Origin: Streptacidiphilus carbonis
GTDB taxonomy: Bacteria; Actinomycetota; Actinomycetes; Streptomycetales; Streptomycetaceae
Length of the DNA: 64,000 nucleotides
Direction: 5' to 3'
Assembly: GCF_000787775.1 (NCBI RefSeq)
Contig: NZ_BBPM01000008.1
Location: 119,904-183,903 of the forward strand
The stretch's first letter is position 1, and each line of letters opens with the position of its first letter. Positions 1 through 64,000 of this stretch are shown here, one piece after another. The notes under the pieces are model-generated. The model was not told the origin of the DNA. It made no database searches and saw nothing but the letters and a program-made list of their open reading frames with translations. The translations under genes and the position numbers were made by a program.

Positions 1-13
1 CCGACCCGGGCGG

Positions 14-1266
<1,253 letters not shown>

Positions 1267-1270
<4 letters not shown>

Positions 1271-2364
1271 CGCCTCTTCCCTCCGCCGTTCGGCAGCTCG
1301 GTGACCCGCAGCTGCGCGGCCACCTTGGACGTCCAACCGGCCACCTGCTCCGCGCGGAGCAGCCCCGGCCTGCCGCTCCGGGCCAGATCGGCCAGGGCCT
1401 GCTCGGTGGTGTACGCGGGGTGGTACCCGAAAGTCTCCCGGAGCTGGGTGGTGTCGACCACCCTTCCGTGGGTGAGCAGTCGCATCTGCTCGGGCGAGAA
1501 GTCCAGCAGCCGGGTCTGACGGGCCATCCCGGCCATCCAGCTGACGGCCGGCAGGAGCATCGGCACGGTGGGCCTGCCGAGCCTCCGGGCCGCCTGGGAG
1601 AGCACCATCACGCCCTCGCCGGCGACATTGAAGGTGCCCGCATTGGTGGTGCCGCGCCGGGGTTCCACCGAGGCCAGCCGCAGCACCTCCACCGCGTCGT
1701 CCTCGTGGACGAACTGCAGCCTGGGGTCGTAGCCGAGCACGGTCGGCAGTACCGGCAGCGAGAAGTAGTCGGCGAGCGGGGTGTCCGCGTGCGGGCCGAC
1801 GATGTTGGCGAACCGGAGCACGCACACCGCGACGTCGGGGCGGCGCCGGGCGAAGCCGCGGACATAGCCCTCGACCTCGACGGCGTCCTTGGCGAAACCG
1901 CCGCTGGGCAGCACCTTGGGCTGCATCCGCTCGCTGAACACCGCGGGGTCGCGCGGCGCGGAGCCGTACACGCTGGTGGTCGACTTCACCACCAGCCGCT
2001 GCACCCCGGCCGCCTTCTGCGCGGCGGCGAGCAGCTGCATGGTGCCGATGACGTTGGTCTCCTTGACCGTCGACCTGCTGGTCGAACCCAGGGCGGTGGT
2101 GCTGACGTTGAGGTGCACCACGGTGTCCACGCCGTGCCTGGCGATCACCCCGGCCACGGCCGGGCGGCGGATGTCGGCGCGGACGAAGAGGTACTCGGCG
2201 AGGGCCGCGAGGCCGTCCGGGTCGCTGGTCCCGTCGAGGTCGTGCGCGGACGGCTGCAGATCGACGCCGACCACCAGGTCCACGTCCGGCTGTCGGCGGA
2301 TCGCCTGGACGTACCGGCTACCCAGGTGCCGGGCCACTCCGGTGACGAGCACGACCTTTCCCAA
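1267..2364 (-). CDS. NAD(P)-dependent epimerase/dehydratase-like SDR protein
   Basis: The 365-residue protein is an extended short-chain dehydrogenase/epimerase homologue. The N-terminus has a Rossmann strand with TGVARHLGSR, a variant of the TGxxGxxG nucleotide motif, then VDLQPS (acidic end of strand 2) and the STTSVYG segment that normally carries the active-site Ser/Thr. The position expected to be YxxxK reads FAKD, so the catalytic Tyr appears to be Phe while the Lys is kept. It is the first gene of a coupled pair with the acyltransferase, which suggests a joint role in envelope lipid or sugar metabolism. It may be a degenerate epimerase that binds NAD or acts as a sensor; the substrate is unknown. 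Confidence 0.85.
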
Positions 2365-2468
2365 CGGACAGTCCCTTCCCGCCTCGGCGCGGAGGTCCCC
2401 CGACCTCTCCCTGTGGAGACTACCCGGCGCCTGTTACTGGGCAATGTCGACCTGCCGCCCCCGAACAC

Positions 2469-2507
2469 ACTGCTGCCCGCCCCGACGGAGTCGGAACGGG
2501 CAGCAGT
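2469..2507 (-). terminator. Hairpin terminator after the bS22 gene
   Basis: A perfect 11-bp inverted repeat (ACTGCTGCCCG / CGGGCAGCAGT) with a 17-base loop lies about 15 bases downstream of the bS22 stop codon. There is no clear U-tract, as is common for terminators in high-GC actinobacteria. Confidence 0.6.
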
Positions 2508-2522
2508 GGAAGTCTCGGGGAC

Positions 2523-2621
2523 TTACTTCTTGTTGCGACGCTGAACGCGAGTGCGCTTGAGAAGCTTGCGGTGCTTCTTCTTGGCCATACGCTTGCGACG
2601 CTTCTTGATGACGGAGCCCAT
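2523..2621 (-). CDS. 30S ribosomal protein bS22 (AURKAIP1/COX24-type short basic protein)
   Basis: This 32-residue ORF starts [18 protein letters not shown] and ends QRRNKK; more than half of its residues are Lys or Arg. It matches the known short actinobacterial bS22 protein (AURKAIP1/COX24 domain), found on mycobacterial and streptomycete ribosomes, where it binds rRNA in the small subunit. The gene stands alone with its own terminator hairpin 15 bases downstream. The very short length is normal for the family. Codons such as CTT, ACT and GTT are used more than in neighbouring genes, because it is dominated by basic residues. Confidence 0.93.
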
Positions 2622-2760
2622 AAAATCCCTCACTCACTGGACAAAACCCGCCGGGGCGGGCTGGACATGCCCGCGGAGCGGGACCTGGGTCCAAACGACT
2701 GACGTAAGCCACCAGCGTACCGAAACCTCGCCTCAGGACGTAATCCGGCACCCGGACAGC

Positions 2761-2794
2761 GGTCCGGCCAGGGGCAGGGGCCCCTGGCCGGACC
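2761..2794 (-). terminator. Strong hairpin downstream of the excisionase-type regulator
   Basis: A perfect 14-bp inverted repeat (GGTCCGGCCAGGGG / CCCCTGGCCGGACC) with a 6-base loop lies ~90 bases past the stop of the BldC-like gene, in the 265-bp gap before bS22. It is likely the terminator of that gene. The adjoining 2795-2885 holds short direct repeats of a 'cttctggctgtg(c)' string and no recognisable gene. Confidence 0.55.
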
Positions 2795-2885
2795 GTCGTT
2801 GGCGCTGCGCTCTCGCTTCTGGCTGTGCCTCTGTGCTTCTGGTCCTTGCTTCTGGCTGTGCTCCGGCCCGACGACCGGCTCGCTC

Positions 2886-3095
2886 CTACGCGGTCTCCCG
2901 TCCCACGTAGGACTCGCGAAGGTAGTCGTGGACCGCCTGCTCCGGAACCCGGAAGGAGCGGCCTACGCGGATCGCAGGCAGCTCGCTGCTGTGCACCAGG
3001 CGGTACACGGTCATCTTCGACACTCGCATCACCGAGGCGACTTCCGCCACGGTGAGGAAGTTGACCTCGTTCAGAGGCCGCTCTCCAGACGCCAT
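2886..3095 (-). CDS. Excisionase/MerR-type helix-turn-helix regulator, BldC-like
   Basis: The 69-residue protein is a single small winged-helix DNA-binding domain: FLTVAEVASVMRVSKMTVYRLV is split into the helix-turn-helix, followed by the wing residues LPAIRVGRSFRVP. It belongs to the excisionase-family/BldC-like regulators of streptomycetes. By position next to the phosphatase-like gene it may correspond to the BldD-target regulator BdtA of S. coelicolor; that is recalled context, not an alignment. The ATG at 3095 gives the usual family length; the frame is open upstream to 3275 but that extension has no family character. It is likely a sporulation-associated DNA-binding protein. Confidence 0.88.
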   Translation of the reverse strand: MASGERPLNEVNFLTVAEVASVMRVSKMTVYRLVHSSELPAIRVGRSFRVPEQAVHDYLRESYVGRETA

Positions 3096-3220
3096 GACAA
3101 CACCGACCCTTATCCGTGTGACGGGCACCGGCTTCCCCTCCGGTGACTCCAGCCAGCACACGCGTATACCCAGAGTAGGTGCGGGTGGTACCAGTGGGAA
3201 GAGGGGGGAGGGGCCCGAGA

Positions 3221-4093
3221 TTACCGAGACATACCAGCCTGTTGCAGTACGTAGGCACTCAGCAGTTCGTAGCACTCGGGTCGTACCCCGTCGTCGAGCG
3301 GAACCGCGGCCGCGACCATCCCCTCGGCCTCGGCCACGAACACCCCCGGGTCGTTGGAGTCGGCGAGACCGATCGCGGTGACCCCGAGCCGGCCGGCTCC
3401 GCAGGCCCAGCCGTGGTCGCCGATGACCAGCTCAGGACGGGGGTGACCGGCCTCCGCCAGCGCGGCCAGGGCGATCCTGACCGGCTGCGGCGAGTGGGTG
3501 TGGACGGGGTCGGAGAGGCCGCCCCGGGCGGGGGCGCCGCCGGTGGCGGGCACTGCCGCGGAGGACGGCGCTCCACTCGGGGGTGCTCCTTCATACACCC
3601 TCACGACTCCCACGCGCTGCACGTAGTCGAGAGAGCAGGAGCGCGCGCCGTGGAGCGAATGCATCAAGAAGTCGCTTCCGTGCGCCGGAGTGACGACGGC
3701 GCATCCAGCGGCTTCCAGCGCGTCCCCGAGCGCCGAGTGGAATCCGACGAGCTGCCCGGGATGCCCGGTGCCCATCAGTACCGTGCCGCCGCGCCCGGCG
3801 GTGCGGGCCACCACTCCGGCGACGGCGTCCAGGGCGTCGATGGTCAGCTGCGGGTCGATGGTGTCCTGGCCCTGCCGGTGGTCCTGGTCGGGCGAGACCC
3901 CGGCCCGACGGGCCATCAGCGCCAGCACGTCGTCCTGGGTCCACTCGCCCTCGGGGTCGAGTCCCAGCAGTACCCCGGGATCACGGCGGGCGAACTGGGC
4001 GTACTTGCTGAGGTTGTTCTCGCGGGGCGTGGCGACCTGCCCGGCGATCCGGCTTTCCAGCAGATGGGCGTAGAGCTCCTCGGCTTTGATCAC
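3221..4093 (-). CDS. Conserved actinobacterial phosphatase-like protein
   Basis: This 290-residue protein belongs to a conserved streptomycete family commonly annotated simply as phosphatase. Conserved-looking blocks are VATPRENNLSKY near the N-terminus, GTGHPGQLVGF in the middle, DPVHTHSPQPVRIAL and ELVIGDHGWACGAG in the second half, with several His/Asp residues that could bind metal. An Ala/Pro/Gly-rich stretch around residues 168-193 (EGAPPSGAPSS onward) looks like a flexible insertion in a variable loop. It has no signal peptide or membrane segment. The catalytic reaction has not been deduced here; the annotation rests on family recall. Confidence 0.72.
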   Translation of the reverse strand: MIKAEELYAHLLESRIAGQVATPRENNLSKYAQFARRDPGVLLGLDPEGEWTQDDVLALMARRAGVSPDQDHRQGQDTIDPQLTIDALDAVAGVVARTAGRGGTVLMGTGHPGQLVGFHSALGDALEAAGCAVVTPAHGSDFLMHSLHGARSCSLDYVQRVGVVRVYEGAPPSGAPSSAAVPATGGAPARGGLSDPVHTHSPQPVRIALAALAEAGHPRPELVIGDHGWACGAGRLGVTAIGLADSNDPGVFVAEAEGMVAAAVPLDDGVRPECYELLSAYVLQQAGMSR

Positions 4094-4140
4094 GGACCCA
4101 GTGTTCCAGCGGGGGCCGGTCGATGACAGACCCTCATGGC

Positions 4141-4220
4141 CTGGGCGGAGAGGTCATGGCCGGGGCGGAGAGGTCATGGCCGGGGCGGAGAGGTCAGGGC
4201 CGGGGCGGAGAGGTCAGGGC
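4141..4220. repeat. Tandem repeat, four copies of a 20-bp unit
   Basis: Four head-to-tail copies of CGGGGCGGAGAGGTCATGGC (first copy CTGGGC..., last two with AGGGC) fill the gap between the phosphatase-like gene and acuC. The last copy contains the acuC stop codon at 4214-4216, so the array overlaps the gene's 3' end. Copies differ at only one or two positions, which points to recent expansion. Confidence 0.9.
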
Positions 4221-5440
4221 AGCAGGCCGTGGTGCGGGAAGACCGCCCTGCGGGTCGCCAGCACGGCCTGGTCCAGGCGGTCGGCCGGGTCGTAGCCGCC
4301 GTCGAAGTCCTTCCAGCCGGCCGGCATGCCGTCGGTCATCCGGAGCGGGGCGTGCTGCCGGGCGAGACGCATCACGTCGGCGCGCCAGTCCTCCGGGGTC
4401 TCCTGCTCCGGCGGGATGGGACGGCCGGCCGCGATGGCCACCAGATGGGTCCAGGTCCGCGGGACGACGTCGGCAACCGCGTACCCGCCGCCGCCCAGCG
4501 CCAGCCAGCGCCCCTCCGCGTACTCGTCGGCGTATCCGGCCAGGGCCTCCGCCACCACGCGCTGCGCGTCCAGGCTGACCGCCAGATGCGCCAGCGGGTC
4601 CTCCAGATGGGTGTCCGCGCCGTGCTGGCTGACCAGCACCTGCGGCCGGAAGGCGGCGAGCAGTTCCGGCACCACGGCGTGGAAGGCCCGCAGCCACCCG
4701 GCGTCCCCGGTCCCGGCCGGCAGCGGGAGGTTGACGGCGGTGCCCTCGGCTGCCGGGCCGCCGGTCTCCTCGGCCCAGCCGGTCTGCGGGAACAGCGTGC
4801 GCGGATGCTCGTGCAGCGAGATGGTCAGCACCCGCGGGTCGTTCCAGAACGCCTGCTGCACGCCGTCGCCGTGGTGCACGTCGACGTCCACATAGGCGAC
4901 CCGCTCGGCGCCGAGCTCCAGCAGCCGGGCGACGGCGAGGGCGGCGTCGTTGTAGACGCAGAAGCCCCAGGCCTTGCCCGCCATCGCGTGGTGCAGTCCG
5001 CCCGCGAAGTTGACGGCCCGCCCGCCACCCGCCGCCGCCCTTGACCGAGGCGCTCCGCGCCGCACCTCCTGACTGCCACCCCAGGCGGCCTCGGCGCCCG
5101 CCACCGACTGGCCGGCGATCAGCGCGGAGGCCTCGTGCATGGCCGCGAAGGCCGGGTTGTCCTCGGTGCCGAGGCCCCGCTCCAGGTCCGGCAACCCGGT
5201 CTCGGCGACCCTGCGGACCGCGGCGATGTAGCCGGGGTCGTGCACCAGCGCGAGGGTCGAGTCCCCGGCGGCGGGGGCCGAGCGCACCGTGACGCCGGGC
5301 AGCCGGTCCAGGCCGAACGCCCGGACCAGCGACATCGTCAGCGCCAGCCGCACCGGGTCCATGGGGTGGCCGGGACCGAAGTCGTAGCGGGTGACGTCGT
5401 CGTCCCAGAACAGGGTCAGCGGGTGCGGAGGGCGGCTCAT
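4214..5440 (-). CDS. acuC: Acetoin utilisation protein AcuC (class I histone deacetylase family)
   Basis: The 408-residue protein is a Zn-dependent deacetylase of the AcuC/HDAC superfamily, which in other bacteria removes acetyl groups from acetyl-CoA synthetase lysines and so reactivates acetate use. Diagnostic motifs are GGLHHAMAG (paired active-site His), YVDVDVHHGDG (Zn ligands), QHGADTHLEDPLA and LALGGGGYAV. Relative to the family there is a ~15-residue insertion (GGSQEVRRGAPRSR) just before the HH motif. The start codon overlaps the stop of the upstream MFS gene (ATGA), so both are translated from one message. The stop lies inside a 20-bp tandem array. Confidence 0.92.
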   Translation of the reverse strand: MSRPPHPLTLFWDDDVTRYDFGPGHPMDPVRLALTMSLVRAFGLDRLPGVTVRSAPAAGDSTLALVHDPGYIAAVRRVAETGLPDLERGLGTEDNPAFAAMHEASALIAGQSVAGAEAAWGGSQEVRRGAPRSRAAAGGGRAVNFAGGLHHAMAGKAWGFCVYNDAALAVARLLELGAERVAYVDVDVHHGDGVQQAFWNDPRVLTISLHEHPRTLFPQTGWAEETGGPAAEGTAVNLPLPAGTGDAGWLRAFHAVVPELLAAFRPQVLVSQHGADTHLEDPLAHLAVSLDAQRVVAEALAGYADEYAEGRWLALGGGGYAVADVVPRTWTHLVAIAAGRPIPPEQETPEDWRADVMRLARQHAPLRMTDGMPAGWKDFDGGYDPADRLDQAVLATRRAVFPHHGLLP

Positions 5441-6636
5441 ACCGCCACGCTATCGGCCTCCGCCGGCTGTACGGACGGTGCCCCGAACGACTTGGCGACC
5501 AGCAGGATGAGCAGCACCAGCACCATCGGCACCAGCATCGCCCAGCGGTAGTCCAGTGCGACCGCGATGCCGCCGACCAGCGGGGAGCCGACCAGGAAGC
5601 CCGCATAGTTGAAGATGTTGATCCGGGCCACGGCCGCGTCCGAGGCGCCCGGGAACAGCCGCCCGCCGGCCGCGAAGACCTGCGGCACCACCACGCTGAC
5701 GCCCAGTCCGACCACGGCGAAGGCCACCACGGCGGTCCACTGCTCGGGGGCGACGGAGACCAGGCCGAAGCCCACCGCGCAGACGATCGCGCCGAGGCTC
5801 ACCGTGCGGACGCTGCCCCAGCGCTGCACCCGGCCGTCGCCGAGCACCCGGCCGAGCAGCATCACCACCATGTAGGCGGCGTACGGGATCGCGTACATGT
5901 GCTTGGAGGTGTGCAGCAGGTCCTGCATGTACTTGGCGCTCCAGTTGGAGACCGTCGCGTCGGCGATGTAGGCCACGCACATGGCCAGGCAGAGCGGCAG
6001 CAGCGGCTTCCAGGGGATCGAGCGGGCAGCCGCCGCGGCGGCCTCCTCCACGGCGTGGCCGAGCTCCTGCGGCCCGGCGTACCAGACGCCGGCGACCAGT
6101 ACGACCGGGATCGCCACGGCGGTGGTCGTCCCGAACAGCGAGAGCTGGGTGAAGCCGGTGGCGGCGAGCAGGGCGCCGATGATGCCGCCCAGGCTGAAGG
6201 AGGCGTAGAAGCCCTGCATGATGCTGCGCCCGTAGCGGTGCTGCAGCGCCACCGCGGACATCGCCTGGCTGGCGTCCAGGCCGCCGACCATCAGCCCGAA
6301 CGCCGCCAGGGCGACGGCCGCCTCGGCCATGCTGTCGCCCGCGCCGACGCCCAGCAGGGTCAGGCACAGCAGCGGCTGGACGATCCGCAGCACCGCCCGC
6401 GGGGAGGTCCGCTTGACCACCCACTCCATGGAGATGGAGCCCACCCCGGCCAGGACCGGCACCGCCGCGAGGAACACCGGCAGCAGGCCGTCGCTGATCC
6501 CGTACTGCGTCTGGATCGAGGGGATGCGGGTGACCAGCAGCGCGAACACGGTTCCCTGGACCAGATAACTCGCCAGCAGGGCGACCCGGGCACGGCTCAG
6601 CCCCGTATGCACCTCCGTTGTCCCAGCTGACGACAT
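5437..6636 (-). CDS. Major facilitator superfamily transporter (12-TM)
   Basis: The 399-residue protein has about twelve hydrophobic segments and the overall make-up of the MFS. It begins with a short hydrophilic tail and LSRARVALLASYLVQGTVFALL as the first helix; the KRTSPRAVLR loop between TM2 and TM3 stands in for the usual MFS basic loop. The ATG at 6636 is preferred over the 87-base longer frame because TM1 follows at the normal distance. It shares a 4-base overlap with acuC, suggesting import or export linked to acetylated metabolites, but the substrate is not evident. Confidence 0.85.
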   Translation of the reverse strand: MSSAGTTEVHTGLSRARVALLASYLVQGTVFALLVTRIPSIQTQYGISDGLLPVFLAAVPVLAGVGSISMEWVVKRTSPRAVLRIVQPLLCLTLLGVGAGDSMAEAAVALAAFGLMVGGLDASQAMSAVALQHRYGRSIMQGFYASFSLGGIIGALLAATGFTQLSLFGTTTAVAIPVVLVAGVWYAGPQELGHAVEEAAAAAARSIPWKPLLPLCLAMCVAYIADATVSNWSAKYMQDLLHTSKHMYAIPYAAYMVVMLLGRVLGDGRVQRWGSVRTVSLGAIVCAVGFGLVSVAPEQWTAVVAFAVVGLGVSVVVPQVFAAGGRLFPGASDAAVARINIFNYAGFLVGSPLVGGIAVALDYRWAMLVPMVLVLLILLVAKSFGAPSVQPAEADSVAV

Positions 6637-6651
6637 GTGTCGCACCCCTAC

Positions 6652-6663
6652 TACTCGCGAGTA
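6652..6663. promoter_or_regulatory. Perfect 12-bp palindrome upstream of the MFS-acuC pair
   Basis: TACTCGCGAGTA is a perfect palindrome 15 bases upstream of the MFS start codon, within the 175-bp region between divergent genes. Position and symmetry fit an operator for a dimeric regulator. No regulator gene is adjacent, so the binding protein is unknown. Confidence 0.35.
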
Positions 6664-6811
6664 CTCGAACGATTGGCGCGAGCGTACGGACTCCCTTCCG
6701 GTTCCGGAACCCCTTCCCGTCAAAAGATCGCAAGCCGCAACCAGGCGTCGCTCCCGCTCCGTGCCCCGATCGTTACCTACGGTGATAGCACGACCGTAGA
6801 AAGAGGATCAC

Positions 6812-8341
6812 TTGAGCACCCGCGACCGGCTCCTCTCCCCGCTGCTGGCCCAGCTGCGCGGCACCACCGCCGTGGACCCGGTGCCGCAGGCCCTGGTCAC
6901 GGCCTTCACTGCGGACCGTCTCGACCCGGAGCTGTTCAGTCCCGAACTGCTCCGGCGGGTGCCGCTGGAGCGGCTGCAGGCAACGGTCGACGCCCTCCGG
7001 GAGCGCCACGGCGAGGTGCGCACCGTGCGGCGGCAGCGCGAGCTCTACCTGGTCCAGTTCGCCCGCGGCGCGGAACCGGTCTGGGCCCAGAGCACCCCGT
7101 CCGGCCGGCTGACCTCCCTGGTGACCGGCCCCGGCGCCGTCGCCGCGCGGCGCGTGCCCGCGCAAACCCGCGTTGCGGCAACCATGGGCATCCAGGGTCT
7201 TCGGGTGCGGCTTGTAGATGGCTTGTCGCGCAGTTCTGCGCGGCCCTATGGGGCTGCGACTGAGCCAGTTGCAATTGCTGGGGGCGCGGGGAACTGCGCG
7301 ACAAGCCAGGCAGGCGCCGCACCCGCAACCCCACAGCCTCCCCCCGCCCGGACCGGCGCCACCGCCGTAGGTGGTTCCCCCGCGGCGCAGGCGACCGCAA
7401 AGCTGGTCGCGGCGTACTTCGCGGCAGTCCTCGCCGCCGCCGTCCTGCCGTTCGTGAGCGCCACCGCCACCGGCTGGCTGCTGCTCACCGCGGCCACCCC
7501 CGCCCTGGCCTGGTACGCCCTGCGTACCGGCCCCACCCACGCGCTCCCGCCGTGGTTCCGCGCGCTCCCCGTCGCCGCCGTGGGCCTCGCGGTCCTCGCC
7601 GGACTCCGCGCGCTCCCCGCCCTCGGGCCCGGCCTCCCCTGGGGCGTCCCCGGCCTGCCCGAGCTGCTGGTCTTCGCGGCGGTGCTGGCCCTGGCGGGCT
7701 GGACCCGCTACCGCAGCCGTCCGATCCACCCCTCCCCCAGCGCGCACCCGCTGACCCTCGGGTCCCCGCTGCGCGGCGGCTGCTTCGCCGTGGTCGAGGG
7801 CGGCGGCCCCGCGGTCAACCGCTACGCCCAGGAGTCGCTGGCCACCGGCGCGGGGCGGCACCGCCGCCACGCCGTCGACCTGGTCCAGCTCGGCGACGGA
7901 CCGCAGTGGCGCGGCCGCCGCGCCCTCGGCCTGGCCCCGGCCGGCAACGAGCGGTACGCGATCTTCGGCCACCCGGTGCTCAGCCCCTGCGCCGGCGTGG
8001 TGGTCACCGCGGTGGACGGGCTGCCGGACCACGCGCCGCAGGTCCTGGCCATGGACCATCCCGAGGGCAACCACATCGCCATCGACACCGGACGCGCCCT
8101 GGTCGTGCTCTCCCGGCTGCGCCAGGACAGCATCCGGGTCCGCCGCGGCCAGCACGTCACCGCGGGCGCACCGGTCGCCGCCGTCGGCAACTCCGGCGAC
8201 GGCGCCGAACCGTCCCTGCAGCTGCGCGCGGAGACCCGCACCTCGCACCCCACCCCGGGCAGCGGCGCGGGACTGCCGTTCCGGTTCAACGAGCTGCGGG
8301 GCCTCCCGCTCCGGGGCCGCCGCTTCCGGCTCCCGGACTGA
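6812..8341 (+). CDS. Membrane-anchored, degenerate M23 (LytM)-like protein
   Basis: This 509-residue protein starts at TTG with an AAAGAGG ribosome site 5 bases upstream. Residues 1-120 are a soluble helical region; residues ~190-300 hold about four membrane segments; the C-terminal ~180 residues are an M23/LytM-like beta fold. The first zinc motif is recognisable (HAVD in RRHAVDLVQ), but the sites that usually read YAHLS and HLHFE are LSRLR and LQLRAE, so two His ligands are lost and peptidase activity is doubtful. Residues ~136-166 (VDGLSRSSARPYG to GAGNCATSQ) are encoded by an inserted copy of a dispersed palindromic repeat, read through in frame. Confidence 0.78.
   Translation: MSTRDRLLSPLLAQLRGTTAVDPVPQALVTAFTADRLDPELFSPELLRRVPLERLQATVDALRERHGEVRTVRRQRELYLVQFARGAEPVWAQSTPSGRLTSLVTGPGAVAARRVPAQTRVAATMGIQGLRVRLVDGLSRSSARPYGAATEPVAIAGGAGNCATSQAGAAPATPQPPPARTGATAVGGSPAAQATAKLVAAYFAAVLAAAVLPFVSATATGWLLLTAATPALAWYALRTGPTHALPPWFRALPVAAVGLAVLAGLRALPALGPGLPWGVPGLPELLVFAAVLALAGWTRYRSRPIHPSPSAHPLTLGSPLRGGCFAVVEGGGPAVNRYAQESLATGAGRHRRHAVDLVQLGDGPQWRGRRALGLAPAGNERYAIFGHPVLSPCAGVVVTAVDGLPDHAPQVLAMDHPEGNHIAIDTGRALVVLSRLRQDSIRVRRGQHVTAGAPVAAVGNSGDGAEPSLQLRAETRTSHPTPGSGAGLPFRFNELRGLPLRGRRFRLPD
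7204..7324. repeat. Family-1 dispersed palindromic repeat, copy 1 (inside a coding region)
   Basis: The core is bounded by perfect 18-base inverted arms, TGGCTTGTCGCGCAGTTC (7219-7236) and its complement (7291-7308); outer imperfect arms (GGGTGCGGCT / GCCGCACCC) extend the symmetry to 7204-7324. The same element occurs between genes near 22.4, 25.8, 52.2, 58.2 and 60.2 kb. Here it lies within the M23-like gene and keeps its frame open. Confidence 0.88.
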
Positions 8342-8347
8342 TCGGCG

Positions 8348-9001
8348 CTACGCGAGCCCGATCAGCTCCGCGACCTCGCCCGTGTCCGCGTACAGCCCGG
8401 TCGCGTCCGCCAGCCGGGCCGCAGGCGTCAGCGCGGTGTGGCCGTAGACGTCCATGCCCGCGGCCCGCGCCGCGGCGACGCCGAGCGGGCTGTCCTCCAG
8501 CACCACGCAGCGCTCCGGGGCGACCCCCATGGTCGCGGCGGCATGCAGGAAGAGGTCGGGGGCGGGCTTGCCCCGGCCCACGTCCTGGGCGCTGAACAGC
8601 TGCTCCTCGGCGAAGAACCCGGACAGGCCGGTCTTCGTCAGCGCCGTCCGGATCCAGGAGTGGTGCGCCGAGGAGGCCACGCAGTAGCGCACCCCGGACT
8701 CCTGCACCCGCTTCAGCAGCTCGGCCGCGCCCGGCACCGGCGTCAGCCGCTGCTGGAACGCCGCGAAGACCCGGGCGTGGAAGTCCTCGTCGAAGCCGTC
8801 GGGCAGCCGCGCGCCGTCGTACCGCTCGGCGATCACGTCATGGACGGTGTGGGCCGCCGCGCCCATGAAGTCCCGGTAGGAGTCCTCGACCGTGGTCGGG
8901 AAGCCCAGCTCGGTGAGGTGGTCGGCGAGCAGCCGGTTGGAGATCGGCTCGCTGTCCACCAGCACACCGTCGTTGTCGAAGATCACCAGGTCGTAGCGCA
9001 T
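8348..9001 (-). CDS. HAD family hydrolase, beta-phosphoglucomutase-like
   Basis: The 217-residue protein has all four haloacid dehalogenase motifs: FDNDGVLVDSEP with the nucleophile and acid Asp pair, VASSAHH (motif II Ser), the Lys in GRGKPAPDLFLHAA, and VLEDSPLGVAAARAAGM (motif IV acidic residues). Length and the alpha-helical cap after motif I fit subfamily IA sugar-phosphate phosphatases or beta-phosphoglucomutases. It is a soluble cytoplasmic enzyme. It converges with the M23-like gene, 6 bases apart, and is followed by proC; no functional link is evident. Confidence 0.9.
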   Translation of the reverse strand: MRYDLVIFDNDGVLVDSEPISNRLLADHLTELGFPTTVEDSYRDFMGAAAHTVHDVIAERYDGARLPDGFDEDFHARVFAAFQQRLTPVPGAAELLKRVQESGVRYCVASSAHHSWIRTALTKTGLSGFFAEEQLFSAQDVGRGKPAPDLFLHAAATMGVAPERCVVLEDSPLGVAAARAAGMDVYGHTALTPAARLADATGLYADTGEVAELIGLA

Positions 9002-9042
9002 CCGCCCAGCCTAGGGCCTGGCCCCGACGGGCCCGGCGGGCC

Positions 9043-9852
9043 TCACTTCCCGCCGGAGGCCAGCTCCCGCGAGCGGTCCCGGGCCGCCTCCAGGGCGGCC
9101 AGCAGCGCCGCCCTGACCCCGTGCTTCTCCAGCTCGCGGATGGCGGAGATGGTGGTGCCGGCCGGGGAGGTGACCGCCTCGCGGAGCTTCACCGGGTGCT
9201 CGCCGGAGTCCCGCAGCATCACCGAGGCGCCCACCGCGGCCTGCACGATCATGTCGGCGGCCACCGCCCGCGGCAGCCCCAGCAGGATTCCGGCGTCCGT
9301 CATCGCCTCGACCAGGAAGTAGAAGTACGCGGGCCCGGAGCCGGAGAGCGCGGTGGCCGCGTCCTGCTGGGACTCGGGCACCCGCAGGGTCTTGCCGACC
9401 GGCTTGAAGATCTCCTCGGTACGGAGCAGGTGTTCCTCCCCCGCGTGCGACCCCGCCGAGATCACGCTCATCGCCTCGTCGACCAGCACCGGCGTGTTGG
9501 TCATCACCCGCACCACCGGCGTGCCCGGCGCCAGCCGCTGCTCGAACCAGGCGGTCGGCACTCCGGCCGCGCCGGAGATCACCAGCCGGTCGGCGCCGAC
9601 GTGGGGGGCCAGCTCCTCCAGCAGCGTGCCCATGTCCTGCGGCTTCACGGTGAGGATCAGCGTGTCGGCGGCCTTGGCCGCCTCCTCGTTGGTGACCGCC
9701 TCCACCCCGTAGCGCTCGCGCAGCTCCGCGGCGCGCTCCGGACGACGGGCGGTGACCAGCACGTCCGCCGCGGGCTTGCCGGCCCGCAGCAGCCCGGAGA
9801 CCAGGGCCTCGCCGATCTTTCCGGTGCCGAGGACGGCGACTCGCTGCGACAT
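9043..9852 (-). CDS. proC: Pyrroline-5-carboxylate reductase
   Basis: The 269-residue enzyme reduces 1-pyrroline-5-carboxylate to proline using NAD(P)H, the last step of proline synthesis. It shows an N-terminal Rossmann motif GTGKIGEAL, VKPQDMGTLLEEL, GSGPAYFYFLVEAM and the family signature near AVTSPAGTTISAI. The ATG at 9852 begins directly before VAVLGTGKIG as in other family members; the frame extends upstream to 9891 without support. It lies 104 bases downstream of a proline dehydrogenase on the same strand, the enzyme of the opposite pathway. Confidence 0.95.
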   Translation of the reverse strand: MSQRVAVLGTGKIGEALVSGLLRAGKPAADVLVTARRPERAAELRERYGVEAVTNEEAAKAADTLILTVKPQDMGTLLEELAPHVGADRLVISGAAGVPTAWFEQRLAPGTPVVRVMTNTPVLVDEAMSVISAGSHAGEEHLLRTEEIFKPVGKTLRVPESQQDAATALSGSGPAYFYFLVEAMTDAGILLGLPRAVAADMIVQAAVGASVMLRDSGEHPVKLREAVTSPAGTTISAIRELEKHGVRAALLAALEAARDRSRELASGGK

Positions 9853-9956
9853 GGGGGACCTCCTGCGGAACGTGCCGACGGTGCTGCGCACATCCTCGCA
9901 CCGGTGACCCGGACCGGGCCGGACCGTCCGTCAGGCGGTCAGCGGTGGCGGCGCTG

Positions 9957-10979
9957 TCAGCGGTGCCCCAGCGAACGCAGGAAGAAGGCCAGGTTGGCCG
10001 GCCGCTCCGCCAGCCGCCGCATGAAGTAGCCGTACCAGTCGTCCCCGTACGGGACGTACACCCGCACCGTCTCGCCGGCCGCCGCGAGCCTGCGCTGCTC
10101 CTCGGAGCGGATCCCGTAGAGCATCTGGAACTCGTAGCTCCGCTGCGGCCGTCCGGCCCGTACCGCCAGCGCGCCGGCCACGGCGATCAGCCGGGGGTCG
10201 TGGGTGGCGACCATGGGGTAGCCGTGACCCTCCATCAGCAGCCGCAGGCAGCGCACATAGCAGCGGTCCACCTCGGCCTTGTCCTGGAAGGCGATCCCGG
10301 GCGGCTCGGCATAGGCGCCCTTGACCAGCCGGACCCTGGAGCCCTCGCGGAGCAGCTCCCGGCAGTCGGCCTCGGTGCGGCGCAGGCACGACTGCAGCAC
10401 CACCCCGGTCGCCGGGAAGTCGACGCGCAGCGCGGCCGCGGCGGCGAGGGTGTCGTCGGTGGTGCCGTGGCCCTCCATGTCCAGGGTCACCGCGGTACCG
10501 GCGGCAGCGGCCGCCTCGCAGACCGCCCTGGCCCGCCCCAGCGCGGCCCGCGGGCCGCCGGTCCCGAGGCCCGAACCGAGCGCCGAGAGCTTCACCGAGA
10601 CCTCGGCCCGGCCCGCCGTCCCGGCCGCGTCCAGCCGGGCCAGCAGCGCGCAGTACTCGTCCCGCACGGCGTCCGCCCTGGCCTCGTCCGCGGTGTCCTC
10701 GCCGAGGTGGTCGACGCTGGCGTGCAGCCCGCGCACGATCAGCTGGTCGACGACGCGCAGGGCGTCCTCTCGGTCCTCCCCGGCGATGAAGCGCCGCACC
10801 AGGGGCCAGCCCAGCGGGGCGGCCACCACGGCCCTGCGGGCGGCCGGACTGCGGGCCGCGGCCAGCAGCAACTGACGGGTACTCCAATGCCCCGGGAGGC
10901 GACCCTCCGTACCCCCGCGTGAGCCCGCGGCCGGTGACGTCCGACGCGCGGGCAGCGCGAGGAGAAGCCGTGTGAACAT
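9957..10979 (-). CDS. Proline dehydrogenase (monofunctional PRODH)
   Basis: The 340-residue FAD enzyme oxidises proline to pyrroline-5-carboxylate. Motifs of the PRODH barrel are SVKLSALG, LDMEGH, RLVKGAYAEP, VATHDPRLI, YEFQMLYGI and the terminal RVYVPYGDDWYGYFMRRLAE with substrate-binding Arg residues. Length fits the monofunctional actinobacterial type, without the aldehyde dehydrogenase half of PutA. Residues ~18-33 (GGTEGRLPGHWST) are encoded by a copy of a dispersed ~45-bp repeat that also occurs in frame in two other genes. The ATG at 10979 puts the repeat shortly after the N-terminus, so it may be tolerated as a loop. Confidence 0.92.
   Translation of the reverse strand: MFTRLLLALPARRTSPAAGSRGGTEGRLPGHWSTRQLLLAAARSPAARRAVVAAPLGWPLVRRFIAGEDREDALRVVDQLIVRGLHASVDHLGEDTADEARADAVRDEYCALLARLDAAGTAGRAEVSVKLSALGSGLGTGGPRAALGRARAVCEAAAAAGTAVTLDMEGHGTTDDTLAAAAALRVDFPATGVVLQSCLRRTEADCRELLREGSRVRLVKGAYAEPPGIAFQDKAEVDRCYVRCLRLLMEGHGYPMVATHDPRLIAVAGALAVRAGRPQRSYEFQMLYGIRSEEQRRLAAAGETVRVYVPYGDDWYGYFMRRLAERPANLAFFLRSLGHR
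10879..10925. repeat. Family-2 dispersed repeat, copy A (in the proline dehydrogenase gene)
   Basis: A ~47-bp G/C-rich element with the core GTACTCCAA...GGGAGGCGACCCTCCGTACCCCCGCG split over 10879-10925. Copies B (16371-16415) and C (51443-51485) share it. On the coding strand it reads GGTEGRLPGHWST, in the same frame as the other copies. Confidence 0.85.
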
Positions 10980-11084
10980 CCCCTCACAGTAGGTCACGTC
11001 CCCGTTCCGAGCAGGGGAGCCATCCGGGGAAACTCAGGGTCGACCCCTATGGCTTTCGGACCCGCGGAAGCGCACCGTTGAGGC

Positions 11085-11549
11085 ATGAGTAGCAGTGATG
11101 TCACATCCCGCGAATCGAGCCAGCTCGCCGTCGCCTCGGCCACGCACGGGCCCTGGCGCACCGCGGGCGTCGTCGGCGTGGTCGGCGGCGCCGCGACCTT
11201 CGGCCTGGAGCTCATCAGCCTGCACTGGTCCCTGGGCATGCTCGCCTGGCCGGCCAGCGTCACCCTGTTCCTGTTCTTCCTGGTCGGCGGCGGCGGATCG
11301 ATGCTGAGCAGCAAGGGCGACCGCCGCCTGCGCCGCTGGGCGGCGGAGCACCCCTGGCAGACCGCCGCGGTCCCGGCCGTCGGCCTCTTCGTCACCAACA
11401 CGATCACCCAGTACGTGCTGAGCAGCGACGGCGTCTTCTTCAGCATCTTCACCGCCCTGTGGCACGCGGCGATCCTGGGCGCGATCGTCGGCGTCGTCGG
11501 CGCGGTCGCCGGCGCCCGTCGCAGCAGCGGCGGCAGCAGCAGCTACTGA
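11085..11549 (+). CDS. Small membrane protein of unknown function (154 aa)
   Basis: This protein has a polar N-terminus of ~25 residues and about four hydrophobic segments: TAGVVGVVGGAATFGLEL, ASVTLFLFFLVGGG, AAVPAVGLFVTNTI and HAAILGAIVGVVGAVAGA. The C-terminus is Ser/Gly-rich and ends SSY. No catalytic motif is visible and I do not recognise the family. It is flanked by divergent proline dehydrogenase and a convergent membrane-protein gene. Confidence 0.72.
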   Translation: MSSSDVTSRESSQLAVASATHGPWRTAGVVGVVGGAATFGLELISLHWSLGMLAWPASVTLFLFFLVGGGGSMLSSKGDRRLRRWAAEHPWQTAAVPAVGLFVTNTITQYVLSSDGVFFSIFTALWHAAILGAIVGVVGAVAGARRSSGGSSSY

Positions 11550-11571
11550 TCCACCGCCCACTGATCCGCGG

Positions 11572-12072
11572 TCAGCGCTGCTTGCGCCGCCCGCCCCCGC
11601 CGCCCGCCGCGGCGGGGGTGCGGCGGCGGGCGTGGGCGGCGACGGCGAGCTCGTAGCGGGAGCGCTTCTCGGCCTCGCCCGGGGCCTCCAGCAGGCTGCG
11701 CAGGAAGTACGCGGCCAGCATGCCGACGAAGCCGATCAGCAGCATCGGGCCGACCGACTTCTCGTCCGCCATCCAGCCGCTGAGCGACGCGCGGCCCTTG
11801 CTGAGCAGGGCCCAGGTGCGGATCGCGGACACGCAGGTGCAGATCGCCACGGCGACCACCAGCAGCGCGTTTACCAGCGACCCGGCCTCGGAGACGAACA
11901 CGCCCTGCACCGCCAGGCGCAGCAGCAGCGCGCCCGCGCAGGCGGCGACCAGCGCGCCGAGACTCACCCCGACCCGGCGCAGCCAGTAGCCGGTGTCATG
12001 GGTGACCCACCCGGTGCCGAAGAACCGGATCGGGTCGGGCTGGGGTGCTGGGCGCTCTGCTTTCTCGGACAC
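11572..12072 (-). CDS. Conserved membrane protein of unknown function (166 aa)
   Basis: The protein begins with a charged, Pro-rich tail, then has about four membrane helices: SLGALVAACAGALLLRLA, LVNALLVVAVAICTCVSAI and GPMLLIGFVGMLAAYFL are the clearest. A basic C-terminus (RRRTPAAAGGGGGRRKQR) is probably cytoplasmic. It converges with the 154-residue membrane protein and lies just downstream of ilvD on the same strand, 36 bases away. No function can be assigned. Confidence 0.75.
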   Translation of the reverse strand: MSEKAERPAPQPDPIRFFGTGWVTHDTGYWLRRVGVSLGALVAACAGALLLRLAVQGVFVSEAGSLVNALLVVAVAICTCVSAIRTWALLSKGRASLSGWMADEKSVGPMLLIGFVGMLAAYFLRSLLEAPGEAEKRSRYELAVAAHARRRTPAAAGGGGGRRKQR

Positions 12073-12108
12073 AGCACCGATTATGCGCCGCCCTGCTGCC
12101 GGGAAGGT

Positions 12109-13953
12109 TCAGCCCAGCCGGGAGACGTCCCGCACCGCGCCCTTGTCGGCGCTGGTCGCCATCGCCGCGTAGGCGCGCAGCGCAGCCGAGACCTTGCGCA
12201 CGCGGGTCTTCGGCCGGTAGCCGGTGCCGGCCTCCAGCGCGGTACGGCGCGCGGCCAGGTCCTGGTCCGACACCTCCAGCCGGATCGTGCGGGCCGGGAT
12301 GTCGATGGTGATCAGGTCGCCGTCCTCGACCAGCGCGATGGTGCCGCCGGAGGCCGCCTCGGGCGAGACATGGCCGATGGACAGGCCGGAGGTGCCGCCG
12401 GAGAAGCGTCCGTCGGTGACCAGCGCGCAGGCCTTGCCCAGGCCCCGGCCCTTCAGGAACGAGGTCGGGTAGAGCATCTCCTGCATGCCGGGTCCGCCCT
12501 TGGGGCCCTCGTAGCGGATGACGACGACGTCGCCCTCCTTGACCCGCTTGGTGAGGATCGCGTCCACCGCGTCCTCCTGGGACTCGACCACCACGGCCGG
12601 GCCGGAGAAGCGCCAGATCGACTCGTCGACACCGGCGGTCTTCACCACGCAGCCGTCCACGGCCAGGTTGCCGTAGAGGATGGCCAGGCCGCCCTCGGTG
12701 GAGTAGGCGTGCTCGACGTCGCGGATGCAGCCACCGGCCGCGTCGGTGTCCAGCGTGTCCCAGCGCTCGGACTGCGAGAAGGCGCTCGCCGAGCGCACGC
12801 ACCCGGGCGCGGCGTGGAACAGCTCCACCGCCTTCGGCGACGGCGAGCCGCCGCGGATGTCCCACTGCTTCAGCCAGTCCGCCATCGAGGCGCTGTGCAC
12901 GGTGTGCACGTCCTCGTTCAGCAGACCGCCCCGGTACAGCTCGCCGAGGATCGCCGGGATGCCGCCGGCCCGGTGCACGTCCTCCATGTAGTACGAGCCG
13001 TTGGGCGCGACCTTGGACAGGCAGGGCAGCCGGCGCGACAGCGCGTCGATGTCCGCCATGTCGAAGTCCAGGCCGGCCTCCTGCGCGGCGGCCAGCAGGT
13101 GCAGGATCGTGTTGGTGGACCCGCCCATGGCGATGTCCAGCGCGACGGCGTTCTCGAACGCGGCCCGGGAGGCCACGCTGCGCGGCAGCACCGACTCGTC
13201 GTTCTGGTGGTAGTAGCGGTTGGTGATCTCCACGACGGTCCGGCCGGCGTCCTCGTAGAGGGCCTTGCGGGCGGTGTGGGTGGCCAGCACCGAGCCGTTG
13301 CCGGGCAGCGACAGGCCGATCGCCTCGGTCAGGCAGTTCATCGAGTTGGCGGTGAACATGCCCGAGCACGACCCGCAGGTCGGACAGGCGTTCTCCTCGA
13401 TCCGGGCGATGTCCTCGTCCGAGACGTTCTCGTTGACCGCGTCCGAGATGGCGTTGACCAGGTCCAGCTTGCGGACGGTGCCGTCGACCAGGGTCGCCTT
13501 GCCGGCCTCCATCGGGCCGCCGGAGACAAACACCACCGGGATGTTCAGCCGCAGCGCGGCCATCAGCATCCCCGGGGTGATCTTGTCGCAGTTGGAGATG
13601 CAGATCAGCGCGTCCGCGCAGTGCGCCTCGACCATGTACTCGACCGAGTCGGCGATCAGGTCGCGGGAGGGCAGCGAGTACAGCATCCCGGCGTGGCCCA
13701 TCGCGATGCCGTCGTCCACGGCGATGGTGTTGAACTCCCGCGGGATGCCGCCGGCCTGCTTGATCGCCTCGGAGACGATCCGCCCGACCGGCTGGAGGTG
13801 GGTGTGCCCGGGCACGAACTCGGTGAAGCTGTTCGCCACCGCGATGATCGGCTTGCCGAAGTCCTCGCGGGCCACACCGGCGGCCCGGAGGAGCGCTCGG
13901 GCGCCGGCCATGTTGCGCCCGTGGGTGACCGTACGAGACCTCAGCTCCGGCAC
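12109..13953 (-). CDS. ilvD: Dihydroxy-acid dehydratase
   Basis: The ~614-residue iron-sulfur enzyme removes water from 2,3-dihydroxy-isovalerate and its methylvalerate analogue, the third step of valine and isoleucine synthesis. Signatures are [12 protein letters not shown] and [18 protein letters not shown], carrying cluster Cys residues, and [22 protein letters not shown] and [11 protein letters not shown] toward the C-terminus. The GTG at 13953 (VPELRSRTV) is chosen because a GGAG box lies 9 bases upstream; the ATG at 13962 directly abuts that box and is less likely. It is surrounded by genes with no other branched-chain amino acid role. Confidence 0.96.
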
Positions 13954-14049
13954 TGTGCTCATCTCCTGCGTCGATCGTCTGTGACAGACGAGCCTACGCT
14001 TGCTGCCCGCCCCTCGGACACTCTGTCCGGAATGCGGTACGCCACAGCA

Positions 14050-14814
14050 CTACCTGACGACCACCCCGACCGTCAGGTCCAGCTGGAAGTCCTCCACCAC
14101 CTCGCCGTCCGGGAAGACCCGCAGCAGCTCCTCGCGTTCCGCCGCCATCAGCTCGGCCCGCCGGGCCGGCTCCAGCACCGCGACGTAGGAGCGCGAGCCG
14201 AGGTCGGCGAGGGACTGGTCCAGCGGGATGCGGCGGCTCCAGTGCAGCAGGGCCCGGCGGGGGTCCAGGCCGTGCCGCCCCAGCTCCGGGGCGCTCTCGT
14301 CGACGGCGCTGTAGCCGTGGTACTGCGGGCAGGCTGCGATCATGCGCCGCTCCTGCTCCAGCGGCCAGACGGCGGAGCGGTCCTTGATGTTCCAGAACAG
14401 CGCGATCGCGCCGCCGGGCCGCAGCACCCGGGCGGCCTCCGGCACCGACCGCTCCGGCGTGGTCCAGTGGAAGGCCTGGCCGTAGGTGACGAAGTCGGCG
14501 CAGTCGGCCGCGAAGGGCAGGTGGTCGCCGTCGCCGCGGACCAGCGGGACGTCCGGGGTAGTGGCGCGGAGCTGCTCGGCCATGCCCGGGGTGGGTTCGA
14601 CCGCGACCACCTCGGCGCCGCGTTCGCGCAGCCGGCGGGTGGCCTTGCCGGTGCCCGCGCCGACGTCCAGGACCCTGGCCCCGCGCAGCGGGCGGCCGGC
14701 CAGTTCCTCGATCGCGTCGAACAGGGCGTCCGGGTAGCCGGGGCGGGCCGCGTCGTACTGGGCGGCGACCGCGCCGAAGGACGAGGCCAGGGCGGTTCCG
14801 TGGAGCGAGGTCAT
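14050..14814 (-). CDS. Class I SAM-dependent methyltransferase
   Basis: The 254-residue protein is a UbiE/type-11 methyltransferase. Motif I is [15 protein letters not shown], with VVAVEPT as the acidic ribose-binding end of strand 2, [11 protein letters not shown] as the post-motif segment and [12 protein letters not shown] as motif III. It has no membrane segment. Its ATG overlaps the stop of the upstream isomerase gene (ATGA), so the two are co-translated. The substrate is unknown; small molecules are typical for this group. Confidence 0.88.
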
Positions 14815-15992
14815 CGGGGGCTTCCTCCTGGTCTTGCTGCGGTGGCAGGCCGTGCTGCGGTGGCAGGCCGTGCTGCGGCGTCAGGTCCTGCCGCCGTGGC
14901 CGCGGCCAGGTGGAGCCTGGTGAAGGCCAGTGCCTCCGCCAGGTCGGCCTCGCGTTCGACGGGGCCGGGCGAGCGGCGGGTGTTGACCTCCAACACCACG
15001 TGGCCGTCGAAGCCGCTGCGGGCCAGCCCCTCCAGGAGTTCGGCGCAGGGCTGGGTGCCGCGGCCCGGGATCAGGTGCTCGTCCTTGGCGGAACCGGAGC
15101 CGTCGGCGAGGTGGACATGGGCCAGCCGGTCGCCCATCCGCCCGACCATGGCCAGGGCGTCGGTGCGGGAGGTGGCCACATGGGAGAGGTCGACGGTGAA
15201 GTGGCGGTAGTCCTCGGTGGTGGGGTCCCAGTCCGGCGCGTAGGCGGCGACCTCGCGGTCCCGGTAGCGCCAGGGGTACATGTTCTCCACCGCGAAGCGG
15301 ACGTCCGTCTCCCCCGCCATCTGCCAGACACCCTGGACGAAGTCCCTGGCGTACTGCCGCTGCCAGCGGAACGGCGGGTGCACCACGACGGTGGAGGCCC
15401 CGAGCTTCTCGGCCGCCGCGCGGGCCCGGACCAGTTTGGTCCACGGGTCGGTGCCCCAGACCCGCTGGGTGATCAGCAGGCAGGGGGCGTGCACGGCCAG
15501 GATCGGCACCGCGTGGTAGTCGGAGAGCCGGCGCAGCGCCTCGATGTCCTGGCTGACCGGGTCGGTCCACACCATCACCTCGACGCCGTCGTAGCCGAGC
15601 CGGCCGGCGATCTCGAAGGCGGCCGCGGTGTTCTCGGGGTAGACGGAGGCGGTGGACAGCGCGACCTTGGCGTCCGGGACCACTACCGGGGCGCTGAGGG
15701 CGCGGGCGGACGGGGGCACGGCCAGGGCGCGCGGGGTGACCGAGAGCGCCGGCGCGGGCCGCGGGGGCTGCTGGGCGGCCGCCCTGCCGGGGCTGACCGC
15801 CTTCTTCGGGGCGGCCGACTTCTTGGCGGCGACCTTCTTGGCCACCGCCTTCTTGCCGGTGCCCGCGGCCTTCTTCACCACCGCCTTCTTGACCGCCACG
15901 GCCTTCTTGACGGCACCGGTCTTCTTCGCCCGGGTGGCCCTGGCCGCCGCGGGCTGGTCCGGCGTCGAAGTGTCGTCCGTTGGTTCCGCCAC
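14811..15992 (-). CDS. TIM-barrel sugar phosphate isomerase/epimerase with Lys/Ala-rich histone-H1-like N-terminus
   Basis: The 393-residue protein combines a low-complexity basic N-terminus (residues ~20-75, repeated KKAV, KKAA and AKK units) with an AP-endonuclease-2/xylose-isomerase-like TIM barrel (from [20 protein letters not shown] to the end). Barrel residues likely to bind metal are in [37 protein letters not shown] and VLEVNTRR. The basic tail resembles histone H1 and could bind nucleic acid. The C-terminus ends in 18-bp DNA repeats that encode AARPAT copies. A GTG at 15992 is the most plausible start; the frame is open further upstream. The enzyme's substrate is unknown. Confidence 0.8.
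14835..14880. repeat. 18-bp tandem repeat at the 3' end of the isomerase gene
   Basis: Two perfect copies of TGCTGCGGTGGCAGGCCG and a partial third encode AARPAT repeats at the isomerase C-terminus. The period is a multiple of three, so copy changes would not shift the frame. Confidence 0.8.
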
Positions 15993-16093
15993 GGGAGACA
16001 GCGTATGCGGCTCCGCAACCCCAGGGGACGGTGCCTCACCACCGGCGACCTCATCCGGACAGGTGTACGAAGTATCGGACTGCCGGGCTCCCG

Positions 16094-17122
16094 CTACTGC
16101 TCGCCGGACATCTGGTCCAGCCTCCGCAGGATCAGCCCCTCCCGGAGCGCCCAGGGGCAGATGTCCAGTTCGTCCACCCCGAAAAGGTCCATCGCGCCGT
16201 CCGCCACCAGCGCCCCGGCCAGCAGCTGCCGCGCCCGGCCCTCCGAAACGCCCGGGAGCAGCGCCCGCTGACCCGCCGTCATGGCCGCCAGCCGGGGCAC
16301 CCAGGCCGAGAGCGAGCCCCGGGTGAGCTTGCGCGGCAGATAGGGGCCGTCGGCCTCGCGGGCCGCGCCGGTACTCCAACTCTTCGGGGGGCGACCCCCC
16401 GTACCCCCGCGTGACCCCCCGGCGGCGGGTGCCGAGCCGACCGGCCCCGCATCGCGCAACGAGGTGATCCTGGCCAGTTGCTTGAAGGTCTTGGACGTCC
16501 CCACGAAGCGGTCCGGCGCGCCCAGCCGGACCACCTCGGCCACGGTCCTGGCGATCTCCGCGCGCACATGGCGGCGCAGCGACCGCACGTCCTCGGCCTC
16601 CGGCGGGTCGCCGGGCAGCCACCCCACGGTGAGCCGGCCCGCGCCCAGCGGCAGCGAGACCGCCGCGTCGGGCTGCTGGTCCATCCCGCAGGCGATCTCC
16701 AGCGAGCCGCCGCCGATGTCCAGCAGCAGCAGCCGTCCCGCCGACCAGCCGTACCAGCGGCGGGCGGCCAGGAAGGTCAGCCGGGCCTCGTCGCCGCCGG
16801 AGAGCACCTGCAGCTCGACCCCGGTCTCCCGCTGGACCCGCTTGAGCACCTCCTCGCCGTTGACGGCCTCGCGGACGGCGGAGGTGGCGAAGGGCAGGAC
16901 CTCCTCGACGCCCTTGTCCTCGGCGACCCGCATGGAGGAGGCGACCATCCCGACCAGGCGCTCCACACCCTCGTCACCGATGGCGCCGCCGTCGTCCAGC
17001 AGTTCGGCCAGCCGCAGCTCGATCTTGTGCGAGTAGGCGGGCACCGGTGCAGCACCGGGGTGCGCGTCCACCACCAGGAAGTGGACGGTGTTGGATCCCA
17101 CATCGAGTACGCCGAGTCGCAT
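16094..17122 (-). CDS. Ppx/GppA family phosphatase (exopolyphosphatase-like)
   Basis: The 342-residue protein carries the ASKHA nucleotide-binding fold of exopolyphosphatases and pppGpp phosphohydrolases: [13 protein letters not shown] (phosphate 1 loop), [13 protein letters not shown] and [13 protein letters not shown] (phosphate 2 loop). The family degrades polyphosphate or converts pppGpp to ppGpp. Residues ~236-250 ([13 protein letters not shown]) are encoded by an inserted family-2 repeat and lie just after the SLRDAG segment, in a likely surface loop. It ends 101 bases before the start of the neighbouring isomerase gene on the same strand. Confidence 0.88.
16371..16415. repeat. Family-2 dispersed repeat, copy B (in the Ppx/GppA gene)
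   Basis: A 45-bp copy with the palindromic centre GGGGGGCGACCCCCC. It is in the same orientation as copies A and C relative to the host gene and encodes [13 protein letters not shown]. Confidence 0.85.
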
Positions 17123-17272
17123 AATGCGCCACGGTACGCGACCCCGGGAGGGCCATCATCCCAGGGCCGGGAGTGCGCCCCCGCCCGTCCGTGCGCTCCC
17201 CCGCCGCCGGAACCGCCGGCCCTGCCCGGTACGTTCACCGGTGGACCGATCCGTCCCCCGAGGAGATCCGCC

Positions 17273-18091
17273 GTGGCCCTGCAACTCCAGATCGTCGGCA
17301 ACGCCATGCAGATGGCCGTCGTCCAGCTCCAACCCGGACAGACGGTCTACTGCGAGGCCGGAAAGTTCCTGTTCAAGACGGTGAACGTGAGCATGGACAC
17401 CCGGATCTCCGCCCCCAACGGCAACCAGCAGGGCGGCGGCGGCCAGGGCGGCGGTGGGGGCATGGGCGGCATGCTGCGCCAGGCCATGGGCACCGCGATG
17501 CAGGCCGGCCAGCGGATGCTGGCGGGCGAGAGCATCGCGTTCCAGTACTTCACCGCCCAGGGCGGCGAGGGCACGCTGGGCTTCGCGGGGACGCTCCCCG
17601 GTGAGATGCGGGCACTGGAGATCACCCCGGGGCGGGCCTGGATGGCCGAGAAGGACGCCTTCGTGGCCGCCGAGTCGGGGGTGAACTTCGGCATCGCCTT
17701 CTCCGGGTTGCGCACCGGGATGTCCGGTGGCGAGGGCTTCATCCTGGAGAAGTTCACCGGCCAGGGCACCGTGGTCATCGCCGGCGCCGGCAACTTCATC
17801 GACCTGGACCTCGCCGACTTCGGCGGCAGGCTCCAGGTCGACACCGGCTGCATCGTCGCCTTCGAGGAGGGCGTGCGGTACGGGGTCGAGCGGGTGGGCC
17901 GGATGAACCGCCAGGGTGTGATGAACGCGATGTTCGGCGGCGAGGGCCTGTCGCTGGCCACGCTGGAGGGCAACGGCAAGGTGATCCTGCAGTCGATGAC
18001 GCTGGAGGGCCTGGCCAACGCGCTGCGGAAGGCCCAGGGCGGGGACAAGCAGGGCGCGACCGGCGGACTGTTCTCCACCAACGTGCAGTAG
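17273..18091 (+). CDS. AIM24 family protein
   Basis: The 272-residue protein belongs to the AIM24/TIGR00266 family of TRAP-like beta-barrel fold proteins, whose bacterial function is poorly known. The start is a GTG with a GAGGAG box 9 bases before it. Typical features are the early [22 protein letters not shown] split across strands, a Gly-rich loop ([14 protein letters not shown]), and the C-terminal [14 protein letters not shown] with a hydrophobic core pattern. There is no signal peptide. It is divergent from the Ppx/GppA gene. Confidence 0.88.
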
Positions 18092-18183
18092 CGGCGCACG
18101 GGCCGCGGGCGACGTCCGGAGCGGCTCCGCCCACCGGCCGGGCGCAGGCGCCGGAGCAGCGCCGACGCCGTAGGGTTGGCAGG

Positions 18184-19026
18184 GTGCCAGCCGTAGACGT
18201 GACAATCACCGATCGCAAGGCAGTCGAGAAGGCTGCGAAGAAGGCCGCGGCCGCCGCGCGCAAGCGCGAGGTGCCGCTGGACTTCGCCCGGGCCTGGGTC
18301 GAGTTCGCCGACCCGGACGACGCGGAGCAGGTCTTCCGCTGCGACCTGACCTGGCTGACCTCCCGTTGGACCTGCGTCTTCGGCCGCGGCTGCCACGGCA
18401 TCCGGCCCGGCCGCGCCAGCGACGGCTGCTGCACCCTGGGGGCGCACTGGTCGGACGAGGACGACCAGCAGCGGGTGCTCGGCCACGCGGCCCGGCTCAC
18501 CCCCGAGACCTGGCAGTTCCACAGCAAGGGCACCGGCGCCAAGGGCATCAGCGAGCCCGACGAGGACGGCGACCTGCGCACCCGCCGGGTGGACGGCGCC
18601 TGCATCTTCCTCAACCGCCCCGGATTCCCCGGCGGCGAGGGGTGCGCCCTGCACACCCTGGCTCTGAGCGAGGGCAGGGAGCCGCTGGAGACCAAGCCCG
18701 ACGTCTGCTGGCAGCTTCCGGTGCGCCGCACCTACGACTGGATCGACCGGCCGGACGAAACCCGCTACCTCCAGGTCACCATCGGCGAGTACGACCGCAG
18801 GGGGTGGGGCCCCGGCGGCCACGACCTCCAGTGGTGGTGCACCGGCAGCCCGGACGCCCATGTCGGCCCGGACCCGGTCTATGTCAGCTACCGGCCCGAA
18901 CTGGTCGAGCTGATGGGCCCGGGCGGCTACGCCGTCCTGGTCGAACTGTGCGAACGTCGACTGGCCGCCCCGGGCGAGCCGGTGGCACCGCACCCGGCGG
19001 ACCAGGGGCTCTCCACCGGGGCCTGA
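18184..19026 (+). CDS. Cys-rich conserved protein, possible metal-binding (280 aa)
   Basis: The protein starts at GTG, with a basic helical N-terminus ([13 protein letters not shown]). Cysteines cluster at [27 protein letters not shown] and DGACIFLN, a spacing reminiscent of Zn/Fe-chelating YkgJ/DUF3109-type clusters. Aromatic motifs [12 protein letters not shown] and [15 protein letters not shown] occur in the C-terminal half. I cannot assign a function. It lies downstream of the AIM24 gene, 93 bases away, on the same strand. Confidence 0.78.
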
Positions 19027-19033
19027 CCCGGGG

Positions 19034-20875
19034 TCAGCCGCGGGGTGCCGGCGAGGCGCTGCCCGACGGGGGCGCCGACGACGGCGCGCTCCCGGACGGG
19101 GATCCGGAGGCCGAGGACGAGCCGGACGGCGGCGGAGTGCTGGGAGGCGCGGAGCTCGTGGGCGGTGCGGTGGTGGGGGCGCCGGTCGGGGGTGCGCTGC
19201 TCGGCGGGGCGGTGGTGGGCGGGGCCGTGGTCGGCGGGGGGCTCGTGGTCGGACCGCCGCTGCCGTTACCTGTGCCGCTGCCGTTGCCTGTGCCGCTGCC
19301 GGAGGACGTCGGGGGCGGCGTCGGCTTGCCCCGGAGGCCGCCGCCCACCCCCGTGCCCGGGCCGTGCAGGGTCACCACGGAGCCCGAGGGCGTGATCGCG
19401 ACGAAGGCCGTCCACGGGCCCTCCGGCAGCGCCGCGCGGTCCACGGTGACCACCAGGGTGAGCCGCTCCCCCGGCTGGAGCGTCCCGGCGTCCCGACTCA
19501 GCCGCAGCCAGGCCGCCGCCGTGGCGGCCTGCCAGGCCACCGGCGTACCACCGCTGTTGACCAGGGTGACCACGGTACGGCCGTTGAGCTCGCCGGCGCT
19601 GACGTCCAGCCGGGTCGGCGCCGGCGCCAGCAGCGCGGGGGCCACCGGCGGGGCGACCGCGGGGAACCCGGACCGATCGGACGAGCCGGGCAGCGGGCTG
19701 CCGGACACCGCGACGGTCAGGTCGGCCGTCCGCGCCCGCTCCGGCACCGCGGCGCCGGACCAGGCGCCGCCGGACGCCGACGGCGCTCCTGACGGACCGT
19801 CGGTCGCCACCGGCGCCGGGTCCACCTGCACCGAGGAGACCGGGTCCTCCGGCAGCGCGGTGCTCTGGTGCGAGGTCCACAGCGCCACCACCGGGGCGGC
19901 GACCACCAGGGCGATGACCGAACCGGCCACCGCACGCTGCCGCAGCATCCCGGCCCGCTCGGCCGCGGCGGTGCGGTGGATCGGGAAGCCGCGCCGGTCG
20001 AAGCGCAGCTCGCGCTCGGCGCTCGGGGCACCGCCACGCGCCGATGCGGCGCCCGCGGCCGGGCCCACGCCCAGCGAGGCGAAGAAGCGGTCCCCCGCTG
20101 ACGCCTTGCGGGCCTCCCGCGGCGCCTCCACCAGCACCAGCGCACCCGGCGCGCGGAACGTCCCGGGCCAGGGCCCGGCCGCCGCGGCGCGCTCGGCCGT
20201 GCCCCGGCAGGTCGGGCAGTCGTCCACATGGTGGACCAACTCGCCGCGCAGCGCGGCGCTCAGCACCGGACCGCGCCCCCGGCCCAGCACGGACAGCTCC
20301 GGGCAGTCCGCCGCGGCCAGCACCGCCAGCGCCGCCGCGGTCCGCTCCAGCTCGCAGACCGCCTGCGCCAGCAGCACCCCGGCCTGGTCGGCGCGCAGGT
20401 CCAGCACCGCCGCCAGCTCGGTGGTGGCCAGGCCGTGCCGGCCGACCAGCTCCAGCGCCTCCCGCTGGGCCGGGGCCACCCCGGCCGCCTCCGGCCAGGC
20501 CAACTGCTCCAGCCGGGCGTGCTCGGCGCTGTGCCGGCCCATCGGACGACGCGTCAGCGCACGCACCGGCTCGGCCTCCATCCGCACCAGGCAGACATGC
20601 CGGGCCAGCGCGTACAGCCAGGCCCGCAGCTGCTCCGGGCGGCGCAGCCGACGCCGGTGCCGCGCGGACAGCTGCCGCAGCTCGCGCACCGCGGCGACGG
20701 CCTCCTCCTGGTCGCAGAGCACGGACAGGCAGTAGGTGAACAGGGCGTCGCCGAGCTGCTCCCACTCCTCTTCCAGGGCGCGGGCGCCGGGTGCCCGCGC
20801 TCCCGGCTCCGCTGATCGGCCGGCTGATCGGACCGGGGGCCGGGGTACGGCTCTGGCCTGCGCGTCGGTGGTCAC
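19034..20875 (-). CDS. Membrane-anchored sigma-factor-like protein with anti-sigma-type Cys motif and extracellular BACON domain
   Basis: The ~613-residue protein joins parts usually found separately. Residues ~37-105 resemble ECF sigma region 2 (YALARHVCLVRME) and ~122-185 region 4 (LATTELAAVLDLRADQAGVLL). Next comes a HHVDDCPTC motif (~214-223) like the zinc box of anti-sigma factors, then one membrane helix (~315-333, SVIALVVAAPVVALW). The outside portion has a beta-sandwich BACON-type domain (~421-503) and a long Pro/Thr/Ser/Gly-rich tail. GTG at 20875 is the first plausible start. It could sense the cell surface and regulate transcription, or be a sigma remnant; the DNA-binding residues of region 4 are weak. 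Confidence 0.75.
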   Translation of the reverse strand: MTTDAQARAVPRPPVRSAGRSAEPGARAPGARALEEEWEQLGDALFTYCLSVLCDQEEAVAAVRELRQLSARHRRRLRRPEQLRAWLYALARHVCLVRMEAEPVRALTRRPMGRHSAEHARLEQLAWPEAAGVAPAQREALELVGRHGLATTELAAVLDLRADQAGVLLAQAVCELERTAAALAVLAAADCPELSVLGRGRGPVLSAALRGELVHHVDDCPTCRGTAERAAAAGPWPGTFRAPGALVLVEAPREARKASAGDRFFASLGVGPAAGAASARGGAPSAERELRFDRRGFPIHRTAAAERAGMLRQRAVAGSVIALVVAAPVVALWTSHQSTALPEDPVSSVQVDPAPVATDGPSGAPSASGGAWSGAAVPERARTADLTVAVSGSPLPGSSDRSGFPAVAPPVAPALLAPAPTRLDVSAGELNGRTVVTLVNSGGTPVAWQAATAAAWLRLSRDAGTLQPGERLTLVVTVDRAALPEGPWTAFVAITPSGSVVTLHGPGTGVGGGLRGKPTPPPTSSGSGTGNGSGTGNGSGGPTTSPPPTTAPPTTAPPSSAPPTGAPTTAPPTSSAPPSTPPPSGSSSASGSPSGSAPSSAPPSGSASPAPRG

Positions 20876-21022
20876 TCCACCGACGGTAGGCCGCACCCGC
20901 ACGGTCGGTGGGCGGATGGCCCGGCTATAGCTCTTTCGAGTGACCAGCGCTCCTTCGGGGCGGCCTGCTGTGATCCCGGGGGCCTCCCGTGGTTGTCGGT
21001 GCCGGGCTGTAGCGTTCGGGGC

Positions 21023-22429
21023 ATGGCAGCCCGAACCACCTCCACGAAGGCCCCGCGCTCCTCGTACCGCTGTACGGAGTGCGGCAACACCCCGCCCAAA
21101 TGGACCGGCCGCTGCACCGAGTGCAACGCCTGGGGAACCATCGAGGAGTACGGCGCCCCCGCCGTCCGCACCACCGCCGCCGGGCCGGTCAGCACGGCCG
21201 CGCGGCCGATCGGGCAGGTGGACGCCACGGTGGCCGCCTCCCGGCCCACCGGCATCGGCGAGTTGGACCGGGTGCTCGGCGGCGGCCTGGTCCCCGGCGC
21301 GGTCGCGCTGCTGGCCGGCGAGCCCGGCGTGGGCAAGTCCACGCTGCTGCTGGACGTGGCCGCCAAGGCGGCCAGTGACGCGCACCGCACCCTCTACATC
21401 ACCGCCGAGGAGTCGACCAGCCAGGTCCGGCTGCGGGCCGACCGGATCGGCGCGCTCTCCCCGCACCTGTACCTCGCCGCCGAGACCGATCTGGCGGCCG
21501 TCCTCGGCCACATCGAGCAGGTGCAGCCCTCGCTGCTGATCCTGGACTCGGTGCAGACCGTCGCCTCCGCCCAGCTGGAGAGCGCGCCGGGCGGTCCCGC
21601 GCAGATCCGCGAGGTGACCGCGGCGCTGATCCGGGTCTCCAAGTCGCGCGCCATGTCGACCCTGCTGGTCGGCCATGTCACCAAGGACGGCTCGATCGCC
21701 GGCCCCCGGCTGCTGGAGCACCTGGTGGACGTGGTGCTGCACTTCGAGGGCGACCGGCATGCGCGGCTGCGGATCATCCGCGGCGTCAAGAACCGCTACG
21801 GGGCCACCGACGAGGTCGGCTGCTTCGAGCTGCACGACGCCGGGATCTCCGGCGTCGCCGACCCGTCCGGACTCTTCCTGACCAAGCGGGACAGACCCGT
21901 GCCCGGGACCTGTCTGACCGTCACCCTGGAGGGGCGGCGCCCGCTGGTCGCCGAGGTGCAGGCGCTGATGGTCGACTCCCAGATCCCCTCGCCCCGGCGG
22001 ACCACCTCGGGGCTGGAGTCGCCCCGGATCGCGATGGTGCTGGCCGTGGTCGAGCGGCACGGGGGCGTGCGCCTGGGCAAGCTCGACATCTACACCGCGA
22101 CGGTGGGCGGGGTGAAGCTGACCGAGCCGGCGGCGGACCTGGCCATCGCCCTCTCGGTGGCCAGCTCGGCGGCGGACACGCCGCTGCCGGCCAACCTGGT
22201 CGCGATCGGCGAGGTCGGGCTGGCGGGGGAGGTCCGCCGGGTGACCGGCGTGGAACGCAGGCTCGCCGAGGCGGCCCGCCTCGGATTCACGCACGCGCTG
22301 GTTCCGCCGGATCCCGGGAAGGTGCCCAAGGGGATGCGGGTCACCGAGGTCGCGACCATCGGTGAAGCGTTGGTGGCGATTCCCGGGCGGCGTCGTGCTG
22401 CACGTCCAGCGGAGGGTGTTACGCAGTAA
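21023..22429 (+). CDS. radA: DNA repair protein RadA (Sms)
   Basis: The 468-residue ATPase promotes branch migration during homologous recombination. It has the N-terminal zinc finger (CTECGNTPPKWTGRCTEC), Walker A GEPGVGKST at ~99-107, the RadA-specific KNRYG motif at ~255-259 and a C-terminal Lon-like fold (VGGVKLTEPAADLA). The ATG at 21023 gives the usual family length. It lies upstream of disA, the normal streptomycete order, and is separated from it by a family-1 palindromic repeat. Confidence 0.96.
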   Translation: MAARTTSTKAPRSSYRCTECGNTPPKWTGRCTECNAWGTIEEYGAPAVRTTAAGPVSTAARPIGQVDATVAASRPTGIGELDRVLGGGLVPGAVALLAGEPGVGKSTLLLDVAAKAASDAHRTLYITAEESTSQVRLRADRIGALSPHLYLAAETDLAAVLGHIEQVQPSLLILDSVQTVASAQLESAPGGPAQIREVTAALIRVSKSRAMSTLLVGHVTKDGSIAGPRLLEHLVDVVLHFEGDRHARLRIIRGVKNRYGATDEVGCFELHDAGISGVADPSGLFLTKRDRPVPGTCLTVTLEGRRPLVAEVQALMVDSQIPSPRRTTSGLESPRIAMVLAVVERHGGVRLGKLDIYTATVGGVKLTEPAADLAIALSVASSAADTPLPANLVAIGEVGLAGEVRRVTGVERRLAEAARLGFTHALVPPDPGKVPKGMRVTEVATIGEALVAIPGRRRAARPAEGVTQ

Positions 22430-22432
22430 CCG

Positions 22433-22526
22433 GTTGCTGTTCGCGCAGTTCCCCGCGCCCCTGGCCGCTTGCAACCGGGCGGGTTGCAGACCCATGGGGG
22501 CCGGGGAACTGCGCGACAAGCCATCG
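22433..22526. repeat. Family-1 dispersed palindromic repeat, copy 2
   Basis: It starts 3 bases after the radA stop codon. Inverted arms CGCGCAGTTCCCCGCG-like (22443 on) and CGGGGAACTGCGCG (22502-22515) are present. It could fold into a large hairpin and act as the radA terminator. Confidence 0.82.
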
Positions 22527-22654
22527 CTGACGGTGACTCCTCCGCCGACGGCAGCCATGGCTCCGGGGGGCTCGGCCCGATAACCAGACACGACGCGCCG
22601 TGGCCGACGGTAAACTCATGAGCGCACACCGCACCCCACCGGAGGAGTCGTCCC

Positions 22655-23761
22655 GTGGCAGCCAACGACCGGGCGGATCGCTCCTCCCGCGAGGAGGCCC
22701 TTCTGCGGGCCTCACTGAGCGCCGTAGCACCAGGCACGCCCCTGCGCGACGGCCTGGAACGCGTGCTGCGCGGCCGTACGGGCGGGTTGATCGTCCTCGG
22801 CTTCGACAAGACCGTCGAGGCCCTCAGCACCGGCGGTTTCGTCCTCGACGTGGAGTTCTCCGCGACGCGCCTGCGCGAGCTCTGCAAGCTCGACGGCGCG
22901 GTGGTGCTGGACAAGGACATCACCAGGATCGTCCGCGCCGGGGTCCAACTCGTACCCGACGCCGACATCCCCACCGAGGAGACCGGCACCCGGCACCGCA
23001 CCGCCGAGCGGGTCAACAAGCAGACCGGCTACCCGGTCGTCTCGGTCAGCCAGTCGATGCGCCTGATCGCCCTGTATGTGAACGGCGCGCGCCGGGTCAT
23101 CGAGGACTCCGCCGCGATCCTCTCCCGCGCCAACCAGGCGCTGGCCACCCTGGAGCGCTACAAGCTGCGCCTGGACGAGGTGGCCGGGACGCTCTCCGCG
23201 CTGGAGATCGAGGACCTGGTGACGGTCCGTGATGTGACCGCGGTCGCCCAGCGGCTGGAGATGGTCCGTCTGATCAACCGTGAGATCGCCGGCTATGTGA
23301 TCGAGCTGGGCACCGACGGCCGGCTGCTGTCGCTCCAGCTGGACGAGTTGATCGCGGGGGTCGAGCCGGAGCGCGAGCTGGTCGCCCGGGACTACTTCCC
23401 GGAGCGCGCCGCCAAGCGCGGCCGCTCCGTCCAGGACGTGCTCACCGATCTGGAGGGGCTGACCCACAGCGATCTGCTGGACCTGCAGACGGTCGCCAAG
23501 GCGCTCGGCTACCCGGGCACCCCGGAGGCGCTGGACGCCGCCGTGAGCCCGCGCGGCTACCGGCTGCTGGCGAAGGTGCCGCGGCTGCCCAACACCGTCA
23601 TCGAGCGGCTGGTCGAGCACTTCGGCGGACTGCAGAAGCTGCTCGCCGCCAGCATCGACGACCTGCAGACCGTCGAGGGGGTCGGCGAGTCGCGGGCCCG
23701 CTCGGTGCGTGAGGGGCTGTCGCGACTGGCCGAGTCCTCGATCCTGGAGCGCTACGTCTGA
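22655..23761 (+). CDS. disA: DNA integrity scanning protein DisA (diadenylate cyclase)
   Basis: The 368-residue enzyme makes cyclic di-AMP from two ATP. The DAC motifs are present: D80-G81-A82 in KLDGAVVLD and RHR at ~113-115 ([10 protein letters not shown]). A linker of long helices and a C-terminal helix-hairpin-helix DNA-binding part ([16 protein letters not shown]) complete the octameric DisA architecture. The start is a GTG with a GGAGGA box 9 bases upstream. The radA-disA tandem is typical, and RadA is known in Bacillus to interact with DisA and limit c-di-AMP synthesis. Confidence 0.97.
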
Positions 23762-23791
23762 CCGGGGAGCCCGCCGGACGTGGAACGCGGG

Positions 23792-24721
23792 TCAGCTGCC
23801 GAACGGGGCGAGCTTGAACTGGTGCGAGGGCTGGACCGTCACTCCGGCGATGCCGACCCTGGCCACATAGGTCCCGGCGCCCACCGCGCCGCCGCCGGCG
23901 CCCGGGGTGCAGCCCGGGGTCGAGGTGATCCTGGACCACTGGAACTGCGCGTCCAGCGGGGTGCCGGAGGCCGGCACGGCGTACCACTGGGCCGAGGTGT
24001 CCCGGGGGCAGTCGCCGGAGGACCAGACGTGGTTGTCGCCGTCGCTGCTGATGGTGAGCACGGCCGACTTGGCGCCGAGGTCGACCCGGCAGGCCGCGCC
24101 GCTGGTGTCGGTGATGGCCAGCTGGAAGGTCGGCCACTGCGAGGAGCTGTAGGACTGCTCGGTGCTGGTCAGCGAGAGTTCCACGTCGGCCGCCGCGCAC
24201 ACCGGCAGGTTCATGGTGCCGCCCGCGTTCGGCGGGGTGCTGGTTCCTCCGCTGCCGCCGCTGCCTCCCCCGGAACCGCTGCCGCCGCCGGTGCTGCCGG
24301 ACGAGCCGCCGGAGCTGCTGCTCCCGCCGGTGGTGCCGGAGCCGCCGGTGGTGCCGGAGCCGCCGCCCGAGGCGCCGCCGGTGACCGTCACCACGGTGCC
24401 GCCGTTGGTCCCGGCCGGGGCGCTGGACGAGGCGCCGCCCGACGGGCTGGGGCTCTTGCTGCCGCTGCCGGAGCTGGTGCCGCCGCCGGTGGAGGTCGTG
24501 CCGTCGTTGGACCCGCCGGAGCCGGTCGGCCCGGGTGTGATCGACGTCACCGGGTGCGAGGAGGAGGCGCCCGACGTCCCGGGTTTCTTCCCGCCCCCGC
24601 CGGGCAGCAACAGCCAGAGCAGCAGCACCAGTACGGCGAGGGCGACAATGAGCACGACCAGGCGCCGACGCCAGTAGATGGAGGACGGCAGCGGTCCGAC
24701 GGGATTGCGCAGAGAAGGCAC
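23792..24721 (-). CDS. Membrane-anchored Ser/Gly/Thr-rich surface protein
   Basis: The ~309-residue protein has a cytoplasmic start, PSLRNPVGPLPSSIYWRRR, then a single membrane helix (LVVLIVALAVLVLLLWLLL). A ~130-residue Gly/Ser/Thr-rich linker follows, and a C-terminal domain with paired Cys (CAAADVELSL, CRVDLG, CPRDTS and CTPGAG) that may form disulfides. GTG at 24721 fits the conserved PSLRNPVGPLP start of streptomycete homologues recalled from memory; a TTG at 24727 is possible. It converges with disA. No catalytic motif is seen. Confidence 0.75.
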   Translation of the reverse strand: MPSLRNPVGPLPSSIYWRRRLVVLIVALAVLVLLLWLLLPGGGGKKPGTSGASSSHPVTSITPGPTGSGGSNDGTTSTGGGTSSGSGSKSPSPSGGASSSAPAGTNGGTVVTVTGGASGGGSGTTGGSGTTGGSSSSGGSSGSTGGGSGSGGGSGGSGGTSTPPNAGGTMNLPVCAAADVELSLTSTEQSYSSSQWPTFQLAITDTSGAACRVDLGAKSAVLTISSDGDNHVWSSGDCPRDTSAQWYAVPASGTPLDAQFQWSRITSTPGCTPGAGGGAVGAGTYVARVGIAGVTVQPSHQFKLAPFGS

Positions 24722-24880
24722 GAGCAAACCTTACGAGAGATCAACCCCCGCTCAGAGCAACACCGCCGTACCTGGGGCCCCTTCTTTCACATCATCGTCC
24801 TGATGGTCCGTTCGGATGGTTTCGCACGTCCGTTCCGGTTACCTCACCGTGACCGGGTGTGTGCGAGGATCGACGGCGCT

Positions 24881-25768
24881 ATGCACGCCGATACCGAGAC
24901 CCTCCGCCTGCACCGGGCCGTCCTCGCCTGGTACGCCGCCCACGCCCGTGAACTCCCCTGGCGGGAGCCGTCCGCGGGGCCCTGGGCGGTGATGGTCAGT
25001 GAGTTCATGCTGCAGCAGACCCCGGTGAAGCGGGTACTGCCCATGTACGAGGCCTGGATGGAGCGTTGGCCGACCCCGGCCGACCTCGCCGCGGCACCGT
25101 CCGGCGAGGCGGTACGGGCCTGGGGCCGCCTCGGCTATCCGCGGCGGGCGCTGCGGCTGCACGCGGCGGCGACGGCGGTCACCGAGCAGCACGGCGGGAA
25201 GGTGCCGGTCGACCACGCGGCGCTGCTGGCGCTGCCCGGCGTCGGCGAGTACACCGCTGCCGCGGTGGCCTCGTTCGCCCACCGGCAGCGGCACGCGGTG
25301 CTGGACACCAATGTCCGCCGGGTGTTCGCGCGGCTGGTCGACGGACGCGAGTACCCTCCGACCGCGACCACCGCGGCGGAGCGGCGCACCGCGACCGAGC
25401 TGCTGCCGGACGACCCGGAGACGGCGGCGGTCTGGGCGGTGGCGGTGATGGAGCTGGGCGCGCTGGTGTGCACGGCACGGGCCCCCGACTGCGGGGGGTG
25501 CCCGGTGGCGCGGGAGTGCGCGTGGCGGGCGGCGGGGTACCCGGCCCATGACGGGCCGGCCCGGAAGGGGCAGACCTACGCGGGAACGGACCGGCAGGCG
25601 CGGGGCAAGCTGCTCGCAGTGCTGCGGGAGGCCCATGAGGCGGTCCCGCAGAGCGCTTTGGACGCCGTCTGGGGGGATTCCGTCCAGCGGGGGCGGGCGT
25701 TGGACGGGTTGGTGGCGGACGGGCTGGTGGAGCCGGTCGCCCCGGGGGTCTACCGACTCCCCGGCTGA
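24881..25768 (+). CDS. mutY: A/G-specific adenine glycosylase MutY
   Basis: The 295-residue enzyme removes adenine mispaired with 8-oxoguanine. It has the entry motif ELPWRE, FMLQQTPVKRV, a helix-hairpin-helix LPGVGEYTAAAVASF, the catalytic Asp in VLDTNVRRVFARL and a [4Fe-4S] cluster Cys set CTARAPDCGGCPVAREC. It is shorter than E. coli MutY (about 350 residues): the C-terminal NUDIX-like domain that recognises 8-oxoG is reduced to ~80 residues. Divergent promoters probably lie in the 160 bases shared with the surface-protein gene. Confidence 0.92.
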   Translation: MHADTETLRLHRAVLAWYAAHARELPWREPSAGPWAVMVSEFMLQQTPVKRVLPMYEAWMERWPTPADLAAAPSGEAVRAWGRLGYPRRALRLHAAATAVTEQHGGKVPVDHAALLALPGVGEYTAAAVASFAHRQRHAVLDTNVRRVFARLVDGREYPPTATTAAERRTATELLPDDPETAAVWAVAVMELGALVCTARAPDCGGCPVARECAWRAAGYPAHDGPARKGQTYAGTDRQARGKLLAVLREAHEAVPQSALDAVWGDSVQRGRALDGLVADGLVEPVAPGVYRLPG

Positions 25769-25786
25769 GCGGCTCTGCGTCGGCGG

Positions 25787-25881
25787 ATGGCCTGTCGCGC
25801 AGTTCCCCGCGCCCCTATGGGTCTGCAACCGGCCCAGTTGCAACCAGCCAGGGGCGCGGGGAACTGCGTGAACAACCATGG
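25787..25881. repeat. Family-1 dispersed palindromic repeat, copy 3
   Basis: The arms GGCCTGTCGCGCAGTTCC and the complementary GGAACTGCGTG bracket a centre with GCAACCGGCCCAGTTGCAACC. It sits between the convergent mutY and DHA2 genes, consistent with a bidirectional terminator role. Confidence 0.85.
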
Positions 25882-25899
25882 ACCTTGCCGCAGTCGGCC

Positions 25900-27522
25900 T
25901 CAGACCTCCACGGCCACCTGGGATTCCGCTTCCGAGGGCTTGGGAGTGGCGCGGAGCGGAACCTCCTGCAGGAAGACGGCGACAGCGATCCCAAGCACGC
26001 TGATGACCGCGCCCCAGAGGAAAATGCTGTGCACGCCGTTGGAGACCGCCTGGTCATAGGCCTCCCGGACCGGGGTCGGCAGACGGCTGAGCATGCCCGG
26101 GGTGAGTTGCGCGTGGCCCGCGATCGCCTGGCTGCCGTCGGGGCCGAGCCTGGAGGTCATGGTGTCGGTGACCCGGGAGCTGAACAGGGCGCCGAAGAGG
26201 GAGACGCCGAAGGAGCCGCCGATGGTGCGGAAGAAGGTGGAGCTGCTGGAGGCCACGCCGATGTCCCGGAGGGCCACGCTGTTCTGCGCGACCAGCATGG
26301 TGATCTGCATCAGGAAGCCCATCCCGGCGCCCAGCACGACCATGAACAACCCGGAGGTGAACCGGGTGGTGTGGGCGTCCAGCCGGGACAGCAGCAGCAT
26401 GCCGGCCGTCATCACCAGGGTCCCGATGACGGGGTAGATCTTGTAGCGGCCGGTGCGGGTGACGGCCTGTCCGACGACCAGGGAGACGACCAGCATGCCG
26501 AGCATCATCGGCATCAGCAGCAGTCCGGAGTTGGTCGCCGAGGCCCCCTGCACGCTCTGCTGGTACAGCGGCAGGAAGGTGATCGCGCCGAACATGACGA
26601 AGCCGACCACGAAGCCCAGCGCGCAGATCAGGCTGAAGTTGCGGCTGCGGAAGACGTGCAGCGGCAGCACCGGCTCCTCGCCGCGGGCCGCCACCCGCTG
26701 CTCCACCCGGAGGAACCCGGCCAGCGAGACCGCCGCCAGCACCAGCATCCCGGCGACCTGCCAGGAGCCCCAGGCGTAGCTCTGGCCGCCCCAGGTGGTG
26801 ACCAGGACCAGCGCCACGATGCCGACCGTGAGCAGCCCCGCGCCCAGGTAGTCGATGCGGGCGGTGGAGCGGATCTTCGGCAGGTGCAGGGTGATCGCGA
26901 TGACGATCAGCGCCAGTGCGCCCAGCGGCAGGTTGATGTAGAAGATCCAGTGCCAGCTGAGGTGGTCGGTGATGGTGCCGCCGACCAGCGGTCCGCCGAT
27001 CATCGCCACGGCCATCACGGCCGCGAACATGCCCTGGTACTTGCCGCGTTCGCGCGGCGGCACCAGTGCACCCATGATCGACATCACGCCGACGATCAGG
27101 CCGCCGGCGCCCAGCCCCTGCACGGCGCGGAAGACGATCAGTTCGTTCATGTTCTGCGAGAGCCCGGACAGCGCCGAGCCGACCAGGAAGATCACGATCG
27201 AGGCCATGAAGATGCCCTTGCGGCCGTAGAGGTCGCCGAGCTTGCCCCAGATCGGGGTGGAGGCCGTGGTCGCCAGGATGTAGGAGGTGACCACCCAGGA
27301 GAGGTGGTTGACGCCGCCCAGGTCGCCGACGATGGTGGGCATCGCGGTGCCCACGATCATGTTGTCCAGCATCGCAAGCAGCATCGCGATCAGCAGTCCG
27401 CTGAGCACGATCCGGATCTCCCGCGGGGTGCGGACGACCTGCGCGTCCGGATCGGGGGTGGGCTCCGGGTTCGGGTCGGCGTCGGCCTGGTCCCCCTGCT
27501 GTGGAATCTGGTCCTGAGCCAT
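25900..27522 (-). CDS. MFS multidrug efflux transporter, DHA2 (14-TM) family
   Basis: The 540-residue transporter has about 14 hydrophobic segments and DHA2 signatures: LDNMIVGTAMPTIVGDLGG after TM1, GKLGDLYGRKGIF as the loop between TM2 and TM3, and GLGAGGLIVG in TM5. A charged N-terminal tail precedes TM1. It likely exports drugs or toxic metabolites using the proton gradient. It is transcribed away from a TetR gene whose product is the obvious candidate repressor. No substrate can be assigned. Confidence 0.92.
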   Translation of the reverse strand: MAQDQIPQQGDQADADPNPEPTPDPDAQVVRTPREIRIVLSGLLIAMLLAMLDNMIVGTAMPTIVGDLGGVNHLSWVVTSYILATTASTPIWGKLGDLYGRKGIFMASIVIFLVGSALSGLSQNMNELIVFRAVQGLGAGGLIVGVMSIMGALVPPRERGKYQGMFAAVMAVAMIGGPLVGGTITDHLSWHWIFYINLPLGALALIVIAITLHLPKIRSTARIDYLGAGLLTVGIVALVLVTTWGGQSYAWGSWQVAGMLVLAAVSLAGFLRVEQRVAARGEEPVLPLHVFRSRNFSLICALGFVVGFVMFGAITFLPLYQQSVQGASATNSGLLLMPMMLGMLVVSLVVGQAVTRTGRYKIYPVIGTLVMTAGMLLLSRLDAHTTRFTSGLFMVVLGAGMGFLMQITMLVAQNSVALRDIGVASSSSTFFRTIGGSFGVSLFGALFSSRVTDTMTSRLGPDGSQAIAGHAQLTPGMLSRLPTPVREAYDQAVSNGVHSIFLWGAVISVLGIAVAVFLQEVPLRATPKPSEAESQVAVEV

Positions 27523-27713
27523 CCTTCTGCCTCCCGGTGCACGGACTTACCTGCCGACCGGCTAGTACCCTCGACAGCCGCACGGTAAGCTCACTTGGTG
27601 GAGGCCGTCAACCCACTTTTCGCCACCCCTGGCGGGACCTGCGCGAACGGCCGCTAACCTACGCGCAGAAGCACGGCACCCCTCCCTCACCGGACAGGCA
27701 ATCAGGCGGAGCG
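27523..27713. promoter_or_regulatory. Divergent control region for the DHA2 pump and TetR gene
   Basis: The 191-bp intergenic region contains the near-palindrome GCCGACCGGC (27553-27562) and an inverted pair CTTACC/GGTAAG (27546-27589). Both are candidates for TetR binding. Support is only positional and symmetrical. Confidence 0.35.
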
Positions 27714-28316
27714 ATGACCACCCAGACACCTCGCGGGGACACCCGGGCGCGAATCCTCGACGTCGCCCTGGAGCTGTTCGCCGAGCACGGGTACGAGAAG
27801 ACCTCACTGCGCGAGATCGCCGACCGCCTGGGCGTCACCAAGGCGGCGCTGTACTACCACTTCCGGACCAAGGAGGACATCCTCTCCGGGATCGTGGACA
27901 CCATGAGCGCCCCCATCGAGGCCACCATCGCGTGGGGCCGGGACCAGCCGTACAGCCCCGCGCTGCGGGAGGAGATCATCCGCCGCTTCACCGAGGGCAT
28001 GCAGTCGCGGCAGCCGCTGCTGCGGTTCTTCCACGAGAACCAGCCGACCATCCGCGAGCTGAAGGTCGGCAACCGCTTCAAGGACCTGATGTTCGCGCTC
28101 ACCCAGCTGATGCTGGGCCCCGAGCCGACCTTCGAGGACCGGCTGCGCGCCTCGATCTCGCTGATGTCCGTCAATGTCGCCCAGTTCGTCGGCGAGGCCT
28201 GCGCCCAGGATCCGGAGGCGTCCGTCGGACTGCCGGACGCGGAGGGGCGCCGCGAGATCGCGCTGCGGGTGGCACTGGACGTCGCCGACCGGATCGGCCG
28301 ACCGGGAGCGGCCTGA
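27714..28316 (+). CDS. TetR family transcriptional regulator
   Basis: The 200-residue protein has a typical N-terminal TetR helix-turn-helix (TSLREIADRLGVTKAALYYHF) and a C-terminal all-helical ligand-binding region with little conservation, as is usual. It probably represses itself and the divergent DHA2 pump and is released by the pump's substrate. The ATG at 27714 precedes the first helix at the normal distance. Confidence 0.92.
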   Translation: MTTQTPRGDTRARILDVALELFAEHGYEKTSLREIADRLGVTKAALYYHFRTKEDILSGIVDTMSAPIEATIAWGRDQPYSPALREEIIRRFTEGMQSRQPLLRFFHENQPTIRELKVGNRFKDLMFALTQLMLGPEPTFEDRLRASISLMSVNVAQFVGEACAQDPEASVGLPDAEGRREIALRVALDVADRIGRPGAA

Positions 28317-28323
28317 GCACCGG

Positions 28324-29076
28324 TCAGAAGTCGCCGACGCCCTTCGCCCGCAGGTACGCCAGCGGGTCGACGTCCGCGCCGTAGACGTCGCTGGTGCGGA
28401 TCTCGAAGTGCAGATGCGGTCCGGTGGAGTTGCCGGTACTGCCGGACAGCCCGAGCCTGTCGCCGGCCCGGACCTGCTGACCGGCCGTCACCTCGAAGGC
28501 CGACAGGTGCGCGTAGAGCGCGTAGCGGCCGTCGGAGAGCCGCACCACCACGGTGTTGCCGTAGCTGGTCCGCCGGCCGGCCGAGACCACGGTGCCGTCG
28601 CCGACCGCGACCACGGCGGTGCCGCTGTCGACGGCGAAGTCGGTGCCGGTGTGGTACCCGGCTGCGTACTGGCTGTCGGCGACGCCGTAGGCCTCGCTCA
28701 ACGACGCGCCGGGAACAGGAGCCGACCACTGCGCCCGCCCTGGAGCGGCGACTGCCGCGGCCTGCTTCACCGTGGCGGCGTACTTCCTGGCGGCGGCCCG
28801 GTCGCTGGAGACCCGCCCGGCCGACGTCTTCGCGCCGCTCTGCGCCGTCCGGGTCGCGGCCGCGGCGGCCGTCTGCCGGCCGGCACCCGACGCCACGGTC
28901 GCCATGGCGGGCCCCCCGATCGCCGCCAGGGCCAGCGCGCCGGTCGTGGCCAGCGCCATCAGGGCCGCACGGCCGCGCGCATGCCGACGGTGGTGGGCAT
29001 GCCGACGGCCGTGCGCATGCCGACGGTGGTGGGCGTGCCGACCGCTGCGGGCGTGCCTAGCATGGGCGCTGTGCAT
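28324..29076 (-). CDS. Secreted M23 family metallopeptidase with His/Arg-repeat N-terminus
   Basis: The 250-residue protein is a LytM-type zinc endopeptidase that would cut peptidoglycan cross-links outside the cell. All zinc and active-site motifs are intact: HTGTDFAVD, YAHLS and HLHFE. The N-terminus is unusual: four 6-residue His/Arg units (AHHRRH, AHGRRH type) before a signal-like hydrophobic helix (ALMALATTGALALAAIGG) and AMA cleavage region. The repeats come from an 18-bp DNA array. A Ser/Ala-rich linker joins the parts. It converges with the TetR gene. Confidence 0.88.
   Translation of the reverse strand: MHSAHARHARSGRHAHHRRHAHGRRHAHHRRHARGRAALMALATTGALALAAIGGPAMATVASGAGRQTAAAAATRTAQSGAKTSAGRVSSDRAAARKYAATVKQAAAVAAPGRAQWSAPVPGASLSEAYGVADSQYAAGYHTGTDFAVDSGTAVVAVGDGTVVSAGRRTSYGNTVVVRLSDGRYALYAHLSAFEVTAGQQVRAGDRLGLSGSTGNSTGPHLHFEIRTSDVYGADVDPLAYLRAKGVGDF
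28981..29052. repeat. 18-bp tandem repeat encoding His/Arg units
   Basis: Four adjacent copies related to ATGCCGACGGTGGTGGGC occupy this stretch inside the M23 gene. On the coding strand they encode AHHRRH-type hexapeptides, so copy-number changes would vary the signal-peptide n-region without a frameshift. Confidence 0.8.
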
Positions 29077-29386
29077 CAGGGGTTCGACCTCGTCCTGTCT
29101 CGGACCGTCTCAGCGGCAGTTCCGGGCGCCGGCCGGGGAGGGCTCCCTTATTCCGGACCAGTAGGAGATTAGGGGACTTCTGCCTCGATACGCTGAATTG
29201 CCACTGATGCCGCTTGTGTCCGGTTACGTCGTTGACCACTACTCCGGCCGGGATCACCGGGCCGCCACCGTGAGAAGGGCCACAGACCCCCGGGGCCGCG
29301 TTCCACCGGCATCCCGGCTGTGCCAGTCTCGGAGCCCTTATCCGGCACCGTGCACCTGCTCCCTCCCCTCAGACAGGAGCGCCACC
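29077..29386. other. Divergent intergenic region (310 bp) between M23 peptidase and aldehyde dehydrogenase genes
   Basis: No gene is supported here. It must hold promoters for both flanking genes. A TAATCT hexamer on the minus strand (around 29165-29170) could serve as a -10 box for the M23 gene. I looked for a ydaO-type c-di-AMP riboswitch, common ahead of such peptidases, and did not recognise one. Confidence 0.4.
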
Positions 29387-30934
29387 GTGACCCTCCAGCT
29401 CAAGCCCGGGACTTCCTGGGACGACACCTACGCCCGCTGCCTGGCCGCCGCGCCCGAGGCGTTCACCCCCGACCGGCTGCTGAACCTGGTCCGCGGCGAC
29501 TGGCACGCCGTCGGCACCCCCGGCGAGCACACCACCCCGTTGGACGGCACCCCGATCCCCGGACCGCCGCGGGTCGGCGTCGAGGAGGCGGCGGCCGCCG
29601 TCGACTTCGCCGTCGCCGAGCACCGCGGCTGGTCGGCGACCCCGCTGGACGAGCGCAGGGCCAGGGTGCTGGCCGCCGTCGAGGCGCTGGCCGGGCAGCG
29701 CGACCTGCTGGCCATGCTGCTGGTCTGGGAGATCGGCAAGCCCTGGCGGCCGGCCTGCGCCGATGTGGACCGTGCGCTGGACGGGGTGCGCTGGTACCTG
29801 GAGCACATCGAGCGTCAGCTCGGTGCGCGGGCCGCGTTGCCGGGTCCGGTCTCCAACATCGCCAGCTGGAACTACCCGATGAGCGTCCAGGTGCACGCCG
29901 AGCTGGTGCAGCTGCTGGCCGGGAACGCGGTGATCGCCAAGACGCCGTCCCAGGGCGGCTTCCACTGCCTCACGCTGGCGCACGCGCTGATGCGCCGCGC
30001 CGGTCTGCCGGTCACCCTGCTCTCCGGCACGGGTGCGAAGATCGCCGACTCGCTGATCCGCTCCCCCGGCCTGGGCGCGCTCGCCTTCGTCGGCGGCCGG
30101 GCCAACGGCCGCCGCGCCGCCACCTCCCTGGCAGACCTGAACCGGCGCCACTTCCTGGAGCAGGAGGGCCTCAACACCTGGGGTGTCTGGGACTACAGCG
30201 ACTGGCCGGCCCTGGCCGCACATCTGCGCAAGGGCTTCGAGTACGCCAAGCAGCGCTGCACCGCCTATCCGCGCTACGTGGTGCAGCGCAGGCTCTTCCC
30301 GGGGTTCCTGGAGACCTATCTGACCGTCCTCGGCAATCTGCGCTTCGGCCACCCGCTGGCCGTCGCCGACCCCGGGGCGGCGCTGCCCGAGCTGGACTTC
30401 GGCCCGGTGATCCACGCCGCCAAGGCCGCCGAGCTGACCCGGCACTTCGACGACGCGGTGGTCGCCCGCGCCGTCCCGCTGCACCGGGGGTCGCTGGCCG
30501 ACGGCAGCTTCCTGCCCGGCCAGGACCTGGGCGCCTACATCGCCCCGGCGAGCGTGCTCGACCCGCCGCCCAACTGGGCGCTGCACCACTCCGAGCCGTT
30601 CGGGCCGCTGGACTCGGTGGTGCTGGTGGACACCGAGTCGGAGCTGCTGGCCGCGATGAACGCCGGCAACGGATCGCTGGTCGCCAGCATCGCCACCGAC
30701 GACGCCGACTTCGCCGCCAGGATCGCCCCGGACCTGCTGGCCTTCAAGGTCGGCATCAACAAGCCGCGCTCACGCGGGGACCGCGAGGAGGTCTTCGGCG
30801 GCCTGGGCGCCTCGTGGAAGGGCGCGTTCGTCGGCGGCGACCTGCTGGTCCAGGCGGTCAGCCACGGCCCCGAGGGCGACGAGGAGAAGCTCTACGGCAA
30901 CTTCCCCGACTACTCGCTCTACCCGGCCAGATGA
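29387..30934 (+). CDS. Aldehyde dehydrogenase family protein
   Basis: The 515-residue protein starts at GTG and has an ALDH fold. The nucleophile is the Cys in YAKQRCTAYPR (~291), the general base Glu sits in FLEQEGLNTW (~258-260), and ISNIASWNYPM-like text (VSNIASWNYPMS) marks the cofactor domain. Sequence around the Cys is unlike the usual GQ.C.A motif, so it belongs to a divergent subgroup. It lies 108 bases upstream of a diiron ferritin-like gene on the same strand, a likely functional pair acting on an aldehyde or acyl substrate. Confidence 0.85.
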   Translation: MTLQLKPGTSWDDTYARCLAAAPEAFTPDRLLNLVRGDWHAVGTPGEHTTPLDGTPIPGPPRVGVEEAAAAVDFAVAEHRGWSATPLDERRARVLAAVEALAGQRDLLAMLLVWEIGKPWRPACADVDRALDGVRWYLEHIERQLGARAALPGPVSNIASWNYPMSVQVHAELVQLLAGNAVIAKTPSQGGFHCLTLAHALMRRAGLPVTLLSGTGAKIADSLIRSPGLGALAFVGGRANGRRAATSLADLNRRHFLEQEGLNTWGVWDYSDWPALAAHLRKGFEYAKQRCTAYPRYVVQRRLFPGFLETYLTVLGNLRFGHPLAVADPGAALPELDFGPVIHAAKAAELTRHFDDAVVARAVPLHRGSLADGSFLPGQDLGAYIAPASVLDPPPNWALHHSEPFGPLDSVVLVDTESELLAAMNAGNGSLVASIATDDADFAARIAPDLLAFKVGINKPRSRGDREEVFGGLGASWKGAFVGGDLLVQAVSHGPEGDEEKLYGNFPDYSLYPAR

Positions 30935-30962
30935 TCAGCCTGCTTTCTGTCCCATCCGCCTG

Positions 30963-30991
30963 TTGACCCGTCAGTAACTTCGTGTGACGCT
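30963..30991 (+). promoter_or_regulatory. Possible promoter ahead of the ferritin-like gene
   Basis: TTGACC (30963-30968) and GACGCT (30986-30991) are 17 bases apart and about 50 bases before the ATG, matching a vegetative sigma pattern approximately. The diiron gene may therefore be transcribed independently of the aldehyde dehydrogenase gene as well as with it. Confidence 0.3.
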
Positions 30992-31042
30992 CCTCAATGT
31001 GCCCTGCACCACCCGGCAACGCACAGGACGAGGAGCGCCTCG

Positions 31043-32167
31043 ATGTCGACCCACCCCCTCTACACCGTCCCGGTCGCCGAAGGAACCTGGACCGTCCCCG
31101 CGTCCGGCGCGGCCCGGTTCAACTGGGAGTACGACGACGGCCGGGACCGCTTGCTCGCCCTGTACCAGAAGGGCAAGGACAAGCAGTGGGACGCGGTCAA
31201 GCGGATCGACTGGTCCCTGGAGGTCGACCCCTACGACCCGCTGGGGCTGCCGGACGAGGCCATGGCCATCCACGGCACCAAGTACTGGGACAGGTTCAGC
31301 TCCAAGGAGCGGGCCGACCTGCGCCGGCACTACGCCTCCTGGCAGTTCAGCCAGTTCCTGCACGGTGAGCAGGGCGCGATGGTCTGCGCGGCCCGGATCG
31401 TCGAGTCGGTCCCCGACCTGGACGCCAAGTTCTACTCGGCGACGCAGACCATGGACGAGGCCCGGCACGCCGAGCTCTACTCCCGCTTCCTGCACGAGAA
31501 GATGGGGATGCTCTACCCGATCAACGACAACCTCCAGGCGCTGCTCGGCGACACCCTGCGCGACTCCCGCTGGGACATGCCCTACCTCGGCATGCAGGTG
31601 CTGATCGAGGGCCTGGCGCTGGCCGCCTTCGGGCTGCTCCGGGACACGACCACCAAGCCGCTGCCCAAGCAGCTGCTGGCGTACGTGATGCAGGACGAGG
31701 CCCGGCATGTGGCGTTCGGGCGGATGGCGCTGCGCGACTACTACGCCGGCCTGTCCGCGGCGGAGCTGGCCGAGCGCGAGGAGTTCGTGATCGAGGGCTG
31801 CTACCTGATGCGGGACCGGCTGCGGGGGGTCGAGGTGCTGACCAACTTCGGCATCCCGCTGAAGGACGCCGAGGACATCAGCGAGCAGAGCGAGTACCTG
31901 CAGTTCTTCCGCAAACTGCTGTTCTCCCGGATCGTGCCCTGCGTCAAGGACATCGGGCTGTGGGGGCCGCGGCTGCAGCAGGCCTACGTCGACATGGGCG
32001 TGCTGGAGCTGGGCGACTCCAACCTGGACCTGCTGATGCGGCAGGACGAGGAGATCGCCGAGAAGCTGGACGCCGAGCGCTTCGCCGCCGAGGAGGCGGC
32101 CCGGGTGTCGGAGGTCGAGGAGGCGATAGCCGAGGGCGCGGTCGAGGCCGCCGGCAACAGCTCCTGA
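31043..32167 (+). CDS. Ferritin-like diiron protein (ribonucleotide-reductase-like/oxygenase type)
   Basis: The 374-residue protein has the repeated ExxH pattern of diiron helical bundles: E109 in HGEQGAM, E139 and H142 in DEARH, E189 in LIEGLA, E219 and H222 in a second DEARH. This fits a ferritin-like oxidase or N-oxygenase rather than a storage ferritin, given the large size. The C-terminus is a Glu-rich helical tail. With the adjacent aldehyde dehydrogenase, a two-step oxidation or an aldehyde-handling route is likely. No known substrate is indicated. Confidence 0.85.
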   Translation: MSTHPLYTVPVAEGTWTVPASGAARFNWEYDDGRDRLLALYQKGKDKQWDAVKRIDWSLEVDPYDPLGLPDEAMAIHGTKYWDRFSSKERADLRRHYASWQFSQFLHGEQGAMVCAARIVESVPDLDAKFYSATQTMDEARHAELYSRFLHEKMGMLYPINDNLQALLGDTLRDSRWDMPYLGMQVLIEGLALAAFGLLRDTTTKPLPKQLLAYVMQDEARHVAFGRMALRDYYAGLSAAELAEREEFVIEGCYLMRDRLRGVEVLTNFGIPLKDAEDISEQSEYLQFFRKLLFSRIVPCVKDIGLWGPRLQQAYVDMGVLELGDSNLDLLMRQDEEIAEKLDAERFAAEEAARVSEVEEAIAEGAVEAAGNSS

Positions 32168-32242
32168 CCGATCATCAGACCGGCACCAAGTTATCCACAG
32201 GGCGGATGTGCGGATCACCGCCGCACCCGGCACGCTCGACCC

Positions 32243-33328
32243 ATGACTCATTCCGCAGCGGTGCAGGCGCACCGCACCCTCGATGTCGTCGCCCGCCGCC
32301 AGGGAGGCGTGGTGCTGGCCCGGCAGGCCCTGGAGGCAGGGCTGCCCAGGGACCAGATCCGCTCCCTGGTCCGGCAGGGCCGCTGGGCGGCGATGCACCA
32401 CGGGGTGTACCTGACCACCCCGCCCACGGCGCGCGGCCCCGGCGGCCGGCCGCCGCTGCTGGCCCGGGCCTGGGCGGCCCATCTGCGCTGCGGGCCCACC
32501 AGCGTGGTCGGCCTCGGGGCGGCGGCCCGGCTGCTGCGGCTGCGCGGGCTGGCGTCCGAGCCGCCGCATGTCGACGTCTATCTCCCACGCGGCCGCCATC
32601 CCCGTCCCGACCTGCGGTTACGGCTGCACCTGGCGGCACTGGGCCCGGGTGAGGTGGTGCAGCGCCGCGGGCTGCCGCTGACCTCAGTGCCGCGCACCCT
32701 GGCCGACCTGCTGCTGCGGCTGCCCGAGGAGCAGGGGCTCGGCCTGCTGGACTCGGCGCTGCACCAGGGCCTGCTCACCGACCTCGGCGCGGTCGACCGG
32801 GCGCTGCGCTACCGGCCGCGGGCCGATCCGGCCCGCACGCTGCTGCCGCTGGCGGACGGAAGGGCCGCGGCCCCGCTGGAGTCCGCCGTACGGCTGGACT
32901 GCGTCCGCGGTGGGGTCGCCCCGGACCAGCTCCAGGTGGCCCGGTCGGCGTTCTGCTGGCACCGCGGGCTGCGCCGCCCGCTGCTCGGCGAGGTCTGCGG
33001 CCGACGTGACGGGCCGGCCCGCTCGCACCGCGACGGCCGACCGCTGCTCCGCTTCACCTGGGCGGACGTCGCCGAACCCGGGGGCGCGGCCGCGCTGGTG
33101 CGCGCGGCGCTGGACGAGCTGCGGGTCAGCCGGGGTCCCGGTCCCCCGGGTCCCCCTGCGCAGGCGGCACCGGATCCGCGCCCGGACCAACGCGCGGATC
33201 CACCTCCGGCGCCGGGGCCGGCTTCCGCCGACCGAACCAGCCCGCCACCGCGGCTGCGACCAGATCGGCCACCATCGTCAGCACCCTGGAGACCAGGGCC
33301 AGCGCCGTGGCCCGACCCACGTCCATGA
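32243..33328 (+). CDS. AbiEi-type antitoxin-domain protein with degenerate C-terminal (DUF559-like) part
   Basis: The N-terminal ~90 residues match the AbiEi-type winged-helix domain (GGVVLARQALEAGLPRDQIRSLV split, then GRWAAMHHGVYL). The C-terminal region should resemble a DUF559/endonuclease-like domain; GRPLLRFTWADV is retained, but the segment before it (about residues 230-265) lacks the usual acidic VEVDG core. The frame continues ~200 bases into the opposite-strand gene and ends in a Pro/Arg-rich tail unlike any domain. Frameshift or deletion is likely. No toxin gene is adjacent. Confidence 0.65.
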   Translation: MTHSAAVQAHRTLDVVARRQGGVVLARQALEAGLPRDQIRSLVRQGRWAAMHHGVYLTTPPTARGPGGRPPLLARAWAAHLRCGPTSVVGLGAAARLLRLRGLASEPPHVDVYLPRGRHPRPDLRLRLHLAALGPGEVVQRRGLPLTSVPRTLADLLLRLPEEQGLGLLDSALHQGLLTDLGAVDRALRYRPRADPARTLLPLADGRAAAPLESAVRLDCVRGGVAPDQLQVARSAFCWHRGLRRPLLGEVCGRRDGPARSHRDGRPLLRFTWADVAEPGGAAALVRAALDELRVSRGPGPPGPPAQAAPDPRPDQRADPPPAPGPASADRTSPPPRLRPDRPPSSAPWRPGPAPWPDPRP

Positions 33329-34226
33329 CCGGGGAGAGCATCGCGACCAGGATCACCTCGCGCACCCCGGCCCCGGCCGGGGCGAAGATGACCAGGAAGC
33401 CCGCGCTCCAGGCGAAGGCGAATCCGCCGACGGCGGGTGCCAGCGACTTCACCATGGGCGCGCCCATGCCCACCGCCAGGATCCAGATCTGCAGCCCGGT
33501 CAGCGCCCAGTACAACAGCGACCAGCACAGCGACAGGGCGACGGTCCGGCCGGAGACCCGGTGCTCCAGGGCCGGGCGGCGGGCCAGCCTGAGCAGCCGG
33601 TCCAGCAGCGGGTTGAGCAGCCGGGGGTGCAGCGCGGCCAGGATCACCGGGACGGCCAGGAACGCCCAGCCGTAGCCGCCGGTCGATCCGCCCTGCAGGA
33701 AGGGCAGCGCGCAGGCCGTGCAGAGCAGCCCGCTGGCGAGGGAGACCAGCATCGCGAGCGCGGCCGAACTCGCCGAGCGGCGCGGCGGGATCCGGTACGC
33801 CCGGCCGAGGTCCATCTGCGCCACCACGGACCACACCGAACCCGGGAGGTACTTGCCGAGCTGGCCCACGAAGAACACCTGCGACGCCCCGCGCAGCGGC
33901 GGCCGGGAGCCGAAGCCCGCCAGCAGCGTCCGCCAGGCCTGCATGCTCGTCAGCGACGCCAGCAGCAGGGCGGCGAGCGCTCCGGCCAGAGCCGCCCAGC
34001 CGAGTTGCGACAGCCCGGACTTGACCTCGCCCCAGCGCGAGGCCAGCGCGTAGCCGCCGAGCCCGACCGCCGCCAGCACGAAGACCACCCGGACGACCCG
34101 GCCCATCGGACCCTTGTTCATGACGCCCCGCAGCCGTCCGACCCAGCCCGTCCGAACCCCGCTGTCCGGAGTGCGGGTGCGCTGGGACAGGTCGCGCTCA
34201 GCTTCGTTGACTGCGGGGTCGGGCAT
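33126..34226 (-). CDS. Lysylphosphatidylglycerol synthase-TM/UPF0104 membrane protein (flippase-like)
   Basis: The 366-residue protein has about eight membrane segments and the features of the LPG-synthase transmembrane region family: SMQAWRTLLAGFG, VFFVGQLGKYLPGSVW and FAFAWSAGFLVIFAPAGAGVREVIL. Family members flip or transport lipids across the membrane. The start is ATG at 34226; the frame extends upstream without support. It overlaps the convergent AbiEi-type gene by ~200 bases. Neighbours are a methyltransferase and glycosyltransferases, which fits lipid-linked glycan handling. Confidence 0.85.
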   Translation of the reverse strand: MPDPAVNEAERDLSQRTRTPDSGVRTGWVGRLRGVMNKGPMGRVVRVVFVLAAVGLGGYALASRWGEVKSGLSQLGWAALAGALAALLLASLTSMQAWRTLLAGFGSRPPLRGASQVFFVGQLGKYLPGSVWSVVAQMDLGRAYRIPPRRSASSAALAMLVSLASGLLCTACALPFLQGGSTGGYGWAFLAVPVILAALHPRLLNPLLDRLLRLARRPALEHRVSGRTVALSLCWSLLYWALTGLQIWILAVGMGAPMVKSLAPAVGGFAFAWSAGFLVIFAPAGAGVREVILVAMLSPVMDVGRATALALVSRVLTMVADLVAAAVAGWFGRRKPAPAPEVDPRVGPGADPVPPAQGDPGDRDPG

Positions 34227-34350
34227 GCGGGGAGCATAACCGTCGGAGCTGTGGCCGGGCCCGACCGCCGGCCCACGCGCTCCCGTGCCCGGGGACCGGG
34301 GTGGACGCGGGTGCGGATGCGGCACCGGTTCGGCTCCGTCCCGGCGACGG

Positions 34351-35151
34351 TCAGGCCTGTGCGGTCGCGGTGGCGCTGCGGCGGGCGCGGACGACCAGTC
34401 CGGTGCCCTTCTCCGGGAACGCCCGCTGGAGCAGTCGGAACGGGTCGGTGCCCAGCCGGATGGCCGCGCCGCGCAGCCGGCCGCTCGGCTGGAACAGCCG
34501 GCCGGAGCCTGCGGTGCGCTCCTCGATCGAGGTGTCCGCGGCGCGGGCCAGCCGGCGCCTGCCGATGGCGTTGCGGATGCCCTCGAGGACGAAGCCCAGC
34601 CCCGCGCCGCAGTGCAGCACCTCGACGTCCTCGAACCCGGCGCTGTGCAGCAGCCCGGTCAGGCCGGCCGGGTCGTAGCGGCGGAAGTGCCCCACCAGCT
34701 CGTCCCAGGCGCCGAACCGGTCCTGGTAGGCCGGCACCGACAGCAGCAGCCACCCGCCGGGCTTCACCTTCTCGGCGAACTCCGCCAGCGCCGCCTTGTC
34801 GTCCTCCAGGTGCTCCAGCACCTCGAAGGCGCACACCATGCCGAACTGCTGGTCGCCCAGCTCCTTGGCCATCAGGTTCTTCACCCGGCCCCGGCCGACC
34901 GCGGCCACCCGCCCGCTGGCCACGCTGTACGAGGTCTCGTCCGGCTCGATCCCCAGGTAGTCGTCGTAGCGCAGCGCGAGCCGCGCTCCCACGGCGCCCT
35001 GCCCGCAACCGATCTCCAGGACGTCGGTCACCCCGTCGGGCAGCAGCCGGGAGATCGCGTCGTACCTGAGCCAGGTGTTCGGCATCAGCGGTGCGACCGC
35101 GTCCATGACCGGCGCCGATCCCGGACGGTCTCCCGTCGTCCTGGCGTCCAT
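34351..35151 (-). CDS. Class I SAM-dependent methyltransferase
   Basis: The 266-residue protein has motif I VLEIGCGQGAVGARLA, an acidic GIEPDETS at strand 2, CAFEVLEHLEDD and VKPGGWLLLSVP. The C-terminal part is helical with a Arg/Ala-rich tail. The arrangement VLEH and HFRRYDPAG is common among methyltransferases that act on glycans or glycolipid precursors, consistent with neighbouring glycosyltransferases. The substrate is not established. Confidence 0.87.
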   Translation of the reverse strand: MDARTTGDRPGSAPVMDAVAPLMPNTWLRYDAISRLLPDGVTDVLEIGCGQGAVGARLALRYDDYLGIEPDETSYSVASGRVAAVGRGRVKNLMAKELGDQQFGMVCAFEVLEHLEDDKAALAEFAEKVKPGGWLLLSVPAYQDRFGAWDELVGHFRRYDPAGLTGLLHSAGFEDVEVLHCGAGLGFVLEGIRNAIGRRRLARAADTSIEERTAGSGRLFQPSGRLRGAAIRLGTDPFRLLQRAFPEKGTGLVVRARRSATATAQA

Positions 35152-35296
35152 AGCAACCCCTCAAGCGCTGACATCAAGTCGACCGCGGTCACTCTAGCCC
35201 GTTCGGAACGGCCGCTGCGAGTGTCGAATTGCCATACGGAGGCTGAACTTCCGGTCCCGCCTCGGCCGTGCCGCCGGGTGCCCTACTGTTCGTCCC

Positions 35297-36445
35297 ATGC
35301 GCGTTCTGGTCTTCGGCACCTATGACACGTCCTCGCACCCCCGGGTCGGCATCATCGCCGACGGGCTGCGCTCCCACGGCATGGACGTGCAGGAGTGCAA
35401 CGTCCCGCTGGGCCTGGACACCGCGGGCCGGGTGGCCATGCTGGCCCAGCCCTGGCGGGTGCCGCTGCTGCTGCTCCGGCTGGCCTCGCGCTGGTGGCGG
35501 CTGGCCCGGACGGCGCGGCGGATGCCGCGGCCGGACGTGGTGCTGGTCGGCTACCTCGGCCACTTCGACGTGCGGCTGGCCCGGCTGCTGTTCCGGCGCA
35601 CCCCGATCGTGCTGGACCACCTGATCAGCGCCGGCGACACGGCCCGGGACCGCAGGCTGTCCGGCGGCGGCCTCAAGCAGGTGCTGCTGCAGGCCATCGA
35701 CTCGGGCGCGCTGAAGGCCGCCACGGTGGTCGTGGTGGACACCGAGGAGCACCGGCAGGCGCTGCCCGAGGCCGACCGGGAGCGCGCCCTGGTGGTCCCG
35801 GTCGGCGCGCCCGACTACTGGTTCGAGGCGGGCGCCGCGGCCGCCGCGGCCCGCGACGCGGAGAACGCCCGGAACGCCCGGAACGCCGGAACGGTCGCAG
35901 ACGCCGCCCCCGCCCCGCTGAGCGCGGTCTTCTACGGCCTGTTCACCCCGCTGCAGGGCGCCGCGGTCATCACCGCGGCCCTGGCCGACCTGGACGGCGT
36001 GCCGGTCGAGCTGACGATGATCGGGCACGGCCAGGACTCCGAGGCGGCCCGCGGCGCCGCACCGGCCGACGCCTCTGTCCGCTGGCTGGACTGGGTGCCA
36101 GCCGCCGAACTGCCCGCCGTGGTGGCCGCCCACGACGTCTGCCTGGGCATCTTCGGCACCGGCCCCAAGGCGCTGCGGGTGGTCCCCAACAAGGTCTTCC
36201 AGGGTGCCGCGGCCGGCTGCGCGCTGATCACCTCCGACACCGAGCCGCAGCGGCGCGAGCTGGGCGCCGCTGCGCTGCTGGTGCCGCCGGGCGACCCGGA
36301 GGCGCTGGCCGCGGCGCTGCGCGGGCTCGCCGAGGACCGGGCGGAGCTGGACCGGATGAAGCAGGCGGCCCGCTCCGCGGCCGAGGACCGCTTCGGCCCG
36401 GCGGAAGTGGTCCAGCCCTTGGTGGACCTGCTCACCAAGGGCTGA
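35297..36445 (+). CDS. Glycosyltransferase (GT4/GT1-like, GT-B fold)
   Basis: The 382-residue protein has an N-terminal Rossmann start (RVLVFGTYDTSSHPRV) and a donor-binding C-terminus with VPNKVFQGAAAGCALITSDTEPQRRELG followed by LVPPGDPEALAAALRGL. It has no membrane helix. It probably uses a nucleotide-sugar donor. The region from ~185 to 202 is a low-complexity Ala/Arg/Asn linker (AAAAAARDAENARNARNAG). It is convergent with the GT2 gene. Confidence 0.87.
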   Translation: MRVLVFGTYDTSSHPRVGIIADGLRSHGMDVQECNVPLGLDTAGRVAMLAQPWRVPLLLLRLASRWWRLARTARRMPRPDVVLVGYLGHFDVRLARLLFRRTPIVLDHLISAGDTARDRRLSGGGLKQVLLQAIDSGALKAATVVVVDTEEHRQALPEADRERALVVPVGAPDYWFEAGAAAAAARDAENARNARNAGTVADAAPAPLSAVFYGLFTPLQGAAVITAALADLDGVPVELTMIGHGQDSEAARGAAPADASVRWLDWVPAAELPAVVAAHDVCLGIFGTGPKALRVVPNKVFQGAAAGCALITSDTEPQRRELGAAALLVPPGDPEALAAALRGLAEDRAELDRMKQAARSAAEDRFGPAEVVQPLVDLLTKG

Positions 36446-36478
36446 ACCAGCGGGCTGAACGCGAGAGCTGAACCCCGG

Positions 36479-37459
36479 TCAGTCCTGCCTGGACCGCACG
36501 ATCAGGTCGGCCAGCAGCGCCAGCGAGGCGATCAGCAGGCCGGTGATGAAGATCAGCACCGTGTTGACGGCGAACCGCACCGGGTGCTCGACCATGTCGT
36601 ACACCCCCTTGGCGAGGCCGATGCCGATCAGCCACAGGGCGAGCGGCATCAGCACCTTGAGCGGGTTGAAGTACATCACCATGCGCAGGACTTGGAGGAT
36701 GTACCGGTAGGCGTCCTTGACGAACCTGAACTTGGACTTGCCCGCCCTTTTGGCGTAGTCGATCGGCAGGTAGCTGATGTCGTGCTGATTCGAAAGGAAT
36801 GCCAGGGTGATCGTTGTGACGCAGGAGAAACCGGGCGGCAGCAGTCGAAGATACGGAAGCGCAATCTCCCGTCGCATTGCTCGCAACCCGGAGTTAAGGT
36901 CCGGGATACGTTGGCCGGCCAGTTTTTCGGCGATCTTCCTGACAACCCATTTGGCGGGTACGCGGAGAATCTTGTGCGAGCCCTCCTCGGAGGTGCGGGC
37001 GCCGACGACCTGGTCGATACTGCCGTCCTCGTCGAGCATCCGGACCAGCTCCGGGATGCGCTCGTTGGGGTAGGTCATGTCCGCGTCGGTCCAGACCACG
37101 ATCTCGCCCCGGGCCATCTGCGAGCCGATCCGGCGCACGGTCCCGGCCCCGCCGTTGCGGCGGAACGCGATCGCCCGCACGTTCGGAAACTCCAGCTCTG
37201 CCTGCTGGATCACCTTGAGGGTGCCGTCCGTGGAGCAGTCGTCGACGGCCAGCAGCTCGTAGGTGTAGCCCGACTCGTCCATCGCCTGGCTGATCCGCGT
37301 CAGCTCCAGCAGGAGGTGGGGTTCCTCGTTGTAGCAGGGCAGGACGATAGAGACGTGCGGCCGGTCGGAGGCGTCCGCCTGGTCGGCGTGGTCGGCCTCG
37401 GCGGCCTTGACGGCCTCCGGCTCGGCCTCCTCGAAGGAGCGGCCGGGATCGGTGAGCAT
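36479..37459 (-). CDS. Family 2 glycosyltransferase with C-terminal membrane helices (polyprenyl-phosphate type)
   Basis: The 326-residue enzyme has SIVLPCYNEE, AVDDCSTDGT, GEIVVWTDADMTYP (metal-binding DxD) and DLNSGLRAMRR, typical of DPM1/GtrB-like transferases that load sugars on polyprenyl phosphate. Two C-terminal membrane helices (VLMPLALWLIGIGLAKG and VLIFITGLLIASLALLADL) fit the GtrB type. Codons at 36780-36960 (ATT, CTT, TAT, ACA, GCA, CGA) are richer in A/T than elsewhere in the window. It probably provides a lipid-linked sugar to an extracellular transferase such as the YfhO-type protein next door. Confidence 0.9.
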   Translation of the reverse strand: MLTDPGRSFEEAEPEAVKAAEADHADQADASDRPHVSIVLPCYNEEPHLLLELTRISQAMDESGYTYELLAVDDCSTDGTLKVIQQAELEFPNVRAIAFRRNGGAGTVRRIGSQMARGEIVVWTDADMTYPNERIPELVRMLDEDGSIDQVVGARTSEEGSHKILRVPAKWVVRKIAEKLAGQRIPDLNSGLRAMRREIALPYLRLLPPGFSCVTTITLAFLSNQHDISYLPIDYAKRAGKSKFRFVKDAYRYILQVLRMVMYFNPLKVLMPLALWLIGIGLAKGVYDMVEHPVRFAVNTVLIFITGLLIASLALLADLIVRSRQD

Positions 37460-37748
37460 CACGCTGGGTATTCCTCTCGGGGGCCCCCGGCCCGAATACG
37501 CTCGGAGGCGAAGATTAAGGAGTGCCATGCATCCCCCCGGACAGCAGCCCATACGCTATCCAGCGGCGGTGGGGTTTGGCTATCCTCTCATTTTTCCGTG
37601 GTGATCGACTTCACGGCCATTCCTGTGAATCAATTGTGGGGACCCCTCACGGGACTCCGGCAGACGTCTCCCCTAAGCTCACCCCTATCCTCTGGAAGCC
37701 AGTGCCGCCGGCACCCTCCCGACCGCGACGTACCTGCCTGGGACAACG
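37460..37748. promoter_or_regulatory. Divergent control region between GT2 and YfhO-type genes
   Basis: This 289-bp stretch is more A/T-rich than its surroundings and must contain the promoters of both divergent genes. No convincing -35/-10 pair is distinguishable. TTCAC/GTGAA arms around 37610-37630 are a weak inverted repeat. Confidence 0.3.
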
Positions 37749-40556
37749 ATGCTTCGACGCCGTAATCCGCCACGCCCGCTGAGCGTGCTGGCAGTGCTCG
37801 CCGCTGTGCTCTTCGCCCTCTGGGGCATCGGGGGTCAGCTGGCCGGCAACTCGACGCTGACCGCGACCGACGAGATGGTCGCCTCCAGTCCCTGGTCCGA
37901 CGCCGGGCTCACCGGGCCGCCCACGCACAACTGGCTGCTGGACGACACCTACACCTCCGAGCTGCCCTCGACCATCCTGTTCAAGCAGGAGCTGGCCAAC
38001 GGCGAGGGCACCGGCTGGAACCCCTACGAGGCCGGTGGCACCAACCTCGGCAATGTCCCCAACCAGGCCCTGCTGTCGCCGCTGACCATCCCGTACTACC
38101 TGCTGCCGACCTGGATCGCCCCCGCCTACGGGCGGCTGTTGGAGATCGTCTGCGCCGTCGCGGGAAGTTTCCTGTTCCTGCGCAGGCTCCGGGTCTCCCC
38201 CGCCGCCGCGGTCACCGGCGGCCTGGTGTTCGCCGGCAGCGCCTTCATGGTGTCCTGGGTGGGCTTCCCGCAGACCAGGGTGGCGGCCTTCATCCCGGTG
38301 CTCTTCTGGACCCTGGAACGGCTGATCCAGGAGCGCAGGGTGCGCGATGCGGCCCTGGTCGCGGTGCCCGTCGCCTCACTGCTGCTGGGCGGCTTCCCCT
38401 CGGTGACGTCCTACGCGCTGCTGACCGCCGGCGTGTACACCCTGGTCCGGCTGCTCGCCGAGTACAGGTCCACGCCGCGGCGGCTGCTCCTCACCGCGCT
38501 CGGCGCGCTGGGCGGGACGGCGGCCGGCGCCGGCCTGGCGATGTTCCAGATGGTGGGCTTCCTCTACTTCTACCCGACCTGGCTGGTCGAGGGGCGTGAG
38601 CAGACGCCGCAGATGCACCTGGCCGCCGTCAACCTGCTGGAGTCGTTCAGCCCCTGGGTCTTCGGCACCGCCAACGCCACCCAGCTGCCGATGTTCATCC
38701 TGCAGCCCAACCTCGTCGAGGCCATGTCGTACATCAGCGCCGCCGCGGTGGTGCTGGTCCTCGTCGCCTTCGCCATGCCGCGCCGGGGCCGGGCGCTGCT
38801 GCCGCGCGGCACCTGGGCGCTGCTGTTCGCGCTGTCCGCGGGCTGGGGCGTGCTGATCTACGTCGGCGGCGCGCCGCTGGAGCTGGTGCAGCGGATGCCG
38901 GTGGCGCGTGCCCTGTTCGCCGCCAACTTCATCGGCCGGGCCCGCAGCGTCCTCGACTTCCTGCTCGCCGTCCTCGCCGCGGTCGGCTTCGACCTGCTGC
39001 TGCGCCGCCGGTCCGAGCTGCCCCGGCTGACCGGCCGGGCGGCGCTGCTCCGGCACTGGCCCTACGTGCTGGGCGCGGGCCTGCTGGCGGCGGGTGCCGT
39101 CCTGGTGGTCCTCGGCCACCATGACGTGGCGGCCACCGGGGACAAGGTGTCCAAGGACGCCTTCACGCACCATCTGCTGATCGGCGCGCTGATGCTGGTG
39201 GCCGCCGGCGCCTGCGCCCTGGTGCTGCGGCTGGTACGGCGGCCCGACCCGCTGTCAGGCGGCAGGCCGCCGCTGCGCGTCCTGCGCTTCGCCGCCGCGG
39301 CCGCGCTTCCGCTGCTGGTGGCCGCCCAGGGCGGGGCCTACATGTCGGCGTACTACGCCAAGTCCAGCACCAAGGCCTTCTACCCGGAGACCGACACCCA
39401 CCAGTACCTGGCTGCCAACCTGGGCGGCCAGCGGTTCGCCAGTTCGATGACAGGCATGGTGTTCGGCACCAACGCCGCCTACGACCTGCGCTCGGTCAAC
39501 GGCCACACCTTCATCAACGCCGCCTTCGCCCCGCTGGTCCAGCAGATCCCCGACGACCCGATCTTCTTCGAGACCTACATCGACTTCCAGGGCACCCACG
39601 ACCAGGCGGTCAGCCCGGTGCTGGACCTGCTGGGCACCAAGTACTTCGTGACCGCCCCGAGCGACCCCGTGCTCGGCAACGAGGTGGACGTCGCCACCGA
39701 CGGGACCACGACCACGCTCCAGCCCGGCACCACGGTCACCGTCCCGGTCCCCGGGACCGGTCCGCTGCGCGGCGTCGGCGTGTGGCCGACCGACGTGCCG
39801 GTGGTCGACAAGGACTCCACCCTCGAAGTAGTGATCAAGGACGCCTCCGGCAGGACGGTCTCCAGCAGCAGCCGGCTCATCAACACCATGACCCAGAACA
39901 TCCTGTTCAGCGTCCCGGTCGCCGCGGACACCGTGGCCGCCGGCACCGTCCTGACCGCCAGCCTCACCGTGCACGGGTCGACCCCGCTCACCGTCGGCGC
40001 CGACCGGGGCGCACTCGCCCTCTCCACCATCCGGAGCGAGGACGACGGACTGCGGCTGGTCCGCGTCCAGGACTCCGCGATCTACCTGCGGCTGAACGCC
40101 CAGCCGCGGATCCGCTGGGCGTCCACCGCCACGGTCGTCCCGGACCAGGAGACGCGACTGGCGCTGCTCTCCTCGGGCACCGTCGGCGCGGACCAGGTCG
40201 TGCTCGACTCCCCCGGTCCGGCCGCCTCCGGGCAGCCCGCGAGCGTGGACGTCACCCACGACGGCACCGACACGGTCACCACCGAGGTCGACGCCAAGGG
40301 CGCCGGCTACCTCGTGGTCGCCGACGCCGACCAGTCCGGCTGGGTCGCGACGGTGGACGGCAGGTCCGCCGCCCTGCTCCCGGCCGACCAGGGCCTGGTG
40401 ACGGTGGCCGTGCCGGCCGGGAAGCACACCGTCACCGTGCGCCTGGCGCCGCCGCACGCCACCCTCGGCAACGCCGTCAGCATCGCCACCGCCGTCCTGC
40501 TGCTGCTGGCCGTGGGCGCCGAGGCCTGGTGGCTGCGCCGCCGCCGGAACGCCTGA
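37749..40556 (+). CDS. YfhO-type large membrane protein (candidate glycosyltransferase)
   Basis: The 935-residue protein has an N-terminal helix (PLSVLAVLAAVLFALWG), a luminal loop, many membrane segments up to ~540, and a large extracellular C-terminal part ending in a final helix (TAVLLLLAVGAEAWWLRRRRNA). It resembles YfhO-family proteins, which in Bacillus use polyprenyl-phosphate sugars to glycosylate cell-envelope polymers. The charged residues ATDEM near the first loop are the expected catalytic site region of such GT-C enzymes. Its neighbours are the GT2 that may make the lipid-linked donor. Confidence 0.85.
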   Translation: MLRRRNPPRPLSVLAVLAAVLFALWGIGGQLAGNSTLTATDEMVASSPWSDAGLTGPPTHNWLLDDTYTSELPSTILFKQELANGEGTGWNPYEAGGTNLGNVPNQALLSPLTIPYYLLPTWIAPAYGRLLEIVCAVAGSFLFLRRLRVSPAAAVTGGLVFAGSAFMVSWVGFPQTRVAAFIPVLFWTLERLIQERRVRDAALVAVPVASLLLGGFPSVTSYALLTAGVYTLVRLLAEYRSTPRRLLLTALGALGGTAAGAGLAMFQMVGFLYFYPTWLVEGREQTPQMHLAAVNLLESFSPWVFGTANATQLPMFILQPNLVEAMSYISAAAVVLVLVAFAMPRRGRALLPRGTWALLFALSAGWGVLIYVGGAPLELVQRMPVARALFAANFIGRARSVLDFLLAVLAAVGFDLLLRRRSELPRLTGRAALLRHWPYVLGAGLLAAGAVLVVLGHHDVAATGDKVSKDAFTHHLLIGALMLVAAGACALVLRLVRRPDPLSGGRPPLRVLRFAAAAALPLLVAAQGGAYMSAYYAKSSTKAFYPETDTHQYLAANLGGQRFASSMTGMVFGTNAAYDLRSVNGHTFINAAFAPLVQQIPDDPIFFETYIDFQGTHDQAVSPVLDLLGTKYFVTAPSDPVLGNEVDVATDGTTTTLQPGTTVTVPVPGTGPLRGVGVWPTDVPVVDKDSTLEVVIKDASGRTVSSSSRLINTMTQNILFSVPVAADTVAAGTVLTASLTVHGSTPLTVGADRGALALSTIRSEDDGLRLVRVQDSAIYLRLNAQPRIRWASTATVVPDQETRLALLSSGTVGADQVVLDSPGPAASGQPASVDVTHDGTDTVTTEVDAKGAGYLVVADADQSGWVATVDGRSAALLPADQGLVTVAVPAGKHTVTVRLAPPHATLGNAVSIATAVLLLLAVGAEAWWLRRRRNA

Positions 40557-40664
40557 GGCCGCCGCCGGGCCGCCGGGGGCGGGGTGAGCTGCCCGAACTG
40601 CTGACGGGGGACGCGGACCTGTCGTACCGTCGGATCTCCAGCTCACGCCGCCCCCGGGGGATCC

Positions 40665-40997
40665 GTGTCCGACTTCAGCGAGATCGAACTCGCCACCGCA
40701 GTCCGCGCCATCCGTGAACAACTGGTCCAGGCCGCCCGGGACGGGGCCGACTCCCCGATCCGCTTCGAGGTAGGACCGGTGCAGATGGACTTCGCGGTGG
40801 AGCTGCGCCGGGAGGCCGGTGCCAGCGGCGGGGTGAAGGCCTGGGTGCTCAGCGCCGGGGCCGAGGCCAAGGCCTCCCGGGGCAGCACCCACCGGGTGTC
40901 CTTCACCCTCACGCCCAAGGACGCGACCACGGGCGGGCCGGTCGAGGTCGGCGAACCGCGGCCCGGCGGCACCTCGCGGTTCGGCGCCGGCGGCTGA
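40665..40997 (+). CDS. Trypsin-co-occurring domain protein (trypco2-like)
   Basis: The 110-residue protein has the pattern of the small trypco2 domain that co-occurs with trypsin-NACHT proteins: a helix ELATAVRAIREQLVQAA, then beta strands FEVGPVQMDFAVEL and HRVSFTLTPK, ending in a Gly-rich tail. It has no enzyme motif. Its stop is separated from the ATG of the trypsin-NACHT gene by one base, so the two are almost certainly co-translated. It may bind the NACHT protein as a regulator or recognition partner; its job is not known. Confidence 0.8.
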   Translation: MSDFSEIELATAVRAIREQLVQAARDGADSPIRFEVGPVQMDFAVELRREAGASGGVKAWVLSAGAEAKASRGSTHRVSFTLTPKDATTGGPVEVGEPRPGGTSRFGAGG

Positions 40998-40998
40998 G

Positions 40999-43900
40999 AT
41001 GGCGACACACCCGCAGCGGGAGCGGATAGCCGCGGTCCAGGGTGCGGGCCAGGGCACGGGCTACCTGCTCACGCCCTGGCTGGTGCTGACGGCAGCACAC
41101 CTCGTCGACGACGAGGCGCCGACCACCGTGGTCGTCCCCGACGGCACCGGTCCGCAGCGCTGCGCCACCGTGTGGAGCCGCTACGACGAGCAGTGCGACG
41201 CGGCCCTGCTGGTGTCCGCGCGGGAGCTGGTCCCGCCGGACGCCTTCCGGGAGTTCAGCACCCTGGTCTGGGGCCGGGTCGAGGACCTGGCCCCGATCCC
41301 CGGGGCGCAGGCCGTCGGCTACCCCCACGTCCAGCGCGACGCCCACGGCGAGCTGGACGCGGAGCAGCTGGTGGGCACGCTCAAGCCGGGGTCCGGCCTG
41401 CTGCGGCACCGCCAGGTGCTGGACAGCCTGCACGGAGCGCCCACCGGGCGGGCCGACGGCGGCTCACCCTGGGCCGGCTTCTCCGGGGCGGCCGTCTTCG
41501 CCGAGAACCGCCTGGTCGGCGTGGTCCGCGCGGACCCGGCCCAGTGGCGGCACGGACGCCTGGAGCTCACCCCGGCTGCGGCCGTCCTCGACTCGCCCTC
41601 GTTCAAGTCCACCTGCGACCGCAACAACCTGGTCCTGGCCTGGGCGGACATCCGGCGCCCCGTCGACGACTTCGAGGAACGCCTCCGGGCCTTCGTGGTC
41701 AAGCAGTCCAGCACCCTGCACATCATCGGCCTGAGCCGGGGCGGCGACGACGAGGACTTCTGGCCGCTGGACACCAGCTACCTCAGCCTGGAGCTGCTCG
41801 GCTCCCCCGCCGAGGGGCCCGACGACCAGGGACCGCTGGCCCAGCGGGCCGAGCACGCCCTGGCCGGGCACCGCCGGGTACTGGTCCGCGGCGCGGCCGG
41901 CTCCGGCAAGACCACCCTGCTGCAGTGGCTGGCCACCAGTGCCGCCCGGCGCGAACTGCCGCCCTCGCTGGCCGAGTCGGACGACTGCGTACCGCTGCTG
42001 ATCCGACTCCGCGCGGTGGCCCGGCGCGATGAGCTCCCCGGCCCGGAGGAGTTCCTGGCCGCCGTCGCCAAACCGCTCAGCGGCAGCGCCGGCGCGGCCG
42101 GCTGGGTCACCGCGCAACTCGCCGCCGGACGCATCCTGCTGCTGGTGGACGGGGTGGACGAGGTCCCCGAGGCGGACCGGGCCCGGACCCGCCGCTGGCT
42201 GCTCGACCTGCTGGACGCCTACCCCGACTGCCGCTACGTGGTCACCACCCGCCCCGCCGCCGTCCGCGAGGGCTGGCTCACCCAGGCGGGCTTCACCGAG
42301 CTGGAACTGCTGCCGATGGGCCGCGACGACGTCTCCGCCTTCATCGGCAAGTGGCACAGCGCCGCCGGGGACGACCCCCGGCTCCAGGACTGGTGCGAGA
42401 CGCTGCGCTCCGCCGTGGTCACCAAGCAGGACCTGGGCCGGCTCGCCGACAGCCCGCTGATGTGCGCGCTGATCTGCGCGCTCAACCGGGACCGCAACGG
42501 CTACCTCCCCGAGGGCCGGATGGAGCTCTACGCCGCCGCCCTGGAGATGCTGCTGGTCCGCCGCGACCGCGAGCGCGGCATCCTGGGCCAGGACGGCTTG
42601 CGGCTGACGGTCGATCAGCAGGTGCAGCTGCTGCAGCGGTTGGCCTACTGGCTGGCCAGGAACGGAGCCGTGGAGATCGAGCGCGGGCTGGCCGTCCGCA
42701 AGCTGGAGGAGGTCCTCCCGGCCATGCCGGCCATCACCGTCGACGCCGAGGCGGTGCTGCACCACCTGCTGGTCCGCAGCGGACTGCTGCAGACGCCGAC
42801 GGCCGAGAGCGTCTGCTTCGTGCACCGCACCTTCCAGGACTACCTGGCCGCCAAGGCCGCGGTCGAGGACGAGGACTTCGGCCTGCTGGTCGGCAACGCC
42901 CACGACGACCAGTGGCACGACGTGATCCGGATGGCGGTCGGCCACGGCCGCCCGCGCGAGCGGGCCAGGCTGCTGCGCGACCTGCTGCGCAAGGCCGACG
43001 CCGACGACGACCTCGGGCTCTGCCTGCTCGCGGCCAGCTGCCTCGAACACGCGACCGAACTCGAACCGGCCGTCCGGCAGGAGGTCACCGAGCGCACCGC
43101 CCCGCTCATCCCGCCCCGCGACAGCGAGGCCGCCCGGGACCTGGCCACCATCGGTCCGCTGATCCTCGGACTGCTGCCCGGCCCGGAGGGCCTGGACGCC
43201 AGGACCGCCTACTCCGTGGCGGTCGCCGCCACCACCGTCGCCACCAGCCAGGCCATCCCGCTGATCGCCCGGTTCGCCGACCACCCCTCGACCACCGTGC
43301 GCGGCCAGCTCACCTTCGCCTGGGGCCGCTTCGACACCCGGGAGTACGGCGAGCGGGTCATCGCCAAGCTGACCTACCACGACAGCTTCCGATTCGTCGT
43401 CAGATCCCGGGAGCAGCTGGAGTTCCTGCTGACCCTGGGCCATCGGCCGAACATCGAGTGCGCCGGACCGCTGACCATGGACGACCTGGCCCTGCTCCCG
43501 CCCGGGCTGGACCACCTGCGGCTGCACGACATCCCCAACCCGATCGACGTCGACGCGGTGCTGCGCCGCACCGGGGCCCGCAACTTCTGGCTCAGCGACT
43601 GCAGTTCCCCGATCGACCTCGGCCCGATCCCCCGCCACCCGGTGGAGGAGCTGTACCTGCACACCAACACCGAGCTGCGGAACGCCGACGCCCTGGCCAC
43701 CGCCGCAACCGTCCGGGAACTGGGCATCGTCAGCGAGACCCCGATCCCCGGCCTGGCCCTGCCGCCCGGTCTGACCCGTCTCCACATCGGCCGCTACGAG
43801 ACCGGCCCCGGCTTCTGGGAGCAGCTGGGCTCCGTCGCCGGACTGCGCCACCTGGCCTTCGACGCGTCCCGCACCGGCGAGCACCAACGGGAGCCGCTGC

Positions 43901-44241
43901 AGGACCTGGGAGGGCTGCGCCGGCTCCGGATCACCCACGAGGACCTCGCCACCCTGCCCCGGCAGCGCCCGCTCCCGCAGACCACCGAACTGGAACTGCT
44001 GCTCCCGACCGGCCTCGACCACCTCCCCGAGCTCGCCCGGGTCTACCCGGGCCTGCGCCGGCTGTCCCTGGTCCAGGAAGGCCCGGAGCCTCCGGACGAG
44101 ACCGTGCTCAACGGCGAATTCGGCGAGCTGCACGACTGCCAGGTCGAGATCCAGTGCTACTCGCCCCCGGTACCGCTCTCGATCTTCGGTATCGGCCAGA
44201 GCGCCTCCCCCACCGAGGTCCGCCGGTTCACCATCCCCTGA
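40999..44241 (+). CDS. Trypsin-NACHT-leucine-rich-repeat-like STAND protein (NLR-like)
   Basis: The 1080-residue protein begins with a trypsin-like protease: H34 in TAAHLVDD, D67 in QCDAALLV, S162 in GFSGAAVF. Next comes a NACHT NTPase: Walker A GAAGSGKTTLL (~298-308), Walker B LLLVDGVDEVP (~380-390), and sensor YVVTTRP (~413-419). The end-of-NACHT motif FVHRTFQDYLAAKA is at ~607-620. From ~835 the C-terminus has short leucine repeats (LDHLRLHDIPN, VEELYLHTNTEL and RLHIGRY), i.e. an LRR-like sensor. The protein is cytosolic. By analogy to bacterial NACHT systems it likely recognises a phage or stress signal and activates the protease, but this is inferred. Confidence 0.9.
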   Translation: MATHPQRERIAAVQGAGQGTGYLLTPWLVLTAAHLVDDEAPTTVVVPDGTGPQRCATVWSRYDEQCDAALLVSARELVPPDAFREFSTLVWGRVEDLAPIPGAQAVGYPHVQRDAHGELDAEQLVGTLKPGSGLLRHRQVLDSLHGAPTGRADGGSPWAGFSGAAVFAENRLVGVVRADPAQWRHGRLELTPAAAVLDSPSFKSTCDRNNLVLAWADIRRPVDDFEERLRAFVVKQSSTLHIIGLSRGGDDEDFWPLDTSYLSLELLGSPAEGPDDQGPLAQRAEHALAGHRRVLVRGAAGSGKTTLLQWLATSAARRELPPSLAESDDCVPLLIRLRAVARRDELPGPEEFLAAVAKPLSGSAGAAGWVTAQLAAGRILLLVDGVDEVPEADRARTRRWLLDLLDAYPDCRYVVTTRPAAVREGWLTQAGFTELELLPMGRDDVSAFIGKWHSAAGDDPRLQDWCETLRSAVVTKQDLGRLADSPLMCALICALNRDRNGYLPEGRMELYAAALEMLLVRRDRERGILGQDGLRLTVDQQVQLLQRLAYWLARNGAVEIERGLAVRKLEEVLPAMPAITVDAEAVLHHLLVRSGLLQTPTAESVCFVHRTFQDYLAAKAAVEDEDFGLLVGNAHDDQWHDVIRMAVGHGRPRERARLLRDLLRKADADDDLGLCLLAASCLEHATELEPAVRQEVTERTAPLIPPRDSEAARDLATIGPLILGLLPGPEGLDARTAYSVAVAATTVATSQAIPLIARFADHPSTTVRGQLTFAWGRFDTREYGERVIAKLTYHDSFRFVVRSREQLEFLLTLGHRPNIECAGPLTMDDLALLPPGLDHLRLHDIPNPIDVDAVLRRTGARNFWLSDCSSPIDLGPIPRHPVEELYLHTNTELRNADALATAATVRELGIVSETPIPGLALPPGLTRLHIGRYETGPGFWEQLGSVAGLRHLAFDASRTGEHQREPLQDLGGLRRLRITHEDLATLPRQRPLPQTTELELLLPTGLDHLPELARVYPGLRRLSLVQEGPEPPDETVLNGEFGELHDCQVEIQCYSPPVPLSIFGIGQSASPTEVRRFTIP

Positions 44242-44293
44242 GCCCCGAGCCCTGTGCCCTGTGCCCCGAGCCCTGCGCCCAGAGCCCCGGGCC
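44241..44293. repeat. Imperfect C/G-rich tandem repeat after the NACHT gene
   Basis: Repeats of the string CCCCGAGCCCTG(T/C)GCCC occur in this ~50-bp stretch. It is intergenic and low-complexity, with no recognisable role. Confidence 0.55.
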
Positions 44294-44320
44294 CACCGGC
44301 GGCGCCGGCCGACAGCCACA

Positions 44321-44362
44321 AGGCAGGGGCCCGGCCCCCTCTCGGGGAACCGGGCCCTGCCT
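44321..44362. terminator. Bidirectional hairpin between the NACHT gene and clpC
   Basis: AGGCAGGGGCCCGGCCCC pairs with GGGGAACCGGGCCCTGCCT across a short loop, with one bulge. It separates two convergent genes and would terminate both. No strong T-run is present. Confidence 0.65.
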
Positions 44363-44376
44363 GCGTTCGGTGCGGA

Positions 44377-46893
<2,517 letters not shown>

Positions 46894-47321
46894 CGTTAAT
46901 CGCTCCTCAGAGCGGTCGGGCAGTGAGGGGTCGGTCCCCTCCCTGTCCTTCCGCATGCTAGTCCCGGAGGCCGGAACAGCTCACTTCAACCGCCGACACC
47001 CCACCGTCCCGCAATGCTCGCGACGGCGGACAATGACTCCAACCGAATGCTGCGGGATGGTGTTCCCGCAGGCCAGGCAGATCCACCCGGAAACGCTACG
47101 CCGACGGCGAACGCTTCCCCCGACACGCCGCGAGGATTCGGGCGCACAGTCCTCACATGGGCATTCATACCCGCGGTGCACCCAGGTCCATACCGACTTT
47201 CCCGCATCAGGTGTTCGCCTACCGAGAAGTCGGACGATCGGTGCGGGCCGGATGCGTGACAGCGGGCAGCGGAAGGGACCCCCAGCGTAACCGGAGCCGG
47301 CTGTCGCGAGTTGGGCAGGAT
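46894..47321. other. Long intergenic region upstream of clpC (428 bp)
   Basis: It contains the clpC promoter region and a probable ClgR operator. A minus-strand open frame, 46981-47181, has Cys clusters (CPCEDC, CLACG and CGTVGC) but poor start context and overlaps the proposed operator, so it is not called a gene. No other feature is seen. Confidence 0.5.
47096..47113 (-). promoter_or_regulatory. Probable ClgR operator upstream of clpC
   Basis: Read on the minus strand the site is CGTTCGCCGTCGGCGTAG, i.e. GTTCGC-N5-GCGTAG. This is close to the remembered actinobacterial ClgR consensus (GTTCGC with GCG(A/T)A after a five-base spacer). It lies about 200 bases upstream of the clpC start. ClgR activates Clp genes in streptomycetes. 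Confidence 0.5.
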
Positions 47322-47666
47322 GTGACCACCCATCAGCACGACGCCGTGGAGGCCCCGCTGGACGCGGGGCTGGCCGCGCTCGCGCAGCTGCGCAGGCGTG
47401 GACGGCCCTGCGGCCAGGTCGCCGTGGAGGGCGACCGGCTGCTGCTGCGGCTGGCCCCCGGCAGCGCCGAGGACGTCCCCGAACTGCTGCAGTGGCTGGG
47501 CTGGGGACACCTGGACGGGGTGCTGCGCACCCGCCCCATGCCGCTGGTGCCCCACCAGGCCCGCCACGGGGCCGCTGACGCCCTCGCGGAGCACCAGCTG
47601 CCGCAGACCCTGGACACCCTCGCGGACGCCTGCGTACGGGCCCTCCTGGAGGGCGGCGTCCGCTGA
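47322..47666 (+). CDS. Conserved hypothetical protein (114 aa)
   Basis: The protein starts at GTG and reads LAALAQLRRRGRPCGQVAVEGDRLLLRLAP, then a helical C-terminus ending LEGGVR. It has one Cys and no membrane segment. The gene is convergent with lsr2 and transcribed away from clpC. I do not recognise a function; it resembles a streptomycete-specific small protein in the same position. Confidence 0.6.
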   Translation: MTTHQHDAVEAPLDAGLAALAQLRRRGRPCGQVAVEGDRLLLRLAPGSAEDVPELLQWLGWGHLDGVLRTRPMPLVPHQARHGAADALAEHQLPQTLDTLADACVRALLEGGVR

Positions 47667-47730
47667 CGCCCGACCTCCGGCCGGTACGGCCCCGTACAGC
47701 CTCGTACCGGGCGCGCGAAGTCGCCGGCCG

Positions 47731-48078
47731 TCAGCCGTTGGCCTTCTCGTACGCCTCGCGGACCGTGCTCGGCACCCGGCCGCGGTCGTTGACCTCGTGG
47801 CCGTTCTCCTTGGCCCAGGCACGGATCTTGGCCGTGTCCGGGTTCCCGCCCACCGGACGCGGCGAACGGCCGCGGCCGCGGCCGCCGCTGACGGCACCGC
47901 GCCCGCTCTGCTTGCGGCCCTTGTCTGTGTACGGCGCCAGCAGCTCGCGGAGCTTGCCGGCGTTCGTGTGCGTGAGATCGATCTCGTAGGCAACCCCGTC
48001 GAGAGCAAACGTCACCGTCTCGTCCGCCTCGCCGCCCTCGAGATCATCGACAAGAAGGACCTGGACCTTCTGCGCCAC
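47731..48078 (-). CDS. lsr2: Nucleoid-associated silencer Lsr2
   Basis: The 115-residue protein is the H-NS-like silencer of actinobacteria, which bridges A/T-rich, often horizontally acquired DNA. The N-terminal dimerisation part includes VQVLLVDDLEGG and the C-terminal DNA-binding helices carry the AT-hook-like motif RGRVPSTV (RGR core). A GTG at 48078 with a strong GGAAAGGGAA Shine-Dalgarno before it is the likely start; a longer frame begins at 48102. The Arg/Gly-rich linker KQSGRGAVSGGRGRGRS is typical. The region upstream (48100-48215) is A/T-richer than average. Confidence 0.95.
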   Translation of the reverse strand: MAQKVQVLLVDDLEGGEADETVTFALDGVAYEIDLTHTNAGKLRELLAPYTDKGRKQSGRGAVSGGRGRGRSPRPVGGNPDTAKIRAWAKENGHEVNDRGRVPSTVREAYEKANG

Positions 48079-48215
48079 GGGCTTCCCTTTCCTCAAAAGC
48101 ATGGATTACTTGTAGGAAAGGAAACCCTCTTTCCGGCGAAAATTCAAACCCTCTGCCCGAAGTGCTGTCCGGCAACGCTTCCGAACCCGCCCGAACCCGG
48201 CTCGACGGACCCGGG

Positions 48216-48719
48216 TCAGAGGTGCAAGAGCATCCGTGTGTTGCCCAAGGTGTTGGGTTTGACGCGTTCCAGATCCAGGAACTCCGCAACACCTTCGTCG
48301 TAGCTTCGCAGGAGCTCCTCGTACACATCGGCGTCGACCGGAGTCGACCCGATCTCGACGAAGCCGTGTTTGGCGAAGAAGTCCACTTCGAACGTCAGAC
48401 AGAAAATGCGGCGCACCCCGATCCAGCGCGCGGTCTGCGTCAACTTCTCCAGAAGCCGGTGCCCGATGCCGGTGCCGCGGCAGGAGGGGTCCACCGCCAG
48501 GGTGCGCACCTCGGCGAGATCCTCCCACATCACATGCAGTGCGCCGCACGCCACCACCTCGGCGTTGTCGTCCCGCTCGGCCACCCAGAACTCCTGCACC
48601 GACTCGAACAGGGTGACGGTGGGCTTGTTCAGCAGGATCCGTTCGCGCGCGTAGCCGTCCACCAGCCTGCGGATGGCCGGTACATCGCTGGTCCGCGCGC
48701 GGCGGATCGTGAGCTCCAT
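48216..48719 (-). CDS. Amino-acid N-acetyltransferase (GNAT, ArgA-like)
   Basis: The 167-residue protein is a single GNAT domain. The acetyl-CoA loop is DPSCRGTGIGHRLLEKL (Q/RxxGxG/A-type motif), with YARERILLNKP and a C-terminal LTFEVDFFAKHGFVEI. This match is typical of the short N-acetylglutamate synthases of actinobacteria, which start arginine synthesis. It lies between lsr2 and a BlaI-type regulator, with no other arginine gene nearby. Confidence 0.85.
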   Translation of the reverse strand: MELTIRRARTSDVPAIRRLVDGYARERILLNKPTVTLFESVQEFWVAERDDNAEVVACGALHVMWEDLAEVRTLAVDPSCRGTGIGHRLLEKLTQTARWIGVRRIFCLTFEVDFFAKHGFVEIGSTPVDADVYEELLRSYDEGVAEFLDLERVKPNTLGNTRMLLHL

Positions 48720-48728
48720 GGAAGGACG

Positions 48729-49160
48729 CTATCGTGCCGACGGATCCCCGGTCCCACCGGTGCTTTCCGGAAGCGGCGCCTCGGGAGCCGCTTCGGCCGG
48801 CGGCGGGGCGGCGACCCGCAATGCGTCGCGCAAGGCGTCCTGTTGTTCGGGCGACATCATGCCGAAGAAGTGGACCAGGGCCGCGGCCGGGTTGTCACTG
48901 GTCGCCCAAGCGTCGTTCATCAGCGCCGCGGTATAGGCCTCGCGGGAGGACACCGGCTCATATCGGAAGGCACGGCCGTCCTGTTCCCTGCGGAGCCAGC
49001 CCTTCTGGAACAACTTGTCCATCACGGTCATCACCGTGGTGTAGGCGAGCTCACGTTCCCGCAGCAGATCCTCGAGAACCTCGCGAACCGTCACCGGGCG
49101 GTTCCACTGCCATACCCGGGTCATCACCTCGTTCTCGAGTTCACCGAGTTGGCGCACCAT
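48729..49160 (-). CDS. BlaI/MecI/CopY family transcriptional repressor
   Basis: The 143-residue protein has the winged-helix of BlaI-type regulators: LGELENEVMTRVW, VREVLEDLLRERELAYTTVMTVMDKLFQKGWLRREQ. The usual BlaR1-like M56 peptidase partner is not adjacent. The Pro/Ala/Glu tail is longer than in Staphylococcus BlaI. ATG at 49160 precedes the first helix; a longer frame exists to 49223. It may control the neighbouring acetyltransferase or distant targets. Confidence 0.88.
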   Translation of the reverse strand: MVRQLGELENEVMTRVWQWNRPVTVREVLEDLLRERELAYTTVMTVMDKLFQKGWLRREQDGRAFRYEPVSSREAYTAALMNDAWATSDNPAAALVHFFGMMSPEQQDALRDALRVAAPPPAEAAPEAPLPESTGGTGDPSAR

Positions 49161-49289
49161 CGCCGTTCTCTCCCCCTGAGCACACATGGCACAGCACATA
49201 TCGCCTTTGCCGGACATAGGCATTGTGCAGGTTCCGGCCGTGAATGGGGGCCGTTCCGGTACTGCGATTCTTACCTTCGGTTCCGGACA

Positions 49290-49460
49290 TCAGTCCTTGG
49301 CGAGGCGCGGACCCGGGGTGGCCGCCACGGTGATCGCCTCGGCCACGGCGTCCTCCTTGGCCGCATTGGCCCCGCCCTGGTTACGGAACAGGGTGCGGAT
49401 CATCAGGCTGAAGGCGATGCACATCACGACGGGGGGCGTCAGTGCCTCGATGTACTGCAT
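49290..49460 (-). CDS. Small single-helix membrane protein (56 aa)
   Basis: The protein begins MQYIEALTPPVVMCIAFSLM, a hydrophobic helix, followed by IRTLFRNQGGANAAKEDAVAEAI and a short tail. It lies between lysS and the BlaI-type gene. The length, hydrophobic start and position match a small conserved streptomycete membrane protein. There is no enzyme motif. Confidence 0.7.
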   Translation of the reverse strand: MQYIEALTPPVVMCIAFSLMIRTLFRNQGGANAAKEDAVAEAITVAATPGPRLAKD

Positions 49461-49511
49461 GGTTCCGGACCGCCTCTGGGCATGGGGAATGACTTGCCGG
49501 GGAAAAGGCTA

Positions 49512-49544
49512 ACCCCGGCCCCCGCAGGCGGCGGGGACCGGGGT
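49512..49544 (-). terminator. Hairpin terminator after lysS
   Basis: ACCCCGGCCCCCGC pairs with GCGGGGACCGGGGT (one mismatch) around a short loop, 20 bases past the lysS stop codon. Confidence 0.6.
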
Positions 49545-49563
49545 CACTGCTGTCGGGGGCGGC

Positions 49564-51087
49564 TCAGCCCTGGGTGTCCGGCTTCACCAGCGGGAAGAGC
49601 ACCGTCTCCCGGATGTTCTTGCCGGTGAGCAGCATGATCAGCCGGTCCACGCCCATCCCGAGCCCGCCGGTGGGCGGCATCGCGTACTCCAGCGCCCGCA
49701 GGAAGTCCTCGTCCAGTTGCATGGCGTCGACGTCGCCGCCCGCCGCCAGCAGCGACTGGGCGGTCAGCCGGGCCCGCTGCTCGACCGGGTCGACCAGCTC
49801 GGAGTAGCCCGTGCCGATCTCGGTGCCGAAGATCATCAGGTCCCACTTCTCGGCGACCCCCGGGTTGCTCCGGTGCTGCCGGGTCAGCGGCGAGACCTCG
49901 GTGGGGTAGTCGCGGATGAAGGTCGGCTTCACCGCCGCCTCCTCCAGCAGCCGCTCGACCATCTCCAGCACGATCTGGCCGTGCCCCCACTGCTTCTCGT
50001 AGGGCACGCCGGCCGCGTCGGCCAGCTTGCGCAGCTCCTCGACGGTGGTGTCCGGGGTGATCTCGGTGCCCAGCTGCTCGGAGATGCCGCCGTAGACGGT
50101 GATCTCGGCCCAGGGCTCGGCCAGGTCGATCTCGTGCTCCACGCCGTGCGGGTCCACGCCGCGGATCACCGTGGTGCCCAGGGCGTCCCGGGCGGCGTTG
50201 ACGATCGTCGCCCGGATCATCTCGGCCTGGGTGTCGTAGTCCCCGTAGGCCTCGTACGACTCCAGCATGGTGAACTCGGGGTTGTGCGTGGAGTCCGCGC
50301 CCTCGTTGCGGAAGTTGCGGTTGATCTCGAAGATCTTCTCCGCGCCGCCGACCGCGAGCCGCTTGAGGTAGAGCTCCGGGGCGATCCGCATGAAGAGGTC
50401 GATGTCGTACGCGTTGATGTGGGTCTTGAACGGACGCGCGTTGGCGCCGCCGTGGACCGGCTGCATCATCGGGGTCTCGACCTCGGTGAAGCCGCGCTCC
50501 TCATAGGTGCGGCGGATCGAGCGGACCACCTTGCTGCGCAGGTACAGCATCTCCCGCGCGGCCGGGTTGACGATCAGGTCCACATAGCGCTGGCGCACCC
50601 GGGCCTCGGGGTCGGTCAGGCCCTTGTGCTTGTCCGGCAGCGGGCGCAGGCACTTGGCGGTGATCGCCCAGTTGTCGACCATGATCGAGAGCTCGCCGCG
50701 CTTGGAGGTGATGACCTCGCCCTCGACGCCGACGTGGTCGCCGAGGTCGACGTCGGACTTCCACGCCGCCAGGCTCTCCGCGCCGAGCCGGTCCAGCGAA
50801 AGCATCACCTGGAGGTCGGCGGTGCCGTCGCGCAGGGTGGCGAAGCACAGCTTGCCGCCGGTACGGCTGAGCACGACCCGGCCGGCCACGCCGGCGCGGT
50901 CACCGGTGGCGTGGTCGGCCTCCAGGTCGGGGTAGGCGGCGCGCAGGTCGGCCAGCGTGGTCGTACGCGGGAAGCCGACCGGGTACGGGTCGATGCCGGC
51001 GGCGCGCAGGCGCTCCAGCTTCTCGCGGCGTACCCGCATCTGCTCGGGAAGGTCGTCGGACGCAGGTACGGGGTTCTGATCAGTCAC
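49564..51087 (-). CDS. lysS: Lysyl-tRNA synthetase (class II)
   Basis: The 507-residue class II synthetase charges tRNA-Lys. It has an N-terminal OB-fold (residues ~60-165, VAGRVVLSRTGGKLCFATLRD), motif 2 FRNEGADSTHNPEFTMLE and motif 3 GLGMGVDRLIMLLTG. The GTG at 51087 places MTDQNPVPASDDLPEQMRVR at the start, the normal length of the bacterial enzyme; a much longer open frame to 52065 reads through into neighbouring genes and is spurious. Confidence 0.96.
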   Translation of the reverse strand: MTDQNPVPASDDLPEQMRVRREKLERLRAAGIDPYPVGFPRTTTLADLRAAYPDLEADHATGDRAGVAGRVVLSRTGGKLCFATLRDGTADLQVMLSLDRLGAESLAAWKSDVDLGDHVGVEGEVITSKRGELSIMVDNWAITAKCLRPLPDKHKGLTDPEARVRQRYVDLIVNPAAREMLYLRSKVVRSIRRTYEERGFTEVETPMMQPVHGGANARPFKTHINAYDIDLFMRIAPELYLKRLAVGGAEKIFEINRNFRNEGADSTHNPEFTMLESYEAYGDYDTQAEMIRATIVNAARDALGTTVIRGVDPHGVEHEIDLAEPWAEITVYGGISEQLGTEITPDTTVEELRKLADAAGVPYEKQWGHGQIVLEMVERLLEEAAVKPTFIRDYPTEVSPLTRQHRSNPGVAEKWDLMIFGTEIGTGYSELVDPVEQRARLTAQSLLAAGGDVDAMQLDEDFLRALEYAMPPTGGLGMGVDRLIMLLTGKNIRETVLFPLVKPDTQG

Positions 51088-51116
51088 GGTGCAAGGGTAT
51101 CGAGCACACAGCAGTG

Positions 51117-51145
51117 CCCCGCCACCCGTTTGAAGGGCGGCGGGG
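51117..51145 (-). terminator. Hairpin between the Lys-rich small gene and lysS
   Basis: CCCCGCCACCC pairs with GGGCGGCGGGG (one mismatch) around loop GTTTGAA. It follows the small gene's stop (51180) by 35 bases on the minus strand. Confidence 0.55.
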
Positions 51146-51179
51146 CGTTGAACGGTCCCGGCGGGCTTTCGGGGCGGCC

Positions 51180-51389
51180 TCAGCCGGTACCCGTGGCCAG
51201 CTCGGAGCCGGGAGCCGGCGACTGCGGTTTGCGGACCCCGCGGGGGAAGAGGTCGGCCGGGGTCGGCACCGGGCGGACGGCGGGGCGGGCCTTCTTCTTC
51301 TGCTGCTGCTCCTTCTCCTCGTCCGGCTCGACGGGGGCCTCGTCGGGGCGGCCTTTGCTGGGAAGGGAGGGGGTGTCGGACGAAGCCAT
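51180..51389 (-). CDS. Small basic/acidic hypothetical protein (69 aa)
   Basis: The protein is MASSDTPSLPSKGRPDEAP, followed by an acidic-then-Lys-rich run (DEEKEQQQKKKARP) and VPTPADLFPRGVRKP. A GGAGG box lies 10 bases upstream of the ATG, so an internal start is supported, although the same frame is open from the gene before it. No function is known. It is probably a short charged cytoplasmic protein. Confidence 0.65.
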   Translation of the reverse strand: MASSDTPSLPSKGRPDEAPVEPDEEKEQQQKKKARPAVRPVPTPADLFPRGVRKPQSPAPGSELATGTG

Positions 51390-52007
51390 GGGGATGTGAC
51401 CTCCACGTCGGTTCGGCAGGGAGAGCTGGGCTCCCCCCGGGCTGCTCCAGATTTCCGGGGTGCGACCCCCCGTACCCCCGCGCGGACGCGGCGTGCGCGC
51501 CGGACGGGCGAACTCGGTCACCGTGCCGCCGGCGCCCAGTTGGGGCGGCCTCGTCGCGGCCTCCAGCCTGCGCCGCACGGCGGCTTCGGCGAGCTCGCCG
51601 CAGCGGGCGCGCAGGGCGAGCCTGCGGGTGCGCTCGGCCGTGGCGCAGGGCTGCGCGGTCAGCGAGCGCAGCGCGGCGAGGTCGTCGGCCTCGGGCTGGT
51701 AGCCGTCGGCGACCGCCTCGTCCAGCCGCTCCAGGTAGCCGCCCGCGCTGCCCGGCAGGGCCTGCCGGTAGCGGGCCAGGTCGGCCAGCGCGAAGGCGCG
51801 CATCCGGCCCGCCTCGTGGACGGCCTCGTCGATGGCCTCGGTGAGCCGCAGGACGTCCTGGACGTCCGCGGCCCAGCCCAGCGGTTGCGGGGAACGGGCC
51901 GGGAGCAGGGCGGGCGAGGTGGCATGAGTGGGTGTCAGACTCGGTGGGTTCAAGACCTGGGCGAGGGCGCGCCGCAGCACCCGCAGCTCGTCCGCACTGA
52001 AGGCCAT
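51180..52007 (-). CDS. Hypothetical helical protein, read through into the small gene (275 aa frame)
   Basis: The frame starts MAFSADELRVLRRALAQVL. Residues 1-165 are helical (ADVQDVLRLTEAIDEAVHEAGRMRAF and LERLDEAVADGYQPEADDLAALRS), with no known enzyme motif. Residues ~174-188 come from family-2 repeat copy C. No stop occurs between the repeat and the internal ATG at 51389 of the next small gene, so the ORF continues to 51180. The original gene probably ended near the repeat; whether it is now a fusion protein cannot be told. An alternative ATG lies at 52037. Confidence 0.6.
   Translation of the reverse strand: MAFSADELRVLRRALAQVLNPPSLTPTHATSPALLPARSPQPLGWAADVQDVLRLTEAIDEAVHEAGRMRAFALADLARYRQALPGSAGGYLERLDEAVADGYQPEADDLAALRSLTAQPCATAERTRRLALRARCGELAEAAVRRRLEAATRPPQLGAGGTVTEFARPARTPRPRGGTGGRTPEIWSSPGGAQLSLPNRRGGHIPMASSDTPSLPSKGRPDEAPVEPDEEKEQQQKKKARPAVRPVPTPADLFPRGVRKPQSPAPGSELATGTG
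51443..51485. repeat. Family-2 dispersed repeat, copy C
   Basis: The 43-bp copy encodes GGTGGRTPEIWSS on the minus strand. It sits in the frame that links the hypothetical gene starting at 52007 to the small gene ending at 51180. Confidence 0.82.
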
Positions 52008-52099
52008 ACCGCCGCGAGTCCCGTGAGGCGTAGGCATGTGTCGACACTATGCCCGCCGTGACCAATTTGTGATTATCGACGCGCAGGGGGTTCCGACGG

Positions 52100-52229
52100 A
52101 TTTACAGGTGCGGGCCGTAGATGGTTGGTCGCGCAGTTCCCCACGCCCCTACCGAGTGCAACCGGGCCAGTTGCAGACCCCCGGGGGTGCGAGGAGCTGC
52201 GCGACCAGCCATGCACAATCCGCACCTGA
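52100..52229. repeat. Family-1 dispersed palindromic repeat, copy 4
   Basis: The core arms GGTCGCGCAGTTCCCC and GGAGCTGCGCGACC (52127-52207) have outer arms ACAGGTGCGG / CCGCACCTG. It lies immediately downstream of coaX. Confidence 0.85.
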
Positions 52230-52238
52230 AAACTGCCC

Positions 52239-53024
52239 CTACCCCGCGGTGTTGCGCTCGTACACCAGCCGGAGCCCGATCAGCGTCAGCCACGGCTCGT
52301 GCACGTCGATGGAGCTCGCCTCCCCCAGGACCAGCGGGGCGAGCCCCCCGGTGGCGATCACCTGGACGTCGTCCGGATCGGTGGACAGCTCCGCCGCCAT
52401 CCGGTTGACCACCCCGTCCACCTGTCCGGCGAAGCCGTAGAGGATGCCGGACTGCATGCACTCCACGGTGTTCTTGCCGATGACGTTCCGCGGCCGAATG
52501 ATCTCGATCTTCGGCAGTTTCGCGCCGCGCAGTCCCAGCGCCTCCACCGAGATCTCGATCCCCGGCGCGATCGCCCCGCCGACGTAGTCCCCCCGCTCGT
52601 TGACGGCGTCGAACGTCGTCGCCGTGCCGAAGTCCACCACGATGCAGGGGCCCCCGTAGAGGTGCTTGGCCGCGAGGGTGTTCACGATGCGGTCCGCGCC
52701 CACCTCCTTGGGATTGTCGGTGAGCACGTGCACGCCGGTCTTGACGCCCGGCTCCACCAGCACCGCCGGGACGTCCCCGTAGTAGCGGCGGGTCACCTCG
52801 CGCAGCTCGTGCAGCACCGAGGGGACGGTGGAGCAGATCGCCAGGCCGTCCACGGTGTCCTCGCCCAGCGCGGGGTGCGCCCCCATCAGCCCCTGCATCA
52901 GCACCGCCGTCTCGTCGGCGGTCCGGCGGGGGTCGGTGGACACCCGCCAGTGCTCCACGATCTCCTCGCCGTCGAACAGGCCGAGGACGGTGTGGGTGTT
53001 GCCGACGTCGATGGTGAGCAGCAT
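52239..53024 (-). CDS. coaX: Type III pantothenate kinase
   Basis: The 261-residue kinase phosphorylates pantothenate, the first step to CoA. Family motifs are DVGNTHTVLGLFDG (ATP binding), GADRIVNTLAA and VVDFGTATTFDAV. It is the last gene of the NAD/CoA precursor run, 41 bases after nadC. The type III enzyme needs a monovalent cation and is not inhibited by CoA, unlike the type I CoaA. Confidence 0.95.
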   Translation of the reverse strand: MLLTIDVGNTHTVLGLFDGEEIVEHWRVSTDPRRTADETAVLMQGLMGAHPALGEDTVDGLAICSTVPSVLHELREVTRRYYGDVPAVLVEPGVKTGVHVLTDNPKEVGADRIVNTLAAKHLYGGPCIVVDFGTATTFDAVNERGDYVGGAIAPGIEISVEALGLRGAKLPKIEIIRPRNVIGKNTVECMQSGILYGFAGQVDGVVNRMAAELSTDPDDVQVIATGGLAPLVLGEASSIDVHEPWLTLIGLRLVYERNTAG

Positions 53025-53065
53025 GGGGGCGCCGTTCCTAGATGGGTGAGTGGCCGGTCGGGGGA

Positions 53066-54049
53066 CTATCCGCGCAGGTCCAGGCCGATGTCAAGGATGG
53101 GCGAGGAGTGGGTCAGCGCGCCCACCGCCAGGTAGTCCACGCCGGTCTCGCCGACGGCGCGGGCGTTGTCCAGGGTCAGCCCGCCGGAGGACTCCAGCTT
53201 GGCCCGCCCGGCCACCAGCGCGACGGCCTCGCGCAGCTCCGGGACGGTGAAGTTGTCCAGCAGGATCAGGTCCGCCCCGGCGTCCAGCACCGGCTGGATC
53301 TGGTCCAGCCGGTCCACCTCGACCTCGACGGCCAGGTCCGGGAAGGCGTCGCGGACGGCCTTGAACGCCTCGGCGACTCCGCCGGCGGCGATCACGTGGT
53401 TGTCCTTGACCAGCGCCGCGTCCGACAGCGCCATCCGGTGGTTGGTGCCGCCGCCCGCCCGCACCGCGTACTTCTGCAGCGCGCGCAGCCCCGGCGTGGT
53501 CTTGCGGGTGTCCCGGACCACCGCGCCGGTGCCCTCCAGGGCGTCGGCCCAGGCCCGGGTCGCGGTGGCGATGCCGGAGAGGTGGCACAGCAGGTTGAGC
53601 GCGCTGCGCTCGGCGGTGAGCAGGTCGCGGGTCCGGGTGGTGACGCTGAGCAGCACCTGCCCGGCCTCGACCCGGTCGCCGTCCTCGGCGTGCCGCTCGA
53701 CGCTGAACTCCTCCTCGGCGACCAGCGAGAGCACCGCCTCGGCGATCCGCAGCCCGGCGACCACGCCGGCCTCGCGGGCGGTGAAGTCGGCGGTGGCGAC
53801 GGCGGCCTCGGGGACGGTGGCGACCGAGGTCACGTCCTCGCCGCCGGCCAGGTCCTCGGCCAGCGCCAGGGTGGCGATGTCCTCGACCTCGACCGGGTCC
53901 AGGCCGGCCTCCTCCAGCAGCGCGGCCAGCGCCGGGTCCAGGCCGGTGACGTACTCCTCGCCGCAGGCGCAGCCGTCACCGCATCCGCCGCCCTCGCCCT
54001 CGACGAGTTGGAGCTCCGGATGGTCGTGGTCGTGGTCGTGCGCGGTCAC
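53066..54049 (-). CDS. nadC: Nicotinate-nucleotide pyrophosphorylase (carboxylating)
   Basis: The 327-residue enzyme converts quinolinate to nicotinate mononucleotide. Signatures are ALNLLCHLSGIATATRAW, DTRKTTPGLRALQKYAVRAGGGTNHRM, LVKDNHVI and ESSGGLTLDNARA. It starts with a GTG overlapping the nadB stop (GTGA). The N-terminus is unusual: HDHDHDHPE followed by CGDGCACGEEY, a potential metal-binding segment in front of the normal fold. Its role is unknown. Confidence 0.95.
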   Translation of the reverse strand: MTAHDHDHDHPELQLVEGEGGGCGDGCACGEEYVTGLDPALAALLEEAGLDPVEVEDIATLALAEDLAGGEDVTSVATVPEAAVATADFTAREAGVVAGLRIAEAVLSLVAEEEFSVERHAEDGDRVEAGQVLLSVTTRTRDLLTAERSALNLLCHLSGIATATRAWADALEGTGAVVRDTRKTTPGLRALQKYAVRAGGGTNHRMALSDAALVKDNHVIAAGGVAEAFKAVRDAFPDLAVEVEVDRLDQIQPVLDAGADLILLDNFTVPELREAVALVAGRAKLESSGGLTLDNARAVGETGVDYLAVGALTHSSPILDIGLDLRG

Positions 54050-55725
54050 TGCTGCTCCTCGGTGGTGGTCAGAACGCCGTCCTGCTGACGGCTGATGAGG
54101 TGGCGCTGCCAACCGGCATCGTCGCGGTCGGGGAAGTCCTCGCGCCAGTGGCAGCCGCGGGTCTCCTCGCGCAGCCGGGCGGCGGCGGCGAGGGCGGCGG
54201 CGACCAGGTGCAGATTGGTCGCCTCCCAGGTCTCGACCTGCGGGGCCTCGCCCTTGCCGGTGACCGCGCTGCTCTGCGGGTCGGCGGTCAGCGCCGCCAG
54301 CCCCTCGGCGGCCTCGGCCATGCTCGCGGCACTGCGCAGCACGCCCACGCCCCGGGTCATCAGCCGCTGGATGTCGGCCCGCGCCTCAGGGGCGAGCAGC
54401 GGGACCCGGTCGACCTCGCGCGAGGTGTCCTCGTGACGCGGCGTCAGCTTGCCTGCCGCGTCGCGGTCCAGGATGTCGGCGGCGATGCGCTCGGCGAAGA
54501 CCAGGCCCTCCAGCAGCGAGTTGGAGGCCAGCCGGTTGGCGCCGTGGACGCCGGTGCAGGCGACCTCGCCGCAGGCGTAGAGGCCGGAGACGCTGGTGTG
54601 GCCGCGCAGGTCGGTGCGGACGCCGCCGGAGGCGTAGTGGGCGGCGGGGGCGACCGGTATCAGCTGGGTCACCGGGTCGATGCCGTGCGAGCGGCAGGAG
54701 GCCAGGATGGTCGGGAACCGCTCCTCCCACATCCGCGCGCCGAAGTGCCGTCCGTCCAGGTACATGTGCTCGGCGCCGGTCTCGCGCATCCGCCGCATGA
54801 TGCCCTTGGCGACGATGTCGCGCGGCGCCAGCTCGGCCAGCTCGTGCTGCCCCACCATGAACCGCACCTCGTCGGCGTCGACCAGGTGCGCCCCCTCGCC
54901 GCGGACCGCCTCGGAGATCAGCGGCTGCTGGCCCTCGGCGTCCGGGCCGAGCCACAGCACGGTCGGGTGGAACTGGACGAACTCCAGGTCGGTGACCTCG
55001 GCCCCGGCCCGCAGCGCCAGGGCGACGCCGTCGCCGGTGGAGACGGCGGGGTTGGTGGTGGCCGAGAAGACCTGGCCCATGCCGCCGGTGGCCAGCACCA
55101 CCGCGCGGGCGTGCAGCGCGCCGACGCCGTCCCGCTGGCCCTCGCCCATCACGTGCAGGGTCAGCCCGGCGGTACGGCCCTTGGCGTCGGTGAGCAGGTC
55201 CAGCACCAGGGCGTGCTCGATCACCTCGATATGAGGATCCGCCTGCACGGCCTCGACCAGCGCTCGGGAGATCTCGGCGCCGGTGGCGTCGCCGCCGGCG
55301 TGGGCGATCCGGCGGCGGTGGTGGCCGCCCTCGCGGGTGAGCAGGATCCGGCCGTCGGCGTCCTTGTCGAAGGCTGCGCCGGTCTCGATCAGCCGCCGGA
55401 CGGCCGCCGGGCCCTCGGTGACCAGGACCCGGACCGCCTCCTCGTCGCACAGGCCGGCCCCGGCGACCAGGGTGTCGTCCAGGTGCTGCTCGGGGGAGTC
55501 GCCCTCGCCGAGGGCGGCGGCGATGCCGCCCTGGGCCCAGCGGGTGGAGCCGTCGTCCAGCACGGCCTTGGTGACGACCATGACCTTCAGCCCGGCGGCG
55601 CGCAGCCGCAGGGCCGTGGTCAGTCCGGCGACCCCGGAGCCGACCACGACCACGTCGGTGGCGGTGGTCCAGCCGGGGGCCGGGGCGGCGAGGCGCGTAC
55701 TGGATCGGGTGGTCACCGGGGTCAT
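54046..55725 (-). CDS. nadB: L-aspartate oxidase
   Basis: The 559-residue FAD enzyme oxidises L-aspartate to iminoaspartate, the first step of de novo NAD synthesis. Motifs include [16 protein letters not shown] (FAD), [30 protein letters not shown] and [26 protein letters not shown]. It overlaps panD by 4 bases (ATGA) and nadC by 4 (GTGA), so the three are co-translated. No separate nadA is seen in the window. Confidence 0.96.
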
Positions 55726-56213
55726 GCTTCGCTCCGTGCGGGCACAGGGGTGCTGTGGGCAGCACCGTCGACGTCACGGTACGCCTGGTCGGGAATCGCA
55801 CGGGAATCCGCGTACCCCGGGACCAGCCCGCTGCCCGCCGGGGCGTGGGCGGCGTCCGACCCGAGATGGGTGACCCGGTTGTCGCCGTCCACGAAGACGA
55901 CGCGCGGCTGGTAGGCGCGGGCCTCGGCGTCGGTCAGCTGGGCGTAGGCGATCAGGATCACCAGGTCGCCGGGGTGGACCAGCCGGGCGGCGGCGCCGTT
56001 GACGCCGATGATGCCGGTGCCGCGCTCCCCCGCGATGGTGTAGGTCTCCAGCCGGTTGCCGTTGTCGATGTCGACGATGTGGACCAGCTCGCCGGGGAGC
56101 AGGTCGGCGGCGTCCAGCAGGTCCTGATCGACCGTCACCGAGCCGACGTAGTGCAGGTCGGCCTGGGTGACGGTGGCTCGGTGGATCTTGGACTTCAGCA
56201 TGGTGCGGAACAT
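55722..56213 (-). CDS. panD: Aspartate 1-decarboxylase
   Basis: The 163-residue pyruvoyl enzyme makes beta-alanine for pantothenate from aspartate. The family start [29 protein letters not shown] is present, split here, with self-cleavage expected at GS (YVGSVTVD). The ATG at 56213 is chosen because an AGGAG box lies 8 bases upstream; the GTG at 56219 is too close. About 30 residues at the C-terminus exceed the E. coli enzyme length (126), ending in a low-complexity tail. Confidence 0.94.
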
Positions 56214-56248
56214 GGTCACGTCTCCTGTGGTGAGTACATGCCGGGGCA

Positions 56249-56318
56249 GTGCGGGTTGTCGGGTGCGGGCTGTCGGGTGCGGGTTGTCGGGTGCGGGCTG
56301 GCGGGTGCGGGCTGTCGG
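56249..56318. repeat. 14-bp tandem repeat, five copies, panC-panD gap
   Basis: Five head-to-tail copies of GTGCGGG(T/C)TGTCGG (one with TGGCGG) fill the 112-bp space between panC and panD. Being 14 bp it would shift any reading frame, consistent with a non-coding position. Confidence 0.88.
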
Positions 56319-56325
56319 ATTGGCG

Positions 56326-57171
56326 CTATTGGAAGAAGATCCGGACGTTGTCGATCAGTCGGGTGGTGCCCACCTTCGCGGCGACGGCCAGCAGCGTCTC
56401 GCCGCGGAAGTCCTCGCGGTCGACCTCGGTGAAGTCGGACGGGTCGATCAGGGCGAGGTAGTCGGCCGACAGCGCCGGGTACTGCGCGAGCACGCCCTGC
56501 GCCGCCGCGCGGACCGCCGCCGGGCCCTGCTTGCGGGCGGCGTGCCCGGCGAACAGGATCTGCGACAGCGCCAGCGCCTGCACCCGGTCCTCGGCCGACA
56601 GGAAGCGGTTGCGGCTGGACAGCGCCAGCCCGTCCGGCTCCCGGACGGTGGGGACGCCGACGATCTCGACCGGGAAGTTGAGGTCCTTGACCATCCGGAG
56701 GACCAGGGCGAGCTGCTGCCCGTCCTTCTCGCCGAAGAAGGCCGTGTCGGGCGCGGTGAGATGGAGCATCTTGGCGACCACGGTGAGCATGCCGTCGAAG
56801 TGGCCCGGCCGCGAGGCGCCCTCGAAGCCCTCCCCCATCGGGCCGGCCGCGAGCCGCAGCTGCGGTGCGCCGCCGGGGTAGACCTCCTCCACCGGGGGCG
56901 CGAACACCACGCTCGCGCCGGCCTCGGCGGCGATCTCCAGGTCCGCGTCCAGGGTGCGCGGGTAGCGGTCCAGGTCCTCGCCGGGCCCGAACTGCAGCGG
57001 GTTGACGAACACGGTCACGATCACCGCACCGTCCGGACCCACCCGCTTGCGCGCCGCCCTGACCAGCGCCGCATGGCCCTCGTGCAGCGCGCCCATGGTC
57101 ATCACCACGGCCCGCCGGGCGCCCGGGGCCGCCTCACGCAGCTCCTTCGCCGTCCGCACCAGCTCGGTCAC
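56326..57171 (-). CDS. panC: Pantothenate synthetase
   Basis: The 281-residue ligase joins pantoate and beta-alanine. It has TMGALHEGH (HIGH-like), [28 protein letters not shown] and SSRNRFLS motifs. It begins at GTG overlapping the DUF2520 gene stop (GTGA). panD supplies its beta-alanine and lies in the same operon, past the 14-bp tandem array. Confidence 0.95.
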
Positions 57172-58100
57172 TCGTCCTCCTCGGCCAGGACGTCCAGCAG
57201 CGCCTCGGCCGCCTCCGCCTTCAGCATTCCGTTGGCCAGCGCGCGGTCGGCGGTGGCCCGGGCCATCGCCCGGTAGCTGTCCAGCACCTGGGGCGCGGTC
57301 GCCCGCAACTGCTGGACGTGCTTGCGCACGGTGCCCGCGTCGCCCCGGGCCACCGGGCCGGTGAGCGCGGCGTCGCCGCTGCGCAGCGCGTTGTCGAGGG
57401 CGGCGCCGAGGAGCGGGCCGAGCATCCGCCCGGGCTCGGCGACCCCGGCGTCGGCGAGGATCTCCATGGCCTGGGCCACCAGGGTGACCAGGTGGTTGGA
57501 GCCGTGCGCCAGAGCCGTGTGGTAGAGCGGGCGGACCGCCTCGGGCACCCATTCGGGCTCGCCGCCCATCTCCACCACCAGCGCCTCGGCGACCGGCCGC
57601 AGCTCCTCCGGCGAGGTCACCCCGAAGGGGCAGCCGGAGAGGCGGGCGACGTCCACGGCGGTCCCGGTGAAGGTCATCGCGGGGTGCAGCGCGAGCGGCA
57701 GCGCGCCGGCCCGGGCGGCGGGGTCCAGCACGGCGACGCCGTGGGCCCCGGAGGTGTGGACCAGTATCTGCCCCGGCCGCACCGCGCCGGTGGCGGCCAG
57801 CCCGGCCACCAGCTCGGCGAGGACGTCGTCCGGGACGGTCAGCAGCACGAGGTCGGCTGCGGCCATCACCTGCGGGGGCGTGACCAGTCGGACGCCCGGC
57901 AGCAGTGTCTCGGCGCGACGGCGCGACTCCCGGGAGACCCCGGAGCCGGCGACGACGCGGTGCCCGGCGAGCTGCAGCGCGGCGGCCAGGGCGGGACCGA
58001 CCCGACCGGTCCCGACGACGCCCACGGCCAGGCGGGCCGGACGGTTCGCCGGGTCCAGGGGGTCGCCGAAATCGGGCAGCCCCAGGTCGTCTGCACTCAC
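57168..58100 (-). CDS. Rossmann-like DUF2520 domain protein
   Basis: The 310-residue protein has an N-terminal NAD(P)-type Rossmann domain ([24 protein letters not shown]) and a C-terminal helical DUF2520 domain ([14 protein letters not shown]-like [13 protein letters not shown]). It is similar in plan to ketopantoate reductases and 6-phosphogluconate dehydrogenases. Its position directly before panC suggests it acts as the ketopantoate reductase or a regulator of that pathway; this is inferred. A GTG at 58100 fits the family start. Confidence 0.88.
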
Positions 58101-58184
58101 GTGTTCCTGCCTTCCGTTCCAGTCCTCCAGGGGTACCGGACGTACCGCACCATGGTACGGCGGGCTCACAGGTGCACCTCGGTG

Positions 58185-58262
58185 GGTGGCTTGTCGCGCA
58201 GTCCCCCCCGCCCCCAGCAATTTGCAACCGAGCCAGTTGCGGACACCGCCCGCGCCGCCGCA
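58185..58262. repeat. Family-1 dispersed palindromic repeat, truncated copy 5
   Basis: Only one arm (GGCTTGTCGCGCAGTCCCCC) and the centre with GCAACCGAGCCAGTTGC remain. The right arm is missing. Confidence 0.7.
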
Positions 58263-58264
58263 AC

Positions 58265-58942
58265 CTACGCCGCCGCGTCCTCCGACGGGCGCTCGTTGTA
58301 CACGGCAACCCGCGTCTGCCCCGACAACTTGTGGATCGCGTCCATGATCTCGTCGGTGACCCCCCGCCGCACCGGCCCCACGGGCTTCAACTCGCGCCGG
58401 TCGCTGAAGTCCAGCGGCTCCCCGAAGCGGACGGTGACCCGCCGTACCCGGGGCAGCCGCTTCCCCACCGGCTGGATGTCCTGTGTACCGGACAGTGCGA
58501 CCGGGACCACCGGCGCGCCCGAGGTCAACGCCAGCCAGGCCACCCCCGTCCGGCCACGGTAGAGGCGCCCGTCGAGCGAGCGGGTGCCCTCCGGGTAGAT
58601 GCCGAAGGCCGTCCCCTCGTTGAGGACGGCCAGTGAGGCGTCCAGCGAGGCCTGGGCCGCGCGGTGGGTGCCGCGCTCCACCGGCACCGCGCTGATCGCG
58701 GTGAAGAAGGAGCGCATGATCCGCCCCTTGAGCCCGGTGCCGGTCCAGTACTCCTTCTTGGCGAGGAAGGCCACCGGGCGCGGGGCCACCAGCGGGATGA
58801 CCATGCTGTCGATGAAGGAGAGATGGTTGCTGGCGAGGATCACCGGTCCGCGCCGGGGTACGTTCTCGCGTCCTTCGATGACCGGGCGGTAGATCACCCG
58901 TGTCAGCGGGATCAGGATCAACCTGAGGACTAGAGCGAACAC
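58265..58942 (-). CDS. 1-acylglycerol-3-phosphate-type acyltransferase (PlsC family)
   Basis: The 225-residue protein has an N-terminal hydrophobic segment ([17 protein letters not shown]), the NHLSFID catalytic HxxxxD variant, [10 protein letters not shown] and [12 protein letters not shown] at 58942 with a GGAGGA box close upstream is the likely start; an open frame further upstream has no support. It probably acylates lysophosphatidate at the membrane. It is divergent from the threonine aldolase gene. Confidence 0.9.
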
Positions 58943-59065
58943 GGATCCTCCGGGGGACCTTCTGAGGGGTGGCTGCCGCCGGATCGTATGACATCCAGGA
59001 CTGTCCGTCAGCCCCGTCCCGGTCGGCGAGCGCCCCGCGTCGCGCCATGGGAGATGATTCGACGC

Positions 59066-60187
59066 ATGGCAAAGGACAAGGACATAGACCCGCTCCAGCG
59101 TCGCTTCGAGGCGCTGCGCGGGTCCGGACGGCTGCTCTCCGGGACCCGGCCGAGGAGTCTCCGGGAGAGCATCGACGCGCTGGCCGGGGGCACCCACGAC
59201 CTGGGCGGCCGTACCGACGTGTACGGCGACGGCGTGGTCGGGGTGCTGGAGGAGAAGGTCGCCGAACTGCTCGGCAGCGAGGCCGCGGCGTTCTTCCCGA
59301 CCGGGACGATGGCGCAGCAGGTCGCGCTGCGCTGCTGGGCCGGCCGCACCGGCGACCACACCGTGGCGATGCACCCGCTGGCCCACCCGGAGGTGCATGA
59401 GCGCTTTGCGTATGCGCAGCTCAGCGGTTTGCGCAGTGTCTGGCCGACGACCGGGCGGCGGATGGCGGACGCCGACGAGGTGGCCGACTTCGCCGAGCCG
59501 TTCGGCACCCTGATGCTGGAACTGCCGCTGCGTGACGCCGGTTTCCTGCTGCCGACCTGGGAGGAGCTGGAGGCCACCGTCGAGGCCGCCCGGGCCAGGG
59601 ACGCGGTGGTGCATCTGGACGGCGCGCGGATCTGGGAGACCACCCCGCACTTCGGGCGTTCGCTGCCGGAGGTCGCCGGGCTGGCCGACTCCGTCTACGT
59701 GTCCTTCTACAAGACCCTGGGCGGGATCAGCGGGGCGGCTCTGGCCGGTCCCGCGGAGTTCGTCGCCGAGGCACGGACCTGGCGGCACCGCTACGGCGGG
59801 CAGCTCTACCAGCAGTGGCCGGCGGCGCTGAGCGCGCTGGCGGGGATCGAGCGGGAGCTGCCGCGGCTGGGCGAGTACGTCGCGCACGCCAAGGTGGTGG
59901 CCGCGGCGCTGGCCGAGGCCGTCGCGGAGCTGCCCGGCGCCCGGGTGTTCCCGGAGCCGCCGCACACCCACCAGTTCCAGCTGTGGCTGCCGTACGAGGC
60001 GGAGACCCTCACCGAGGCGGGCCTGCGGCTGGCCGAGGAGACCGGGCAGGCCCTCTTCGGCGGCTGGCGCGAGCCCGGGCTCCCGGGGATCTCCTACACC
60101 GAGGTGACCGTGCAGGCGCCGGCCCTGGAGTGGTCCCCGCAGGAGGTCCGTGCGGGCGTGGCGGCGCTGCTGGAGCGGCTGAAGTAG
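59066..60187 (+). CDS. Low-specificity L-threonine aldolase (PLP-dependent)
   Basis: The 373-residue fold-type I PLP enzyme cleaves threonine-type beta-hydroxy amino acids to glycine and aldehydes. PLP lysine is in VSFYKTLGGISG; HLDGARIWE and YGDGVVGVLEEKVAELLG are other family features. The ATG at 59066 has a GGGAG box 12 bases upstream; an ATG at 59054 directly touches that box. The protein is cytoplasmic. Confidence 0.9.
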   Translation: MAKDKDIDPLQRRFEALRGSGRLLSGTRPRSLRESIDALAGGTHDLGGRTDVYGDGVVGVLEEKVAELLGSEAAAFFPTGTMAQQVALRCWAGRTGDHTVAMHPLAHPEVHERFAYAQLSGLRSVWPTTGRRMADADEVADFAEPFGTLMLELPLRDAGFLLPTWEELEATVEAARARDAVVHLDGARIWETTPHFGRSLPEVAGLADSVYVSFYKTLGGISGAALAGPAEFVAEARTWRHRYGGQLYQQWPAALSALAGIERELPRLGEYVAHAKVVAAALAEAVAELPGARVFPEPPHTHQFQLWLPYEAETLTEAGLRLAEETGQALFGGWREPGLPGISYTEVTVQAPALEWSPQEVRAGVAALLERLK

Positions 60188-60205
60188 CGGTTCCTGCGCG
60201 GGTTC

Positions 60206-60303
60206 TGCATGGCTGGGCGCGCAGTTCCCCGCGCCCCTGAGCAACAACCCGGCCAGTTGCAGACCCATGGGGGCGCGGGGAACTGCGCGAACAGCAACCA
60301 CGC
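60206..60303. repeat. Family-1 dispersed palindromic repeat, copy 6
   Basis: The arms GCGCGCAGTTCCCCGCGCCCC and its complement, separated by a GGCCAGTTGCAGACCC centre, fold into a large hairpin, in the 135 bases between the convergent aldolase and response-regulator genes. Confidence 0.85.
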
Positions 60304-60322
60304 ACCCGCCCGCACCCGACGA

Positions 60323-61021
60323 CTAGAGCTGCGCCCGGACCAGGCCCGTCTCGTACGCCAGGACGACGGCCTGCACCCGGTCGCGGAGCTGGAGCTTGGT
60401 GAGGATCCGGCCCACGTGGGTCTTCACGGTCGCCTCGGACAGCGAGAGCCGTGCGGCGATCTCGCCGTTGGAGAGCCCCTGGGCGATCAGCAGCAGCACC
60501 TCGCGCTCACGCTCGGTCAGCCGGGCCAGTTCGGGGGTGTCGGCCGGCGGCATCGAGCTGGGGAGCACCGTGGCGAAGCGGTCGATCATGCGGCGGGTGG
60601 TGGTCGGGGCCACCACCGCGTCCCCGCCGCGCACCGCGCGGATCGCGGCGACCAGCTCGGTCGGCGGGACGTCCTTGAGCAGGAAGCCGCTGGCCCCGGC
60701 CTTGAGCGCGGCGAAGGCGTACTCGTCCAGGTCGAAGGTGGTGAGGATGAGCACCCGCGGCCCGGTGCCGCTGCCCGGATCGCCCGCCGCCGCGGCGTCC
60801 TGCTGGGCGCAGATGCGGCGGGTGGCCTCGACGCCGTCCATCCGGGGCATCCGGACGTCCATCAGGATCACGTCGACCTCGGTCCCGGCCAGGATCTCCA
60901 AGGCCTGCACCCCGTCCCCGGCCTCGGCGACGATCTCGATGTCCTGCTGGGACTGGAGCACCATCCGGAAGCCGGTGCGCAGCAGTTCCTGGTCGTCGAC
61001 GAGCATCACGCGGATCGGCAT
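60323..61021 (-). CDS. NarL/LuxR-type response regulator
   Basis: The 232-residue protein has a receiver domain (MLVDDQELLRTGF; phosphorylated Asp in VILMDVRMP; Lys in LLKDVPP) and a C-terminal LuxR helix-turn-helix (LTEREREVLLLIAQGLSNGEIA). Its ATG lies 11 bases after the stop of the upstream kinase gene, so it is translated with it. Target genes are unknown. Confidence 0.93.
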   Translation of the reverse strand: MPIRVMLVDDQELLRTGFRMVLQSQQDIEIVAEAGDGVQALEILAGTEVDVILMDVRMPRMDGVEATRRICAQQDAAAAGDPGSGTGPRVLILTTFDLDEYAFAALKAGASGFLLKDVPPTELVAAIRAVRGGDAVVAPTTTRRMIDRFATVLPSSMPPADTPELARLTEREREVLLLIAQGLSNGEIAARLSLSEATVKTHVGRILTKLQLRDRVQAVVLAYETGLVRAQL

Positions 61022-61032
61022 CGGGGGTCCTT

Positions 61033-62370
61033 CTACTTGCTGAAGTGGACGGCGGGGTCGATCGGGGCGGCGTCGGGCGTGGGCACCGGCGGGGCTGGTG
61101 CCGGCTGAGCGGGCGCCGGCGGGGCGGGTGCCGGCGCGGGCTTGCCGCCCCCGCGCGCGGGCTTGAGCGGCAGCACCGCGTTGATCCGGAAGCCGCCGCC
61201 GGGGCGGGGTCCGGTGTCCAGCGTGCCGCCGACCATGGCGACGCGTTCGCGCATACCGATCAGCCCGTGCCCGAAGCCGTCCTCGCCGCCGTCGCGGGCC
61301 AGTTCGGCGGTGGCGCCGCGGCCGTTGTCCTCGATCAGCATGTCCAGTCCGCGGTCGTCGAACCGGATCCGCACCGACGCGCTGGCCGTCGGGCCACCGT
61401 GCTTGCGGGCGTTGGTGAGCGCCTCCTGGACGATCCGGTAGGCCGTCAGCTCGACCCCGCGCGGCAGCTCCCGCGGCTCGCCCTCCAGCTCGAACGCGAC
61501 CGGCAACCCGGCGTTGCGGACCTGCTCCAGCAGGTCCGGGAGCTGCTCCACGCCCGGTTGCGGCACGTACTCGCCGGCGCTGTCGGCCGAGCGCAGCAGC
61601 CCCAGCAGCCGGCGCATCTCCTCCAGCGCCTGGCGGCCGGTGCCGGCGATGGTGGCCAGCGCCTGCTTCGCCTGTTCGGGTGAGGCGTCCATCACATAGG
61701 AGGCCCCGTCCGCCTGAACGATCATCACCGAGACATTGTGGGCGACCACATCGTGCAGCTCGCGGGCGATCCGGGCGCGCTCGGCGGCGACCGCGATCTT
61801 GGACTGGGCGTCGCGCTCGCGTTCCAGCCTGGCGGCCCGGTCCTCCAGTTCGACGTAGTAGGCGCGGCGGATCCGGGTGAACCGGCCGAGCACCCAGCAG
61901 AGCAGGAACGGCGACGAGGCGAACAGGCTGAGGAGCAGGGTCTCCCAGGACGAGCGGTGCTGCGAGGCGGTGCTGCCCTGGTCGAAGCGGAAGAAGGCGA
62001 GCGGCCCGGCCAGGACGCTCATCAGCAGGGCGGCCCTGGAGGTCCAGACATGGGCGAAGGCCGCTCCGGTGTAGGCGAGGACCAGCAGTGCGATGTCGGG
62101 ACTGCCGGGGTCCTGCCGCACCAGGACCTGGCCCAGACCGATGGTGATGCCCAGCCAGACCGTGGCGTCGGGCCAGCGCCGGCGCAGCACCAGCAGGGTG
62201 CACAGCGCCACCGAGAGGAGGGCCAGCGCGGCGACGTAGGCCCCGCCGTGGCTGTCGGTCGCGGCGGCTGCCAGCTCCACCAGGCACAGCAGGAACAGCA
62301 TCGACGCCCAGATCGCGTCGGACACCGTGGGGTGCCTGCGGAACCAGCTGTAGAGAAGTTGCACAGTCAC
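61033..62370 (-). CDS. Sensor histidine kinase (HisKA_3 type)
   Basis: The 445-residue kinase has several N-terminal membrane helices, then the HisKA_3 box ARIARELHDVVAHNVSVMI with the phosphorylated His, N-box EALTNARKHGG and G-box GHGLIGMRERV. The start GTG precedes TVQLLYSWF. The C-terminal ~40 residues are Pro/Ala-rich (PAPAPAPPAPAQPAPA), probably a flexible tail. It signals to the co-transcribed NarL-type regulator. The stimulus is unknown. Confidence 0.92.
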   Translation of the reverse strand: MTVQLLYSWFRRHPTVSDAIWASMLFLLCLVELAAAATDSHGGAYVAALALLSVALCTLLVLRRRWPDATVWLGITIGLGQVLVRQDPGSPDIALLVLAYTGAAFAHVWTSRAALLMSVLAGPLAFFRFDQGSTASQHRSSWETLLLSLFASSPFLLCWVLGRFTRIRRAYYVELEDRAARLERERDAQSKIAVAAERARIARELHDVVAHNVSVMIVQADGASYVMDASPEQAKQALATIAGTGRQALEEMRRLLGLLRSADSAGEYVPQPGVEQLPDLLEQVRNAGLPVAFELEGEPRELPRGVELTAYRIVQEALTNARKHGGPTASASVRIRFDDRGLDMLIEDNGRGATAELARDGGEDGFGHGLIGMRERVAMVGGTLDTGPRPGGGFRINAVLPLKPARGGGKPAPAPAPPAPAQPAPAPPVPTPDAAPIDPAVHFSK

Positions 62371-62495
62371 CAGCCTAGGCAGGTGAAACAGTGGCGGGGT
62401 CACCCGGCGGGCTGAGTCGGCCGTCCTCCGCAGGTCGGAGAGAGTGTATGCGGATACCGAGACCGAACTCACACGGTCTTCCCAGGGTGGCGCCG

Positions 62496-63620
62496 ATGGA
62501 GGAGAGCCGACAGGTGCACGGGCAGGGAGCGGACTGGAGCGGGTGGCGCGCGGCCACCGAACGGGCGCTGTACGGATCGGACGGGTTCTTCACCCGGACG
62601 GGATCGGGTCCGGGTGAGCACTTCCGTACCTCGGTCCATGCCTCGCACGGCCCGGCCGGCGGTGCGGAGCTGTTCGCCGGGGCGGTGCTGGGGCTGGTCG
62701 ACGAGGTCGACGAGGCGTTGGGCCGTCCGACGGAACTGGTGGTGACGGACGTTGGCGCGGGGCGTGCGGAGCTGCTGTGCGCTCTGGGGGTGCGTGCCCG
62801 TGCGGAACGCCCCGGGCTGGCGGACCGGCTGGTGCTGCGGGCGGTGGAGCTGGCCCCGCGCCCGGACGGCCTGCCGGAGTGGATCGGCTGGAGCGACCGC
62901 ATCGGTCCGGCCGCGCACGGGGTGCTGTTCGCCAACGAGTGGCTGGACAACGTGCCGGTGGAGATCGCCGAGGTCGACCCCGAGGGCGTCGCGCGCCTGG
63001 TCGAGGTCGAGCGCGGCAGCGGCGAGGAGCGGCTGGGCGCGCCGGTCGCCGGCCCGGAGGCGGCCTGGCTGGCCCGCTGGTGGCCGCTGGACCGCGCGGA
63101 CCCCGGCGAGCGCGCCGAGATCGGCCTGCCGCGCGACCTCGCCTGGGCGGCGGCCGTCGCCTCGCTGGGACAGGGGCTGGCTGTCGCGGTCGACTACGCC
63201 CACGCCGCCGCCGCCCGCCCGCCCTTCGGCACCCTGGCCGCCTACCGCGAGGGCCGCGAGGTGCGCCCGGTGCCGGACGGCAGCTGCGACCTGACCTCCC
63301 ATGTGGCCCTGGACTCCTGCCTGGCGGCCGCCGCCGGCACCGTCCACAGCCTGTGGACGACCCAGCGCGACGCGCTCGCCCTGCTGGGCGTGCACGGCGC
63401 CCGCCCCCCGCTCGCGTTGGCCACCGGCGACCCGGTCGGGTACCTCCGCGCCCTGGCCGGTGCGGGCGAGGCGGCCGAGCTCACCGCCCCGGGCGGGCTC
63501 GGCTCGTTCGTCTGGGGCCTGCAGTCGGTCGGCATGCCGCTGCCCGGACGCTGGCTGGATCTGGCACGGCCCGGTAATGGCACACTCTTGCTCCATGACG
63601 ACAGGCACGCCGACGAGTAG
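62496..63620 (+). CDS. MidA/NDUFAF7-like SAM-dependent methyltransferase (DUF185)
   Basis: The 374-residue protein has family features of DUF185: [35 protein letters not shown] (SAM motif I-like) and the key [12 protein letters not shown] motif (compare aNExxDalP). The mitochondrial homologue NDUFAF7 methylates an arginine in NDUFS2, the counterpart of NuoD. The gene overlaps the start of a nuoD-type gene by 26 bases, so a role in modifying that subunit is a natural inference. The ATG at 62496 is followed by ESRQVHG. Confidence 0.82.
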
Positions 63621-64000
63621 CACGCCGGGCAGCGGCACCCGCGAGACCACGGTCGGGATCGGCGCCGGGGCCGCGACCGAGCTGGGCACCAGCGACATGG
63701 TGCTCAACATCGGCCCGCAGCACCCCTCCACCCACGGCGTGCTGAGGATCAAGCTGCGTCTGGACGGCGAGCTGATCACCGCCGCCGAGCCGGTGGTCGG
63801 CTATATGCACCGGGGCGCCGAGAAGCTGTTCGAGGCCAGGGACTACCGGCAGATCGTCATGCTGGCCAACCGCCACGACTGGCTCTCGGCCTTCGCCAAC
63901 GAACTCGGCGTGGTGCTCGGTGTGGAGCGGATGCTCGGCATGGAGGTGCCGGTCCGGGCCACCTGGACCCGCACCCTGCTGGCCGAGCTGAACCGGGTGC
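63595..64000 (+). CDS. nuoD: NADH-quinone oxidoreductase subunit D (partial, window end)
   Basis: The first 135 residues of a NuoD-type subunit are visible. After a Thr/Ser/Gly-rich N-terminal extension of ~35 residues come [36 protein letters not shown] and [12 protein letters not shown], typical of the 49-kDa complex I subunit that shapes the quinone site. No nuoC lies upstream: the gene follows a methyltransferase, so this is probably a second, separate nuoD (nuoD2-like). The 3' end lies beyond the window. Confidence 0.9.

What the first reader, a model, noticed from the sequence alone, without database searches (positions are those of the whole stretch)
40665..44241. Trypsin-NACHT-LRR-like protein with one-base-coupled trypco2 partner: candidate NLR-type immunity module
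The 1080-residue protein has an intact His34/Asp67/Ser162 triad, full NACHT Walker motifs and C-terminal leucine repeats; a small trypco2-like protein is one base upstream. Trypsin and NACHT co-occurrence with trypco domains is a known conflict-system theme in bacteria, and NACHT proteins have been shown to act in anti-phage defence. This exact pair, with the protease as the N-terminal effector, remains functionally undescribed to my knowledge. It sits between a glycan cluster and clpC, like an insertion into otherwise core gene order.
Basis: partly seen in the sequence, partly recalled or inferred. Interest (0 to 1): 0.88.

Follow-up and report, generated by a model that had tools for sequence, protein, structure and literature searches.

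The report
Bacterial NLR with trypsin-like effector
Next to the core chaperone gene clpC, this actinobacterium carries a bacterial relative of animal NLR immune receptors whose weapon is a built-in protease, paired with a small partner protein (Trypco2); relatives keep an NLR at the same spot but exchange the weapon, so it looks like a long-lived, convertible immune slot, though its function has not been tested.

Summary
ORF 40665-40997 is Trypco2 (PF19631, E=5e-30). ORF 40999-44241 is trypsin-like protease, NACHT and LRR in one protein. The model (pLDDT 86) best matches NLRC4, NOD2 and NLRP3 in the PDB. His34/Asp67/Ser162 are invariant in all 77 relatives checked.

A relative lies in 13 of 14 genomes of the genus (Streptacidiphilus), always just 3' of clpC. 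Across 150 Streptomycetaceae genomes, 60 of 110 homologous NACHT genes, in 50 genomes, lie within 20 kb of the clpC 3' end, all convergent with it. At that site the effector is exchanged: trypsin, or the helical domain NNH1. One same-genus pair shows the swap directly. The LRR evolves fastest (dN/dS 0.73-0.89, against 0.24-0.30 for NACHT).

Trypco2 follows the protease, not the NLR. It is adjacent in 47 of 62 trypsin-NACHT loci (30 of 30 at clpC) and in 0 of 62 NNH1/HTH-NACHT loci. Fourteen genomes with a Trypco2-less copy were searched, and all carry Trypco2 elsewhere.

Best reading: an NLR-type immune switch with a protease effector and a protease-dedicated regulator. It is a new variant of a known kind. 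Phage defence, the trigger and the substrate are untested.

The parts
40621..40633 (+). candidate promoter element GTCGTACCGTCGG (TANNNT-type -10 within it) upstream of Trypco2
   Evidence: TAYCGT lies about 36-65 nt upstream of the start in several trypsin-type loci, including the Trypco2-less verticillate copies; background 0.005 per 90 nt; not present in all loci. Weak.
40665..40997 (+). Trypco2 protein, 110 aa
   Evidence: PF19631 E=4.8e-30; dN/dS 0.31-0.38; low-confidence model, helix plus strands, pLDDT 65
40999..44241 (+). trypsin-NACHT-LRR protein, 1080 aa
40999..41643 (+). trypsin-like protease domain, residues 1-215
   Evidence: PF13365 residues 19-175; beta-rich fold in the model
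41098..41100 (+). catalytic His34
   Evidence: invariant in 77 of 77
41197..41199 (+). catalytic Asp67
   Evidence: invariant in 77 of 77
41482..41484 (+). catalytic Ser162 (G-F-S-G)
   Evidence: invariant in 77 of 77
41872..42363 (+). NACHT NTPase domain, residues 292-455
   Evidence: PF05729 E=4.4e-26
41890..41916 (+). Walker A, GAAGSGKTT, residues 298-306
   Evidence: G298, A300, G301, G303, K304 and T306 invariant in 21 homologs
42136..42162 (+). Walker B, LLLVDGVDE, residues 380-388
   Evidence: D384, G385, D387 and E388 invariant
42364..43398 (+). NACHT-associated helical and winged-helix region plus helical spacer, residues 456-800; contains the nearly invariant FVHRTFQDYL
43441..44163 (+). 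LRR solenoid, residues 815-1055: fast-evolving putative sensor
   Evidence: strand spacing; LRR profile match to PDB; dN/dS 0.73-0.89
44377..46956 (-). clpC, convergent core neighbour that marks the conserved site (context, not part of the module)
   Evidence: position

Best explanation
A two-gene, NLR-type immune switch that occupies an old, effector-convertible NLR site beside clpC. Inferred mechanism: (1) the fast-evolving LRR senses an invader molecule or a perturbed host factor; (2) the NACHT ATPase goes from closed to open and oligomerises; (3) this brings together and switches on the N-terminal trypsin-like domains, which cleave one or more proteins and stop or kill the infected cell; (4) Trypco2, translated just ahead of the protease, is a protease-dedicated partner, most likely a restraint that keeps the protease silent until assembly (about 40%), otherwise its first substrate or released effector (about 30%) or an adaptor (about 20%). 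Shown here: the domain architecture and fold, conserved catalytic and ATPase residues, sensor divergence, effector exchange at a fixed site, and linkage of Trypco2 to the protease rather than to the NLR. Inferred: trigger, oligomerisation, substrate, cell death and phage defence.
For: Architecture and fold; top PDB fold matches are NLRC4, NOD2 and NLRP3, E down to 2e-22. Triad invariant in 77 of 77; Walker motifs invariant. LRR dN/dS 0.73-0.89 against 0.24-0.30 for NACHT. Effector exchange: the same NACHT-LRR type carries trypsin, NNH1 (PF22733) or an HTH domain; at least 3 effector changes on the tree of clpC-site NACHTs. G020 (NNH1, no Trypco2) and G034 (trypsin plus Trypco2) are same-genus sisters at the same site, and their homology begins just before NACHT. 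Trypco2 linkage: 47 of 62 trypsin-NACHT loci, 30 of 30 at clpC, 0 of 62 NNH1/HTH loci. It also sits beside related trypsin domains fused to TPR-type STAND proteins or to EAD2. All 14 searched genomes with a Trypco2-less copy hold Trypco2 elsewhere, mostly with a second trypsin-NACHT at clpC. No trypsin was found among the NACHT proteins fetched from nine Trypco2-free genomes. Trypco2 without a recognisable protease or NLR does occur beside clpC, so the dependence looks one-sided. Precedent: STAND- or oligomerisation-driven trypsin-like proteases act in Avs1 and Hachiman (PMC12799240) and in LypABC (PMC13236601).
Against: No phage assay exists. Neighbours are core or glycan genes, not a defence island. 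Presence in 13 of 14 genus members is also compatible with a fixed physiological or developmental role. The Trypco2 model is poor (pLDDT 65) and has no PDB match, so its role rests on linkage alone. Trypsin-NACHT copies without an adjacent Trypco2 exist with an intact triad.
Confidence: 0.6

Rival explanations
1. Trypco2 is the effector or pro-effector: the NLR-activated protease cleaves Trypco2 and a fragment stops growth, as Avs1b cleaves and opens the gated nuclease Avs1a.
For: The only constant neighbour besides the protease; separate upstream gene with a fused downstream protease, the same layout as nuclease-protease pairs (PMC12799240); conserved core plus a variable C-terminal tail.
Against: No catalytic motif, no transmembrane segment and no PDB relative seen. 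Trypco2 remains where the protease-NLR is not recognisable. One Trypco2 apparently serves two protease-NLRs.
Confidence: 0.25
2. It is a physiological or developmental signalling protein (proteostasis, sporulation) kept beside clpC because it works with ClpC, and not an immune protein.
For: Conserved convergent position at clpC in 50 of 150 family genomes; present in 13 of 14 genus genomes.
Against: Absent from most family genomes although clpC is nearly universal (146 of 150). Effectors are swapped, copies are tandem-duplicated or lost, homologs lie on plasmids, and the sensor evolves fast.
Confidence: 0.15
3. The clpC association is purely positional: a site tolerant of gene exchange between convergent genes where an ancestral NLR happened to sit, with no functional tie to ClpC.
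For: Convergent 3' ends are a permissive place. Homologs occur only elsewhere in 19 of 69 genomes and also on plasmids. Nothing in the LRR points to ClpC.
Against: None strong; compatible with the main explanation and the default for the position.
Confidence: 0.75

Closest known systems
Bacterial NLR-related NACHT proteins (bNACHT, e.g. bNACHT25; PMC12169576)
   Same: Central NACHT, N-terminal effector, C-terminal sensor; that paper notes that bacterial NACHT-LRR proteins exist.
   Different: The effector here is a trypsin-like protease, not a PD-(D/E)XK nuclease; true LRR sensor; dedicated Trypco2 partner; defence not tested.
Trypsin and Trypco2 in MoxR-vWA-VMAP ternary conflict systems (Kaur et al. 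2020, PMC7159879)
   Same: A trypsin-like peptidase with a neighbouring Trypco gene; source of the Trypco2 family name.
   Different: No MoxR or vWA gene next to this pair; the switch is a NACHT-LRR protein.
AVAST type 1 (Avs1a/Avs1b; PMC12799240)
   Same: STAND-linked trypsin-like protease plus a small upstream partner gene; the weak Avs1b match (E=5e-5) covers only the protease.
   Different: No metallo-beta-lactamase nuclease; protease, ATPase and sensor are one chain; the Avs1b curated cut-off is missed widely (14.6 against 1500 bits).
CARD-NLR systems, LypABC (PMC13236601)
   Same: Trypsin-like peptidase controlled by an NLR-type ATPase.
   Different: No CARD-like domain, no separate peptidase gene, no gasdermin or endonuclease partner next to it; LRR instead of TPR.
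Animal NLRs (NLRC4, NOD2, NLRP3)
   Same: Best solved-structure matches by fold; same order of NACHT, helical domains and LRR.
   Different: 13-17% identity; N-terminal protease instead of CARD or PYD.

Membership tests
Bacterial NACHT/NLR protein | NACHT NTPase with Walker A and B | tested here: met
   PF05729 92 bits, cut-off 26.7; invariant motifs
Bacterial NACHT/NLR protein | C-terminal leucine-rich repeats | tested here: met
   Family profile against LRR structures E about 1e-20; model strands spaced 20-26 residues. No single-sequence Pfam LRR hit
Bacterial NACHT/NLR protein | N-terminal effector domain | tested here: met
   Trypsin_2 28.2 bits, cut-off 27.6; triad invariant 77 of 77
Bacterial NACHT/NLR protein | protects against phage | not testable with these tools
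Trypco2 family (PF19631) | match above the curated cut-off | tested here: met
   104 bits against 24.2
Trypco2 family (PF19631) | co-occurs with a trypsin-like peptidase | tested here: met
AVAST type 1 | Avs1b equivalog score and MBL nuclease Avs1a | tested here: not met
   14.6 bits against 1500; no nuclease in the adjacent genes scanned
MoxR-vWA-VMAP ternary system | adjacent MoxR and vWA genes | tested here: not met
   adjacent genes are YfhO-like and clpC
CARD-NLR / gasdermin system | Death-like (CARD) domain and effector partner | tested here: not met
   protease begins at residue 1 with no N-terminal helical domain; no gasdermin or endonuclease in the adjacent genes scanned
PADLOC / NCBIfam named defence systems | hit to a named defence model above its curated cut-off | tested here: not met
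   best PADLOC E=5e-5 (Avs1b, protease part); NCBIfam hits far below cut-off

The most novel reading that the evidence does not exclude
Streptomycetaceae keep a dedicated NLR 'socket' at the 3' end of clpC in which effector cassettes are exchanged, and the protease cassette travels with its own restraint protein, Trypco2, giving a toxin-antitoxin-like safety catch on an NLR protease. In the boldest form the NLR guards ClpC itself.
Probability: 0.3. Interest if true: 0.8.

Novelty: new variant of a known kind. Interest (0 to 1): 0.6.

Why it matters
It gives a bacterial protein with the full NACHT-LRR plan of animal NLRs but with the protease built in, so receptor and executioner are one chain. 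The clpC site is a natural swap series (trypsin plus Trypco2 against NNH1, even between members of one genus) that makes two open questions testable: what Trypco2 does for conflict-system proteases, and what NNH1, a common effector-position domain of unknown activity, does in the same chassis. I found no description of the clpC-linked NLR site in the held literature.

Tried and rejected
Lsr2 link: the Trypco2 profile's top PDB hits were Lsr2 (E=0.19), and lsr2 is a near neighbour of clpC here; profile-profile comparison gave probability 0.2%, so rejected as chance.

Insertion hypothesis: rejected by synteny.

Trypco2 is always adjacent: rejected. 15 trypsin-NACHT loci lack it, mainly verticillate Streptomyces, but the 14 genomes searched have it elsewhere.

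Loss of catalysis in those copies: rejected, triad intact.

Tryptic specificity (Asp six residues before Ser): rejected; mostly Ser at that position, so the name trypsin describes fold, not known specificity.

Trypco2 fold assignment: failed.

Phage-borne relatives: none in the phage collection.

Variable sites in the LRR were not concentrated in the strands (44% against 63% outside), so no binding face can be named.

Full report
WHAT IS THERE. Two + strand genes sit between a YfhO-like membrane protein gene (37749-40556) and the convergent core gene clpC (44377-46956, - strand). The first, 40665-40997, is a Trypco2 protein. One base after its stop begins a 1080-residue protein with a trypsin-like domain, a NACHT ATPase and a C-terminal LRR. 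Single-sequence Pfam finds no LRR. A profile of 48 relatives matches solved LRR proteins at about 1e-20. The AlphaFold2 model (mean pLDDT 86) shows a protease fold, NACHT, helical domains and an 11-strand LRR solenoid. Foldseek's best solved structures are NLRC4, NOD2 and NLRP3. By fold and order of parts this is a bacterial NLR whose N-terminal domain is a protease.

ARE THE PARTS FUNCTIONAL. His34, Asp67 and Ser162 are present in all 77 trypsin domains aligned, including copies fused to other proteins. Walker A and B residues are invariant. Between close relatives, dN/dS is 0.24-0.30 in NACHT, 0.32-0.35 in the protease, 0.31-0.38 in Trypco2 and 0.73-0.89 in the LRR: constrained switch, effector and partner, and a rapidly changing sensor.

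POSITION. In the genus, 13 of 14 genomes have a homolog, and in all 13 the clpC flank holds one, convergent. In 150 Streptomycetaceae genomes, 110 NACHT genes of this type occur in 69 genomes. Sixty of them, in 50 genomes, lie within 20 kb of the 3' end of clpC, mostly within 1-5 kb, and all 60 are convergent with clpC. A random place would fall there about 0.2% of the time, although shared ancestry means these are not independent events. Among 80 named relatives, 33 lie beside clpC: 25 with an NNH1 N-terminus and 8 with trypsin plus Trypco2. Verticillate Streptomyces also hold Trypco2 and trypsin-NACHT at clpC, besides a second, Trypco2-less trypsin-NACHT elsewhere. So this is a long-held NLR site with loss, tandem duplication (up to three copies, G117) and effector exchange.

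EFFECTOR EXCHANGE. The same NACHT-LRR type carries trypsin, NNH1 or an HTH domain. On the tree of clpC-site NACHTs at least three effector changes are needed (3 changes throughout the 5-95% bootstrap range). The cleanest case is a same-genus pair, G020 and G034, sisters at 100/100. G020 has NNH1 and no Trypco2; G034 has trypsin plus Trypco2. Protein homology starts just before NACHT (67% over 687 residues), and the LRR ends diverge.

TRYPCO2. In 134 loci (known duplicates removed), Trypco2 adjoins 47 of 62 trypsin-NACHT genes, 30 of 30 at clpC, and 0 of 62 NNH1- or HTH-NACHT genes. It also adjoins related trypsin domains on other chassis: nSTAND5-TPR proteins and an EAD2 protein. The fourteen genomes searched whose trypsin-NACHT lacks an adjacent Trypco2 all hold Trypco2 elsewhere, most often at the clpC site. 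NACHT proteins fetched from nine family genomes without Trypco2 never carried trypsin. The reverse is seen: in several relatives Trypco2 sits beside clpC with no recognisable protease or NLR. Trypco2 is therefore a partner of the protease, usable in trans by more than one copy, and the dependence looks one-sided, as for a restraint or obligate cofactor. Which of these it is cannot be decided here. The single-chain model is weak and has no PDB match.

MECHANISM. By established knowledge of STAND proteins, ligand binding by the C-terminal repeats opens the ATPase and drives oligomerisation. Clustering of the N-terminal domain would activate the protease. Trypsin-like proteases coupled to oligomerising defence proteins cut open pro-nucleases in Avs1 and Hachiman (PMC12799240), and peptidase activity is needed for LypABC lysis (PMC13236601). 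No nuclease or gasdermin is adjacent here, so the substrate is either Trypco2 or a host or phage protein. All of this paragraph is inference for the window protein.

NOVELTY. Trypsin and Trypco2 association and peptidase-STAND fusions are published predictions (PMC7159879, PMC8195603). Full-text searches found no report of this clpC-linked NLR site or of a tested Trypco2; the library lacks most subscription papers. I rate it a new variant of a known kind.

Noticed in passing
G000:C87:38721-39751 (loci L002, L004, L094): A second Trypco2 plus trypsin pair in the same genome; the trypsin protein is about 406 aa with no NTPase domain found.
   Followed up: partly
L234, L235, L236, L239, L240: Trypco2 beside clpC (about 150-400 bp) with no recognisable protease or NACHT; L238 holds a NACHT remnant and L241 looks decayed.
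   Followed up: partly
L074, L092, L192: HTH-NACHT-LRR proteins (Cro/C1-type HTH in effector position) form one clade; one is on a 23 kb Streptomyces plasmid. A DNA-binding domain in the effector slot of an NLR is odd.
   Followed up: no
L036 and L066: Tandem trypsin-NACHT genes with a single Trypco2 between them, suggesting one Trypco2 serves two proteases.
   Followed up: partly
window 40621-40633: GTCGTACCGTCGG; a TAYCGT-centred element recurs upstream of many trypsin-type loci and may be the promoter.
   Followed up: partly
G013 clpC flank (L046): The one Streptacidiphilus genome without any NACHT or Trypco2 of this type; the content of its clpC flank was not resolved.
   Followed up: no
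L231: Another Trypco2 plus trypsin gene pair in Streptacidiphilus sp. 4-A2, far from clpC; the partner of its 1061-residue protease frame was not identified.
   Followed up: no
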